The position numbers and the translations under genes are program-made. DNA of 64,000 nt, taken from positions 23,739,294 to 23,803,293 of the forward strand of contig NC_063155.1 in NCBI RefSeq assembly GCF_020921035.1. Reading direction: 5' to 3'. The notes under the pieces were generated by a model. The model was not told the DNA's origin, made no database searches, and was given only the letters and a program-made list of their open reading frames with translations. Position 1 is the stretch's first letter; the number at the start of each line of letters is the position of its first letter. The stretch is from Rhodamnia argentea. Taxonomy: Eukaryota; Streptophyta; Magnoliopsida; Myrtales; Myrtaceae. This document shows positions 1-64,000 of this stretch, in pieces.

Positions 1-140
1 TTTTAGGATGGATGCTCCCATTTGGACATTTGGTTCCGTCTCTTACTTAACACTTTCTCACGTCAATCTCGACGGAGATACCCGTGAGGGAGCGAGAAAA
101 GCTGTAGGGTAAATGGCAACATATTGATATGCATTCTATT

Positions 141-383
141 TTAAGGACCGTGAGATGCGAGTAAGATTGTAGGGTATATGGCAAAAATAGGCGAGAAAGA
201 CTCATTTTCCTTGAAAGTAAGTAGGAATATCGGTCCGGTCCGGTTCGGGTGGGCAATTCCACGCCTAGGATCGGGAACCGAAATAGTCCACCCGGGAATC
301 GTCTGTTCTAAGTCGATCCGGTCCGATTCAGAGCGATCCGGGTGGTTCCCGGTTTCTTTGCATACCCCCGATAAATTTACCAT
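141..383. repeat. fragment related to the GGTCCGG-rich hAT-type repeat
   Basis: A stretch rich in CCGGTCCGG, CGGGTGGG and GGGAACCG words resembles the inside of the well-bounded element at 34011-34761. It ends near 370 in a CATACCCCCG sequence that resembles that element's terminal repeat in reverse. I see no matching left end or target duplication, so I treat it as a truncated or diverged relative. No coding potential is evident. Confidence 0.4.
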
Positions 384-1180
384 AAATTAATTTTTTTAAT
401 CACCAAAATCCCAAACTTGTACACCTATAACAAAATTATCCGAAACTATTTTTTTTTTTCACAAAAAAACCAAATTACTACACTTATGACAAATTCATCA
501 CAAACTAATTCTTTGACAATCAAAAAATTCAAACTAGGATATTTTTGATAAATTTATCTCAAACTAATTATTTAACCACCGGAAATTTCAAACTAGTATA
601 ATGTGTCAAATTTACCCTCCGTAAATTTCCATAAGATTGGATTAATACTATGAAAAATCTTAAATCGATGCACATGTAAAATCTTAAATCGATGCACATG
701 TAACAAACAAAGGGAAAAAATCTAAAACTAGTGCTCCTGTTAACTACCACGTATCATCTAACTTAGCAATTTATCCGTAAATTTAAAAAAAAAAATGGGT
801 GGTAAAATTATCACAATTGTACTAATTTCAGAATTTTAGTGGCAAAAAAATTAGTTTCATGTAAATTTATCACATGTGTATTAGTTTGTGATTTTTTATG
901 TTAAAAAAATTAATTTGGATTAAATTTATCACGGGTATACCAATTTTGAATTTTTTTGTGGTCAAAAAATTAATTTAAGATGAACTTATCATCAATTGAA
1001 GTTTTTTGTTGTCAGAATATTAATTTACGGTAAATTTGACACGGGTGTACCCATTTGGGGTTTTTTGTTGTCAAAAAATTAATTTGCGAAAAATTTGTCA
1101 CAGAGGTATCGGTTTAAGATTTTGTGTGATCAAAAAATTAATCTAAAGTAAATTTATCACATATGTATGAATGTGGAGTT
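365..1180. repeat. AT-rich inverted array of about 60-bp subrepeats
   Basis: The right part (about 785-1170) holds about six degenerate units of roughly 60 bp, each with a TTAATTT...AAATTTATCAC core and a GTATACC-like segment. The left part (about 365-600) holds three or four units of the same type in the opposite orientation. The whole is a large imperfect hairpin around a spacer at about 600-785, which itself contains a direct 24-bp duplication near 654-704 (words AAATCTTAAATCGATGCACA). This is the layout of a foldback-type DNA element. No transposase is visible. Confidence 0.55.
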
Positions 1181-1671
1181 TCTCGACTCTACTTAAAACT
1201 TCCAAATAACAAAAAAAAAAATTTAAAAATTTTGCCGTGCTTTTCACTATAATCATATGGGCATGACCAAGTTTACCGTGGGAGCGTATAGCCAAGGTAT
1301 TGACAAAGGCCCACAAAAGCCTATTCACGAAAGGAAACGAATTGCAAACACATTGTAAGCCCATTTGATAAAATACAAAACATTTCCAAATTTCTAAAAG
1401 ACTTGGTTAAGCTTTCCGAACGGGTCTTGAGCCTTTAAAATTATTGGGAAAAAGTTGAGATGTTTGGCAAATTTTTGTTGCCACTTTGGGAAAATGCCAG
1501 CATTGGCAAAGCTGTACGCTCAAGGCAGGTAGGTCTCTTGAGCCTTAATCTGATTTCAAGGTAAATGAACTTGTTTTCTTCCCAAATTGCCCCACTTTTT
1601 ATTTCATATTCCGATTCTGTCCTGGAAGTTCACGGATGTGGAGGAGATGAAGAAACGCCAACGCGGGGTCG

Positions 1672-1950
1672 CATGACACTGACGTCCATCGCCGCGATCG
1701 TGCAGCCTCAGTCACGTGACGCTTGGCTTGCTCGATGCCTCACCTAAAGTTGGGCCGACACTTGAAGGCGATGAGCTTCGCTCGGTTTCGAACGATGAGA
1801 TTTGCTCTGGTCACATGACACCAACGTCCATCATCGCGATCGTGCAGCCTTAGTCACGTGACGCCTGGCTTGCCCGACACCTATCTTAAGGCTGGGATGA
1901 CGCTTGAAGGCCAAATTGAGGAGAGATCGTGAGGCTCCATATCTGAGGGC
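1672..1950. repeat. 142-bp tandem duplication
   Basis: The segment starting CATGACACTGACGTCCATCG at 1672 recurs, diverged, from 1814. Both copies contain CGCGATCGTGCAGCCT, GTCACGTGACGC and a closing CTTGAAGGC. Part of the following block (TTTCGAACGATGAGATTT) recurs again near 1966. It is more GC-rich than its surroundings. No protein is recognised in it. Confidence 0.6.
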
Positions 1951-2089
1951 GACGAGATTCGTTGAGCTTCAAACGACGAGATTTACTCCGACAAGGATTG
2001 CCGATCGAAAATCCCCTAGCCGACAGTCTCCTCTGGTCCTCACCGATGCTCGCTCATGATCACGTCGGCGAAGATTGCCCGGCTAAAAT

Positions 2090-2430
2090 ACACTACAAGT
2101 GCAAAAACTTGTACACGACGCTTACTTTAGTGCCAAAATTTTTAAACCGATCACTTAAATGCCAAAATTTTTAAAAAACGTTTGCTTCAATACCAACTCC
2201 AATATGAGCTGATGTGGCTCACGGGAAATCCAACATGGCCTATTTTTTATTAATATTTGAGCTGATGTGGCTTGTCAGAGCTAGTATTGAAGTGAGCATT
2301 TTTCAAAATATTTAATACTTAGGCAATCGTTTTGAAAATTGAAGTGATCATTTTTCAAAAAATTTGACAAATATTCGTTTTGAAAAATTTAACACTAAAA
2401 TGAAAGCCATACCATATACAAGTGCTTTAA
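2090..2430. repeat. MITE-like hairpin element related to 42875-43302
   Basis: Contains the same words as the better preserved element at 42875-43302: TTGTACACGACGCT, ACTTTAGTGCCAAAA, GATCACTTAA, GATGTGGCTTG and ATTTTTTATTAATATTTGAG, followed by inverted versions. Both halves are diverged, so end points are approximate and no target duplication was identified. Confidence 0.55.
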
Positions 2431-2894
2431 AGGAAGCCAAGCTTGGCCACTTCGTCTTCTCTACCGATGCTCGGCCATGCCTGCCTCATCTTTTTTTTTT
2501 TTTTTTCAAAGTTACTTTTTAAAATATACACAAAAATATGCTACCCAAGCACTATAGGTTTCACGAGATACACCTTCACTCAAAAGGATCTTAGAGAAAT
2601 GCCTTTGCATTGCCCCAAAACCGAGCTAAACGTATCCTTTTAAGCTGCGTTTGGCGCAGCGGTTTCAATGATACTTCACTGTTATTCACAAGCCATCGAT
2701 AATAAATCATGTCAAATAGCAGAGTGTTAAAGCGTAGTCAAATTTTCGACCAAAAAGAAAGCCTCACTGCAAAGCTCAAAGCAGAATCCCCGGGCCAGCA
2801 GACGGAAACAATTACCTAATAGCAAAAATCAAAGTCTCAAAAACAAAGAACCACTTTGAAGAATTGCTTCCTCAAAGGTTAGGCGGCAGATTTT

Positions 2895-3557
2895 TCAATT
2901 CACTGCTGCGAGAAAAGCCCTCCCGGGCTGCCTATTAGCTAGAGGGCCGTGGCACCCCAGCAGCTTCGCGTTAACTCCGTCGGGGACGATCCGGCTCTCC
3001 TGCTTCCACCTAAGATAGTCCGCTCGGCTGAACTTGGTGAATCCCCACTTGCGGCTCACGATAATCTTCTGCCTCCCCGGGAACTTGAACTTGGCCCTCC
3101 TAAGAGCCTCCTGGGCGTTGTTCCCGTTCGTGTCCTTGCATCGGACGGAGAGGAGGACTTGGCCGATGCTGACCCTGGCGCAGGTCCCCTGAGGCTTGCC
3201 AAAGGCGCCTCTCATCCCTGTCTGGAGCCTATCGGCCCCGGCACACGAAAGCATCTTGTTGATGCGGAGGACATGGAAGGGGTGGACGCGCACCCTGAGG
3301 TGGAAGGCGTCCTTTCCTGCAAACTTGGCCATGTACTTGTTGCAGGCGATGCGCGCGGCCTCGAGGGCCTCGCTGGACACGTTCTCCTTCTCCCAGGAGA
3401 CGAGGTGGACGCAGAACGGGAACTCATCGACCCCCTTCTTCTTCATGCCCACATCGTAGATCCTGATCTTGGGATCAGGGACACCTCTGCAGTACCTCGA
3501 CTTTGGATACGGCTTGTTCTTGATTTGCCTGTAGCATCTCGCGGGCCTTCGACCCAT
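2895..3557 (-). CDS. RPL10: 60S ribosomal protein L10 (uL16, QM-like)
   Basis: Encodes 220 residues in one uninterrupted coding exon, within the usual size of plant RPL10 (about 216-221). This is the cytosolic large-subunit protein uL16, which sits near the peptidyl-transferase and tRNA sites and is loaded late in 60S assembly. The start is the ATG at 3557-3555, opening [20 protein letters not shown], the family's conserved N-terminus; a longer frame upstream lacks family similarity. Other family motifs visible are [53 protein letters not shown] and [17 protein letters not shown] splice acceptor lies eight bases before the ATG and pairs with a donor at 4391, giving an 826-bp 5'UTR intron, a common plan for plant ribosomal-protein genes. 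Another L10 family member in the genome could be functionally redundant. The identification is firm. Confidence 0.97.
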
Positions 3558-3565
3558 GGCGTCTC

Positions 3566-4391
3566 CTAAGCACCCAAAACACAAATATTACAAAACATAA
3601 AGGCGAAAAAACTATGAAGATACAGTCATTGACGATGCAAAACTATACGAGAACAGGTACATATATTACAAAATTCTTCAGGGTTATTCCCGCCACGAGG
3701 AAAATGCAATCGAGATGAACAATAAATTCGCCAAGATCGAAGCTCCCTCAGAATAAAGATTTTCAGCATTTATGCTCAGACAAGGCTGAAACTTTACATA
3801 TGTAACAATTCAATCATCGGGAGCCACGAGAAAACCAAGATAATCCGCCGACCGAGCTTGATCCGCAGACCAAAAAAGATAATCTCGCACACGCACGTCG
3901 CACATCGGTTATAATCAGGATGCATTTTTTTGCAAGACAAAGTTCTCTTCATGAAAAAAAAAAAATAATACTGAAGCAGAGGCCAAACAATTATCCAGTA
4001 ACGACAATGCAATTAAATCCAAGGCTGCGTTTGTCGCGAAAAACAACAAGTGAGTTAGAAAAGCTTTTCTGAAAAAATGACACCACATATTTTCGGTTTA
4101 ACTCCTGAAGCACATGCGTGAATCTACAATGATCCTATCGCCTTCTCAGCAGCTAGCATCATAACAGCAATTACCACGAAGACAGATGCAAACCCTACGT
4201 TCCCGAGCACGAGGCAACGCTCATCTTATCCTACGCTCGGCCCGGCGTTCTATTAGCTGGATATTCAATATAGAGACGCGCAGGCAGCAAGCGGGAGACG
4301 AGAAATCGTCGGCGCTACGATCAGCATTTCACATCCTATCGAAACAACAGAAACGAACCGCATCGGAAACGAAAGAGTCCGCCCCGTTTAC
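3566..4391 (-). other. 5'UTR intron of RPL10
   Basis: On the minus strand a donor (GAAGCAG|GTAAAC) at 4392/4391 and an acceptor (TGCTTAG|GAGACGCC) at 3566/3565 bracket AT-rich sequence with T-runs. The acceptor is only eight bases before the RPL10 start codon. Leader introns in plant translation genes often raise expression, which is inference here. I saw no convincing snoRNA inside it. Confidence 0.65.
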
Positions 4392-4497
4392 CTGCTTCGT
4401 GCGCGGCTGAGATGGGCGGAGAATTTGGACCCAAAAAATAAAAAAGAGATGGGCGGAGAGGGCGGCGATCCGGAACAAGAGGGGAAAGGCACCGCCA

Positions 4498-4540
4498 ATT
4501 TATAAACGTCGAGGAGGCGAGTGTGGCCCTGGAACCCTAA
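4498..4540 (-). promoter_or_regulatory. RPL10 core promoter: TATA-like box and telo-box
   Basis: AATTTATAAA at 4498-4507 reads as a TATA-like box for the minus-strand gene, about 105 bases before the inferred leader donor at 4392. AACCCTAA at 4533-4540 is a telo-box. Telo-boxes are characteristic of plant ribosomal-protein promoters and are linked to expression in cycling cells. Confidence 0.6.
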
Positions 4541-4635
4541 GTTAACCAGGCTCGGGTCAGTTGACCACACGTGCGGTACAACTTAACCATGTCGTGGACG
4601 GGCAGATTTTACTTAAGGTTTTCTCATTGTTTTTT

Positions 4636-5576
4636 GGAAAAATTTCAAAAAAGGGCCGAAGTCTTTTTATTTTCTCAAATAAGAACCCCAAATGAATCTT
4701 GTTTTAAATAAGGGTCTGAAGTGCCCTCATTTTTTCAAACAAAGATCTGAAATGAACGTTGTTTCAAATAAAGACCCGAAGTGATTATGAAATTTCAAAA
4801 AATGGCAAGATTTCAAAAACATTTCGATATTTTTCTATATTTGATTTTTTCCTTTTTATTAATTTTTTTCTTTTTTCTATTTCTTTAAAATTTAACAAAA
4901 AAAATTTTTTAAAGTATACAGAGGCGGGAGGCTCCCGCCTCTAGCCACCGCTCCACTGCCGGGGAAGAGGGGGGGCGGCGCCTCAAAGAGGGCCGGAGAC
5001 CCTACCGCCCTGAGGCGAGGGTTAGCCGGCCCTCTCCTAGATCTAGGCGGGAGGTCGCCGGCTCCCGCCCTGACCAGGGGAGGGCGCGCAACCCCAACCT
5101 TGGTCAAGGCAGGGGCCGTTGATCCCCACCCAAGTATGGGCGGGGGTTGCCGATCCTCATCCAAATTAGGGAGAGGGCCCGACCCTCTCCAGATTTTGGC
5201 AAGGGCTTGGCCCTTGCCTTTGGTCAGCGAGATCGTTGACCCTCACGAAGGATCCGGCAACATCGCCGACCTTCGTCGCCCCCACCAATAGCGGGTCGAC
5301 CGCCATAAGCAGGGGGAGGAGCCCTCCTGTCGGTGTGGTTGTTTTTCCTTTTCATTTTTAAAAACCAGAAAAGGGAAAAATATACTATAAATAAATCAAA
5401 ATGAGAAATGACAAAAATGCCCTTTAGATCGGGCTTTTTTTTAAAATTCTATAGCCACTTCAAGCCCTTATTTGAAACATATTATGCAACTTCAAACCTT
5501 TATTTGAGCAAGATTCATTTTGGGCTCTTATTTTAAAAAAATGAGAGGACTTCGGACCTTTTTTTGGAATTTTTTC
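4636..5576. mobile_element. Mutator-like TIR element A (non-autonomous)
   Basis: The left end reads GGAAAAATTTCAAAAAAGGG from 4636; the right end near 5576 is its reverse complement with changes. Homology continues inward for well over 100 bp, with alternating GAAGTG / CAAATAAGGG blocks in both arms. Such long TIRs are typical of Mutator-like elements. The core (about 4920-5340) is GC-rich (GGCGGGAGGCTCCCGCC and relatives), with no transposase and no gene fragment that I recognise. It shares TIR type with the element at 5654-6805, but the cores differ. Confidence 0.6.
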
Positions 5577-5829
5577 TTATTTTTTTAGGATCCAATCTTC
5601 CCTATTAATAGGAAAATTCTCGTACTTTTGGAATTTATTCTATTAAAAAATTTGGGAAAATTTCGAAAAAGGGCCTCAAGTCCTCTCTATTTCTCAAAAA
5701 AGAGCCCGAAGTGGAATATGTTTCAAATAAGGGCCCGAAGTGCCATATTTGTTTCAAAAAAGGGCCTAATCGGGGATAGTTTGATCTTTTGACATTTTCT
5801 AATTTTTTCCCATTTTCCTTTCCTTTTTC

Positions 5830-6085
5830 TCCTCTCTCTCTCTACGCTCTCCGCTTCTCCTTCTTCGCCTTCCTCCTCCACCACCAACCTCGCCTCCTCC
5901 TCTCTCAGCAAATCTACGTCAACAAGCGGCTCGCCCGCAACGACACCACCAACGACAACTTCACCGAGGACTTCGCTTGCAATGGCCTCCGCAACTCCTG
6001 CCGCTCTTATGTCACCTTTCGATCCACCCCTTCTACGCCTCCTTCGTCTCCATCTCCTACCTCCTCGACTCCCGGCCGATTACAA
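5830..6085 (+). pseudogene. captured LysM receptor-like kinase (LYK4/LYK5-type) ectodomain fragment
   Basis: The plus-strand frame at about 5850-6030 gives a hydrophobic leader (LRFSFFAFLL), then QQIYVNK, a D/N-rich spacer, and FACNGLRNSCRSYVTFRS. This matches the start of mature LYK4/LYK5-type chitin co-receptors: QQPYV, then CNG, then SCxSYLTFRS. The continuation FYASFVSISYLLDSRP (about 6029-6080) corresponds to the family's PPYxxxxSIAxLL segment but lies in another frame, so the copy is broken. LysM domains, transmembrane segment and kinase are absent. It lies inside the Mutator-like element and is interpreted as a captured first-exon fragment. It could still be transcribed, but nothing here shows that. 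Confidence 0.8.
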
Positions 6086-6580
6086 CCTCCATGACAAGAA
6101 TAAGATGGCCTCCAGTTCATCGAGGACATCACAGTTGCCGACGAGGTCCGGAGGCGGGTCCTCATCGAGATCCTCCGCCACAATGCTCGCGTCGTGTACG
6201 TGTACCGCCATGGCCTCGACGGCCGGACCGATTGGGAGTCCTTCAAGAAGACCATGCCCGTAATCACCTACGAGGACCTCTAGCCGACCGTCGCTCGTAT
6301 CGCCCGGGCGATAAGTCTCTGATCCTCTGCTCTCACCCCATTTCAGAGTTCCTCACCAACTACAGAACATGGCGGTTTTCTCGATTCTTGATTTTTCCGG
6401 CGGGTATGGGCCGCTTTTTCTGGTGAAATGGGCAAAAATGGGTGATTCTTGCTTCTTGTCAAGCATTTGCTGGGTCTTTGGTAAGTTGGGTGGATTCTTG
6501 ATTTGGTGCGGTTCGGGGACGTCTAGAGGAGAGAGCAAGCTGATGCCCACCATTGAAGAGAAGCTGAGGCCGGCGATGAG
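6086..6580 (+). pseudogene. captured GH3 (auxin amido synthetase family) N-terminal fragment with intron
   Basis: Plus-strand frames give LQFIEDITVADEVRRRVL, EILRHNARVVYVYRHGLDGR and SFKKTMPVITYEDL, followed by a stop near 6281. Then come GDKSLILCSHPISEFLT (about 6309-6359) and GTSRGESKLMPTIEEKL (about 6518-6568). These match in order the N-terminus of group II GH3 acyl-acid-amido synthetases (FIEDVT, VLxEILSRNAxVEYL, MPVITYEDI, SNPISEFLTSSGTSxGERKLMPTIEEE). The gap at about 6360-6517 falls between EFLT and GTS and looks like a retained intron with decayed borders. The nucleotide-binding and C-terminal parts are absent. It directly follows the LysM-RLK piece, so two unrelated genes are juxtaposed. 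Confidence 0.85.
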
Positions 6581-6805
6581 TGAGAGAGGGGAGAGGAAAA
6601 AGTAAAGGAATAGGAAAAAGAAAAGAAAAGGAAAACAGAAAAATAAAAATAATAAATTTTAAAAAGTAAAAGACCAAAATATCCTCGATTAGGCCCTTTT
6701 TTGAAACAAATAGGGCACTTCGGGCCCTTATTTGAAACAGATTTCACTTCAGGCCCTTTTTTGAAAAATAGAAAGGACTTGGGGCCCTTTTTTGAAATTT
6801 TCCCC

Positions 6806-7707
6806 AAAAATTTTAATCCTTCAATTAGAAGAGAAAATCAATTCAATTTACTACTATTCCTTTTCCAAATGAAAGCAATTCTACGAATGTAAATTCACGA
6901 AAATAAATAAAATGCTAAAGCATTTAAATTTTCCTGCTGTATTCTTTTTTTTTTTTTTTATAAGTCCTATCTCTACCTCTTTGTTTTTTTTTTATAAGTC
7001 CTATCTCTACCTCTCTTTGTGGAGCACGAAGGTCAAACCCCAGAATCGCATGCCTATTAGCAATTTTTCCCTTATATTCTCGCTAAGTTGAAATAACTCG
7101 CTCGTGAATAATATAAGTTGAAATGGTAAAAAAAATTATCCTTTTTTTATTCTCGCTCGTGAATAGTGCTGGAACATCTGGCAATTTCCCTAATTTATAT
7201 TTCTCAAGTCGAGCATTTTGAATTTTTTTTTTTTACTGAAAGTATGGAAGCATACGGATATTGCTATGTAAATTAGCATATAACTCTTACAATCATTTTT
7301 CGAAATATAGATGATATTTAAAATTTTAACAAGACATTAAAATAAAATACAAAATCGTGTCATAAGATGTTGGACCGAGTTGCTAAGCCCGTGAAAAAAA
7401 GTGATCTCAAAGTGCCAAGTAATTTCTCAAGCGTTGAGTGGATGGAGAGAGGCATGTCGCAAGTCGCAACCGGGGCAAGCATTCAATCCACGAGTCGGCC
7501 TGAAGCGAATATCGCACCACGCACAAACGGCAACTGAAGTTCATTCCAGAAGAGTAAAAAAAAAGATAAAAACAAAACTGATTCGACCAAGTCTTCGACC
7601 CAACACAAATGCGCATCCGCAGTTTCAAAATAGGAAACAAGATAAATGTAACACAACAATGAGCTGAAGATAAGACTCCTGAAAACATCCGAGGGGCTAC
7701 TCTTCAA
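6806..7707. other. spacer between the Pack-MULE and RPL21
   Basis: AT-rich, with T-runs. A short tandem duplication at about 6947-7017 repeats TTTATAAGTCCTATCTCTAC, each copy preceded by a T-run. The last few hundred bases probably include the RPL21 3'UTR. No other gene or RNA is recognised. Confidence 0.4.
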
Positions 7708-9128
7708 TTAGTACCCGCCCTTCAAGTCGTTGACCACATCGTATGGAATGGGAGTGACGGTCTCCATGGTCGCGCCCTCGACCATGAAGCCGGGTTTGGG
7801 ACCTTCTGGCTGTCTCTTCGTGCTGATCTTCTCCCCACGTGCCTTGGCCGCCGCCTTCAGCTCGTCGTTCCGGACCTTCCTCTGCTTAAGCTCCTCCTGA
7901 CACCTCGAGGGCTGAACATGCTCAATCCTCACATGGATCCTCTTCCTAATGATTCGGTTCCCTACCTGCACAAGAGTCTCAGAACATTACGTGCGAAAAA
8001 ACATACAGCCCGTGGAGCAAGGACAAGAGAACAAGTAAGTCATCCTCTTATCACCTAAAGCAAAATCTTCCCTTCATTCCGGCGTAATAAGAATGAGAAA
8101 CTTGATTGTACAGCCACTAAAGCACAGGGCAGTCTCGCCAACATGGACACATTCATGTCAAAACTATGTTTAGGACACTAAATCTCGGAATCTTAACATC
8201 CCAGAGAAGCAATGTCATCTAGGTAGAGTCATCTAATATCTTTTCCTCAAAGTCCTTGAAATAGTCAGCCTCAGCTACTCAAGAGGGATGGCTTAGGCCA
8301 TACATAAAGCAGAATGAATAAAAATGGCATTGCTAACCAAAGCAAGTTCCCGGAGAACACACAAACTCAGCAGCTAAGCAGTTAAGAGCAACACCCACTT
8401 AAGCATGATGGTGGTCCTTTCATGGATTCCCTTCACTCACATTTATTTTCTGTCCGAACAATATACTGTCAAATCTAGAAAATAAATTCAAGGATATGTT
8501 TTGGCCGGGCAATTTGTGTCCTAAACACATACTTCACCCGTTCTGCTGCTTCCCCTAAGATGCATATCGATCAATACAAAACATGAACCTCGCAGAATCA
8601 CCTTATTCATCAACCGAACTTCACTTTATACGGCGATCACAAGCCTAGCTCTACTCTCAATAAGCTCCAGTCCTCCGGGGCCAAAACTCACCCAGACCCA
8701 CATCATCATACCGAACACGGACCAGAAAACGCATGACCGAACGAGAAACGCGATTGACGCAGCACACAACCAACGTTTCGACGAGCGACACACGAGCACC
8801 ATCAACACCAGCGAGACAGATAAGGAGGAATCAAAATCAAACGGAGAAATGAGAGAACAGAGGAAGGCGGAGGCGAAGAAGGGAGGAGCACCTGCTTGTT
8901 GACCTCCACGCCGATGGCGTGCTTGGTGACATTCCAGATGCGGCCGGTGCGTCCGTGGTAGAACTTGTGGGGCATGCCCTTGTGGACGGCGCCGTTCACC
9001 TTGACGTCGACGTAGTCGCCGATCTTGTACGTCCGGAGGTACGTCGTCAGCGGGATGTACCCCTTCTTCCTGAAGGGCCGAGAGAACGAGTCCCTCGTCC
9101 TTGCCCTCACTCCGTGACCCGCCGGCAT
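7708..9128 (-). CDS. RPL21: 60S ribosomal protein L21 (eL21)
   Basis: Two coding exons on the minus strand, 9128-8892 and 7965-7708, with a 926-bp intron. They join in phase 0 to give 164 residues, the standard plant length. eL21 is a cytosolic large-subunit protein. Exon 1 begins [20 protein letters not shown], contains [20 protein letters not shown] and ends at [10 protein letters not shown]. Exon 2 begins [20 protein letters not shown] and ends [12 protein letters not shown]. Splice signals are CAAGCAG|GTGCTC and TGTGCAG|GTAGGG. The in-frame ATG four codons upstream is not used in the family, so the MPAGHG start is chosen. It lies 4 kb from RPL10 on the same strand, separated by transposons. 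Confidence 0.97.
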
Positions 9129-9188
9129 TTTCTCAACCAAGCTAGTTGTCGCCTCTCGCTCGCTCGCTCGGTTCAGGGAGACACAGAG

Positions 9189-9297
9189 AAACCCTAGGGG
9201 AGGGTGACGAGCCCCTTTTATACGTGAGTTCCTTCAGGCTCTGCCCGAGGTGGGCCTGGAAGTTTTATTGGGCCTTGATGGCTGAAGTTGGGCCCAA
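9189..9297 (-). promoter_or_regulatory. RPL21 promoter: TATA box, telo-box and site II elements
   Basis: A telo-box-like AAACCCTAG lies at 9189-9197. TATAAAAG on the minus strand (9215-9222) is a good TATA box. Three TGGGCC-type site II elements follow at 9251-9256, 9269-9274 and around 9289-9296 (TGGGCCCA). Telo-box plus site II motifs is the known architecture of plant ribosomal-protein promoters, bound by TCP-type factors. Confidence 0.65.
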
Positions 9298-9299
9298 CA

Positions 9300-10537
9300 G
9301 AGCCCACGATGAAGGGGAACGGCGCTATTAATGTTCTATTTGATTATGACTTAAGTATCCATTAAATTCCATTTGGCAAGATCTCATTAGATGCTTGAAC
9401 GACTTTTGATCGCCAAATGGATCGGTCCCATTTACTTCAAAATCACATTAAAGTTTACCCAAATGACACTAGCATGGAATAAGTCGATCTATTTAAACAA
9501 ATGCATAGAACCGGTTTATCTATTTGCTATATTCGGAGAAAAAATTCTATTGAGTATTGAGCGTCGCGTCATTAAGCGACATGGTATATGATAATATACT
9601 AATGAGAATGCTATTGCATTCATGAGATATATAAAGTAAAAATCCAAAACTTAGAGAGACTACGATTAATTTGGAAATGCTGATTTTTAAAATTTGCAGT
9701 AAAGAGCTTTCTCTTGTGTCGATATGTAAAATTACCAAAGTATGCCAAAAGCATTTTAAGTAAAGTAAATATTTGTACGGTTCGTTCCCGAGATCCCAAG
9801 GTTACTTTCGTGATTAGAATAAAAGTAGAGATATGATAAAATTTATCGTATCCGGCGTTTGGTTCCTACCCAAAATAGGATAAAGTCGAATATAAAAGAG
9901 ATATAACTTGGATAAAAAATCTGATGGGATAAAAGTAAATATGATTTCTTATATTATGGCATAAAAGTTATTTTCTCAAATAACGAACTTCTTAAATTGA
10001 AATATTAAATTAAAAATTAAAAATTAAAAAAAACATTTGGATTCTAATGTAAAAAGAAAATTGAAAATAACAAAAAAAAGGACAATTTCCATTTTTTATT
10101 TATATATATCATTTTTTTTCTATTCTACAATATATATTCAGTACATATGTTTATCACATATTTTAGATATATTAGGATAGTTAATTGTTTAATAATATTT
10201 TATTAATGAATGATGGAAGGGAATGACAAAGGACAAAAAAAAAAAGAGGAAAGCAATTCAAAAATAAGTAAATAAGAGTGAAGCAGAAGAACACCAATTT
10301 TAAATAAACAAAGTGAAGCCAACGGTGCTGACGCCGGACGGCCGTGTAGACTCGATCTAACATCATTTTTCCATCTACCCTTCGATGCTTCCAAGACAAT
10401 CCGTTCGTAATGGTTACGGCTTCTCTAAACATAGATTCCCGCACTCTTTTCTCGGAATTCTCTTCGCCTGACGTAGATTCATGTTAAGGCTTGTAGATTG
10501 ATGACAAACACCGGAAGCGAACACCGACGAAGCTCCA
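9300..10537. other. spacer upstream of the PPR gene
   Basis: AT-rich sequence without a recognisable gene. At about 9770-10000 there are repeated GATAAAA / GGATAAA words and a GGCGTTTGGTTCC motif like those of the region at 62390-63160, suggesting a decayed MITE. The last 150 bases should contain the PPR promoter and leader. Confidence 0.35.
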
Positions 10538-12532
10538 ATGGAAGTCCTTTCATTGACCCACGTTCAGACTCTGTTCCACGCCGTCACACCGCAGACGCAG
10601 AGCAATGCCCTTTACACAAATGCACGCAAAGTGCAAAGCAATGCGGCTGTGGCGGTTAAACACGGAGGCACTGTGCTTGCCCACAAGGCGTTCGACGAAA
10701 TGCCCCTTTCAAGTACTTTTGCTTGGAACAACCTCATTCAGACCTCCGTCACCAGTGGAGATATAAGTCACGCGATTCTCGTTTATCAGCAGATGCTGAT
10801 TCGGGGCGTTTGTCCCGACAAGCACACTCTGCCTCGCGTTCTGGCTGCATCTCGTCTCGCAGGTGACTTGTTATTTGGCAAACAGGTTCATGGGCATGCT
10901 TTAAAGCTTGGGTTACAGGGCGACCGCTATGTCGGTACTGCTTTGATTGAAATGTACGGCTGGCTTGATAGCGTAGGTGCTGCGAGATCCTTGTTCGATA
11001 AGTCCACTTGTAAGGACTCGGTTTTGTGGACTGTGCTAGCTAGGTTGTACGTGACAGAAAGCAAACCGCAGTTGGCTCTTGATCTGTTTGGTGAGATGGT
11101 GAACTCCGGGGTCCAAATTGACTCGGTTGCATTAGCAACTGCCATTGGCGCTTGTGGTCGGCTGAAGTCGCTTCACGAAGGAAGAAAACTTCAGGAGATT
11201 GCTAGAAGATGTGGACTGGAATCTGACGTTTTAGTTGGAAACTCACTATTGCAAATGTACATTGATTGTGAGAGCATTATTGATGCTAGGGCAATATTTG
11301 ATCAAATGCCTTCTAAAGATGTTATTTCATGGACAACTATTATCCATGGTTATGTGAAGCAGGGAGGATTTCATGAGAGCCTGAAATTATTCCAGCATAT
11401 GAATAAAGATGGAATAAAACCAGATGCACTTTCGATCTCTACTTTACTGCCAGCTTGTGCAAGGATGACAGCATGTAAGCACGGGAAGGAGATTCACGGG
11501 CACTTGCTCAGAAGTGGTATGAAACTCAATCTTACGATTCAGAATGCTATTATGGACATGTACATGAAAGCCGGATATATCGAATATGCCCTTAAGATTT
11601 TTAAAGGAATTGATCGAAGAGACGTCATTTCATGGACTGTGATGATTTTGGGCTATAGCCTACACGGAGAGGGAAACCTAGCTCTTAGTTTGTTCCATAA
11701 GATGGAGGAAGATGCAGGCGTTCAAATTGACGAATTAGCATATGGTGCAGTCCTCCATGCTTGCGTCACTGCTTGCGCTGTCGAGGAAGGGAAGTTTTAC
11801 TTCAACTGCATTAGGAATCGTAATATCACACACTGCACTTTAATGGTTTCTCTTCTAGCTCGTGCTGGACTGTTTGATGAGGCAAGTGCCTTCATTGAGG
11901 AAAGGCAGATTGAACGGCATGTAGAAGTTTTGAGAGCACTGCTTGACGGGTGCAGGATTCACCGTGAAGTAAGATTAGGCAAACGCATTATTGAGCAGCT
12001 CTGTGAATTGGAACCTCTAAATGCTGATAACTACGTGCTGCAGTCAAACTGGTTTGCGCACCACAAAAAATGGGATATGGTCGATAAGTGTAGAGGAATG
12101 ATGAACGACATGGGTTTGAGACCTCAAAAGGCTTATAGTTGGATAGAGCATCGAAACAAAGTCCACACGTTCGGAACTGGGGATGTCTCTCACCCAAGGT
12201 CTGAGAAAATATACTGGCAAGTAGGGCAACTGATGGAGAAGATGCAAGACAAAGGGCCAATGCGTGATTCAGATTTCAGCCTCCATGACGTGGATGAAGA
12301 GCGAGAGTGCAGTCCCATGGCACATAGTGAAATGCTGGCCGTCTCATTTGGTCTGATTAGCAAGCAAGCCGGTACGACTATTCGCGTGACAAAGAACCAC
12401 CGAGTTTGTGACGGATGCCATGATGCTTTGAAAGCAATCTCCAAATTGGAACAGCGAGAAGTCATAGTGAAAGATCTGCATCGGTTTTACCATTTTAGGG
12501 ATGGGCTGTGCTCTTGTTGTGATCTCCAATAG
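10538..12532 (+). CDS. DYW-class pentatricopeptide repeat protein
   Basis: Intronless, 664 residues, like most plant PLS-class PPR genes. Tandem PPR motifs fill about residues 55-450 (NNLIQTSVTSGDISHAILVY, KDVISWTTIIHGYVKQGGFH, RDVISWTVMILGYSLHGEGN). An E/E+ region follows (RALLDGCRIHREVRLGKRII, ADNYVLQSNWFAHHKKWDMV) and then a DYW deaminase-like domain. In that domain HSE (596-598) and CDGCH (624-628) preserve the zinc ligands and catalytic Glu of the family, and RFYHFRDGLCSCCD keeps the C-terminal zinc site. The last residues are DLQ instead of the canonical DYW. Family members bind organelle RNA base by base and direct C-to-U editing; the target here cannot be read from the sequence. Plastid or mitochondrial targeting is expected but not evident. 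I cannot name an ortholog. Confidence 0.92.
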   Translation: MEVLSLTHVQTLFHAVTPQTQSNALYTNARKVQSNAAVAVKHGGTVLAHKAFDEMPLSSTFAWNNLIQTSVTSGDISHAILVYQQMLIRGVCPDKHTLPRVLAASRLAGDLLFGKQVHGHALKLGLQGDRYVGTALIEMYGWLDSVGAARSLFDKSTCKDSVLWTVLARLYVTESKPQLALDLFGEMVNSGVQIDSVALATAIGACGRLKSLHEGRKLQEIARRCGLESDVLVGNSLLQMYIDCESIIDARAIFDQMPSKDVISWTTIIHGYVKQGGFHESLKLFQHMNKDGIKPDALSISTLLPACARMTACKHGKEIHGHLLRSGMKLNLTIQNAIMDMYMKAGYIEYALKIFKGIDRRDVISWTVMILGYSLHGEGNLALSLFHKMEEDAGVQIDELAYGAVLHACVTACAVEEGKFYFNCIRNRNITHCTLMVSLLARAGLFDEASAFIEERQIERHVEVLRALLDGCRIHREVRLGKRIIEQLCELEPLNADNYVLQSNWFAHHKKWDMVDKCRGMMNDMGLRPQKAYSWIEHRNKVHTFGTGDVSHPRSEKIYWQVGQLMEKMQDKGPMRDSDFSLHDVDEERECSPMAHSEMLAVSFGLISKQAGTTIRVTKNHRVCDGCHDALKAISKLEQREVIVKDLHRFYHFRDGLCSCCDLQ

Positions 12533-14004
12533 AAAGATTTTGCATTCGCAAAGGTGCTGGCGAGAAGAGGAGTAGTTTGCAAACAACGAGAGTTCCACTT
12601 CCCAGATCCAGACGGGCAAAGACATGCATCATCATTGGGGAAATGCTTCGTAGTCCAGAATGTGAAGCCGCTTCTTGCCAACTTTGTAAAAGAGAGAGAA
12701 ACCCTTGAAATTGGAACCTTTCTTCTGTCATGTTTTCGAGGCCGCAAGTTGAGATGAACTAAAAGTGTGACATCTTCATCGCACCGTTTCAGCTTCTCTG
12801 TCATTAGATTTTCCAAGGCATGCTTGTTACAAGACGAGGACAGTTGAATAAATGACGCTCTTGTAAGGGTCAGTGTTATCTCGGCCAGGAGTTGTAGTCT
12901 AATGCATTCCATGAAGATGTTTGAGTGATACCTTATCTACTTTGTCATCGGAGCTGGTTGCAATATCATCAACGAGCTTTATTAGGCATGCCATGGATTA
13001 TAGCTCAGTTGATATCTCCTTTTAGGGAGGCAGAGTGAGCACGACGTTTGCTGTGCGGAAGCAGGGAAAGTTGATTGTCCGTAAAAGAAAAGTCAAAGCA
13101 GGGTGTGGGGTGTTTTCATTCGGAGATCATCTAGTAGTACTCATATGAGATGATCTAAACCGAGACACGACCGCTGAACTGTGATGTGATTCTTGATGCA
13201 GTTTCTGGAAACGGTAATGAGCAGCCGTATGAAGGAGTTCCGACCAGCCGGAGGAACAACAGAATGCCACCACCACGAAATTAGGACACGAAGGACGGCA
13301 GATACTGTCTCAAACCCAAACCCAACGAGTTGCACTTAAAACGTGAATTCGAGACCGTCTGATTTCTCACATTCATGAGAACCTAAACAAGTTCGATTCG
13401 GCTTTTGCTGGCATGCTCTTTCATAAATAATTGCAAGATTATCTACGACAATTGTATCTAAACATCAGTAAAATAGGACGTTGCTTACCTTGATTGAGGT
13501 CTAAAATCGGATGAGGTAGCTAAACTCACCAAGCAACCCATGTCAGCACCACATAAAAGAGAGTGGAGCGCAAGTGAAAATTTTCCATCATCACACCCAA
13601 ATTGCTGTCCAAAAAGGAAGAAGTTCCCTTCGGAGGGACCTGAAATCCAGAGATGCAAGCCACTGTCCTGTGGTGGAGAAAATTAGCAATTGAACCAGTT
13701 CTGACCTTCATCCAAGATCATGAATCCTGCCCATCCCGTGAAAAACACGAGTACGAGAAATTGGGAGGCCACAAGGAAAAGTACAACCACATGAAGGACA
13801 ATTAGATCAGAAATAATACACTTTCAATGTTTTCCGTCAAAATTTTACCAAACTCCTAAATAACTATAACCACCAAAGAGGCCTGAAAAAAAAAAACTCC
13901 ATAAGCAATCCCAGAAAACCTAGAGACCTGAAAAATCAGTGACAACCGGTGGGAAGCTCTCAAAGAAAGCAGAGAACAGACATCGAACTATTCCCATGCT
14001 GACT
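12533..14004. other. spacer between convergent PPR and calnexin genes
   Basis: Holds the 3' ends of the two converging genes. No repeat with clear ends, RNA gene or additional coding region is recognised. Antisense frames over the PPR 3' end show no family similarity. Confidence 0.4.
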
Positions 14005-16994
14005 CTATGTTTCCCTTCTGTTAGACCTCTTACGAGGCGCTGCAGCAGCGGCAGCATCTTCCTTCTCATCCTCGTCTTCCTTGTCCCCTTGGCTACCTTG
14101 GTTGTTGGAAGTCTCAGCAGCCGCTTCATTCCGTGTCTCTGCTACATTGGCCTTCAAAATTCACAGGCAAGGAACGAGATCAAAGACCATTCAATCATGC
14201 AGCATAAATTGGTCCAGGAGAAGTCTGTAATAGTTTGTTAGAAATAGTACATAACAAGTACTGAGCACATACCGCAGGTTTCTTGCCGCCAAAGAGGAGT
14301 TTCAAGAAAACCGTCAGGATGATAACCGCAATAGACCCCAGTACACCCATTGCTATATTTGGCTGTTCCTCAGCTTTCTCGATGAGTTCCTGCAGATACA
14401 AGATTCAGTCATCGAAACTAATGGAAATGAGCAAAATACAAAGTTAATCTACATAAGATGACCATAAAGGTATTGTCCAAGCATGCTTACACACCAAGAT
14501 CTTAGGCTTGTATGGCTCCAATAAAGGAACATCTGCTACCTTGTAGAGGACATCAAATACCTTTTTCTGGAAGCATCATTTGAGAAGCAAATCAGACATT
14601 TCGCCCCAAATCAGTAAAACCAAAATTCAGACACTGAAGGGAGTAAGGAACCTACATGTATGGCTGAGAGTCCATCGGAACCAGTGGCTTTATCCTCTTC
14701 CTTTTGTTTCTCCTTTTCCACTTCAAACTTGGGTTTCCATGCTGTTAGCCTGTATGACTCTGCCGACTTCTCATCACTTGCGATCAAGATACTGTCGAAC
14801 AAGATTCCATCTTGCATTGTCCAAATCTCAATACCAATTGCAGCTATTGGCTCAAAATTAGGTCTTTCAAGCTCGAAGTAGTCAGGATTCGGGATCTCTT
14901 GAGGTTTCCAGATGCCCTTATAGTTCGGGTTATCAATTAGAGGAGTATGCCACTTCCCTTTATATGCAGGGTTCCTCTTCATTGGCCTCTTCCACTCACC
15001 GCATCCAGGTGCTGTTGCACACTTGGGGTTGTCAACCTTGGGAGGCTCAAATTCACCATCTTCCTCGTCATCCCAATCCTCAGGCTTTGTTGCTTCAGGA
15101 TCATCAATCTCCTCAGGCTCATCATCCAACCAACCTTCGGGTTTCACTGCATCTTCATCAACAATTTCCATCGGGGCATCCTCATCCCAATCATCTGGCT
15201 TCACAGCATCGGGATCTGGGATCTTCGCTCGCTCATCCCAATCCTCTGGCTTCTTATCTTCTGGGTCGGGAATTGTCTTGGGTGGGATGAGCGGCGGCTC
15301 GAAGTCTTCAGCCGAGAGGAAATTAGCCTTCTTCTTCTCCTCACCATCTATCAATATCCTCAGTTCATTATCAGGCTTCAATACAGCAGTGTAGACATGA
15401 GAGAGTTTGTCGTAGGGCACAGATGGAGGGTACTTGAGATGGTGTTCGACGTACTCCCCAGTTTTGGGGTTTTTGTGCTTGAAAATGAAATGCACCTTGT
15501 TGGTAGCGCCACATTTGTCCGGCCCAAACATTATAGTGTATGGAGACTCATTATCAAATTCCTTGACTTTCCATCCAGCATCCTGTGGACGCAGATACTT
15601 CAAGTACGCACCACCACATTCAAGCCCACTCTGGAGTCGGACTTCATACTGTAGAACTACAGTTCCATCCTTAAGACTCACAACATCGTCAAGCTCATTC
15701 ACAATCGCGTACTTCTTTGCCTTCTCACTGACAAGAAGACCATAATCATCATGTCCCTCACTTTTGGAGTGCTTCCACACACCTAATACAAGAGTACACA
15801 GAGACACTAAGTTTGAAGCCATGTAAAAGCTATCCAACGTGCTTCATATAAGTAGAAAAAATTGCACCTACAAGGCTTCTACAGACACATAAAATTCTCA
15901 AGAGCACAGTGTATTCTGCAATGTCCAAATGACCATGTAAGTGTCCATGGCTTTCGTATGTGCTTCAAACACATCAGCTCATTCAACCATAACAATCACA
16001 AAAGCCAAATTCCAAAACGATATTTTCACAGATTGTTCAAGACCGCATGAGGAAAACCCCTGCATACTCAAAACTTGTTAAGTCTCATGCCGCATAGAAA
16101 TAGATCCTTGACCAGAAAACCGCAGTGCTTGTGATCTGTCAAATAATACCTTCACCAAAAAGACTACGAATATAAACAGACACTATGCGTCATCATGGTC
16201 CATGCCACCCTAGACTCTTCTTGATACCATCATTGATTGTTAATTGTGACAATTGCTTGAAAATATTGAACTAGTTATGAACAGCCATGTGCCACGCTAA
16301 AAAGAGCTTCTTTGTTCATGCCAAAATCTTACCTTACTCTTTCCAAAATCTTACATCACTTCATGTACACACAATCCATGATTTAGATCGATCATTTAAT
16401 GAGAAATCAGGCTAAAGCAAAGTTTTGGGCAATCCTACTATATATGCTAGTTAATCAGAAGCCACATATTCCTACCAATAGACCCATGCAACAAAGGCCC
16501 AAGAGCCACAGTTCCATCTATAAAGAGCGAAAGCACAAATGAGTAAGGCATTCTCTTAGAACATCAGAAAAGCATATACAGAGGAAAATACAGGACATAT
16601 TGCTGGAGCATTTCCAATCAAGGACGTCACTATCATGGGAGCATGACCACGTTCCAGCTCGAAAAGGAGGAAAGCAAATCTAAATGAACTGACAAGCGCA
16701 GCAGCGCAAGGTCGAGCACTAAACGGAATCGGTACCTTGGTAATCTCCCTTCTCTGACACGACCCATCGTCCCTCAAAAGCCTCGTCGAAGGATTCGTAA
16801 AAGATCTACAAATCACCAAAAGACAAATCAAATCCCGTCGCAATAGACGCACGTCCACACGTCAAACGAAACAAAATGAACCGTCGAGCACGTCCACCCG
16901 AAGAACGCACCACATCAGAAGCGCAGATCTGGAAGCTGATCAGCAACACCGTCAACGCCTGAGCCAGCAGACGATTCCGCCTCTCCTCCATCAT
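14005..16994 (-). CDS. calnexin, copy 1
   Basis: ER membrane lectin chaperone that binds monoglucosylated N-glycans on folding glycoproteins. Six coding exons on the minus strand: 16994-16911, 16805-16736, 15782-14656, 14566-14495, 14389-14273 and 14151-14005. All join in phase to give 538 residues (about 530 is usual in plants). Visible parts are a signal peptide (LLAQALTVLLISFQICAS), the lectin start ([17 protein letters not shown]), [15 protein letters not shown], a P-domain at about 220-356 with motif-1 repeats ([15 protein letters not shown] and kin) and motif-2 repeats ([20 protein letters not shown]), a transmembrane helix at about 462-483 (IAMGVLGSIAVIILTVFL), and an acidic cytosolic tail ending RKRSNRRET. 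A second ATG directly follows the first. It is nearly identical in plan to the copy at 18680-25129. Confidence 0.95.
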
Positions 16995-18679
16995 CACTGC
17001 ACCTCGCAACACAGCCCAAAAACAAAACGAAGTCAACGTCCCACCAACAAAACGAACGAAAGAACGAAGGAAATCTTCCCAACCAAATGAAAAACCCTAA
17101 AGAACATCGACCTCGGTAAGAATCTATCGACTGGGAAGCGAAAGTACTAAGCTCGATTCGGAGCAATGGAGGGACGGTTTCTCACCGTGATGAGTGATGG
17201 ACACTCGGAGCCGGAGTATGCGATCGGATCGAAACCTGAGAGAGAGGCTTTGGTTTGATGAGAATCGCTCTGGTGGAGGAGGCGACGATGTGTATTCTTA
17301 AGTACGAGTAAAACGTTGGATCCGCAATGGTGCCACATCACTGGGGCCAATCGGGAGAGGACAGCTGGGCTTCCCTGGGCCCCGCCTGGTGTTTGGAAAA
17401 TCTGAGTCAGCTAGACCAACGGCTGAGATTGAAAGTTGCCGGCGAGGACGATGCAGGAAGTGCGTCCCTCGGTTTCGTTGGCTGCTCACCCGTCTCTATT
17501 AACAATATGTACGGGAACGGAAATTACACGGTTGGGGGAGAAGAAGACAAGCACATTATCAATTTTCCTTAAAAATACGTCCGAAAAGTTCGGCATTTCT
17601 ATTATGGAACCGTAAAATGAGGTAATCATCGCTTTATATAGATTGCATTATAAATAGGCCATCAAACGGTGTATTAAGTAGGATCATAAATACGGCTCAA
17701 TTTAGATTGACTCATTTAATCTATTTTGATTCAATTATTTACAATATAAATTTTTCGATCCATACCCGACCCATCTCGAAATTCATGTTTAGCTTTTTTC
17801 TCCATCGTATTGTTACAATTTTAGTAACAAAAAAATATAGATAAATATTTAAGACTCATAAAATGAAATTATTACAGTAAATTAGCATTGTGTGGTTCGA
17901 CTTGGTAATTATAGGCAAAACCATTTACTCTTGATAGACGACTAGAAGCCGTGTGTAAAGGGGACAATGACAAATTCCGCGTGGGTTAAGTACTAATTCA
18001 TTTGCAATTTTTTTTTAAAATGAAAATCAGTTTGAAATAAATGTGTTCTTCAATATCATTTTGAAATTATTTATGGTATCAACCCAAAAATGTAGCCATT
18101 GACCAAATTTTGAATATTAAAAATAAAGCAGTCAACCTTTTCCGAGTTTAACATTGTCCCGTTTGCATTTCTTAAAATTTTTATTGAACATCGCCATTTA
18201 TACATTCAACTTTTTGTTATTTTTATTCAACGTAAAAGATAATTCATATTGAAAAATACGTGGTTGAACGAATCAAATTGTCCGTTTGACCCGCCAGTCG
18301 GTTTATTCATCTCTCCCATGCAGATGGTCAACTAGACCACGCCACTTCTGGAACACCCCTACGAAGAATTAAAGGAGCAGTGGGTGCATGAAGACATGAT
18401 TTACAGAGCATGACCACGTCAGAAATGCCACAACTCCAACGCTCTTTCCTTTCGACAACTTTCTTTGTCCATAGGAACTAAACATCTGCAACAAAATCCC
18501 AACAACACAACATTTCGAGACGTAATTCAGGCGAACCTAGGGTTCTACATATATCTAATTCAGTTTCCACCCCCACGACAGAGTCGAAAAATCATCTAAC
18601 CACAAATACCCTGCGACATACACTATTTCTACTCGAAATAAGAAGTAATGACTCAGAAAGCCATTCACACGTGCCTCGC
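16995..18679. other. spacer and promoter region between the two calnexin genes
   Basis: The first 300 bases hold the copy-1 leader; a possible leader-intron donor (CACG|GTGAGA) lies near 17187. CCAAT and CCACATCA words stand near 17334-17355. A CCACGTCA word, the plant UPR-type core in reverse, lies at about 18412-18419, closer to the end of copy 2 than to the copy-1 start. About 17580-18300 is AT-rich with no gene. Confidence 0.4.
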
Positions 18680-20858
18680 TTAAGTTTCCCTTCTGGTAGA
18701 TCTCCTGCGAGGAGCAGCAGCTGCCTCTTCCTTCTCGTCCTCGTCTGCCTCGTCTTCACCGCCACCTTGACCGTCGGAAGTCTCGGGAGCTGTTTCACTC
18801 CGTGCCTCCGGCACATCGACCTTCAAATGGCAGCAAAAGAATTGCTTCAACTGTTCCAACAGATCTCAGGCTAAAATTAGCAAAATGGGGATAGGTCATG
18901 CACATACCGCTGGTTTTTTCCCACCAAAAAGGATCTTGAAGAAAAACGACAAAATGATTACCACAATGGAGACCAGTACACCAACCGTTATATTCGGCTG
19001 TTTCTCTGCCTTCTCAAGAAGATCCTGCAAGGACAAAAAATTAGTTTTAAGTGAATAAAGACCAAATTAAGCTGTTGAAAATTGCATATTAAGCTTACTG
19101 AGAGAATTGGGAGGATAACCATACCAAGATCTTAGGTTTATATGGATCCAGTAAAGGTACATCAGCTATCTTGTAGAGGACGTCAAAAACTTTCTTCTGG
19201 AAGTGTCACCCGAGGAACTCCTTTTCAGAATAATACTGAAAATAATAGTAAAACAAAAAACTTCAAAAGCTAAAAGGGATCAACACTTACATGGATGGCC
19301 GAGAGATCATGGGAATCAGTGTCTTTATCCTCCTCCTTTTGCTTCTCCTTTTCAACTTCAAACTTGGGTTTCCATGCTGTTTCCCTGTATGTCTCTGCTA
19401 CCTTCTCATCACTTGCAATTAGTATATTGTCAAACAAAATTCCATCTTGCATTGTCCAAATCTCAATGCCAATGGCAGCAATAGGATCAAACTCGGGTCT
19501 CTCAAGCTCAAAGTAATCGGGATTTGGGATCTCTTGAGGTTTCCAGATGCCCTTGTAGTTCGGGTTATCAATGAGGGGAGCATGCCACTTCCCTTTATAT
19601 GCGGGGTTCCTTTTCATTGGCCTCTTCCACTCACCGCAACCAGGTGCTGTCTCACACTTGGGGTTGTCAATTTTGGGAGCCTCCCACTCCCCATCTTCCT
19701 CATCGTCCCAATCCTCAGGCTTCGTAGCTTCAGGGTCATCAATCTCCTCGGGTTCGTCATCCAACCAACCTTCGGGCTTCACTGCATCTTCATCTACAAT
19801 TTCCATCGGGGCATCCTCATCCCAATCATCTGGCTTCACTGCATCGGGATCTGGGATCTTCGCTCGCTCATCCCAATCCTCTGGCTTCTTATCGTTAGGG
19901 TCAGGAACTGTCTTAGGTGGGATGAGTGGCAGCTCAAAGTCTTCAGCCGAGAGGAAATTTGCCTTCTTCTTCTCCTCACCGTCTATTAATATCCTCAGCT
20001 CATTATCAGGCTTCAATACAGCAGTGTAGACATGAGAGAGTTTGTCGTAGGGCACAGATGCAGGGTTCTTGAGATGGTGTTCCACGTACTCTCCAGTTTT
20101 GGGGTTTTTGTGCTTGAAAATGAAATGCACCTTGTTGGTTGAACCGCATTTGTCTGGTCCAAACATGATAGTATATGGAGACGTGTTATCAAATTCCTTG
20201 ATTTTCCATCCAGCATCCTGAGGTCGAAGATACTTCAAGTATGCACCACCACACTCGAGCCCATCCTGGAGTCGAACTTCATATTGCAGGACAACCGTGC
20301 CATCCTTAAGACTCACAATCTCATCAAGTTCGTGCACAATTGCATACTTCCTCGCTTTCTCACTGACAAGAAGACCATAATCATCGTGTCCCCCACTTTT
20401 GGAGTGCTTCCATACACCTGAATCCAAATACCAGATAGATATTAACCGCAGAATTGACAAAGAAAACTATTTGGTACGGTGCATAACACATTCAAAAGTT
20501 AAAGCATGAAGCATTATGCAGATAATTCTGTGTTATGGAACCACAGAATTCACCATGGCAAATACAAATGGGAATCCTAGATGAACAAGTAACGATCTTC
20601 CCATTCATGTGCGCTTCATCCTTGCAAGCAAAGGGTATCTCCAAACAGAACAACAGTGTAACAAGTCCTTACACCATGACAATCGTAACAGTAACAGATG
20701 GCCTAAACTAACCAGCCCGGCCAATTGACAGCACACACCTCAACTAGAGAAGTAAATGCAGGAAATAATAGACATAGCAGCCAGATAGCGGGTTGAATAT
20801 TCGACGAGCAGGACATTTCTGGCTATCCATGCTCCAAATGTATTGGCAGTTGGATGTG

Positions 20859-20889
<31 letters not shown>

Positions 20890-23800
20890 CGCAAGACAAT
20901 TGCCTAATCAATGCAGTAAAAGTGAAGGACAATAATCAGCAACCTTGCTAGTGAAAAATTATACTATGAAGCAGAAAGGCATATGCGTCAAATAATAATT
21001 TTTTGAGAAACCATTGAAATATATAATCACAGCCACAAAGAAATCATTAGAGGAAAGGCTTCATTGCTCTGTTTGAGAACAGCATAAACTTTGTAAAATA
21101 ATCATCCTCTCTCTAGCATGCAAAAGAGACCCTCTTACCTCCATAGATGATATTTTAAGCATTTCACCATGTTACCATCACTCGACCCAATAGGGACCCA
21201 AATCTTCTTGTTTACATTTAAATCGAGTTGAGAGCAGGAAACATCTCAAACGGTTTTTTTTTTTTTTTTTGGGTCCAATCTCAAACGGTACTTAATCAGT
21301 AATAAATTGGTAAAAAACTCAAATTGATCAAACCTCCATACAACATGAAAGTTAAAGAGAATTTCCTAGCTAAAGCCCACTTGTTTGTGTTGGAGAAAAT
21401 CTCTCTACAGCAAAGCAATTAAATCTAGCTCTCAGATGAGCTAGGACACGAGTCAAGGCTATCAATGCAATTTCATAATGAGTTGGTGCATAAGAAAAGG
21501 ATGCAACTTCTTAACCGCAGCAGTTTCTACTACTGCTTGTTTTTTCAAAATATGGAACCATATGAATAATGGAGAAACTCCGTAGAAATATTCATTCATA
21601 TGAATCACTCAACGGGAAATGTAGAAAAATTCATTCATATGAATCACTCAACGGGGAAATGTCATTCACGACAGCTATTTGAAATCTTAGTTAAAGACTG
21701 GATTTGTTATCTCATGTTTGCTTTTCGTGAAAAAATACCCTGCAGCGGTTTGAGCAGCAAATGGTGTCCCCAAATTGCTCTCAAACAAATCAAGACCACT
21801 CAAGCAATTCTTGTACTCTTGGCAAGTGCATCAAGAGTTTACAAAGTTGACAAACTCATTCTTTCTTTGTATAGAGCGTTTTATCTTTCCATGTATAAAG
21901 GTTGTAGCTTAGGAAAGTTATTCCATTGCATTTATTCTAGATAATGTCTTTCTATAAACCGTTAACTACCTTGTATTTTAAATACATGTAAGAAATAACG
22001 ATAAAGTGTATCTTGTCCAATTCTGCATGATATCAGAGCCTACCGTTCACAAGCCTATTGTTCAATTTTCCTTCTCAATGGCAGAAGAGTCCTCAAACAC
22101 CAGAACTCCTACGATAGTCACTTGCCAGCCCTCTTCAAATAACGCCGACATGCTTGTGTCGATCAATGCAGCAGTGCAACTACCCCTCAAGTTAACATCG
22201 ATGAAATATCTCTCCTGGTTGGCTCAGTTTAAGTCTCTGCTCCTGGGCTAAGATTTAATGGGGTATGTAGATGGAACCATATTGTGTTCGTCTCACAGCA
22301 TTACTATTTATGGCAGAACAACTACCAACCTCTCTTATTCTCATTGGGTACGCCAAGATCAACTATTGCTTTCATGCAATCATAGCTTCCACTTCGGACA
22401 CAATTGTGCCTCTCATTGCTTCTGCTAAAATAGCACACGAGGCTTGGAAAAAACTTTTGCATCTCTTTGACAACAAGACACGTTCGCGCATCATGAGTCA
22501 AGAAGTTTTTTTAACCATCACAAAACGTGACAATCACTAGCCGGATATTTACAAGTCATCAAAGGAATTGCTAACGAACTTGCAATCATCAATTCTCTCA
22601 TTAGTGATGATGATTTTTGTTTATTTCAATGAAGTACCCAATTTACCTTCTAATTTACTCACTTTTCGGAATAATTGTCAAAATTTTCCCCTCATTGAAA
22701 AGCCTTAACTATATAACCACAGTGATCATCTCTGTGTCATGACAATCCATTATAAAACGCAATCTAAAAATGAAGAGTGAACCTTTTTTGGAGATTTATA
22801 GACGTTGTCTTAAACCAAACGAAAGCACAAAGAGGACTTAGCATATCAAACAATACTACAAGACCGAGAGATCAAGCAAAATAAGGTGGCTCCAATCCGA
22901 ATCTTGCTCAAGAAATCAAGCAACTCTCCGTTCTCTAAAAGTGGCACAGACGTTTCGAATTGGAATATTTTGCGGTATCAATCCGTTTCAATTTAAGAAG
23001 ATTGCAAACTGCACAAATAATTTCTTCCTTTTTTTACCAAGAAACAAAGCAGATTAAGAGTAAATACCATAATCGACATAGACACTTCGGGTCTTTATTT
23101 GAAACAAAGTTTAAATCCAAGCCGTCTTTTGAGAAAATGGCCCTACTTCAGGCTTTTATTTGGAATTCTCGCAGTTTATATATACATCAGCAATAGTTTA
23201 TCATCTTTCAAGAAAGTATGAATGATTCCAGGCAAGGTATAATACATGTTCTAAACAGGCTAGGCTTTGAATTCAAAGAAATTTTGGTCACCATCAGAGC
23301 ACAAAGAATCACCCATATCCTTCGAGGAACTCCACGATAAACTTGTCGACTTCGAGCAATATCTAAAAAGGCGAGAGAGTCAGGGTGAATCAACTCTTGA
23401 CACTACAAATCTTGCAAAGAAAGTTTCTCACAGAAACACCAACCAGCGTCCCATTTCCAATTAAGGCTCGAATTCCTTCCGGTCTCGACAATCTTATTAG
23501 TGAAGGAGCAACAATTATGATCGTAACTAGCCCATTCAAAAAGCACGAGTTTGGTGTCAACTATGTGAACCGGTAGGCCACTCAGCCAAGCAATGCTATT
23601 AGGCCCAACAATATTTCTCCTCTTCTCATACTGCAAACAGCATAGTATTATCTAGCCAAGCCTAGCAAGAGTGGCTCATGGACTTTGAAGCGTCTCATCA
23701 TGTCACTTCCACATCTAGAAAATCTCTATCAACATTCTAATTATGAATGCATGGACGAAATCGTTATTGGTGATGGCTGAGGTTTGCAAACACACACACG

Positions 23801-25129
23801 TTCGACTGAACTTTCCTCCCCCAAGGTTTCATATTCATTGTTGAACGTTCTGTGTTTTCTTGATATTAGTAAAACTTTATATATGTTTCAAAGTTTTGCA
23901 AGACGTGGAATATTTTCGCGACCATTTTTTTATGAAGGATCTACGCACAAGGGTGACTAACACAACGCCTGAATAACAATGATTATCTATGAACTTCCAT
24001 CTTCACTCTATGTGACTCATACACCACCCTCCACTATGATTGATGCTCGTGCATCCTCCAATTCTTTTAAAATCGAAGTCAATTCCTTCTCTTTCCAATT
24101 CAAGTTCTAGATTTTTGTGCGATTCATGTCAATATAATAAAAGTCATAGACTTCCGTTTGGTGCTTCTACATTGCCTAGCCAACGACCTCTTGAACTCAT
24201 TTACGGTGATGTTTGGGGTCCCGCTCCATGAAAACAATAGATGGATTTTCATTTACGTTACTTTCGTGGATCACTATACCCGATACATATGGCTCTACCC
24301 AATCAAACAAAGTTCCTACATTTTCTCTCTATTTCCAAAATTCAAGAAATTGGTGAAAAATTACTTTAGAAATCCCATAATATCATGGGATAACGCGTGT
24401 ACAAACACTTCCACACACACCCCAACATAATGGGATTGCACAACGTCGTCATAGCCATGTTGTCAAAACAGGTCTTACATTGCATAAGACAAGATAAGCT
24501 ACAAAAGACCAACAAAATCTAGACATAAGAAACAACAATCTATACACCAATACCATGGTGCTTAAGAACTCCAAATTGCATACATGCAAAGAAACAAACA
24601 TCTTAACCAAGGGTACTCAACATTACCAGGAATGTTTGATCAATTACATTACAAAACCAGCCATTCACCTTCCACTTTAAATGCGCTTGAAGAAGGGGCA
24701 AATGCAATTTTCGCTCGAGAAAATTGTACTCATTCCCGAAACCACACACTTTGTGAACATTAGTAGTCGAATCGCAGCAAGCACACGCATTCACTCTCTA
24801 AGATGCAACAAAATCCGTACCTTTGTAGTCATCCTTCTCAGACACCACCCACCTTCCCTCGAATGGCTCGTCAAACGACTCGTAGAAGATCTACAAACAA
24901 AGATAACGAGAAAAATTTAAAACAAAACAAAAATCAGCTCAAATTGAAAATCCAAGGCAGCCCAAAAACATGTCCTGCGCACACTGAACAAAGAACACAA
25001 ATATAGCTCGAGCGCAGCTCAATCGAAGCACGTGCGTACCACCTCAGACGCGCGAATCTGGAAAAAGGCGAAGCTAATCAGCAACAGCGTCAACGCCGGC
25101 ACGAGCCGAGGGATCCGCCTTCCCTCCAT
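18680..25129 (-). CDS. calnexin, copy 2 (tandem duplicate with enlarged intron)
   Basis: Same ER chaperone as copy 1, also 538 residues. Exons on the minus strand: 25129-25040, 24890-24821, 20417-19291, 19196-19125, 19024-18908 and 18820-18680. Exons 2-5 have exactly the lengths of copy 1 (70, 1127, 72 and 117 bp); the first and last differ by 6 bp in opposite directions. The signal peptide ([20 protein letters not shown]), lectin domain, P-domain, transmembrane helix ([18 protein letters not shown]) and tail ending RRRSTRRET are intact. Intron 2 is 4403 bp against 953 bp in copy 1. It contains a Copia fossil, a plastid-DNA scrap and other insertions in either orientation. All splice signals look normal, so the gene is probably functional. 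It lies upstream of copy 1 on the same strand, indicating a local tandem duplication. Confidence 0.94.
20866..20889. repeat. GA microsatellite
   Basis: A (GA)n run in calnexin copy-2 intron 2, interrupted once by AA. Nothing more can be said of it. Confidence 0.8.
21243..21288 (-). mobile_element. minimal poly(A) retroposed insertion with 11-bp target duplication
   Basis: ATCTCAAACGG occurs at 21243-21253 and again at 21278-21288. Between the copies are 17 T and GGGTCCA, which is a 7-base stub plus poly(A) on the minus strand. Exact flanking duplications plus a poly(A) tail are the signature of target-primed reverse transcription by LINE machinery. The inserted body is too short to name. It lies in calnexin copy-2 intron 2. 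Confidence 0.7.
21580..21661. repeat. 40-bp tandem duplication
   Basis: Two adjacent near-identical units, each containing ATTCATTCATATGAATCACT followed by CAACGGG. The unit includes the palindrome ATTCATATGAAT. It lies just before the plastid-like fragment in calnexin copy-2 intron 2. Confidence 0.7.
21670..21739 (+). other. nuclear plastid DNA fragment (ycf2)
   Basis: The plus-strand frame reads [20 protein letters not shown] followed by EKIP. This matches the chloroplast ycf2 segment [24 protein letters not shown] at nearly every residue, from recalled plant ycf2 proteins. Similarity stops abruptly on both sides, giving about 70 bp. It is interpreted as a small nuclear insertion of plastid DNA inside the calnexin copy-2 intron, not as a gene. 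Confidence 0.75.
22000..24460 (+). mobile_element. Ty1/Copia-type LTR retrotransposon fossil
   Basis: A TGATATCAGAGCC primer-binding-site-like sequence near 22028 is followed by a gag-like N-terminus at about 22079-22250 ([20 protein letters not shown]). Pre-integrase and integrase remnants lie at about 24040-24450 ([42 protein letters not shown]). These parts and their order fit Copia. The element is clearly broken, with many breaks, and looks old. I recognised neither a reverse-transcriptase region nor a matched pair of LTRs. It lies in calnexin copy-2 intron 2, antisense to the gene, and carries a secondary Mutator-type fragment at about 23072-23170. Confidence 0.75.
23072..23170. mobile_element. 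solo arm of the Mutator-like TIR family
   Basis: Contains ACTTCGGGTCTTTATTTGAAACAAAG and a further CTTCAGGCTTTTATTTGGAA block, the same alternating blocks as the TIRs at 4636-6805. No partner arm is visible nearby, so this is a remnant. It lies within the Copia fossil region, consistent with insertion into it. Confidence 0.5.
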
Positions 25130-28025
25130 AGCCAACTGCGCTGAAAAAAGAACGCGAACACTCGACGATCGATTCAGTGATGACCAGACGCGAGAAACCG
25201 AATCGAAACCCTAGGGACCTCCGATCCTCAGCACTGCACTGTAGAGCGAGGTTCTCAAAAGGCTCCGATGCAGTTGCTCATTAAAAAAAAAAAAAAAAAC
25301 ACAGAGGTGGGAGGACGAGCTTGGAGGTCGTTACCGTCGAGGGACACAACAGGAAGAGACCGCGGTGGTGAGACTGTTCGAGACGAACGACGGCCTTCCA
25401 AGTGTAAATACTGCGAGATGAGATGGAAAGACTGGTGTGCTATTTGCTGGGCCAGTGCAGTGTTGCAGACTCAAAGGCGGCCGTCCGAGGTCATTTCTGG
25501 GGAAAGAGAAAAAAAAAAAGAGAAGAAATTCTTGTACCGGAGAGCATCTCACCGATTATTCAAGGCATGCGTTCCGCACGTGCGAGGGTGTGAATACTGC
25601 TCTTCTGCTGTATTACAAGCGCATGACAATAGAATTTCTATTCCACGAATACTTCCAGAGCACGGGATGCATGATAATCATTCTACTTCTTTATTTTTAT
25701 TTTAAAACTATTTTTTGAACAGGTTTGGAATAGAAATTCTTATGGTAACGTAATTTTATTTTTCTATTTCTGAAACAAAATTGTTTCAAAAATAGATTTG
25801 GAAGGAAAATAAAAAATAAAAAAATTTAGCTTCTCGAAGAAACAAAAATCAGAAATAATAACTCCTCATTTTTTCTCAAGTACCCGCCTTTGCCCCCCAC
25901 CTCACCGCCGTTTGCTGCTGCAGACCCCGCCGCCACCGACCACCGCCGCCGATCTTCACCCGCCTCAACCATCACCGGCCCTCGTTGACCTTCGCAGGTT
26001 GCCTCAACCATGATCGGTCGTCGCCAACCTCCGCCGACCGCCGTCCCACCACCACCCGCCGCCGCCATTGTCGGAATAAAAAATAAATAACAACTTTTTT
26101 ATTTTTAAATAGTAAATAATAATTTCTAGAAGTAGAAGTTTTCAATTGTTGTCAAACGAACTTCTATTTCGGGATTAGAAATTTTATATAGTTATCAAAC
26201 GCATTTTTTTGCTAAAAAACTTATCTAGAAACAGAAATAGAAAAATTTATTTTTGGAATAGAATGGTTGCCATGCAATCCTTAAAAATCTATTTGGTAAT
26301 AAAATTTATAAAGAAGAAATCCATTTGGTTACGCAATTATATTTTTTTTATTTCCAGAGCAAAATATGTTCTAGAAGTAATTTTGGAATCACTTAAAGAA
26401 GTAAAAAAAAAATTTACTTCTCTCCGAAAGCAGAAAAATTAACTTTCGATCAGAAATTAATTTATAGAACAAAAGTGTTGCCATATTTTTTTAATTTGTG
26501 TGCTTTGCCTGAGTAACACTCTGAAAATTGAACACAGTGAAAGTTCATTTCAACAGAAAAATGAATGTAGCACGTCCAAACTTCCCCTTGACATTTTCCG
26601 CTCGAGTCTCGGAAAGTTTCACTTCCATGACGAGATACATTTGATGCGTTGCTTGCTTGCTTACTTTTACATTTCAGAAATAGGATAGATGCGATTGGAG
26701 ATACACTGATCATGTGCCGAAGATGATGTAATGTAATTAGCCGATTAGGTTATCCGCGAGACACGATGATTTTATTGATCAATTTTTCGATATATTGTTA
26801 GGTCGTGGACATGGGAGGTGTCTGGGAGTTGGGATTGGAAATCATCGGGCGCCGTTGACGACCAAACTAAGCCAAACCGGACATCTTTAAGATTTTCTAG
26901 TTGGTGTTTAGACCTCGAGCCTCGACCTGACTTAGGAACCTTCGCGAAGGCGATTAGATCGAGTGATGGATGCTATGGCGGTCCGACTGGGCGCGGGTCG
27001 TCGTCGTCGTTGACGCGGACTTTCAATTGCGGGTGCTTTTCAAGGGAAGCTTCCTATCCTAGTACGCGAGGAAGTTGGTGGGTGTTTCCTGTCCATGACC
27101 TAAGTAGTTTTATTAATCATTTAATTCGCGGAGAATTTCAAATCCCTAAGAACTATGCTCGTATCGCTAGTTGTGATTGATTACTCGAATCGGGCAACGC
27201 TTTCAAGACGGGTTTCGTAAAATAGTTTGCCTAACACATGGACAGGAGAAAGATGCTTACGGGGTCGTAAAGATTTGACAATTATGTTCATTTTACAAAG
27301 GGCTTTGAAGGGCATTCCTGATTTCCAACGGATTAGGTAAAAGCATACTTGGAGCGCGCATGACAATACTTCTATTTTAAAAATTAACTTCTGATCAGAA
27401 ATTGATTTTGAAGTAAAATTTAATTTTTCTACTTATGGAAATAAGTGAATTTTTTTATTTCTTCGTGGAGTTTCAAAACTACTTTCGAAGTAAAAAAAAT
27501 TAAGTTGCATGATTACACGAATTATCAGAGATACCGATACTTGTGACTCTGCATATCCTTCATTACTTATCCTCTCGGACTCTTCCTGTAGACGTGAAGA
27601 GACAGTGAAAGAAGCGGGGCATCGCGAGTCTCTCTTGCGTTGGTCAAAAGAACGTCCGACGTCTCTGGTGTGAAGGGGAAGTGAGCAGGGGTCAATGTCC
27701 CGAAGCACATTAGTGTTGCCACGCAAGCTCGCGACATGAACCTCGAGATTAATTTATAGTTTGCTAAAGTCAGTATAGAACATGGTCACACTGAATGCTC
27801 AGCTTTCAGATGTTACATCACACCGGTTAAGATATATCCACGGTCTGATCGTAGTTCACTCTAGAGCACTGCATTTTAAGGATTCCTGCATACATTCTGA
27901 ACTTGGAAGTTGATCTCCATACACGATTTTAGTAAATCAAATGCTGACTCCCAACTGCAAGAATATCCAATCGGGCTCCTTGAAGTCTAAGCAATCTTCC
28001 AGTTTCCAATAAATTTGTCAGCTCA
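25130..28025. other. repeat-rich spacer between calnexin copy 2 and MCM2
   Basis: The first few hundred bases should hold the calnexin copy-2 leader and promoter; a CACGTG G-box lies near 25580. A GC-rich block (about 25890-26080) sits between AT-rich arms (about 25640-25880 and 26085-26490) that share AGAAATTGAT / TGGTAACG / AATAGAAA words, as in a long-TIR DNA transposon with a GC-rich core. Related arm sequence recurs at about 27370-27500. The higher-GC stretch at 26810-27350 has short open frames that I cannot assign. Confidence 0.4.
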
Positions 28026-33314
<5,289 letters not shown>

Positions 33315-33426
33315 TTTTCCTATCAAGAGGGAGAAACGGTAAGCGCTGGTGTGCTTGTGGCGGTTGTTCTGTGGGGCACGGCTTCGAATTAGGGCAATCC
33401 CTATCGCTTTGAGAAGGGGAGGCTGT

Positions 33427-33448
33427 TTTGGCGGGAAATTTTGGCGCC
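33427..33448. promoter_or_regulatory. two E2F binding sites upstream of MCM2
   Basis: TTTGGCGGGAAA (from 33427) and TTTGGCGCC (33440-33448) both match the E2F consensus TTTSSCGS, and they lie about 115-135 bp upstream of the MCM2 start codon. E2F-DP control of MCM genes at G1/S is well established in plants. Tandem placement this close to the start fits S-phase regulated transcription. Confidence 0.8.
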
Positions 33449-33499
33449 AATTAGGCTGACGTGGCGATGCCGAGAACGACAATCGGTTGTGGGTCAGTG

Positions 33500-36400
33500 G
33501 AGTGGGCTTTGGGCCTCTTGGGCTCTGTTTACCTCTTGGGCTGGAAGGCTCTGTCTGGAATCTTAGAGTTAAATGGACAATTGTCACCTCGGCCCATTCG
33601 AAGTTACAATTGCGTAGAAGGTTCGTATTGGCAAAATACCAAACCATTTGTTTCCATGAAAATGATTTCTATTGGTTAGCATTTCAGTTTCTTGGTAATG
33701 GCATCTCTCAAAAAAACATTTAGCTCAAAATATATAGATTTCATTCAACAATTGCAAGAGTGTTGATATGCCGGTAAACATGTCGATAGCTAGTTGGTCA
33801 TGGTGGTGACTGACAACACTATCAAAGGAACGATGATTATTTTTTTTATAAAAAAAAAATTAGGTGAATGAACTCTAAGCTTGTGAAATATTTTGCTAAC
33901 CTCGAGAATTAGGTGAGATCGAGTGCATGACGATTATACAAAATTATTTACATTCGGCGGTTAAAAAGGTATATTAGGTCGTAAAAGACCATTTCTAAAC
34001 TACTACATCATAGGGGTGTGCAACCGGACCGGGTTTACCCGGAACCCGGATCGGCCCACCCGAAAAATAGGGTCGGGAATCGGTTCTTGCTCAAACCGGT
34101 CCAGGTTTCGGTTCCAATTTTTGGGAACCAGTTGAAACCGATCCGGTTCTCTGTTCTAGGTAAAGACCCACCCGGACCGGTTTTAGAACCGGTTTTTAGT
34201 TACTTAAAAAAAAAAAGAAACCATAATGTAGTGTCCAAATAACTATGATTTTGGTTTTATGCTCGTGGTGTTTGAGATTTTCTGGTGCTAGTTCATTCTC
34301 GCTTAATGTGGTGTCTTTTAGCATGTTTTTTGGATCCTGCAATTTCAGTTCTTTTTTAATGGGTACAACGAAAATTGAAGCGTGATAGAAAGACTTGCAC
34401 TATGTTAATTCAGCGTTACGGATGATCATTGTTGCTTTTGGTGGATTGCAACTTTTATTTTTTATATCAGAGTTTGTTGCTTTTGGTGGATCATATTATT
34501 ATTTTTTAAATTGTTGCTTTTGGTTTATTATAATTTTTGTTGCCCATTTCATCAATGCTCATATTATTTTGATGAAAAAAAAAGGAAAAACAGGTTCTCG
34601 GGTAGACCACGAAACCGGACCGAAAAATAGGGTTGGTTCCAAAATAGGTTCCAAGACAAACAGGGTCGGTTCTCGGTTCAAAAAACCGGGAACCGGTTAT
34701 AACGGGGTCGGTTTCGGGGTCTAGGTCCGGACCCGGCCCACCCGGCCCATGCTCACCCCTACTACATCAGCCCGCAAAAATGTTTCGTTATGACATGGCA
34801 ATGTTGATTTGGCGCTTCATGGCGGGGCAGCGTTAAGACCATTGTAAAATGCCAATAGCATGTGTCTTTGTGGTTAGAGTTGGTATGGTATGAAGATATG
34901 GACGAAACAAAAGTCTATGGCGTGGAGGGAAAATTGTTAAAAAAAATCTTAAACTTATTGTAATTATGACAATTCGGTCATAAACCTTTTGTGATTGTGC
35001 AAATTCAGTCCATCAAATCAATTTTGGCCAACCAACGTTAACATGGAAGCCGGTCGGCACTAATGGCCAAATGACAAAATATTTTAATATTTTTTTATTT
35101 CTTTAGTTTTTATTTTCTTTTTTCATTTTTTGTTTCTTTTTTTTTCTTCCCTTGTATTTCTTAAGCTAGTCGCCGCCAGCAACCAGCCAAAGGTGACGAC
35201 CGACAAAGGCAAGCTCATCGAGCCATGGTGAGGCTATCGGAGGGAGAAGAAACCTAGTGAGGAAGAGAGAGGCGCGGTGAGAGCCTCGGCAAGGTTCTAC
35301 ACAAAGCTGAAAAGCTCGGAGTCCGTACGTGTCCTTAATTAGCTCCATTTTGGGCCTCACGAGAAGACAACAAAGCTTGAGCAAAGATACGCGCGGGGCT
35401 CGCCGGCCCGACTCCCCGGCGAGGCCGACCTCGCTTGCCGGACGTCGTCTCTATCTGGCTATCGCCGACAACCGGCTTGAGATAGAAGAGGGAAGAAAAA
35501 AAAAGAAAAAGGAAAAAAATCAATAAAGTATTAAAATATGTCGCGGGACAGCCGGTGCCGACGGGCGCTCACGTCCGCGCCCGCCCAGCAATGCAAAAGA
35601 TTTAGGATTAAATCGATAAAAAAGAATACAATTGAATTGGTATAAGTACGATAGACTTATGACTTTTTTGGTAATCCTCCCGCATCGTGAAACATGATAA
35701 ACCATCAAGTCTATGTTATATATATAAAAAAAAATACAAAAATCTTTACATGTCCGATGATCACCGAAAGCTATTCAGTCATAATCTTGTTATGTCCATA
35801 TATTAATTTGCATTAACTTTTTTATTATGACCACTTGTTAAGTACAATAAGCGGATTCGACCAAAAATTAAAGTACAATAAGCCAAGCTTCAATCATCAA
35901 GTCATCGACGTCATTAATTGAAGAAAGCCACTAATTATTGAAAGTTTCCCTATTTGAGCGTATTTTTTTTGTTTTTTTGTTAATGAGTAGAAGCATGGGA
36001 AGGAGCCATCGGCACCAGCGACCCCTGGACGTTACAACACGCGCTTTGCACGCGCAACAGAATGTCGAGTTTGAGTCGTACCTGCTGCTCGTGTCGTATA
36101 TACCCAAATTATTAGCAGCGATATCAAAGGGCCAATAGTATCCGATAATGATTCACTGGCTTCACAAGCATAGTCAGAGGCCGCTAAATTTATTCCGTAA
36201 ATGAAAATCTGCATGCACCGTTCGCCTTTGTAGCGAAATCAAACGAGAAAAAATCTATTAATAAAAAGAAATTATAATGCATTGGATTCAGATGAACTTA
36301 GCGTGTCACCGCTGTTTGATTTTGTAAATCTCGCGTGATCCGATGATTGTAACGCATTGAGCTCTTATGAATTCGATGCATCCGGCAAGGAAGTAGAGTG

Positions 36401-36544
36401 GGAAGTAATTAGAAACATGACATTGTTTTCCTCGAAAAACCCAAGCATGGTGAGTCGAGGACGGTTAGCGATCGGCTAGTTCAAGGCTTGAACCACCCCC
36501 GTCGCTCCACGAGCCGACGTGGGATGCGATTTTTACCTCCTCCT
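33500..36544. other. spacer between MCM2 and the DUF761 gene
   Basis: Apart from the hAT element at 34011-34761, about 34925-35150 carries the TTCAGTCCATCA / AACGTTAACATGGA type of dispersed repeat arm. It is followed by T-rich sequence and a GC-rich block (about 35165-35590), then ATGTCGCGGGACAGCCGG near 35537. This resembles the long-TIR repeat with a GC-rich core seen at 63165-63620. About 35700-36480 is AT-rich with no recognised gene. Confidence 0.4.
34011..34761. mobile_element. non-autonomous hAT-type element with 8-bp target duplication
   Basis: The ends are TAGGGGTGTGCA at 34011 and TGCTCACCCCTA closing at 34761, inverted with one mismatch in 12. CTACATCA directly flanks both sides (34003-34010 and 34762-34769), an exact 8-bp duplication diagnostic of hAT transposition. 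Subterminal regions are dense in ACCGG / CCGGT words (about 34020-34190 and 34600-34740), as hAT transposase-binding regions often are. The 751-bp body is AT-rich and encodes no transposase. Confidence 0.85.
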
Positions 36545-37192
36545 TCAAACGCTTCGCCCGAGCATCTCTTGGAGCCGCTTGAACGACTCCAGCTTCTGCA
36601 GCCGCATCTGCTTGTGGAACCTCCTGATGAACAGATCCGCGGCGTGGTCGGTCTCATCCTCGAGGCAGACCTCATCTCCAGCATCCTTGGAGTTCTTCAC
36701 CAGGTCGATCACCGACCCACCCGGGTCAGCCTCGTCGTCATCCTCTTCCCCGTCGAAGAGCGAGTGCCTCAGGTCAGGATACTTATCGTCGCCCTCGTCG
36801 TTGTATCCTCCGTATAAGCTGGTGCCGCTTGTGCTCGGCCGCGACTCGCTGGCATTGGCCTCGTACGGCACCACCGCCCCACTTTGGTCGGCGACACAGT
36901 CTCCGTCATCCTCGTCTTCGCTGTCTCCGTCATCCTCGTCTTCTCCGTCATCCTCGTCTTCGCTGTCTCCGTCATCCTCGTCTTCGCTGTCTCCGTCCCC
37001 GTGGCCGAGGAGGCTGTGGATCTTGTCGGAGATGGAGCCGAACAGGACCTTCCGGCTGTTCATCATCGAGAAGAGCACGAGGCGGCCCTTCGCCGCGCTG
37101 GTCTTGCTCTTGATGGCCGCAGACTTGGCTTTGGCGATGGGGGCGAGGACGGAGAAGATGTGTTTCAAGAAAACGGAGACTTTGTTCTTCAT
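36545..37192 (-). CDS. DUF761 domain-containing protein
   Basis: One exon, 215 residues. The N-terminus is basic-hydrophobic (MKNKVSVFLKHIFSVLAPIA), typical of this plant-specific family (cotton-fibre-expressed type). Residues 66-98 form an acidic run of GDSEDEDD units encoded by a 24-bp minisatellite (about 36900-36999). The C-terminal 32 residues (AADLFIRRFHKQMRLQKLES and on) are the DUF761 signature. The molecular function of the family is not established; members affect growth or stress responses when overexpressed. A good TATA box stands at 37332-37340. The upstream region and the first nine or ten codons are duplicated at about 39058-41160 without the rest of the gene. Confidence 0.85.
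   Translation of the reverse strand: MKNKVSVFLKHIFSVLAPIAKAKSAAIKSKTSAAKGRLVLFSMMNSRKVLFGSISDKIHSLLGHGDGDSEDEDDGDSEDEDDGEDEDDGDSEDEDDGDCVADQSGAVVPYEANASESRPSTSGTSLYGGYNDEGDDKYPDLRHSLFDGEEDDDEADPGGSVIDLVKNSKDAGDEVCLEDETDHAADLFIRRFHKQMRLQKLESFKRLQEMLGRSV
36900..36999. repeat. coding 24-bp minisatellite
   Basis: About four units of TCCGTCATCCTCGTCTTCGC plus TGTC, one of them shortened, encoding the acidic GDSEDEDD repeat of the DUF761 protein. The units are almost identical, so copy number is likely to vary between alleles while keeping frame. Confidence 0.8.
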
Positions 37193-37331
37193 ATTGCTTT
37201 TCTCTCTTCTTCTTCTTCTTCTGGTTCAAGAGAAAACCCTCTTAGATGGGGCTGTGTCGTGGGACTAGCTCAGAGGTGCATTGCTTTGCATGGAAGCAGT
37301 CTTGAGAAAGCGGCTTTACATGGGTTTCTCT

Positions 37332-37340
37332 CTATATATA
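37332..37340 (-). promoter_or_regulatory. TATA box of the DUF761 gene
   Basis: TATATATAG on the minus strand, about 140 bases upstream of the start codon at 37192. The same sequence stands at about 39225-39233 in the duplicated promoter copy. Confidence 0.6.
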
Positions 37341-38516
37341 AGCCATGGAAAAAGGGGGCAGCCCATTTTGGAAGTGGGGTGCAAGTGGCTTAATTGAAAA
37401 AGAAATAACAAACCATTATAAATTACTAAGTGACCGTCCTTAATCCGCTGAAAATAATAGCGGATCAATAACAAAATAAATAGCAAATGAGTTTTGCTAT
37501 CATAATAGTCATTGGGTGATTGTTACATTAGGCCACAAATTCTTAAATAAGTGAACTCCAAAATAATTTTTCATCAATTGTTATTTATTTTTTTGACCCA
37601 AAACAAGCCGTCAATCTTTTGGTCATTTGCTGGCAAAGCCCTAACAAATAATCGTGACTTATTATGGGTCTCAATCCTTCGAGAATCTGTGTTCATATGT
37701 CGTTACTTTTACGGTGGCACGTAGACCGCTGTGCTTGCAAAATCAAAAAAGTGAAAAGTAAATGAAAGAAAGAGAATGCGAGATACGTCAAAATTATTCG
37801 GCTTACGTCTTCATTTTGGTTTTTGGGTTATTCTTATGCGAAACAAGTAGTGCGAGACGTGCCACATATCTCGAGAAATATATAATAGTTACTTATATTT
37901 CTCTATATCCGACGTACGAAAGGATGACAACGCGAACATTTGACATTTCTGGTTCCCGGTGGCGGTGCTAATCTAAATGGCATGACAACTTCTTCTTCTT
38001 CTTCTTCTTTTTGACGCGATTATATAAGCAGTTCATAGAATAATCATTTTTTAACATCGTTACCGCGTTTGCCTCGATGGGGCTTTTGCTATTAGCAAAA
38101 ACTGAGATTCCTTGGCAAAAGAAAGATGCTCTTGCGCCGGCCAAAGCGAAAAGCAGGGATTTAGATGGGAACGTGGCCTTCAATATTCACAGTCTTAACG
38201 TCGTTACGAAGATTAAGCCGGTTTGATAATGAATTCAAGAGGGGAAAAGGCAAGCGTCCACCTACACATTTCTAACGTTACGTCCTTTGTAGCCTTCCCC
38301 TTTCGGACGTAAAAACTAAAGGCAAACACCGGGTCTGCTTTTTTGAGGCGTCGCACGTTCTGGCAAAAGGAAGTATGGTTTTGATCCCAATAATGCAAGT
38401 GGTAGCATTATTATATCACGAGTTGAGCCATGATTAGCTCCCATGTGAAAAAATTCCAAGGTTTAAAAGGTGCGTTTGTTATACGAAAAATAAATGATTT
38501 GTGAAACATTTTTCTT

Positions 38517-39056
38517 GAAAAAATTGTCGAAAATGTCTTAAATTTATTACACTTTTACTAATTTAGTCCTTTTTTTTTTGTCAATTCAGTCCTAAACCTT
38601 TTATTTTTGTACCAATTCTCAATCCTAAATATTTTGCATTTGTGCTAATTCAGTCCATCACCGGTCAACTTTTGCCGGTGGATGCCGATTGTGGTCGACG
38701 TAAACAAATTTTAATAATATGTTAATGTTTTTTTGAATTAATTTTTATTTCCTTTTATTTTTCTATTTCCTTTTCTTTCTCTTCTCTTTTTTTCCTTTCT
38801 TCTTCCTCCAGTTGATCGCTGAAAATAATTCAAAAAAATATAAAAAAATAATTAAAAATTGTCAACGTAAACGCCGACGTCCACATCAACACCGGCCAAC
38901 ATCCATGTTAGAGTCGGTTTGGCAAAGTTGTCCGGATAGACTGAATTGACACAAATGCAAAAATTTTAGAACCGAATTGACAACTTAAAATAATTAAGAT
39001 CGAATTGGCAAAAATACAACAGATTTATAACTTTTGTGACAATTTTATCCATTTTC
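38517..39056. mobile_element. long-TIR DNA element, GTCAATTCAGTCC family
   Basis: The left arm begins near TTGAAAAAATTGTCGAAAAT and runs through TTAATTTAGTCC and GTCAATTCAGTCC blocks. The right arm is its inverse, ending GACAATTTTATCCATTTTCC at about 39056. The centre is T-rich. There is no coding sequence. A second copy, created by the tandem duplication, lies at about 40620-41160. Its right end coincides with the junction to unit 2. Confidence 0.55.
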
Positions 39057-39057
39057 C

Positions 39058-41160
39058 TCAAGAAAATGGAGACTTTGTTCTTCATATTGCTTTTCTCTCT
39101 TCTTCTTCTTCTTCTGGTTCGAGAGAAAACCCTCTTAGGTGGGGCTGTGTCGTGGGACTAGCTGAGAGGTGCATTGCTTTGCATGGAAGGAGTCTTGAGA
39201 AAGCGGCTTTACGTGGGTTTCTCTCTATATATAAGCCATCGAAAAAGGGGGCAGCCCATTTTGGAAGTGGGGTGCAAGTGGCTTAATTGAAAAAGAAATA
39301 ACAAATCACTGTAAATTACTAAGTGACCGTCCTTAATCCGCTGAAAATAATAGCGGATCAATAACAAAATAAATAGCAAATGAGCTTTGCTAGCACAATA
39401 ATCGTTGGGTGATTGTTACATCGGGCTACAAATTTTTGAAGAAGTGAACTCCAAAATAGTTGTTCATCAATTATTATTTATTTATTTTTTTGCCCAAAAC
39501 AAAAAAATAAATAATCATTTGCTGGCAAAGCCCTAACAAATAATCATGACTTATTATGGGCCTCAATCCTTCAAGAATATGTGTTCATATATTATTGCTC
39601 TCACAGTGGCACAAAGACTATTATGCTTGCAAAATTAAAAAAAGTGAAAAGTAAATGAAAGAAAGAGAATGTGAGATATATCGAAATTATTTTGGCTTAC
39701 TTCTTTATTTTGGTTTGTGGGTTTTTCTTATGTGAAACAAGTAATGCGAGATCCACCCATGGGTGGCTTGGTTGGTTAGGGCGCACTTGGGATTGTGTAG
39801 TTAAGCACACTGGTCCTAGGTTCGATTCTCCACCTAAGTATCCGTGATTCAAGTGGGGGGTTATGGCGGTGGATTGTTGTGCTAGTCTCCTCCGAGGAAT
39901 AGTCGAGGTGTGCACAAGTTGACCCGGATACTTCAGTTATAAAAAAAAAAACAAAAACAAAAACAAACAGTGCAAGATATGTCATATTTCTTGAGAAATA
40001 TATAATAGTTACTTATATTTCTCTATATCCGACGTGCGAAAGGATGACAAAGTGAACATTTGACATTTCTGGTTCCCGATGGCGGTGCTAATCCAAATGA
40101 CATAACAACTTCTTCTTCTTCTTCTTTTTGACGTGATTATATAAGCAGTTCGTAGAATAATCAATTTTACCATCGTTATTGCGTTTGCCTCGATGGCTTT
40201 TGCTATTAGCAAAAACTGAGATTCCTGGGCAAAAGAAAGATGCTCTTGCGCCGACCAAAGCGAAAAGCAGGGATTTAGATGGGAACGTGGCCTTCAATAT
40301 TCACAGTCTTAACGTTGTAACAAAGATTAAGCCGGTTTGATAATGAATTCTAGTGGGGAAAAGGCAAGCATCCACCTACACATTTCTATTGTTACGTCCT
40401 TTGTAGCCTTCCCCTTTCGGACGTAAAACTAAAGGCAAACACCGGGTCTGCTTTTTTGAGGCGTCGCACGTTCTGGCAAAAGGAAGTATGGTTTTGATCC
40501 CAATAATGCAAGTGGTAGCATTATTATATCACGCGTTGAGCCATGATCAGCTCCCATGTGAAAAAATTCCACGGCTTAAAGGGTGCGTTTGTTATACGAA
40601 AAATAAATGATTTGTGAAACATTTTCCTTGAAAAAATTGTTTAAAATGTCTTAAATTTATCGCATTTTTACTAATTCAGTCCTAACTTTTTTAAATTTTG
40701 TCAATTCAGTCCTAAACCTTTTATTTTTATGTCAATTCTCAGTCCTAAATATTTTACATTTGTACTAATTCAGTCCATCTCCGGCCAACTTTTGCTAGAC
40801 GACGCTTACGTGGATGCCGGCCGTGGCCGACGTTGACAATTTTTAATAATATGTTAATATTTTTTTGAATTAATTTTTATTTCTTTTTATTTTTATATTT
40901 TCTTTTCTTTCTCTTCTCTTTTTTTCCTTTCTTCTTTCTCCAGTCGATCGCTGAAAATAATTCAAAAAATATAAAAATATAATTAAAAATTGTCAACGTA
41001 AACGCCGATGTCCACATCAACACCGGCCAACATCCGCGTTAAAGTCGGCTTGGCAAAGTTGATCGGATAGACTAAATTGGCATAAATGCAAAAATTTTAG
41101 AACTGAATTGGCAAAAATGCAATAAATTTAGAACTTTTTTGACAATTTTATCCATTTTTT
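39058..41160. repeat. tandem duplication unit 2: orphan promoter copy
   Basis: A near-identical copy of 37165-39057. It keeps the DUF761 start codon (39093-39091, minus) and about nine codons (MKNKVSIFL); then the reading frame runs into the inverted-repeat end of the upstream element. The gene body, including the DUF761 signature, is therefore absent, leaving a duplicated promoter, leader and start. It is longer than unit 1 mainly because of the SINE at 39753-39968. Confidence 0.85.
39753..39968 (+). mobile_element. tRNA-derived SINE
   Basis: Begins CCACCCATGGGTGGCTTGGT, with an A-box-like TGGCTTGGTTGG near 39764 and a B-box GGTTCGATTCTCC near 39820, spaced as in tRNA genes. It ends in an A-rich tail with CAAAAA repeats (about 39940-39968). 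Flanks read GTAATGCGAGAT and CAGTGCAAGAT, a diverged target duplication. The corresponding site in duplication unit 1 (about 37848-37862) is empty, which defines the insertion. It is not a functional tRNA gene. Confidence 0.85.
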
Positions 41161-41420
41161 TCAAACCGATCGTTCGTGTTGCTTATAAAAATGAATGGAT
41201 GAAAAACAATTTCAACATCCACACCATAAATTATTGTCGATATTGAAAATACTTATCATTTGCTAATTATTTCAGGCGATATAAGCAACAATTTTTAGAA
41301 AGATGTTTTTCAAATCATTAATTTTTTAGTGAAATAAATGGAGGGTAAGACTTTGTAAAATGCAATACTGATAGGCATATTTGATATGTTATGCGAGTTG
41401 CATTTTTCATGGAATGTGAT

Positions 41421-43480
41421 TGTCGCACCTCGAAACTAACAAAAAAAGGGGATGACACGGCCATCCTTCCACACATTAGACTTAGCCTCAAAACAACCAA
41501 ATAACATTTTGTCATAATATATATATATATATATATCTAATTTTTTATACATGACAAATTAACCGGTTGGTTACAGCACCAAAGTTTCTATCCATAAAAG
41601 AAAACGTACCATTGGAATTCAACCAACTCAACAAGCTATCAACAGCTAAAAGCACGGCTCCCTTAAACCATACCAAAAATCCTACTACCAAAAGTGACTG
41701 CGATGCTCTCGCCTTACTTGCCGCTAATTGAGGAACCCGAAAAGCCCATAAAATGAGAGGGATGAGCAACCACAATCCAGTGACTAATATATCCTTTTTA
41801 AGCAGATCGAGCAACCAATATACATACATACGAAGCAATACCAAACACTCATACTTTAAATCCAACATATAGCATACATATCAAATTAAATATGAGTTGT
41901 CTCATTCCAACAAAGCTATGAATAAGTCAGAAATACTAATTTGATCAACATCACATCTAAAAAATCAATGGTCAAGTGCATTGATCAATCCATTGCTCAA
42001 TATACGACTATGATCACAACACAACGCTTGGTGATAAAGGCGATCAAGATTTCCCTTTTTTGGCCAGGTCTCTACCTATAATGCTGGTGGCTCGGCCTAG
42101 GAGGATAATATATCCTAAAATCGATATGCACACCCAAAACATCCTAACCCAGTTCACAATCATACTAGCATCAAGCATTCATTCTTTAACACCAGAAATC
42201 CAAACTAGCATCAATATCATGACCATAGTACATTTCTTAAGCCGAAACCAATAACATTTTTGCAACACATCTCATTCGCTAGAAATGCATTTTTGAAAGC
42301 GTTTTTCATGTATCAAGAAATCCTTACATAAGCTAGTTTGCAAAGCATTATAGGTAACATGTGGCCAAACAAACCGATAATCTCATAAGCCTAACAATTA
42401 AATGAGAACCGGCATAAAAAACAAGTAAAATACTACAACAACTACGAATCATTTAAACTAAACTTAAGCGTTAACAAAACAACTCGTATGCGCCAATAAA
42501 TCACATACCCAAAGCGATCATTCAAGCCGTTCGTAGAACGAAACTCAAACTTAAAACCCTTAAATTCTCATTCTGACTGAACCGTTTCTTTAAAACCACT
42601 CTCACCAAAATCCATGGCTCCATAATACCATAATCTACCATTTTCACAAAAACTCAATGCTCAATAACTCAAAAATCGGACAATACTGCTCAAATTTCAC
42701 TAAACTTCAAGTTTCAAGGCCTAATGCCAAAATTACTCCGATTGGAAGAACAAGGGGTGCGAGTACTTACCTGACGTTGCTAATTAGTGTCGAGACGGCT
42801 TGGCGAGGCGACGTGCAAGAGCCCCTCCTCTTTCTCCTTTTTTTCTTCTTTCTTTCTTTCTTTCTTTCCCTCTCGGCTTAAGTACACCCCAAGTGCCATA
42901 AGTTGTGTACGACGCTCACTTTAGTGTCAAAACTTTCAAATCGATCACTTTAGTGCTAAGTTTTTGTAACTTCGATCACTTAAGTGCCAACTTCTTTTAA
43001 AAACGATCGCTTTAGTGCCAGAGCTAACGTGGCTTGCCGAAAATTCGACACGTGGTATTTTTTATTAATATTTGAGATGACGTGGCTTGGTGAATTTGAC
43101 ACTAAAGTGATCGTTTTTAAAAGAAGTTGGTACTTAAGTGATCGAAGTTACAAAAATTTAGCACTAAAGTGATCGTTTTGAAAGTTTTGGCAATCAAGTG
43201 ATCGAAGTTACAAAAACTTAGCACTAAAGTGATCGATTTGAAAGTTTTGGCACTAAAGTGAGCGTCGTACACAACTTATGGCACTTGGGGTGTACTTAAG
43301 CCTTTCCCTCTCTCTCTCTATTTTCTCTCCCCCTTCATGCGCGAGCTTTCAGGCCCTTCCCTTACAAGGGCCTGATCCACTGTTATGCTTTTTTTTACTT
43401 TCTTTTCTTTAATTGACTTTTCAACCTTTTTTTTTTTTTTTACACGGTGAATCTCACGACTCCTTCTTCACTTGGTCAAA
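41421..43480. mobile_element. possible LTR-like fossil
   Basis: Starts with TGTCGCACCTCGAAA, reminiscent of plant Gypsy-type LTR ends. It continues through non-coding sequence with a (TA)n run at about 41515-41536, a GAGTACTTACCTGACG block near 42770 and pyrimidine tracts, without an open frame of note. The foldback element at 42875-43302 is inserted near its right part. I found no matching second LTR or internal genes, so this is a tentative call on an old, broken sequence. Confidence 0.25.
42875..43302. mobile_element. hairpin (foldback/MULE-type) element with 10-bp target duplication
   Basis: Starts GGCTTAAGTACACCCCAAGT at 42875 and ends with the exact inverse at 43302. The two arms of about 200 bp pair over most of their length. 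TTTCCCTCTC flanks both sides (42865-42874 and 43303-43312), a 10-bp direct repeat consistent with Mutator-type duplication, although the site is pyrimidine-rich. The arms contain internal direct repeats of GATCACTTTAGTGC / GTTTTTGTAACTTCGATCAC. There is no coding sequence. A diverged relative lies at 2090-2430. Confidence 0.8.
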
Positions 43481-44438
43481 TAAAGCAAATCTCACGGTCA
43501 TACCGTTACATATCATGAACTATCGATCTACGCAAACACACGACAATAAGCTCTTTCTCAAGAATTGCTTCTATGATTGACTCGTAAGATTTTAATACGG
43601 AACAGATTAATCTTTCTTCCTTTTCAATGAGTGCTTTTCTTGCACATTCCACTAATTTTGCTTCAACAAAAAGAAGTACCGATTTGAATGGGTTTTAATT
43701 TCGAAGATTAGCCATTATTGGAAATTCTAAATTTTTCCCATAACTCTTCCTTCCAAGTTCCATTGGAAGATTTTTATTATTTTATCTCTTTGTTGCAACA
43801 ACTCACCGATTACAAATTAAATTTCCCGTCGTACAACAACCACAGTTGAATAATTTCTAATTGATATCGAGTCCCTGCATTTTACATCAATAATACAACA
43901 TGGACTAAGAACTTCGTCTTTATTTATTTTTTCAAATAAAGAACAAGTTTAATATGAAATAGGATACATAATAAAGGATAATTTATGTTAAAATAACATT
44001 ACACAACTCAAAAACTTTGCGGCAGTTGCAAACCAGTTCATATACCAGACCTTTTCCAATACACGTGGTAAATTTCACAAATATATTTTGTACGAGAGAT
44101 TGATGTATTGATCATATAGATTCGCCAATTTTGTGGCCCGGAACAAGCTATTAATATATGAATTCACTTTTGTGAGTGCACGTACTTTATATGTTGAAAA
44201 TGCAAATAATTTTGCTTCTTCGTTAGTCTTTTCGAGTGGCGACCTACGTCGAATCATAGAAAACAATGACTTCGATAAGATCACATGGTACATTGTACGT
44301 AAGGAGCCAAAGGTATAATTTAATTCATACATACAATGGACTTGCGGGGTAGCTTTATATATGGCAAAAAATTTGTCCAAATTAGGGGTCATTGCATCAA
44401 ATGCACTCAATCCCCGGAAGAGGCATTTACTTAGATAT
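43313..44438. other. AT-rich spacer
   Basis: T-runs and AT-rich sequence. A 111-codon minus-strand frame at 44075-44410 and a plus-strand frame over the same bases show no recognised family. No RNA gene or bounded repeat is seen. Confidence 0.35.
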
Positions 44439-44605
44439 TAGGGTGTGTTTGTTTCACTCGCGAAAATGAAAGTACGAAAAATAAATTCACCATCCACGGA
44501 AATATTTAATCTAAACATTCCGATTAATTATTTCAAGCAATTATTTTTAGGAAAATGAATATTTTCTAAATTTCTCATTTTCCGTAAAACAAATCGGGGC
44601 CTGAA
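44439..44605. mobile_element. short hAT-like MITE
   Basis: The left end TAGGGTGTGTTTGTTTCACT and right end TTTTCCGTAAAACAAATCGG are imperfect inverted repeats, with GAAAATGA words just inside each. TTAGATAT (44431-44438) and TTAGATTT (44606-44613) may be an 8-bp target duplication with one mismatch. It is 167 bp with no coding capacity. Confidence 0.45.
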
Positions 44606-44613
44606 TTAGATTT

Positions 44614-46698
44614 AGAGCATTCAAGTTTTTGGGCCTTAATTCCTGTTTGAATTACGCGCTCATAGTGGGCCCTCTCGTGAGCCCACTTGGATCTTGGGCC
44701 TCTCCTGAATTTCTGGGCTTGACAAACTCCCGCGTTCTCTTCATAATTGGCGCGACGGCGAGATTCTTGAAAAAGGCGCGCCGGATGTCGCATCTCTGCA
44801 GTCGCTTTCGCGGAAACAACTTTTGACCCTCTTTTGGACTCGTCCTGCTACTTTTGTTTCTTTCTTTTCCTTTTTCAGCGGCTTCTTTTCCTTTTCTTCT
44901 TTCTTTTTTTTTTTGGACCATCCAGCGTGAAAACTTCTTGTTTTTTTGCTCCTCTGAGCGTCAAATGACAGATAACACGTCGTCGTTGTAACCCTCTAGA
45001 GGGGGGTAAAAAAAAAAGGCGCCTGTTTTTCCGCATCAAAAAAGGAAAAGAAGATGAAGAAGTCATCGTCATTTTTCAAACGGTGCAGTTATCGGTGCAA
45101 CGTCTACTCAGCAAATTGAGCCCTAAAGATTTTTTTTTTAAGCCCTAAAGAATTGAGATGGTAATTTTTTTAAGGAGAGTGGAGCACTTGTGACTAATTT
45201 TTTTATTGAAGGCGACACGCGTCATTTTTAAATTTTCCAAGCTTCCTTGATACTCTCAAAAGGCTTGTTAATAAAAAAGAAGCCATTCGTCGCCATTAAA
45301 ACAGATAAAAGTTTGAAGACGAGTGATGAGTTGTCTTCTTTCCGACCAAATATGAGGATTAGCGGGGAAAAGGCACATTAGAATATGACACATTTCTACC
45401 GAAGCAACGCAAAAGAAAGAGGAGACGCTCGTCACCTCAACAACTTTTGCCTTTTATTCTAGAATTTTGGTTTTATTCCTGTCTTTTCTTGAACAACTCC
45501 ATTCTTTTTTTCCCTCGTTACCAACATTAGATCTGACTTTTGTTTAATGCGGTTGAGATTACCAACAAAGTCCTAAATTCACTGTATTTATGTCAATTGA
45601 GTCTTAAATTTTTTAATATGACAAATTTAATTCTAAGTCTTTTAATAATTTACTGATTAAGTTTGTTTTAAAAATTTTGACTAAAAACCTTGACGTAGAT
45701 GCTCGTAATCTATGCTGAATAAAAGAAATAGCAAAATTCGTAACAAATAAAACAAAACAAAACAAAACAAAGGTCCCGACCAAAAAAAAAAAAAAAACAA
45801 AAGAAAGGCGAGAACAGAAAAATAAGGAAGGACCATCAACATCGCCACAAGCACCAGCGAGAGACAATTGGAGTCTGTACGTCCGTACCAGTGTCAGTCT
45901 CCTACTGCCCTCCTCCGAGACGAGACGCTCGTCACCTCAACAGCTTCACTGTAAATTCACACGCAGGAATAGAGAGAGAGAGAGAGAGGGGGCTGGCTCG
46001 TACACCTGTCTTCCGACTCTCCAGCGCTTTCTCCCTCGCCGAGAAAAGTGCCAAAAAAGGAAAGGCAACGAGACAGAGAGGAAAAAAAAGGAAAAAGGAT
46101 CGGCGATCCGAGTTGCTTCGCTGGGAATCGCCACGGCTCGGGCACATCCTTGCCATTTCTCGGAGCCGTCCCGTCCCAACATTGACCTCCCTGGTGTCGT
46201 CTCGTCGCAGGCTGAGATCGGAGAGAGATCGAGGAAGCTCCTTTCTGCTCCATTTCCGCCGAGCCCCCCCACTTTTTTTTTCTTTGCCTGGTTGATCCGT
46301 TACATCGGCGGAGGAACTTTGTTCATCGTTGCGGTGATAGGCGTGTTCTCGATTCCTCTCTCTCTCTCTCTCTATCCATCTCGCCCTCCCTCCCTCCTCT
46401 CTTTTTTGACCTCCAGGTAACGCAACGACGTGACCCTCTGCTTTTCGCTTCGTTGCGGTTTCGCGCTTTTTAGATCTCCGGCTTCCTGAAACGTGCTTGC
46501 GGTGCGAATTCTGGTTGACGTGGTGAGGTTTTTCTGATTCATTCTGGCGCGCCTTGTGTAGATCACAGAGGAGGCGAGCGAGCACGTCGAAGCCATCGGG
46601 GGATGTGTTCCTGAGACTCATTCGTTTCCAAGGGTACGGCGACGCATGTAGGAGAAGGGGAAGAAAGATAGGAGGAGGAGATCGAATGCGGTGAACGC
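44614..46698. other. spacer and S-acyltransferase promoter/leader region
   Basis: Includes a GTCAATTGAGTC-type repeat arm at about 45560-45690, a (GA)n run at about 45971-45989 and a (CT)n tract at about 46348-46374 likely to be in the leader of the downstream gene. Long antisense frames here are low-complexity shadows. No additional gene is recognised. Confidence 0.4.
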
Positions 46699-49600
46699 AT
46701 GCAGGATACAATGTACGCCAGCGCGTTGCCTCTTCATCTTTCCGACTCTAATCGACGGATCATTGACGGTGGGCCGTCGTTACGTGTATATCAAACTTGG
46801 AAAGGAAGCAATGTGAGCTCATACTCCATGCTATTTTGTTAAATTTGCTTCGCAAGTGTCATTATCTGCACTTGGGTAGACAATTGTTTATGCTCCATTA
46901 CATGCCATTGCATAGTCTTTCTCGAATTATCGGGGCCTCTGCATGTTAGCGGAACAAAACCTCGGTTAGACTGTGATGGCAATTATAGAGGAAGTGAGGA
47001 ACTTTTAGTATTAGAACCTGCAATTCAATAGTACTAGAGTGTTTTTGAGAAGAAAAGTTCTCAATTCACAGTGCACAGGGGTCTCTTTTTCCATCTCTGG
47101 CATGTTTTTCAACAATTAGAGGTTTGGAGAGTGGAATTTTGTTGATAAAGCATAGGCAGTTTATGTTATCTTCAAGTAATCATCAAGGAATTTTATCCTT
47201 GTTTTCGTAAATGGCGGTACGGAAAGAATTATAACTCGGATGATTGTAACTCTAAAAGAGGAACTTATAGATTCTCACATTTCTTTAGTAATCAGTAGAT
47301 TAGATGATAAATTATTGGCTTGTCATAGGTTTTCCAGTACTTATTATCCATTAGCTGTACACACTGAAACTTCCGCTCCAGGTTCGCACAGAAGATCAGA
47401 AGATAACGCCTGACTGGCTAGATCAGTTCATCCATATAGAGTTTGCCATCCCATGTAATTCATGGCATAGCTTTAATTTGGCCTCCACAACTGGTGCTTC
47501 AAGCTACAATGAGTAATGATACATACGTTCTGCACTAAATTTTTATATCCGCATCTCAGAATTCCGATGAAGCTTTTGGCATTTCTCTTAATTTACATAT
47601 CTTTAGCGGGAACACCAGATAGACTATCCATATGATTGCATAAACTTTAAGATTTTTTTTAATTGATAATCTACTGATCATAGAACCCGAAAAATTAGTG
47701 AGACAACACGATGATGCAAATACTTTCCGTTGCAATTTGCATACTTGAACTCTGGTCCTTCTATTTATTTTGCTCTTGGAGATACGTGGTCAAACACATC
47801 CACATGATTCTCAAGCCAAATTTTAACTGCTTCTCTTAGATGTTTTGCAGAGATTTTGCTGTGGAGGCAGACTTATATTTGGCCCAGATGCAAGGTCACT
47901 ATTCCTGACGGTGTTCTTAATTGTGACTCCAGTTATTCTGTTTTGCACCTTTGTTTCCCAAAGGCTCTTTCACGAGTTTGATGACCATATAGGCAATCTA
48001 ATCATGGCTATAAGTGCCATCTTCACACTATACGTGAGTACTTATGCACTGAATCATTGCTTAGTCTCCTTTAAATCTGAAGCAAGATATTTTCAGGTCC
48101 ATTTTGCAGGAAAGATCAGCATTGAAATTCTTCTGTGAAATTACATTTTGTTGGCAAATGAATGACAGTAAGAGTAATTTTTGAATTTGAAATCCCAAGA
48201 TGACACCAGTAAGGCTTGCTGAAACATAGGAATAACTTTCATTAGTTTAGTATTACTGAATCATAATCATATGAAGTTTAATTAGATGATGGATGGGATG
48301 GTCATCTTACAGAATCTCTTACTAAATATGCTCTCACCTATGCTTGCGTTATTTAATACTTCTCAGCATCTGATCGACTTGTTAAACTGCAGATTGTCAT
48401 CCTCCTTTTCCTCACATCAGGAAGAGATCCGGGAATTGTTCCTCGTAATCTACACCCTCCAGAACCAGAGGATGAAGCCGATGGCTCCAATCTATCTGCA
48501 GATTGGCCTGGAAGTAGGATCGGTGCTCCTAGTCTGCCACCTACAAAAGATGTTACCGTCAGGGGAATGGTCGTCAAAGTCAAATACTGTCAAACATGCA
48601 TGCTATATCGTCCACCAAGATGCTCTCACTGCTCTATATGTAACAACTGTGTTGAGCGGTTTGATCACCACTGCCCGTGGGTGGGACAATGCATTGGGAA
48701 GGTACGCTTCATTTGGATGTAGTTGTTTGTGTCTCTCACTCTTTTGAATTAGACATATGGAACAAAACAAAGAGAATGAATTTATGGCAAAAGAGTGCAC
48801 TTGTGCCCTCTAATGGTTAAGTTTCATGATAGAAATCACGTTGACAATTAGTTTAGGTGGTTATGAAATTGTTTTCTTACTGTATTCTGCTAGCTGTCTG
48901 CATTGAGATGCCTTAGTTCCGCCAGTATACCTGACATATCAACTGCTCTTTTCTGCAGAGGAATTACAGATTCTTTTTTATGTTCATTTCTTCGACAACA
49001 ATGCTCTGCCTATATGTCTTTGCTTTCTGCTGGGTAAACATCAGCAAGATAATGGATGAATATCAGTGTGATCTTTGGAGAGCTCTTGTTAAGTCTCCTA
49101 TGTCAGGAATTCTTATACTCTACACATTCATAGCAGCATGGTTTGTTGGAGGCCTCACCGGATTTCATCTTTATTTAATCATAACCAATCAGGTTCCGTT
49201 ATCTCTATGCTTACATCTATTTGGACTTGCTTTAGCTGTCCTCTTTACATCTGATAACAGAATAATCACTTTTTTTGTGCAGACAACTTATGAGAATTTC
49301 CGATATCGTTATGATTCCAAGATGAATCCTTATAACCGGGGTTGCGCTGGTAATCTTTGGGAGATATTTTTCTCCAAAATACCTCCTTCCAAAAACAATT
49401 TCAGGGCAAAGGTTAAGGGGGAGACATCTTCTGTCTACAATTCGGTTTCGATGGGGCCGACCATGAGTCAGGAGATGCCCAAAACAAGCTTTGATTTGGA
49501 GATGGGGAAAAGGCAAGCGGTTGCTGCTGAGGATTTGGAAGATATACAGAGCCAGATTGATAGTGTTGGTGGACTTGAGAGATGTGGAACTGAACCCCCT

Positions 49601-49726
49601 CATGCAAAGTGGGATCAAAAGAACAATTGGGAGATCACACCTGACATGAGGATGTTAGCTGATGAGTTTGGAATGCAATATGGTCCAAGTCCAACCGAAA
49701 GAGAGAGAATTCATGGTGACCAATAG
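46699..49726 (+). CDS. DHHC-type protein S-acyltransferase (PAT05-09 clade)
   Basis: Transfers palmitate to cysteines of membrane-associated proteins. Five exons on the plus strand: 46699-46812, 47851-48033, 48393-48701, 48959-49192 and 49283-49726. They join in phase 0 to give 427 residues. The N-terminus has [11 protein letters not shown], a hallmark of this plant clade. Two transmembrane helices follow ([39 protein letters not shown]). Then come [12 protein letters not shown], the cysteine-rich domain ([20 protein letters not shown]) with catalytic DHHC at residues 190-193, two more helices, TTxE-type [22 protein letters not shown] and a hydrophilic tail. The start is the first in-frame ATG; one four codons later is possible. 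Membrane location (plasma membrane or endomembrane) cannot be read. An intron of about 1 kb separates exons 1 and 2. Confidence 0.93.
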
Positions 49727-51641
49727 TTTTTTTGAGTCGAACTCCTGATTTTAGGAATAGGGTATGTTATTATCTTGAACCAACACTGATCTTTCTTTCT
49801 GCTTAATTAGAAGGTACATTCAACAAATTGGCGAACTTAAAGTGAGATTTGGTAATGGATCCTACCACTTGAAAATTTCTCTGAGAGTGATCTGTCTTAA
49901 GCTAAGGGATTAAATGCTCAACGAACACCATGAACTCATTGTACCATAGCGCTTTAGCTTCTTAGGCTTTTTCTTCTTCTTCTTCTTCTTCTTCTTCTTC
50001 TTTTATATATAGAAAATGTTGCTGCTTGCAATCTGTTGAACAATTTTGGCACCTTCAAGTTTTTAATCCTAAGTCCTTCCTTAGTAATCATTTGTTCTCC
50101 GGGCAATGAACTCGCGACGTATTCACAAAATACTCGAATCAGAGATCAATCCCCTCCCGACTCGCTTCTAACCAAGCAACTCGGACAAAAACAGCTATCT
50201 TTAGCAGGAGCAGAAACGCGACATACCGAGGTAGTTGGGATGAGGAGGATGCCTTCCATTTACAGAGCCGAAGTCTTGTGGAACCCTACGAAGTTCACGA
50301 AAGCAACAGCATCGTATCAAGGACGAAGTGGGGTCCTGAAAGGCGTCCAAGTGCAGTTTTCACCAAACGAAAGAGACTTATAAGAACAATCACAAAATGC
50401 CTTTGTTCTCTTGAGCAAGTCATCCAGGAAACACGAAGCTTTGGGTGGGAACACTACTCAAATTCTACGTTGAAATGGGTGAGCCGTCAACCTCCCTCTC
50501 AGGTCTCCGGTTTTTTGACCGTTGCATTCAAAACGAGTCAGAAAATTGGAAGCCTTTGAGGGAGATTGAAGATCACCCTTTCACTTCAAAAGTTTCTTTC
50601 AACTCGACTTGGCCAAACTATTCCGACACCCACGAAGTTTATATAGAAGCAAAAGCTGGACAAAGAGGAGGTATTCGAAGTCGAATCCCTTATCGCCTTC
50701 TTTATCCATGTGGTACTTGTCCCCATGGACTCTAATCGCATCGCACAAGCAAGTTAGATATATATCCGGAATCCATTATCCATGGTACACAAGAATGAGT
50801 TTCCTCCAATGCTTCCCTCCAAAGATGAGCATGTCAACTACTTGGCAAGATTCTTCTATCTCAATGAAAGTGCCCAGGATAAGGTTTTGCTTTCTCAGAT
50901 TTGATGCCTGAATTGATGCCTGTGACAGGGGACAGATCAAGTCCAGTTAATTCAACAGTTATCACGTTTTTTTTTTTTTTCGTAAGTCAACTCAAGAATT
51001 TCATCTTCGTCTGGGCGAGAAAACCAAACTCCGACAAACCTAGGAAAAAAGTTCGGAGCTAATGGTTTGAGAACCTCATTCCTCGACCATTTGCTTTCTA
51101 TTTCCACATGCGTGGACGATAATGCAGCAAGAACAGAATCCTTCACCTGTCGATGGCGAGATGCAGAGGAGAATGTCAACCAAGCTACTGGTATACATCA
51201 CAACCTGCCAACGAGACAGACTGAGTTTGGTCTTGGTGTCTCTGAATGACTCGAGGGCGTCAGAGAATAACAATTTGGTGGTTTTATTGATCAGTCTGCT
51301 GTTCAGCCATGCTTGGTTTCGTATCCTAGATTACTCCGACGTGTTGGTAACCTTTGAAGCGAGTCCACATAGTATCCTCTCTAGCACGGATTTCCTAATC
51401 AACCATCTATAATTAGGCAGTTACAGGTCATTCGGGACGATTCATTTAACTAAGTAAAAATGTCTCATCTCTTATTTTTTGAAAGAGCAGAGGCTCAGTA
51501 GTCAGTAGCAGTACATCTATGGACGTTGGGAATGATAATTCAGTATCGGAATATAAGCAAAGAAAGCAATTCTAGGGAACGTAAGGCGAAGAGAGAAAAA
51601 ATAAACGCAGTGAAGAAGGCCCTATAGTAGATTAGTCACCA
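49727..51641. other. spacer between the S-acyltransferase and IDD genes
   Basis: A (TTC)n microsatellite at about 49973-50002 is followed by about 50036-50900, with moderate GC and overlapping open frames on the plus strand (to 115 codons) that I cannot assign to a family. The word GGGATGAGGAGGATGCC and a fairly even base composition hint at decayed coding sequence. The rest holds nothing recognisable apart from the likely IDD 3'UTR before 51642. Confidence 0.35.
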
Positions 51642-53695
51642 TCACCAATCCGGATGCAAATTCTGCAGGCCTTCAGGTGCAGTCAATTGTCCTAACCCTA
51701 TCATGCCGCCGTCGCCGGGACTTCTCTTAACCCCATTCCTGGAGTGCCCAGTCGGGTCAACCCCTAAGAAGTCAACTGTCATTTTTTCACCTCCTCCTGT
51801 GTAGTATTCTCCACCAAGTATATCGCCAGCGTTCCTATTGTCGTGCATAAAAAGTGCTGAGTCAGCCAATCCGACCTGTGGAACGGGATAACCGGTGCTC
51901 GGATTCTCCATTTCTAATGCATTATGTTTTCCGACATACAGCCTCGGGTCCGTATTGTTAACTACAGAACTTCCATCCTGCACTGACCCAGATGAGTTCA
52001 CCGGGCCACCGGATGAATAACCAGAAAATCCTCTGAATAGTATCGGAGAGATCATGTTGTCACTTGTTTTTGCACCCATTTCAGCAGCGTTCTGAAGCAA
52101 GGCCGTTGCAGACGTGTAAGCAGAGGCCATGCCGAGAGAGGAAAGGCTGTTCGATCCTCCAACCGAGGCCATACATGCTCGGGAAGCTCTTGGGTTATTG
52201 AAAGGATCCATTATAGTCGGTATCACAGCCCCTGCCGAGTTGAGAGCCAGTGGCCTCGGCGGGATGTCCATGTCCTCGTTACTAAAGGACAAGTTCATCA
52301 TAGAGTTTATGTTTGAGGAAGAATCGCCTGGCAAGGGGTTTAAGACCTCTTGAGTTTGGTTTTGCGACGTTCCTCCTTCAGAAGCTGCAAGGTTCTGATT
52401 CATTGTGTTATTTTCTTCTGTCGATGCATCGCAGAAGGCTCTATGCGTGACGAAGCTGTCTTTCCTGTGAATTGGTGTTGATAACAAGAAGTTACATCAG
52501 TCATTAGTGTTTCTCCCAATCCCCTTGAACTCAAAGTGAAAGTTGGCCTAGGAAATTCTTCAAAGAGAAACTTGCACATTGAAGAGCGTTCGATAGATCA
52601 TAGAGAACTGCGACTAGGGAAGTTTTACCTTGAGAAAATCGTCCCGCACTCGCAGCGATACTCTCTTGTCCCACAGATTTTGGTATGCGCTTTCCAATCT
52701 GATTGGACGGCATACCTCTTCGAGCACTTGTCGCACTTCCATTTCTTTTCTCCGTGCTTTCTGCAGTAGTGCTTCTTTATGCCGGTCAAATCGCCAAGAG
52801 CCCGGCTGGGGTCATGGTGCACACAGTTCGGCTCTGGGCAAATATAAACTCTCTTCTTGGCCTGTGTGCTTGGCCTCTGCTTTAGCTTCCAGGGCAAGTT
52901 GTGGCCTCTCCTGTGAAGCTGGAGGTTTTGATCTCTCTGAAATCCTTTATGGCACACCTCACAGATGTACCTGTTGGTTGCCATTAGAGTCCTTGGAGAT
53001 AGGGCTACAACTTCTGCTTCCGGGTCTGCAAAATTTTGTCATACCAACGAAAGAAACGATGCTTAGTTTCGCAAAACATAAATACTGTAATTTCTGCAGC
53101 TTATTCTAACCGAGGACTATGTAAGACGAAATAATCTTCCTCCCCTTCCTTTCTCAAAAGTATTAGTTGCAGATATCAGCTCCTTCCCATTTTTCAAGCA
53201 GACATTAATGATATTGAAAGACTCCACCATAGATTCTTGAAATGGCAGAGGCCCAGAGGCTTAGAGTTAACAGATGCGTTGTCAAGATTACATGTGTGCT
53301 TTGACTGAAACCTGTCGCGATTTTGTCCGAAGAGTTCACGTCAGAAGCCTAGTGTGAATTATAGCATTCATCTTGGTCACGTTGTACTCTAAAAGAAGTT
53401 CCCTCAACAGCTTTTGAAACAATAAGTTTGACGTACTACCAAAAGCATTTTTCCTTCTTAATTCAACTTATTGTGATGAGTACCATGCATCTTTATGGTG
53501 CAACTAAACGAAACACCTGTGCTTACCTGGGTTTCCCGGAAGGTTCCGCCTCTTCTTCGATGCTGTCGGGGGTGGAGGAGTGGCATCATCACCGCCGTTC
53601 TCAATCATGACAGGGCTTCCATTGGAGGACTGCGAGAAGTCATTGGCACTATGAAACAGTTCATCATCTTCAAAACCCTGAACATAGTTGGCCAT
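51642..53695 (-). CDS. INDETERMINATE-domain (IDD) C2H2 zinc-finger transcription factor
   Basis: Three exons on the minus strand, 53695-53527, 53025-52629 and 52464-51642, in phase, giving 462 residues. Family features in order: KKRRNLPGNPDPEAEVVALS with a nuclear-localisation KKRR at 47-50; finger 1 RYICEVCHKGFQRDQNLQLH (C78, C81, H94, H98); RVYICPEPNCVHHDPSRALG; KKWKCDKCSKRYAVQSDWKA; and YRCECGTIFSRKDSFVTHRA, the C2HC fingers used for SCARECROW/DELLA-type partners. The C-terminus has SATALLQNAAEMGA and MTVDFLGV, short motifs conserved in many IDDs. IDD proteins regulate root patterning, gravitropism, starch and flowering time; which member this is cannot be decided. The first ATG that gives an IDD-like N-terminus is used; upstream exons are not excluded. 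Confidence 0.93.
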
Positions 53696-55612
53696 ATTTG
53701 AAATGGCTCCAGTTATTATTTCACCAATGTTGGAAGGTGGGGAGCTGAATATAAATACACGATGCACGATGTAGAACTCGGGTTTTGCCGACAAAAGGAA
53801 GTGAAAATTCCAAGCAAAACTAGATCGAAATTGCGTGGTCCACGAAAGTAATATTATAGGCCAATTAAGAAATTCCTTGATGACAACATCTTCATGTCAA
53901 TAATGCTACCTGGTAAAACCAAGTATCATTCAGATTGAAACTGTAGAACTTGGGATCTGCTTGTCCCGTTTGGTTGTAGTAAGCAGAAGTCAGCTCATCT
54001 TTTGGACCGACCCTCCATTTCTTAATGGCGAGAATGAAGAGTTCATTCTGTGTGAACTCCATCGGTTCAACTTCAAGATCATTCTGAATAATCATTAACT
54101 AATACAAAGGCGTTGCCGTTCCTCTCGCGGCATGAAGACCACGAAATAAATAAGATTTCGGAGACATGAAGACAATAAGAACAAGGACCCGAAAGAGGGT
54201 GACAAAAGGAGAGATCCGTGTGAAGAGACAAGAAGTAGCCTTCTGGTTCAGTTTGTCTGAGTCTTGATTGCGAATGTGAAGACCTGCTTCTGTGATCATC
54301 CTTAGGATGCCCGTCAAAGGTTTTGGAGCACATATGTGCTTGTCGAGGACTTGTTGTCATTTAGCTTCAGGGTGGTTTGAACTAGTTAGTCGGAGAAGTG
54401 GCCATTGATGTGAAATTCTCCGTTTAAGTTGCGCGTTTTCCAAGCCGGTAATCTTAAAATTATAATGTAAATCAAAACAAATTTCGTAAAAAAAAAAAGG
54501 GCTTATTAGAAAGATAAAATACACCGTCTAAAAGATTTGCCCTCAAAATTGAATGCAACAGGAGAAGTGACTGGAGAAATGCTCTAATAGCATGTTTCTC
54601 CCACTTTCGAGAAATCTCGTGCTTTCCGTGACATTTCTCTTGAAAAGTTGTGCATAATCTGGATAGAGAAGAAGAAAAGGTGATGGCTAGGCAATTCTCA
54701 AACGCAACGTGTTAGTGACCGAAATTCAAGATTAGGAAATAACTTTGAAGGAGATTCAATTTGGAAATTACTTTTTTTTGAGAGATTTATTTTCACAAAA
54801 AAAAGAAGAAGAAGGAAGTTGTAGTTTCTACGTATCTTGTCTTATTTGGCAGGTAAAACACCCCTAACTCAGCACCATTTGTAGTTATGTAAACACCCTT
54901 AGGGTGGGTTTGGTTCGACATTTAGAAGTAGCATTTGGGCCCAAATGCTCCTTTGAAAAATGTTGAACCGTTTGGCAAGCATTTCGAAGGAGCATTTGGC
55001 CAAATATTCCTCTTGGGAAGGCTGAAAGCCCAATGCTAGAAACCCCAGCATTAGCTTTCAAGATTTGCATTCCCCCAAAGCTCTTTCCAAATGTCGAACC
55101 AAACCCACCCTTAATTCCTTTGGTTTGGTCAGCATTTCTGAATCCTTTGAAGGTATGACTTGGTCGATCCGCCTTCACCAAGTGCTTATGTAAACATTAT
55201 AGGGTTCAAAGGTCCGTATCCGAGGACGATCCTCCGTCTCACAGGATGCTTCACTTGGCGTCATCTCGAGTCGATCCCTCGGAAAAAAAAAAACGATACA
55301 TAGATCATGATAATTCCAATCCCGTGCTTTTACATGATCATTAGACAGTGTTTTTTTTTTTTTTTTGGGTGCTCTTCAACCGGAAAAATAAGCAAAAAAT
55401 TTTACAAATAGCAAAACAAAATACACGCAAAGGAGAGGGCTAATAGATTCTACTTCTTTAGCCCAACACAAACCTCGTCACCCAGAATCTTTCAAGCCCC
55501 ATAAATCAGAAAAGAAAAATGAAAGTAAAATAAAAGATAAATATAATAACTCCAAGACGGCAAACGCAAAATTACATATAAGATTTACAGAAATAGAAAT
55601 TATTGATGAAGG
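53696..55612. other. spacer between IDD and ERF genes
   Basis: About 53890-54360 has minus-strand open frames (67 and 93 codons). One reads MEFTQNELFILAIKKWRVGP and on; it is coding-like but not recognised, and could be an exon of an unknown gene or IDD leader sequence. A Tourist-like MITE lies at 54902-55110. T-runs and AT-rich sequence fill the rest. Confidence 0.35.
54902..55110. mobile_element. Tourist-like (PIF/Harbinger) MITE
   Basis: The ends are GGGTGGGTTTGGTTCGACAT and its exact inverse, with about 26-bp terminal repeats carrying one mismatch. The trinucleotide TTA flanks both sides (54899-54901 and 55111-55113), the PIF/Harbinger target preference. It is 209 bp and non-coding. Confidence 0.85.
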
Positions 55613-56530
55613 CTAAAAATAGTACGCAGATGACGAGCCCAAATCAAACCCATCCACGTCCACCTGCGGCATCCTCCCGAAGAGTGGACTGTGCTCCACG
55701 AACTCGTTCGGGTCAAAGCCCATGTTCGGCCCGTTTGACGGCCCGGGCACAGTACCGTTCAGGCTCTGCCCTTGAAGCCCCAAAAAGCCCGTGTCGGTCC
55801 AACCTCCGTGGCCCATATCCAAGCCCGAACCGTAGCAGCTGGACATGTCGGGCGGAAACGGTGGGAGCTCAGTCTCGTCGTAGGACTCCGGACGGGCTGC
55901 GTCCCCAAACTCTGCAATGCCCGTCACCGGATGGTAGGGCCCGCCGCCGAGAGATCCGTCGGCCCACCCGTTTTGGGCTGGTGGCCCGGATGTGAAGTCC
56001 ACGTTGCACGCGCTCACGGAGCCCGGGGAGTAAAACAGCTGATGATTGGGGTGGTTGCTGTTCTTGGTGCTTTGATGATGGTGGTGTTGGTGATGTGGCT
56101 GCTCTTGTTGTAGATGATGATGGTGAGATATGAAGAGTGCGGCGATGTCGTTGTGGGCCTCGTCGGGGGAGACGAGGGAGGTGACCGAGGAGCCCGGGGG
56201 CATGTCGGAGTAGACGAAGTTGGTCCGAGCCTTAGCGCCCCGCATGGACCGGGCGGCCCGGTCGTAGGCGAGGGCAGCCTCCTCAGCCGTGTCGAAGGTC
56301 CCGAGCCAGTGCCGCTCCTTGGTGGTAGGGTCCCGTATCTCCGCTGCGTACCGGCCCCACGGCCGCCGCCTCACCCCAAGGAACCTCGCCGTGGCTGCCC
56401 CGTCGTCATGGTGGGCTCGGAGCGGGGGCGGGGGCGGCTGGTGCTGCTGATGCTGGTTCTTTCTTTTGGTCTTCGAAGGCGATGGAGAGTTGACCGGTGA
56501 CGACGAGTTGGTGAAGTTGATGTGATCCAT
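55613..56530 (-). CDS. AP2/ERF transcription factor, subgroup VIIIb (LEP/ERF086/PUCHI-like)
   Basis: Single exon, 305 residues. One AP2 domain spans about residues 49-106 ([40 protein letters not shown]). It is immediately followed by [20 protein letters not shown] and SPDE, the signature shared by LEAFY PETIOLE, ERF086, PUCHI and grass FRIZZY PANICLE/BD1. That clade controls organ-boundary, lateral-root and inflorescence-meristem identity; assignment within it needs a tree. The N-terminus is Ser/Pro/His-rich, a His-rich tract follows (about 136-155), and [11 protein letters not shown] lies towards the C-terminus. A TATA-like TATTTAAA stands about 100 bases upstream (56629-56636). No intron, as usual for ERFs. 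Confidence 0.88.
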
Positions 56531-56628
56531 GAAAAGTGAAGTTGAGGAGTTTCAGGACGAGTTGCGTTGCGGCTGTGACTGTGACTGTGACTTTGGTCGT
56601 CTTAGGGCTCTGCATGGATCGTGGGGGG

Positions 56629-56636
56629 TTTAAATA
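56629..56636 (-). promoter_or_regulatory. TATA-like box of the ERF gene
   Basis: TATTTAAA on the minus strand, about 100 bases upstream of the ERF start codon and at a plausible distance for a short leader. A triple GTGACT repeat (about 56575-56592) lies between it and the ATG. Confidence 0.5.
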
Positions 56637-56639
56637 AGG

Positions 56640-58619
56640 AGGAGGTGGCTTTAATATAGAGACTCACGTCCGTTTGCAATTATTGTGGTTAACAAAGTTG
56701 TTAATTGCATTCAAACCCCTATTACTTTTGCATTAATGATGATATTTGACAATTAAATTAATCCCCCTTTTTTTCTCCCTAAAAGAGTTCAATACCCACT
56801 AATATTATTATTGGCTTTGTGTTGCAGTGTGGCCGAAATAGAAAATCAAAAACAAAATTGAAAATTGTTGCGCCTGAAATATTTGTGTTTTGGAGACTGT
56901 GGACACACGCTTCAAGCAGAAGCCGTTAGCCATGCATTAAACAGGCGTTAATGAAGAGAGTTAGTGATTTTCGAGAGATCGCTAAACTCAGTTTCCCTCG
57001 TTTCTTCTGAGTTAATCTGTTCAGCACAGACGAGGGCAAAACAGCAGTAGTTAAAGCTTTCTTAACCAGGAAGCAGTGACGAGGTTTGAGCATTTATGCT
57101 TTGTGAATCTCAGCCTCAGCGTTATTCTGTCTTCTCTCTTCTCTTGTGACCTGCTCTAGTCTCTCTCACCAGCTAATGTCTGCAAGTTTTGTTGAGGACC
57201 CTCGGCTTTGAATGTCATTGGCAAAAAATCTGAGTGAAGTCTTGATGAGGGTACGTACTTTCAGGATGATATGGAAGAAGATGATGGGTCAAATCCAAGA
57301 GTTACACGCTGAGAACACCTTATGCATTACACCGGTCTCAGATGTCATAGTGTCAAAGTGATCGGTAAAATTTCCTTGACTTGACAAGCTTTCTTGGAAG
57401 TTTGTGAAAAAAATTTCAAGATCCAAATGCGTGGTCCAAGCTTATATCCTGCTCTAATCATTTGCTCACCTAATCCAAACAGCCCTCCCCTCACATGTGA
57501 CCATCAGAGATTTTAGAGAATGAGTGCTGAGGTTTGTGCGTGTCTCTCTCTCTTCTTTCTTTCTTTCTATTCATTCCCAATCATAGAGCGTACCGAACCA
57601 GATCAATGCTATGATGATCCCCCTGAATGCTATCATGGAAAACGAAACGACCCCTCAAAAAGCATTCCTCCCAAAAGGCCATCATCAAAAGGACTTGAGG
57701 GTTCTTCTGCACCATATGATTGCTCAATCCATGCCTGTGGCCAATCCAATCATCAATCCCATATCGTCAGATGATTAAATCATCTGTCAGAAGAATCCAG
57801 CAAACCCCATCATCCCTTGTTTTATGCTTAAAAACCCTACCATTTTTTTTTGCCCCACCGACTTCTCAGCCTCGCGTTCTTTGAACGTCTGAGATCAGAA
57901 ACTAGTAGTAGATTTCTCTTTCCAAGCCCTTTGAACGTTCTTTTTCACAGCACGGTTTGAAAAAGCTCATGTTAACCTATATTCAATGCACGTCATAGAG
58001 ACCTAAAGAGAGTCTTGCGCTCGACACGAAGGAATATAATTATCTCAGCCATGTGCATCCCGTTTCGACCCAGATACAGATGATGATGATGATGATGATG
58101 ATGATATGTTCCACAAGGGCTCTCACTGCTTTTTCAACCCAAAGTTTGCTTTTTGATTGTTTTTTTTTTTTTAACGCCATGGGAGTGGCTTTTCCTTCTT
58201 TGATTATTCAGTGGATTTTGGACCTTCTTCGTTGCACGTTAGCATGGGAAGGGTAGAGACGCCTGAGGGGGAAAAATTTTATGCGTTGGGTTGCATGTGA
58301 GAGGGGGACACATAGGCAAAGCTTTCTTTTATTGAAGTTAGCAAAAATCTAGGTGAGACCTAGGAGTAAAAGTAAGACTAAAGGGTGCTCGAGGCCTTGA
58401 CGAAATAGAGAGGACTCGGTAAGAATTGAAAATGGCGCGCCATTTTCAAGATCTGCCATGTTTTCCTCAATCCCTTCTTCAACAAGTCCGATTGGTGAAC
58501 GATGTTCATCCGGTAACCTTGTCGATCAGAAGCATGATCGGAAATGGAGATGGAGGAAAATATAGCACTGCTGCAGAATTACTCCGCGACAACAAACTGG
58601 CTAGTGTTCACTATTTCGA
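56640..58619. other. gene-free spacer upstream of the ERF gene
   Basis: Probably includes distal ERF promoter sequence. A (GAT)n microsatellite lies at 58078-58104. The plus-strand frame at 57520-57774 is not recognised. No bounded repeat is seen. Confidence 0.35.
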
Positions 58620-58639
58620 CTTTAGGAAATTCCAATTGC

Positions 58640-58990
58640 CTCGTTAATAATGGGATTGGCTTCGTGGGTATGAGGCGCACAACATGAGTTTGATTCTCAC
58701 ACGTCATTGAGTGTAAACAATTTCGTGTTTTGGCCACTTATCTATTAGGGTTATTCCACATCGGTTGTGGAAGGAGGCTAGTGGTCGGTTTATAAATGTG
58801 AGGAAAAATCTCATCTTTTGAGCTAGCTTTTAAGATAGGAGATGCCCAAGACCACCCAACATTATCCAAGTCCCGACTCGCATCTTACCTAGGCTATGAA
58901 GTCAATTGGTTATCGCAGATTTCCCAGTGTTTCCACATTGGGAAGTCAAAAAGGGTGATGTGTAGTCGATCTATACATAGTCTCAATAGG
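58640..58990 (+). mobile_element. possible LTR-type fragment
   Basis: Contains CCACATCGGTTGTGGAAGG, GAGCTAGCTTTTAAGAT and GATGCCCAAGACCA, words often seen near the ends of plant LTR elements. It is preceded by a B-box-like AGTTTGATTCTCAC (about 58688). No internal genes or paired repeat were found. Treated as an old, broken fragment. Confidence 0.3.
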
Positions 58991-61900
58991 GTAGATTTTC
59001 CTTTTATTGTTCTTGCATTTGATAGATTGAAGGACAAATGCAAATCCTTCTCAAGATTAAGTCTCTAACAAGGACTAGCACAACAGAGGGGAAAAAAAAA
59101 ATCATCTTCTTTGATGTTACTTAAAGTCCGAGATTGCTCTATCTCTCTACCGGTCTACCCCCTTCATGTGCAAGCACATGAGAAATAGTGGAAATTCATG
59201 ATTGCCTCGCTTCATTAAATAAACAAGAAACAAAAGGGTCTCTCAGCCTGATCAAAAGTAATCGAAATATAATGTAAATGAAGAATAAACTATTGCATTG
59301 GGAAGCCAAAAAAAAAACCTACCCCTTGGTGATCCCTAACCTAAAACACAGTAAACAAACATACTTAGACTCTTTCATTACTTGGGTCATGCAAATTAAT
59401 ATTACAAACCTCGTATTTTCCTAAGGACGTTTACTAGGATTTGGTTTCTAGCGACTCGTGTCTGACCAAAACTTGTCCCACCAAAATTTTTTAAGCGAAG
59501 GCATTGTATTTAAGTCTAACGACGGTGGAGAAAACCTTCTTTACTGGATATCATACGTGTATGGAGATTCGGTTAACATAGTTAATTTGTGAAAATTAAT
59601 GGTATCGAGGAAATTTTTTTTACTGTGTCAACAAAGTGTGAGAATTAGGCCTTACAATAAACGAGTCAAGGCTAGTCTATAATGGAGGAGTCCATCAGTC
59701 ATGGTTTAGGGTTTCTATGCTTCCTAGTCCAACTTTTGTGCCATTGTTTTCTTGGAAGTAGAAAACAATTAGGAAGTGAGGACAAGAATTGGCACAAACG
59801 TCTGGTGAAACTCAAGCTTGATTACGACATCCATGTGGCACCCAATATTGACCTTCGAGATAGGTATGTCGGACAACACGATCCTCAGCTATAGCTTCCT
59901 AAGTGAAAAGTCAGATGGCACGAACGGTGAATATAGTTGATAATATATTTGCAAAATAATTTCAACATTTTGTTAACGCGTGTGACGGAGACACTTGATA
60001 AACGTTCAAATCTAGAAATTTTCAGAGCGTCATCTTTCTCGTATTATGCACACTCTGTGGGATTTTTTAAAATGAAGACATTTCTTTATCGAAGTCGACC
60101 AACTTAGTGCGCCAATCGAAAACTCTTGTCAACAAGATCCTTAGATTAGAAGGGCTACCGTAGTTACGGTCGCATTTCTTCTAGATAGCACAAAATCGAC
60201 GCGCGAAGCTTCGCTGGTCAAGAGCCTCTCGCAAAAATACCGAACGCAACGATACAAAGCTAGCACATGTTAATAATTCTTTTGGGGAATAGGGAAGTAG
60301 GTGCGTGTGTACATGGAACCAGTTTGACAAATGGACAATCCCCAGGACTTACACCTTTGAATTATTACACTATCGAGAACAAACACGACCGCACCCTCTA
60401 GTCAAAACCTCAAATTCCGGGGAGAATCATGGCACTCAACACGTCAAAGAAGAACATCCAAAGCAAGAACACAGCCGTGCACGCTCCCTCGAACCTCGAT
60501 CCATCTTGAATTCTTTTCTCGATTACCATAATCATAGTTGACTCGGACAAGGACTTGAGAATCCGTATTCTTAACACCACCATTGTTAGAGAAATGGCTT
60601 GTCCATTGACGATGGGGAGGGGTTGCTTTTCGAAGTTTGCGATCGAGTAGAGACTATCTCACATATGCTTTTCCCACTTGCCCAAGTTGAGCAAGCTTAT
60701 GAGTAATTCCCACGATTTCCAATCACCGCCCTGAATGGTCCCGTCCGACCGACGGTGGAGATTGCACGACGAGAAAAGTAACTTCGGCGACAGTTACATC
60801 ACGTATCAAGTGTCACTGATTTCTATCGACGTGATCTCTTGTTCAAAAGCAAATTTTCTTGCATGACATATTACATGTAATATAAGAGATATTTTCGAAA
60901 ATGACATTTGTAATAAGTGGCTGCACTCGAAGAAAGTTTCCTTGAAAATTGAAGTGATGTGATGGATATAAATCGTGAATGGTTTTGAACTTTTTACAAG
61001 GATCTGCTCCAGCGAAATGGAAGTTTGAGAAGATTTTTAAAATTTTGAGTAGACGGACAGCGAGTTTTTTCTTCCTCTTGTAATTATTCCACAGCAATAG
61101 CACAATCAACATTCAATCAATCGAGACTTCTGAAAAGTAGCAAGTTGGTAGCGATTGAGTCACCAACCAGATGGAAAACTGAGCCGAATGAACCCAAAAT
61201 GGTAATTCTCTTCTTCTGTCTTCTTTATTTGGACTTTAGGAATTTCATATTATAGAAGTGTACGTGTGGGGGTATTAGGTGAAAAAAAACTCCGCATCGA
61301 AGATGTCATGAAATATTGAGTAATTGATATATCTTAGTTGAATTATAGTTTATTGCCTTAAATTTTTGAATGAAAGTCAATCCAGCTGCAATATTGATCC
61401 AGGCTTATGCTGTGCCCATCTAGCAATGTGATATTAGAGTCAACCGTGTATGGCATCCTCTTGCTTTCTACCAAGCTTGTAGCCGAAGGAGATGGAGGCG
61501 GAGTATGAAAGGTAGGTGTTACCGTCACCAACATCTGCCGAATTTGATCGAGCCAAGGTGGAGATTCTCAAGCCTGAGATAAAATTGGCGCCGGAAGAAT
61601 CGGCGAAGGTAGAATCTAGGCCAAAGTCTTTGTGGTTGCACGAGAAAAGAGAAGCATGGAGATAGATGCAGTCGAAGTGATGAAAGAGAAGGCATTTCGT
61701 GGCCAAATGCGGAAAGGAGCTATGAGATTGCCGTCACTTTCATGTAAGCTCTCTCTCACCGCGACTCTGTAATTCTCTCACCTTTTGCCCCATGTAACGC
61801 GGGAGAGAGAGAGAAGCTGCCTTTGACTTGCTTTACCATCGAATCTGTCTATTTCCTGCCTTGAACCTGGAGATTCATGGGATTCCCAATTTGACCCTTT

Positions 61901-62389
61901 TGATGCTCAATAAGACCATAATCTCATCAATAGGTATGCGATTCTGCTGGTAAAGAAATTGAAGGGTGGGGGACGCTAGTATCATACGTGCGGGGTTTGA
62001 CTTACGCACTCTGCGAATAAGCAGAGCAAAATTCAGAAAGAGCTGAGTTAGATATAGGATAGACTATTTGGTGTCATTGTGTTAAAACCGGACCACAATC
62101 CAAATCCGAACAAAAAAACTTTGTGCATTTTGGATTGGATTCGAGATTCTATTTAGGTAATGGAAAAAAACCCTTTCTTTTTGCCTGTTCGAGTTGTATC
62201 TATTTGGTTTAGTTCATAACCTAAACTGAACCACCGAAACCTACTATCCTACGGACTTACGGGTACGGCTTAACTTTGTCTCGGGCCCTAAATTGAGAAT
62301 CCCTTCATGCTTCTTCTTGTCTGCTTTGTTGCAATCCTATGAAATCCTTCATGAGAATGGGAAAATTATCCAAAAAATTCTAAACATAT
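58991..62389. other. gene-free spacer
   Basis: Mixed AT-rich sequence with small open frames (for example minus 61440-61706 and plus 59682-59894), none with recognisable family motifs. No RNA genes or bounded repeats were identified. Confidence 0.35.
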
Positions 62390-63160
62390 AAGGTGCGTTT
62401 GGTGGACTGGATGTAACTCCGGATAGAATAAAAATTATCCCATCTAGTGTTTGGAAGAATACTGGATTCGGATATGTTCGGATATAAGCCTGATAAAAAA
62501 ATTCCACCTAGGAGGTGGGATAAAGCTGGATAAGATATCTAATATATAAGCAAATGAAAAAAAAAGAAAAAAGAGAAGACGCTTCCTCTTCTCCATTCGA
62601 CATTGTCCTCTTTGCACCTCTCAATCAATCTCTCTTCTCGACGTTGGCTCACCACCACCGCCCTCAAGGAGAATTTTTTGATGATCTCCAAAGAGGGAGT
62701 TCATACTCTTCTTTGCTTTCAAGGCCAAGGAGATCGCTCTCTTTCTTCTCTACTTGAAGCCAATACTCTCCCATCGATCAATTGACCGAAGCACCTCACT
62801 GATAAGGAGTGAAAACTCTCCAGCCTACGAAAAAACGTAATCAACTCGTTCGGAATGCCTTAGCACATCGTTTCCTCTCTCGAGCAGAAGAAAGCTCACT
62901 AACGCTTGGAACAACTAAAACAAGCGAGCTAAAAAAAGAGGCTGGATTTCTCTTTTCATGTTGATCGTCAATGCCATCGCTGCACATCCTCTTTGATTTG
63001 ATTGTATTAGGCAAGTGAGATTTTCAAAGATCTTCAAAGATTTTTATCCTATCTTGAATTGCACCAAACATGTGATAAGATTTTCCACAATTCGAAAGAT
63101 ATTTGCAGAATTTCTAATCCAATCTTATCCTAACCTATCCCAATCCAATTTAGTCATAAG
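62390..63160. repeat. candidate DNA transposon remnant
   Basis: The left side has GGTGCGTTTGGTGGACTGGA and GGATAAGATATC-like words; the right side has TTTTATCCTATCTTG, GCACCAAACATGTGATAAGA and CTTATCCTAACC, partly the inverse. This suggests a hAT- or Harbinger-type element with worn ends. No target duplication was identified. Confidence 0.35.
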
Positions 63161-63164
63161 TCTA

Positions 63165-63640
63165 ATAAAAAAAAAATCAGTCAGAAGCCTTTAATTTTGT
63201 CAATTGAATCCTAAACATTTTTATGTTTTGTCAATTGAGTTCATGCGGTCAATTTTGATCGAAAATTATTGATGTGGACGCCAACCGTCCGACGTGGCAC
63301 AATGTACGCCGATGTAGATAATATTTAATTATATTTTAGTATTTTTTTGAATTTTTATTGATTGTTTTCTTTTATTTTTCTTTTTTTTCCTTTTTCCCTT
63401 TCTTTCATTTTTTTTTTCCTTTGTGTGGCCGATGAGGGTTGTCGGGCCCTCGCTAGCCATAGGCGAGGGTCGAGACGCCGCCACAATTGACAAGGTTGGC
63501 ATCGCCAACGGCCGAAGAGGGCTCAATGACCCTCAACCGGTGGGTGGCGAGAGCCCCGCGACCCGCGCCGATGACATGGGAAAAAAAAGGAAAAAAAAAA
63601 TAAAAAAATCAATAAAACGATCGAAATATTGCACATTTTT
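63165..63640. repeat. long-TIR repeat with GC-rich core, GTCAATTGAGTTC family
   Basis: The left arm has GTCAATTGAATCC, GTCAATTGAGTTCATGCGGT and GACGTGGCAC blocks, then T-runs. A GC-rich core (about 63425-63575, GGGCCCTCGCTAGCC and AGGCGAGGGTC) follows, then A-runs and AATCAATAAAACGATCG. It is the same style as the elements at 38517-39056 and about 34925-35590. No coding sequence. Confidence 0.45.
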
Positions 63641-64000
63641 TATTCGGGTAATAGAAATAAAAAAAACAACAATCCTTCCGTCCCACTCTCTCTTTCTCTA
63701 CTTTTGCTCCCCGGTGGTTTAGTTGTTGCGGCCGTCGCTACGCTGCAAGGTCGTCGAATTTTTGCCTCACGTTCTCTTCTGCAAGATGCGAATGGTGGAG
63801 GCGTATGGGACAGTGGCATGGAGGGCTTCGAGAGTGAGGAGATGGGGAAGAGTGAAGTGTGGGAAGTGGTGGAATCTACCATTATAGGCGGATGAATCAG
63901 TTTGAGCAGGGACCGAAGAGATATTGAAATTGAATACCCAAACGAAATGGTCGCAGTTCGGTTCGAAGAAAACACCCCATCGGCTCGGTTTAGGATTGCA
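63641..64000. other. window end
   Basis: Open frames on both strands (to 111 codons) without recognised motifs. A gene running off the window end cannot be excluded, but nothing supports one. Confidence 0.3.

Follow-up and report, generated by a model that had tools for sequence, protein, structure and literature searches.

A multicopy Pack-MULE family of Rhodamnia argentea with a cargo fused from fragments of a LysM receptor kinase gene and a GH3 gene

In the genome of Rhodamnia argentea (Myrtaceae), a segment of little more than one kilobase combines, between inverted repeats, pieces that resemble the 5' ends of a LYK4/5-type LysM receptor kinase gene and of a group II GH3 gene, which raises the question whether it represents one mobile element, a young gene, a regulatory locus or a chance neighbourhood of unrelated sequences. 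The window analysed here comprises 64,000 nucleotides (NC_063155.1, positions 23,739,294 to 23,803,293, forward strand), and positions given without a contig name refer to it. With a probability of roughly 0.93, the segment is considered to belong to a non-autonomous Pack-MULE family present in many copies, with a fused cargo that constitutes silenced passenger DNA and not a gene. A preliminary description of the window, made from its letters, had proposed a single Mutator-like element with a LYK and a GH3 piece, a proposal borne out by the donor loci, the terminal inverted repeats (TIRs), the target-site repeats and the recurrence of one junction in 24 copies.

Inverted-repeat detection delineated two arms of 140 nt at 5651-5790 and 6668-6807 with 91% complementarity. 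Because the left arm used as a search query placed the end of the right arm at 6804, the TIRs were set at 137 bp (left, 5654-5790, plus strand; right, 6668-6804, minus strand; 91.2% identity), longer than the approximately 115 bp originally proposed, and the element at 5654-6804, that is 1151 bp. The termini are GGGAAAATTT-type ends. Comparison of the flanking 9-mers identified a target-site repeat at 5645-5653 and 6805-6813 with agreement at 8/9 bases; together with the long TIRs, this provides the target-site duplication of 9-11 bp seen in MULEs, which recurs with at most one mismatch in the family and in other elements discussed below. In the longest listed reading frame across the element (149 amino acids; 207 codons from stop to stop), no transposase was recognised by eye. 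With fragments of host genes whose donors reside elsewhere in the genome, the element has the composition of a non-autonomous Pack-MULE.

Another element, whose termini are similar and whose interior is GC-rich (4636-5573), ends 80 bp upstream, and a 34-bp direct duplication with 97% identity lies just downstream (6946-7013). A ribosomal protein L16p/L10e-type frame is located at 2898-3587 on the minus strand; the Pack-MULE lies upstream of it, about 2 kb from the 5' end. On the same strand, two closely alike calreticulin-like frames (14614-15843 and 19273-20466) apparently reflect a local gene duplication, with the Pfam assignment made on 19273-20466 only and the likeness of 14614-15843 judged by eye.

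The first part of the cargo (5835-6077, plus strand), as defined by donor alignment and protein match, derives from a LYK4/5-type gene and spans a partial signal peptide and the ectodomain into LysM1. Its reading matched a LysM receptor-like kinase at E=4e-4 in a protein search, and a Pfam scan of the piece itself gave no domain and no LysM match. The donor was located at C2:30098147-30098404 on the minus strand, inside an open frame of 662 codons with LysM1, LysM2, LYK4/5-type LysM3 and kinase domains. Donor and window copy are 84.6% identical over 260 columns, while the next-best LYK relative lies far below the donor at 41% amino-acid identity. The assignment to a signal peptide and first ectodomain segment of a LYK4/5-type protein consequently stands with regard to origin and a donor in the same genome, but the window copy has lost the start codon, along with a 126-156 bp stretch kept by 17 older copies, and the piece stops within LysM1. 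Approximately 70-77 bp of the LYK 5'UTR are absent from the chimera; a spliced intron was dismissed as the cause, as no GT-AG borders were seen by eye and the LYK-only element introduced below keeps the stretch. A 478-bp element with similar termini (L041 in reverse orientation, 2236-2713), at which no clear target-site repeat was seen by eye, is situated on the upstream side of the LYK donor at a distance of about 190 bp from the first base captured.

The remainder of the cargo, 6072-6565 with the junction bases counted in, follows in the same orientation and comprises exon 1 and intron 1 of a group II GH3 gene together with the beginning of its exon 2. Protein and Pfam matches as well as donor alignment define the exon 1 piece (6078-6359, plus strand), which contains a stop codon and frame-shifting gaps; donor alignment defines intron 1 (6360-6511, plus strand, borders set by eye) and the start of exon 2 (6512-6565, plus strand). 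The reading at 6110-6283 had its best PDB matches in GH3.6 (E=9e-18) and GH3.5 (E=2e-14) and matched the Pfam GH3 family at 1.5e-11, above the cut-off. A donor with the same intron 1 was found at C2:28562888-28563398, where exon 1 matches Pfam GH3 at E=1.8e-30; it is 81.6% identical to the window copy over 512 columns, intron included. The next-best GH3 relatives show nucleotide identities of 67% and 70%, and a single 59-bp piece reaches 78%. Both likely donors thus reside on contig C2, 1.5 Mb apart, and each of the two loci holds just one of the pieces. The GH3 N-terminal identity of this part and its shared strand with the LYK piece, as initially read, are confirmed, and the parent loci invoked at that time have been found; the intron is indeed retained, but in the window copy, as judged by eye, mutations have altered the dinucleotides at both of its splice sites.

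The two pieces meet at 6072-6077, where alignment revealed 6 bp common to both donors, one base of which is mutated in the window copy. This microhomology at the switch is visible in 10 copies aligned with both donors, an alignment that also establishes the chimeric nature of the cargo, a feature present in some Pack-MULEs and not required of them. The LYK and GH3 codon frames are out of register across the junction. Throughout the 23 near-complete copies, the match to LYK stops at donor position 3348-3354 and the one to GH3 sets in at 3389-3390, and one copy split in two (L033 and L034) agrees with them. At the other end of the cargo, a query with GH3 exon 2 gave 19 element rows among the matches listed, outside of which several copies fall, and all 19 end by exon base 57. 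As judged from these shared breakpoints, a single origin of the fused LYK/GH3 unit is the simplest reading.

How far the unit has travelled can be read from its copies. A DNA search of the genome (346.66 Mb, 74 contigs) with 5830-6600 as query returned 36 places. Twenty-four of them represent the 23 near-complete copies, two the copy split by about 5.2 kb, two a copy with internal deletions, one of which runs across the junction (L035), two the LYK-only element (L037), one a 3' fragment (L038) and two the donors, with the last three located in two other GH3-like loci. The same junction is consequently found in 24 copies, and with L035, which also has both pieces, the unit occupies about 25 places. 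Target-site repeats of 9 bp with at most one mismatch flank 16/23 near-complete copies, 13/23 with perfect repeats; the latter include two homopolymers and represent 12 different sequences, since two copies (L023 and L026) share one. Seven copies have no such repeat at the strict position, although one of the seven becomes perfect after a one-base shift. As a control, mispaired 9-mers matched with at most one mismatch in 20/2162 cases, as compared to 40/47 pooled elements, which consist of the 23 family copies and 24 sampled elements of the same TIR type outside the family. From the shared join and the site repeats at 16 of 23 copies it follows that the unit was most likely fused a single time and transposed thereafter; the same cargo at many different target sites substantiates movement after capture and with it the original suggestion that the unit could be spread.

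Not every copy represents an insertion of its own. L023 and L026 have their site and flanks in common, and L018 and L019 on C8 the right flank; with these shared flanks both pairs look like segmental duplicates, so that the 23 copies correspond to about 21 insertions. Both L018 and L019 also carry an insertion of about 0.9 kb in the left TIR. Six copies (L009-L014) form a close group; it includes the window copy, to which the other members are 94-95% identical, and is devoid of the stretch of 126-156 bases, LYK start codon included, that is present in the other 17. These 17 are 81-87% identical to the window copy, and 12 of them keep the LYK start codon.

For the origin of the family, the following course of events is proposed. 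A Mutator-like element would have copied the 5' end of the LYK4/5-type gene and the 5' part of the GH3 gene between its TIRs, and the pieces were probably joined by template switching at the short microhomology during repair or replication. The fused unit would subsequently have been mobilised by a transposase supplied in trans, and its copies may have become methylated and silenced with the cargo as passenger DNA.

Whether both fragments were acquired together is a question on which the LYK-only element L037 (C3:5400100-5403300, about 885-2148) bears. It has the same TIR type, its LYK sequence runs about 170 bp beyond the point where the chimera switches to GH3, and it keeps a 5'UTR stretch missing from the chimera. 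When donor LYK sequence past the junction was used as query, three places were found, namely the donor, L037 and a 45-bp piece on C9. The latter (C9:7541991-7542035) is 96% identical to the LYK donor and begins almost exactly where the L037 LYK match ends. A LYK-only element might accordingly have been formed first, with GH3 added later in replacement of the rest of the LYK sequence, a refinement of the preferred reading for which the same TIR type and the continuation of the sequence through the junction point speak, and which is given somewhat less than even odds, since L037 perhaps derives from an independent capture of the LYK gene. Among the sites compared in the LYK part, L037 and the chimera agree against the donor at 6, L037 and the donor against the chimera at 3, and 25 are unique to L037; 186 are identical in all three, and 12 ambiguous sites were dropped. 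L037 could be the kind of intermediate that lies behind the chimera, or an independent capture.

Could the fusion be a young chimeric gene that encodes a secreted LYK-GH3 protein? The LYK start codon survives in 12/23 copies, four copies have frames of 104-107 amino acids through the LYK piece, and in L019 a frame of 266 amino acids extends through GH3; equally, the aligned GH3 exon of L018 and L019 is free of stops and frameshifts. The join is out of frame, however: the four LYK frames end in an out-of-frame tail, L019 reads its LYK part in the wrong frame, and when the longest ATG-started frame on the plus strand is taken for each of the 23 copies, none (0/23) reads both pieces in their own frames, so that the in-frame join with a start codon expected of a functional chimeric gene is not found. 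In addition, the start codon has been lost in the subgroup of the window copy, and a frame-shifting gap at GH3 nucleotides 230-238 is common to 20/23 copies; as the stretch is missing in the other three, the gap was probably already present in the common ancestor. Copy-to-copy ratios of the dN/dS type amount to 0.88 for LYK (23 copies) and 0.59 for GH3 (22 copies). A neutral simulation with the observed context-specific rates (60 runs each, on a star tree in which shared ancestry is ignored) gave 0.66 (sd 0.07) and 0.62 (sd 0.04), respectively, and the observed ratios do not lie under this control: LYK is above the neutral value and GH3 within one sd of it, a pattern other than that of purifying selection. 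Constraint on the GH3 cargo, to which the ratio of 0.59 might have been attributed, is rejected in view of the neutral value of 0.62. A chimeric gene is therefore regarded as highly improbable, and, as far as the reading frames tell, the LYK/GH3 cargo looks non-coding.

Transitions concentrated at CG and CHG sites are the expected signature of plant DNA that has long been methylated. With substitutions pooled across related copies and the donor taken as ancestral, transitions amount to 325/2124 (15.3%) at CG, 133/915 (14.5%) at CHG and 302/4307 (7.0%) at CHH sites, with 217/4532 at A or T, and transversions to 493/11878. This decay pattern suggests that the copies are silenced. It equally speaks against the element as a small-RNA source that would tune the LYK and GH3 donors through long-TIR transcripts that fold back and are diced to siRNAs. 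This alternative draws on the long TIRs, on 21-mers identical to LYK donor sequence in 21/23 copies and to GH3 donor sequence in 22/23, on the longest exact donor matches of the window copy (31 and 24 nt) and on Pack-MULEs possibly encoding small RNAs, as stated in a published account (PMC8277862); some of the shared LYK 21-mers, on the other hand, probably stem from CT-rich signal-peptide sequence, and the alternative is deemed unlikely. The further step, in which siRNAs from copies with 21-mers to both genes would link silencing of an immune receptor to silencing of auxin homeostasis in trans, is less likely still. Least probable of all, to the point of being negligible, is that the TIRs stem from two neighbouring elements that enclose either plain genomic sequence or a local duplication in a degenerate state. 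The element with similar termini 80 bp upstream might invite this reading, but many copies occur in the order TIR-LYK-GH3-TIR with their own target-site repeats, and the donor loci hold one piece each. That both TIRs delimit one element, as first described, is upheld by the agreement of the flanks at 8/9 bases and by the five copies at 94-95% identity that are equally organised elsewhere. Silenced passenger DNA in a multicopy Pack-MULE family remains the preferred reading.

The TIR type extends beyond the LYK/GH3 family. A genome-wide search for the terminus pattern with at most one mismatch gave 221 forward and 195 reverse matches (416), compared to 0 for the backward control. Twenty-four further elements were examined, of which 13 come from a set of 40 TIR matches that had been scored and 11 from pairs among 100 of the 416 termini; chosen for good ends, they do not represent a random sample. 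In 24/24 of these elements the 9-bp target-site repeats differ at no more than one position. They form five cargo groups, three with protein matches, and the TIR type is thus found on at least five other cargo sets. One group (L047, L053, L054 and L068) carries an HLTF-like HIRAN region (PDB E=1.8e-6; Pfam 1e-4, under the cut-off), another (L058-L060, L065 and L066) a patatin-like cargo (PDB E=2.4e-15; Pfam 3e-5, under the cut-off, in the highest-scoring of three frames) and a third (L061-L064) a polygalacturonase-like cargo (PDB E=7e-5; no such Pfam match in two frames). For the remaining two groups (L045, L046, L048-L052, L055 and L056; L057 and L067), Pfam gave no match in four frames, one each from L050 and L055 and two from L057. 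Searches with the HLTF-like and the polygalacturonase-like cargo matched 18 and 17 places, respectively, of which about a dozen each are long, donors counted in. The genome is rich in MULE transposase domains, with 150 of 474 candidates scored; an autonomous partner with matching TIRs was not found among 100 of the 416 termini. The only pair noticed there at a distance of more than 2 kb, L058 (4.3 kb), has the patatin-like cargo, and no transposase was recognised in it by eye.

Pack-MULEs of rice were reportedly treated by Jiang et al. in 2004. According to a later account, 36% (481/1337) of rice Pack-MULEs are multicopy with distinct target-site repeats (PMC8277862), and some yield chimeric transcripts, as stated in another (PMC13317346). 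As in rice, the family of the window consists of non-autonomous Mutator-like elements with host gene fragments; it differs in donors and lineage and in one two-gene fusion present at about 25 copies. The tomato PM-ZIBP family, as far as the text and part of its table indicate, includes 14 copies (13 with tandem TIRs, one with single TIRs) of about 0.9-1.4 kb with AT-rich target-site repeats of 9-10 bp (PMC3310237). Both are multicopy Pack-MULEs with gene fragments, but PM-ZIBP, in the same text, has one donor and mostly tandem TIRs, in contrast to the two donors and single TIRs here. Segments of several host genes in one mobile unit are also described for maize Bs1, which is presented as a retrotransposon with a transcribed and translated chimera (PMC13317346); the window element shares the several host-gene segments in one unit, but it keeps an intron, has DNA-transposon-type termini, and no intact fusion frame was found in it. 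In animal Pack-TIRs, microhomology at breakpoints has been interpreted as pointing to template switching (PMC8277862). By these accounts, Pack-MULEs, including multicopy ones and those with chimeric transcripts, are an established class, of which the LYK/GH3 family is a clear example of a known event. No earlier report of a LYK/GH3 Pack-MULE family was found in a partial survey of the open-licence literature.

What distinguishes the family is a combination: both donors have been identified, the copies number about 25, there is a candidate intermediate, and the TIR type, to which the family itself points, recurs on several cargo sets. As a natural document it shows cleanly how sequences of two unrelated genes were brought together in one transposon, most likely in a single event, and subsequently spread. 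One genome preserves the donors, the microhomology, a possible intermediate with a single gene, copies that differ in age and a signature of decay, and with donors, junction, intermediate and age series at hand, the order of capture and its mechanism become testable in relatives.
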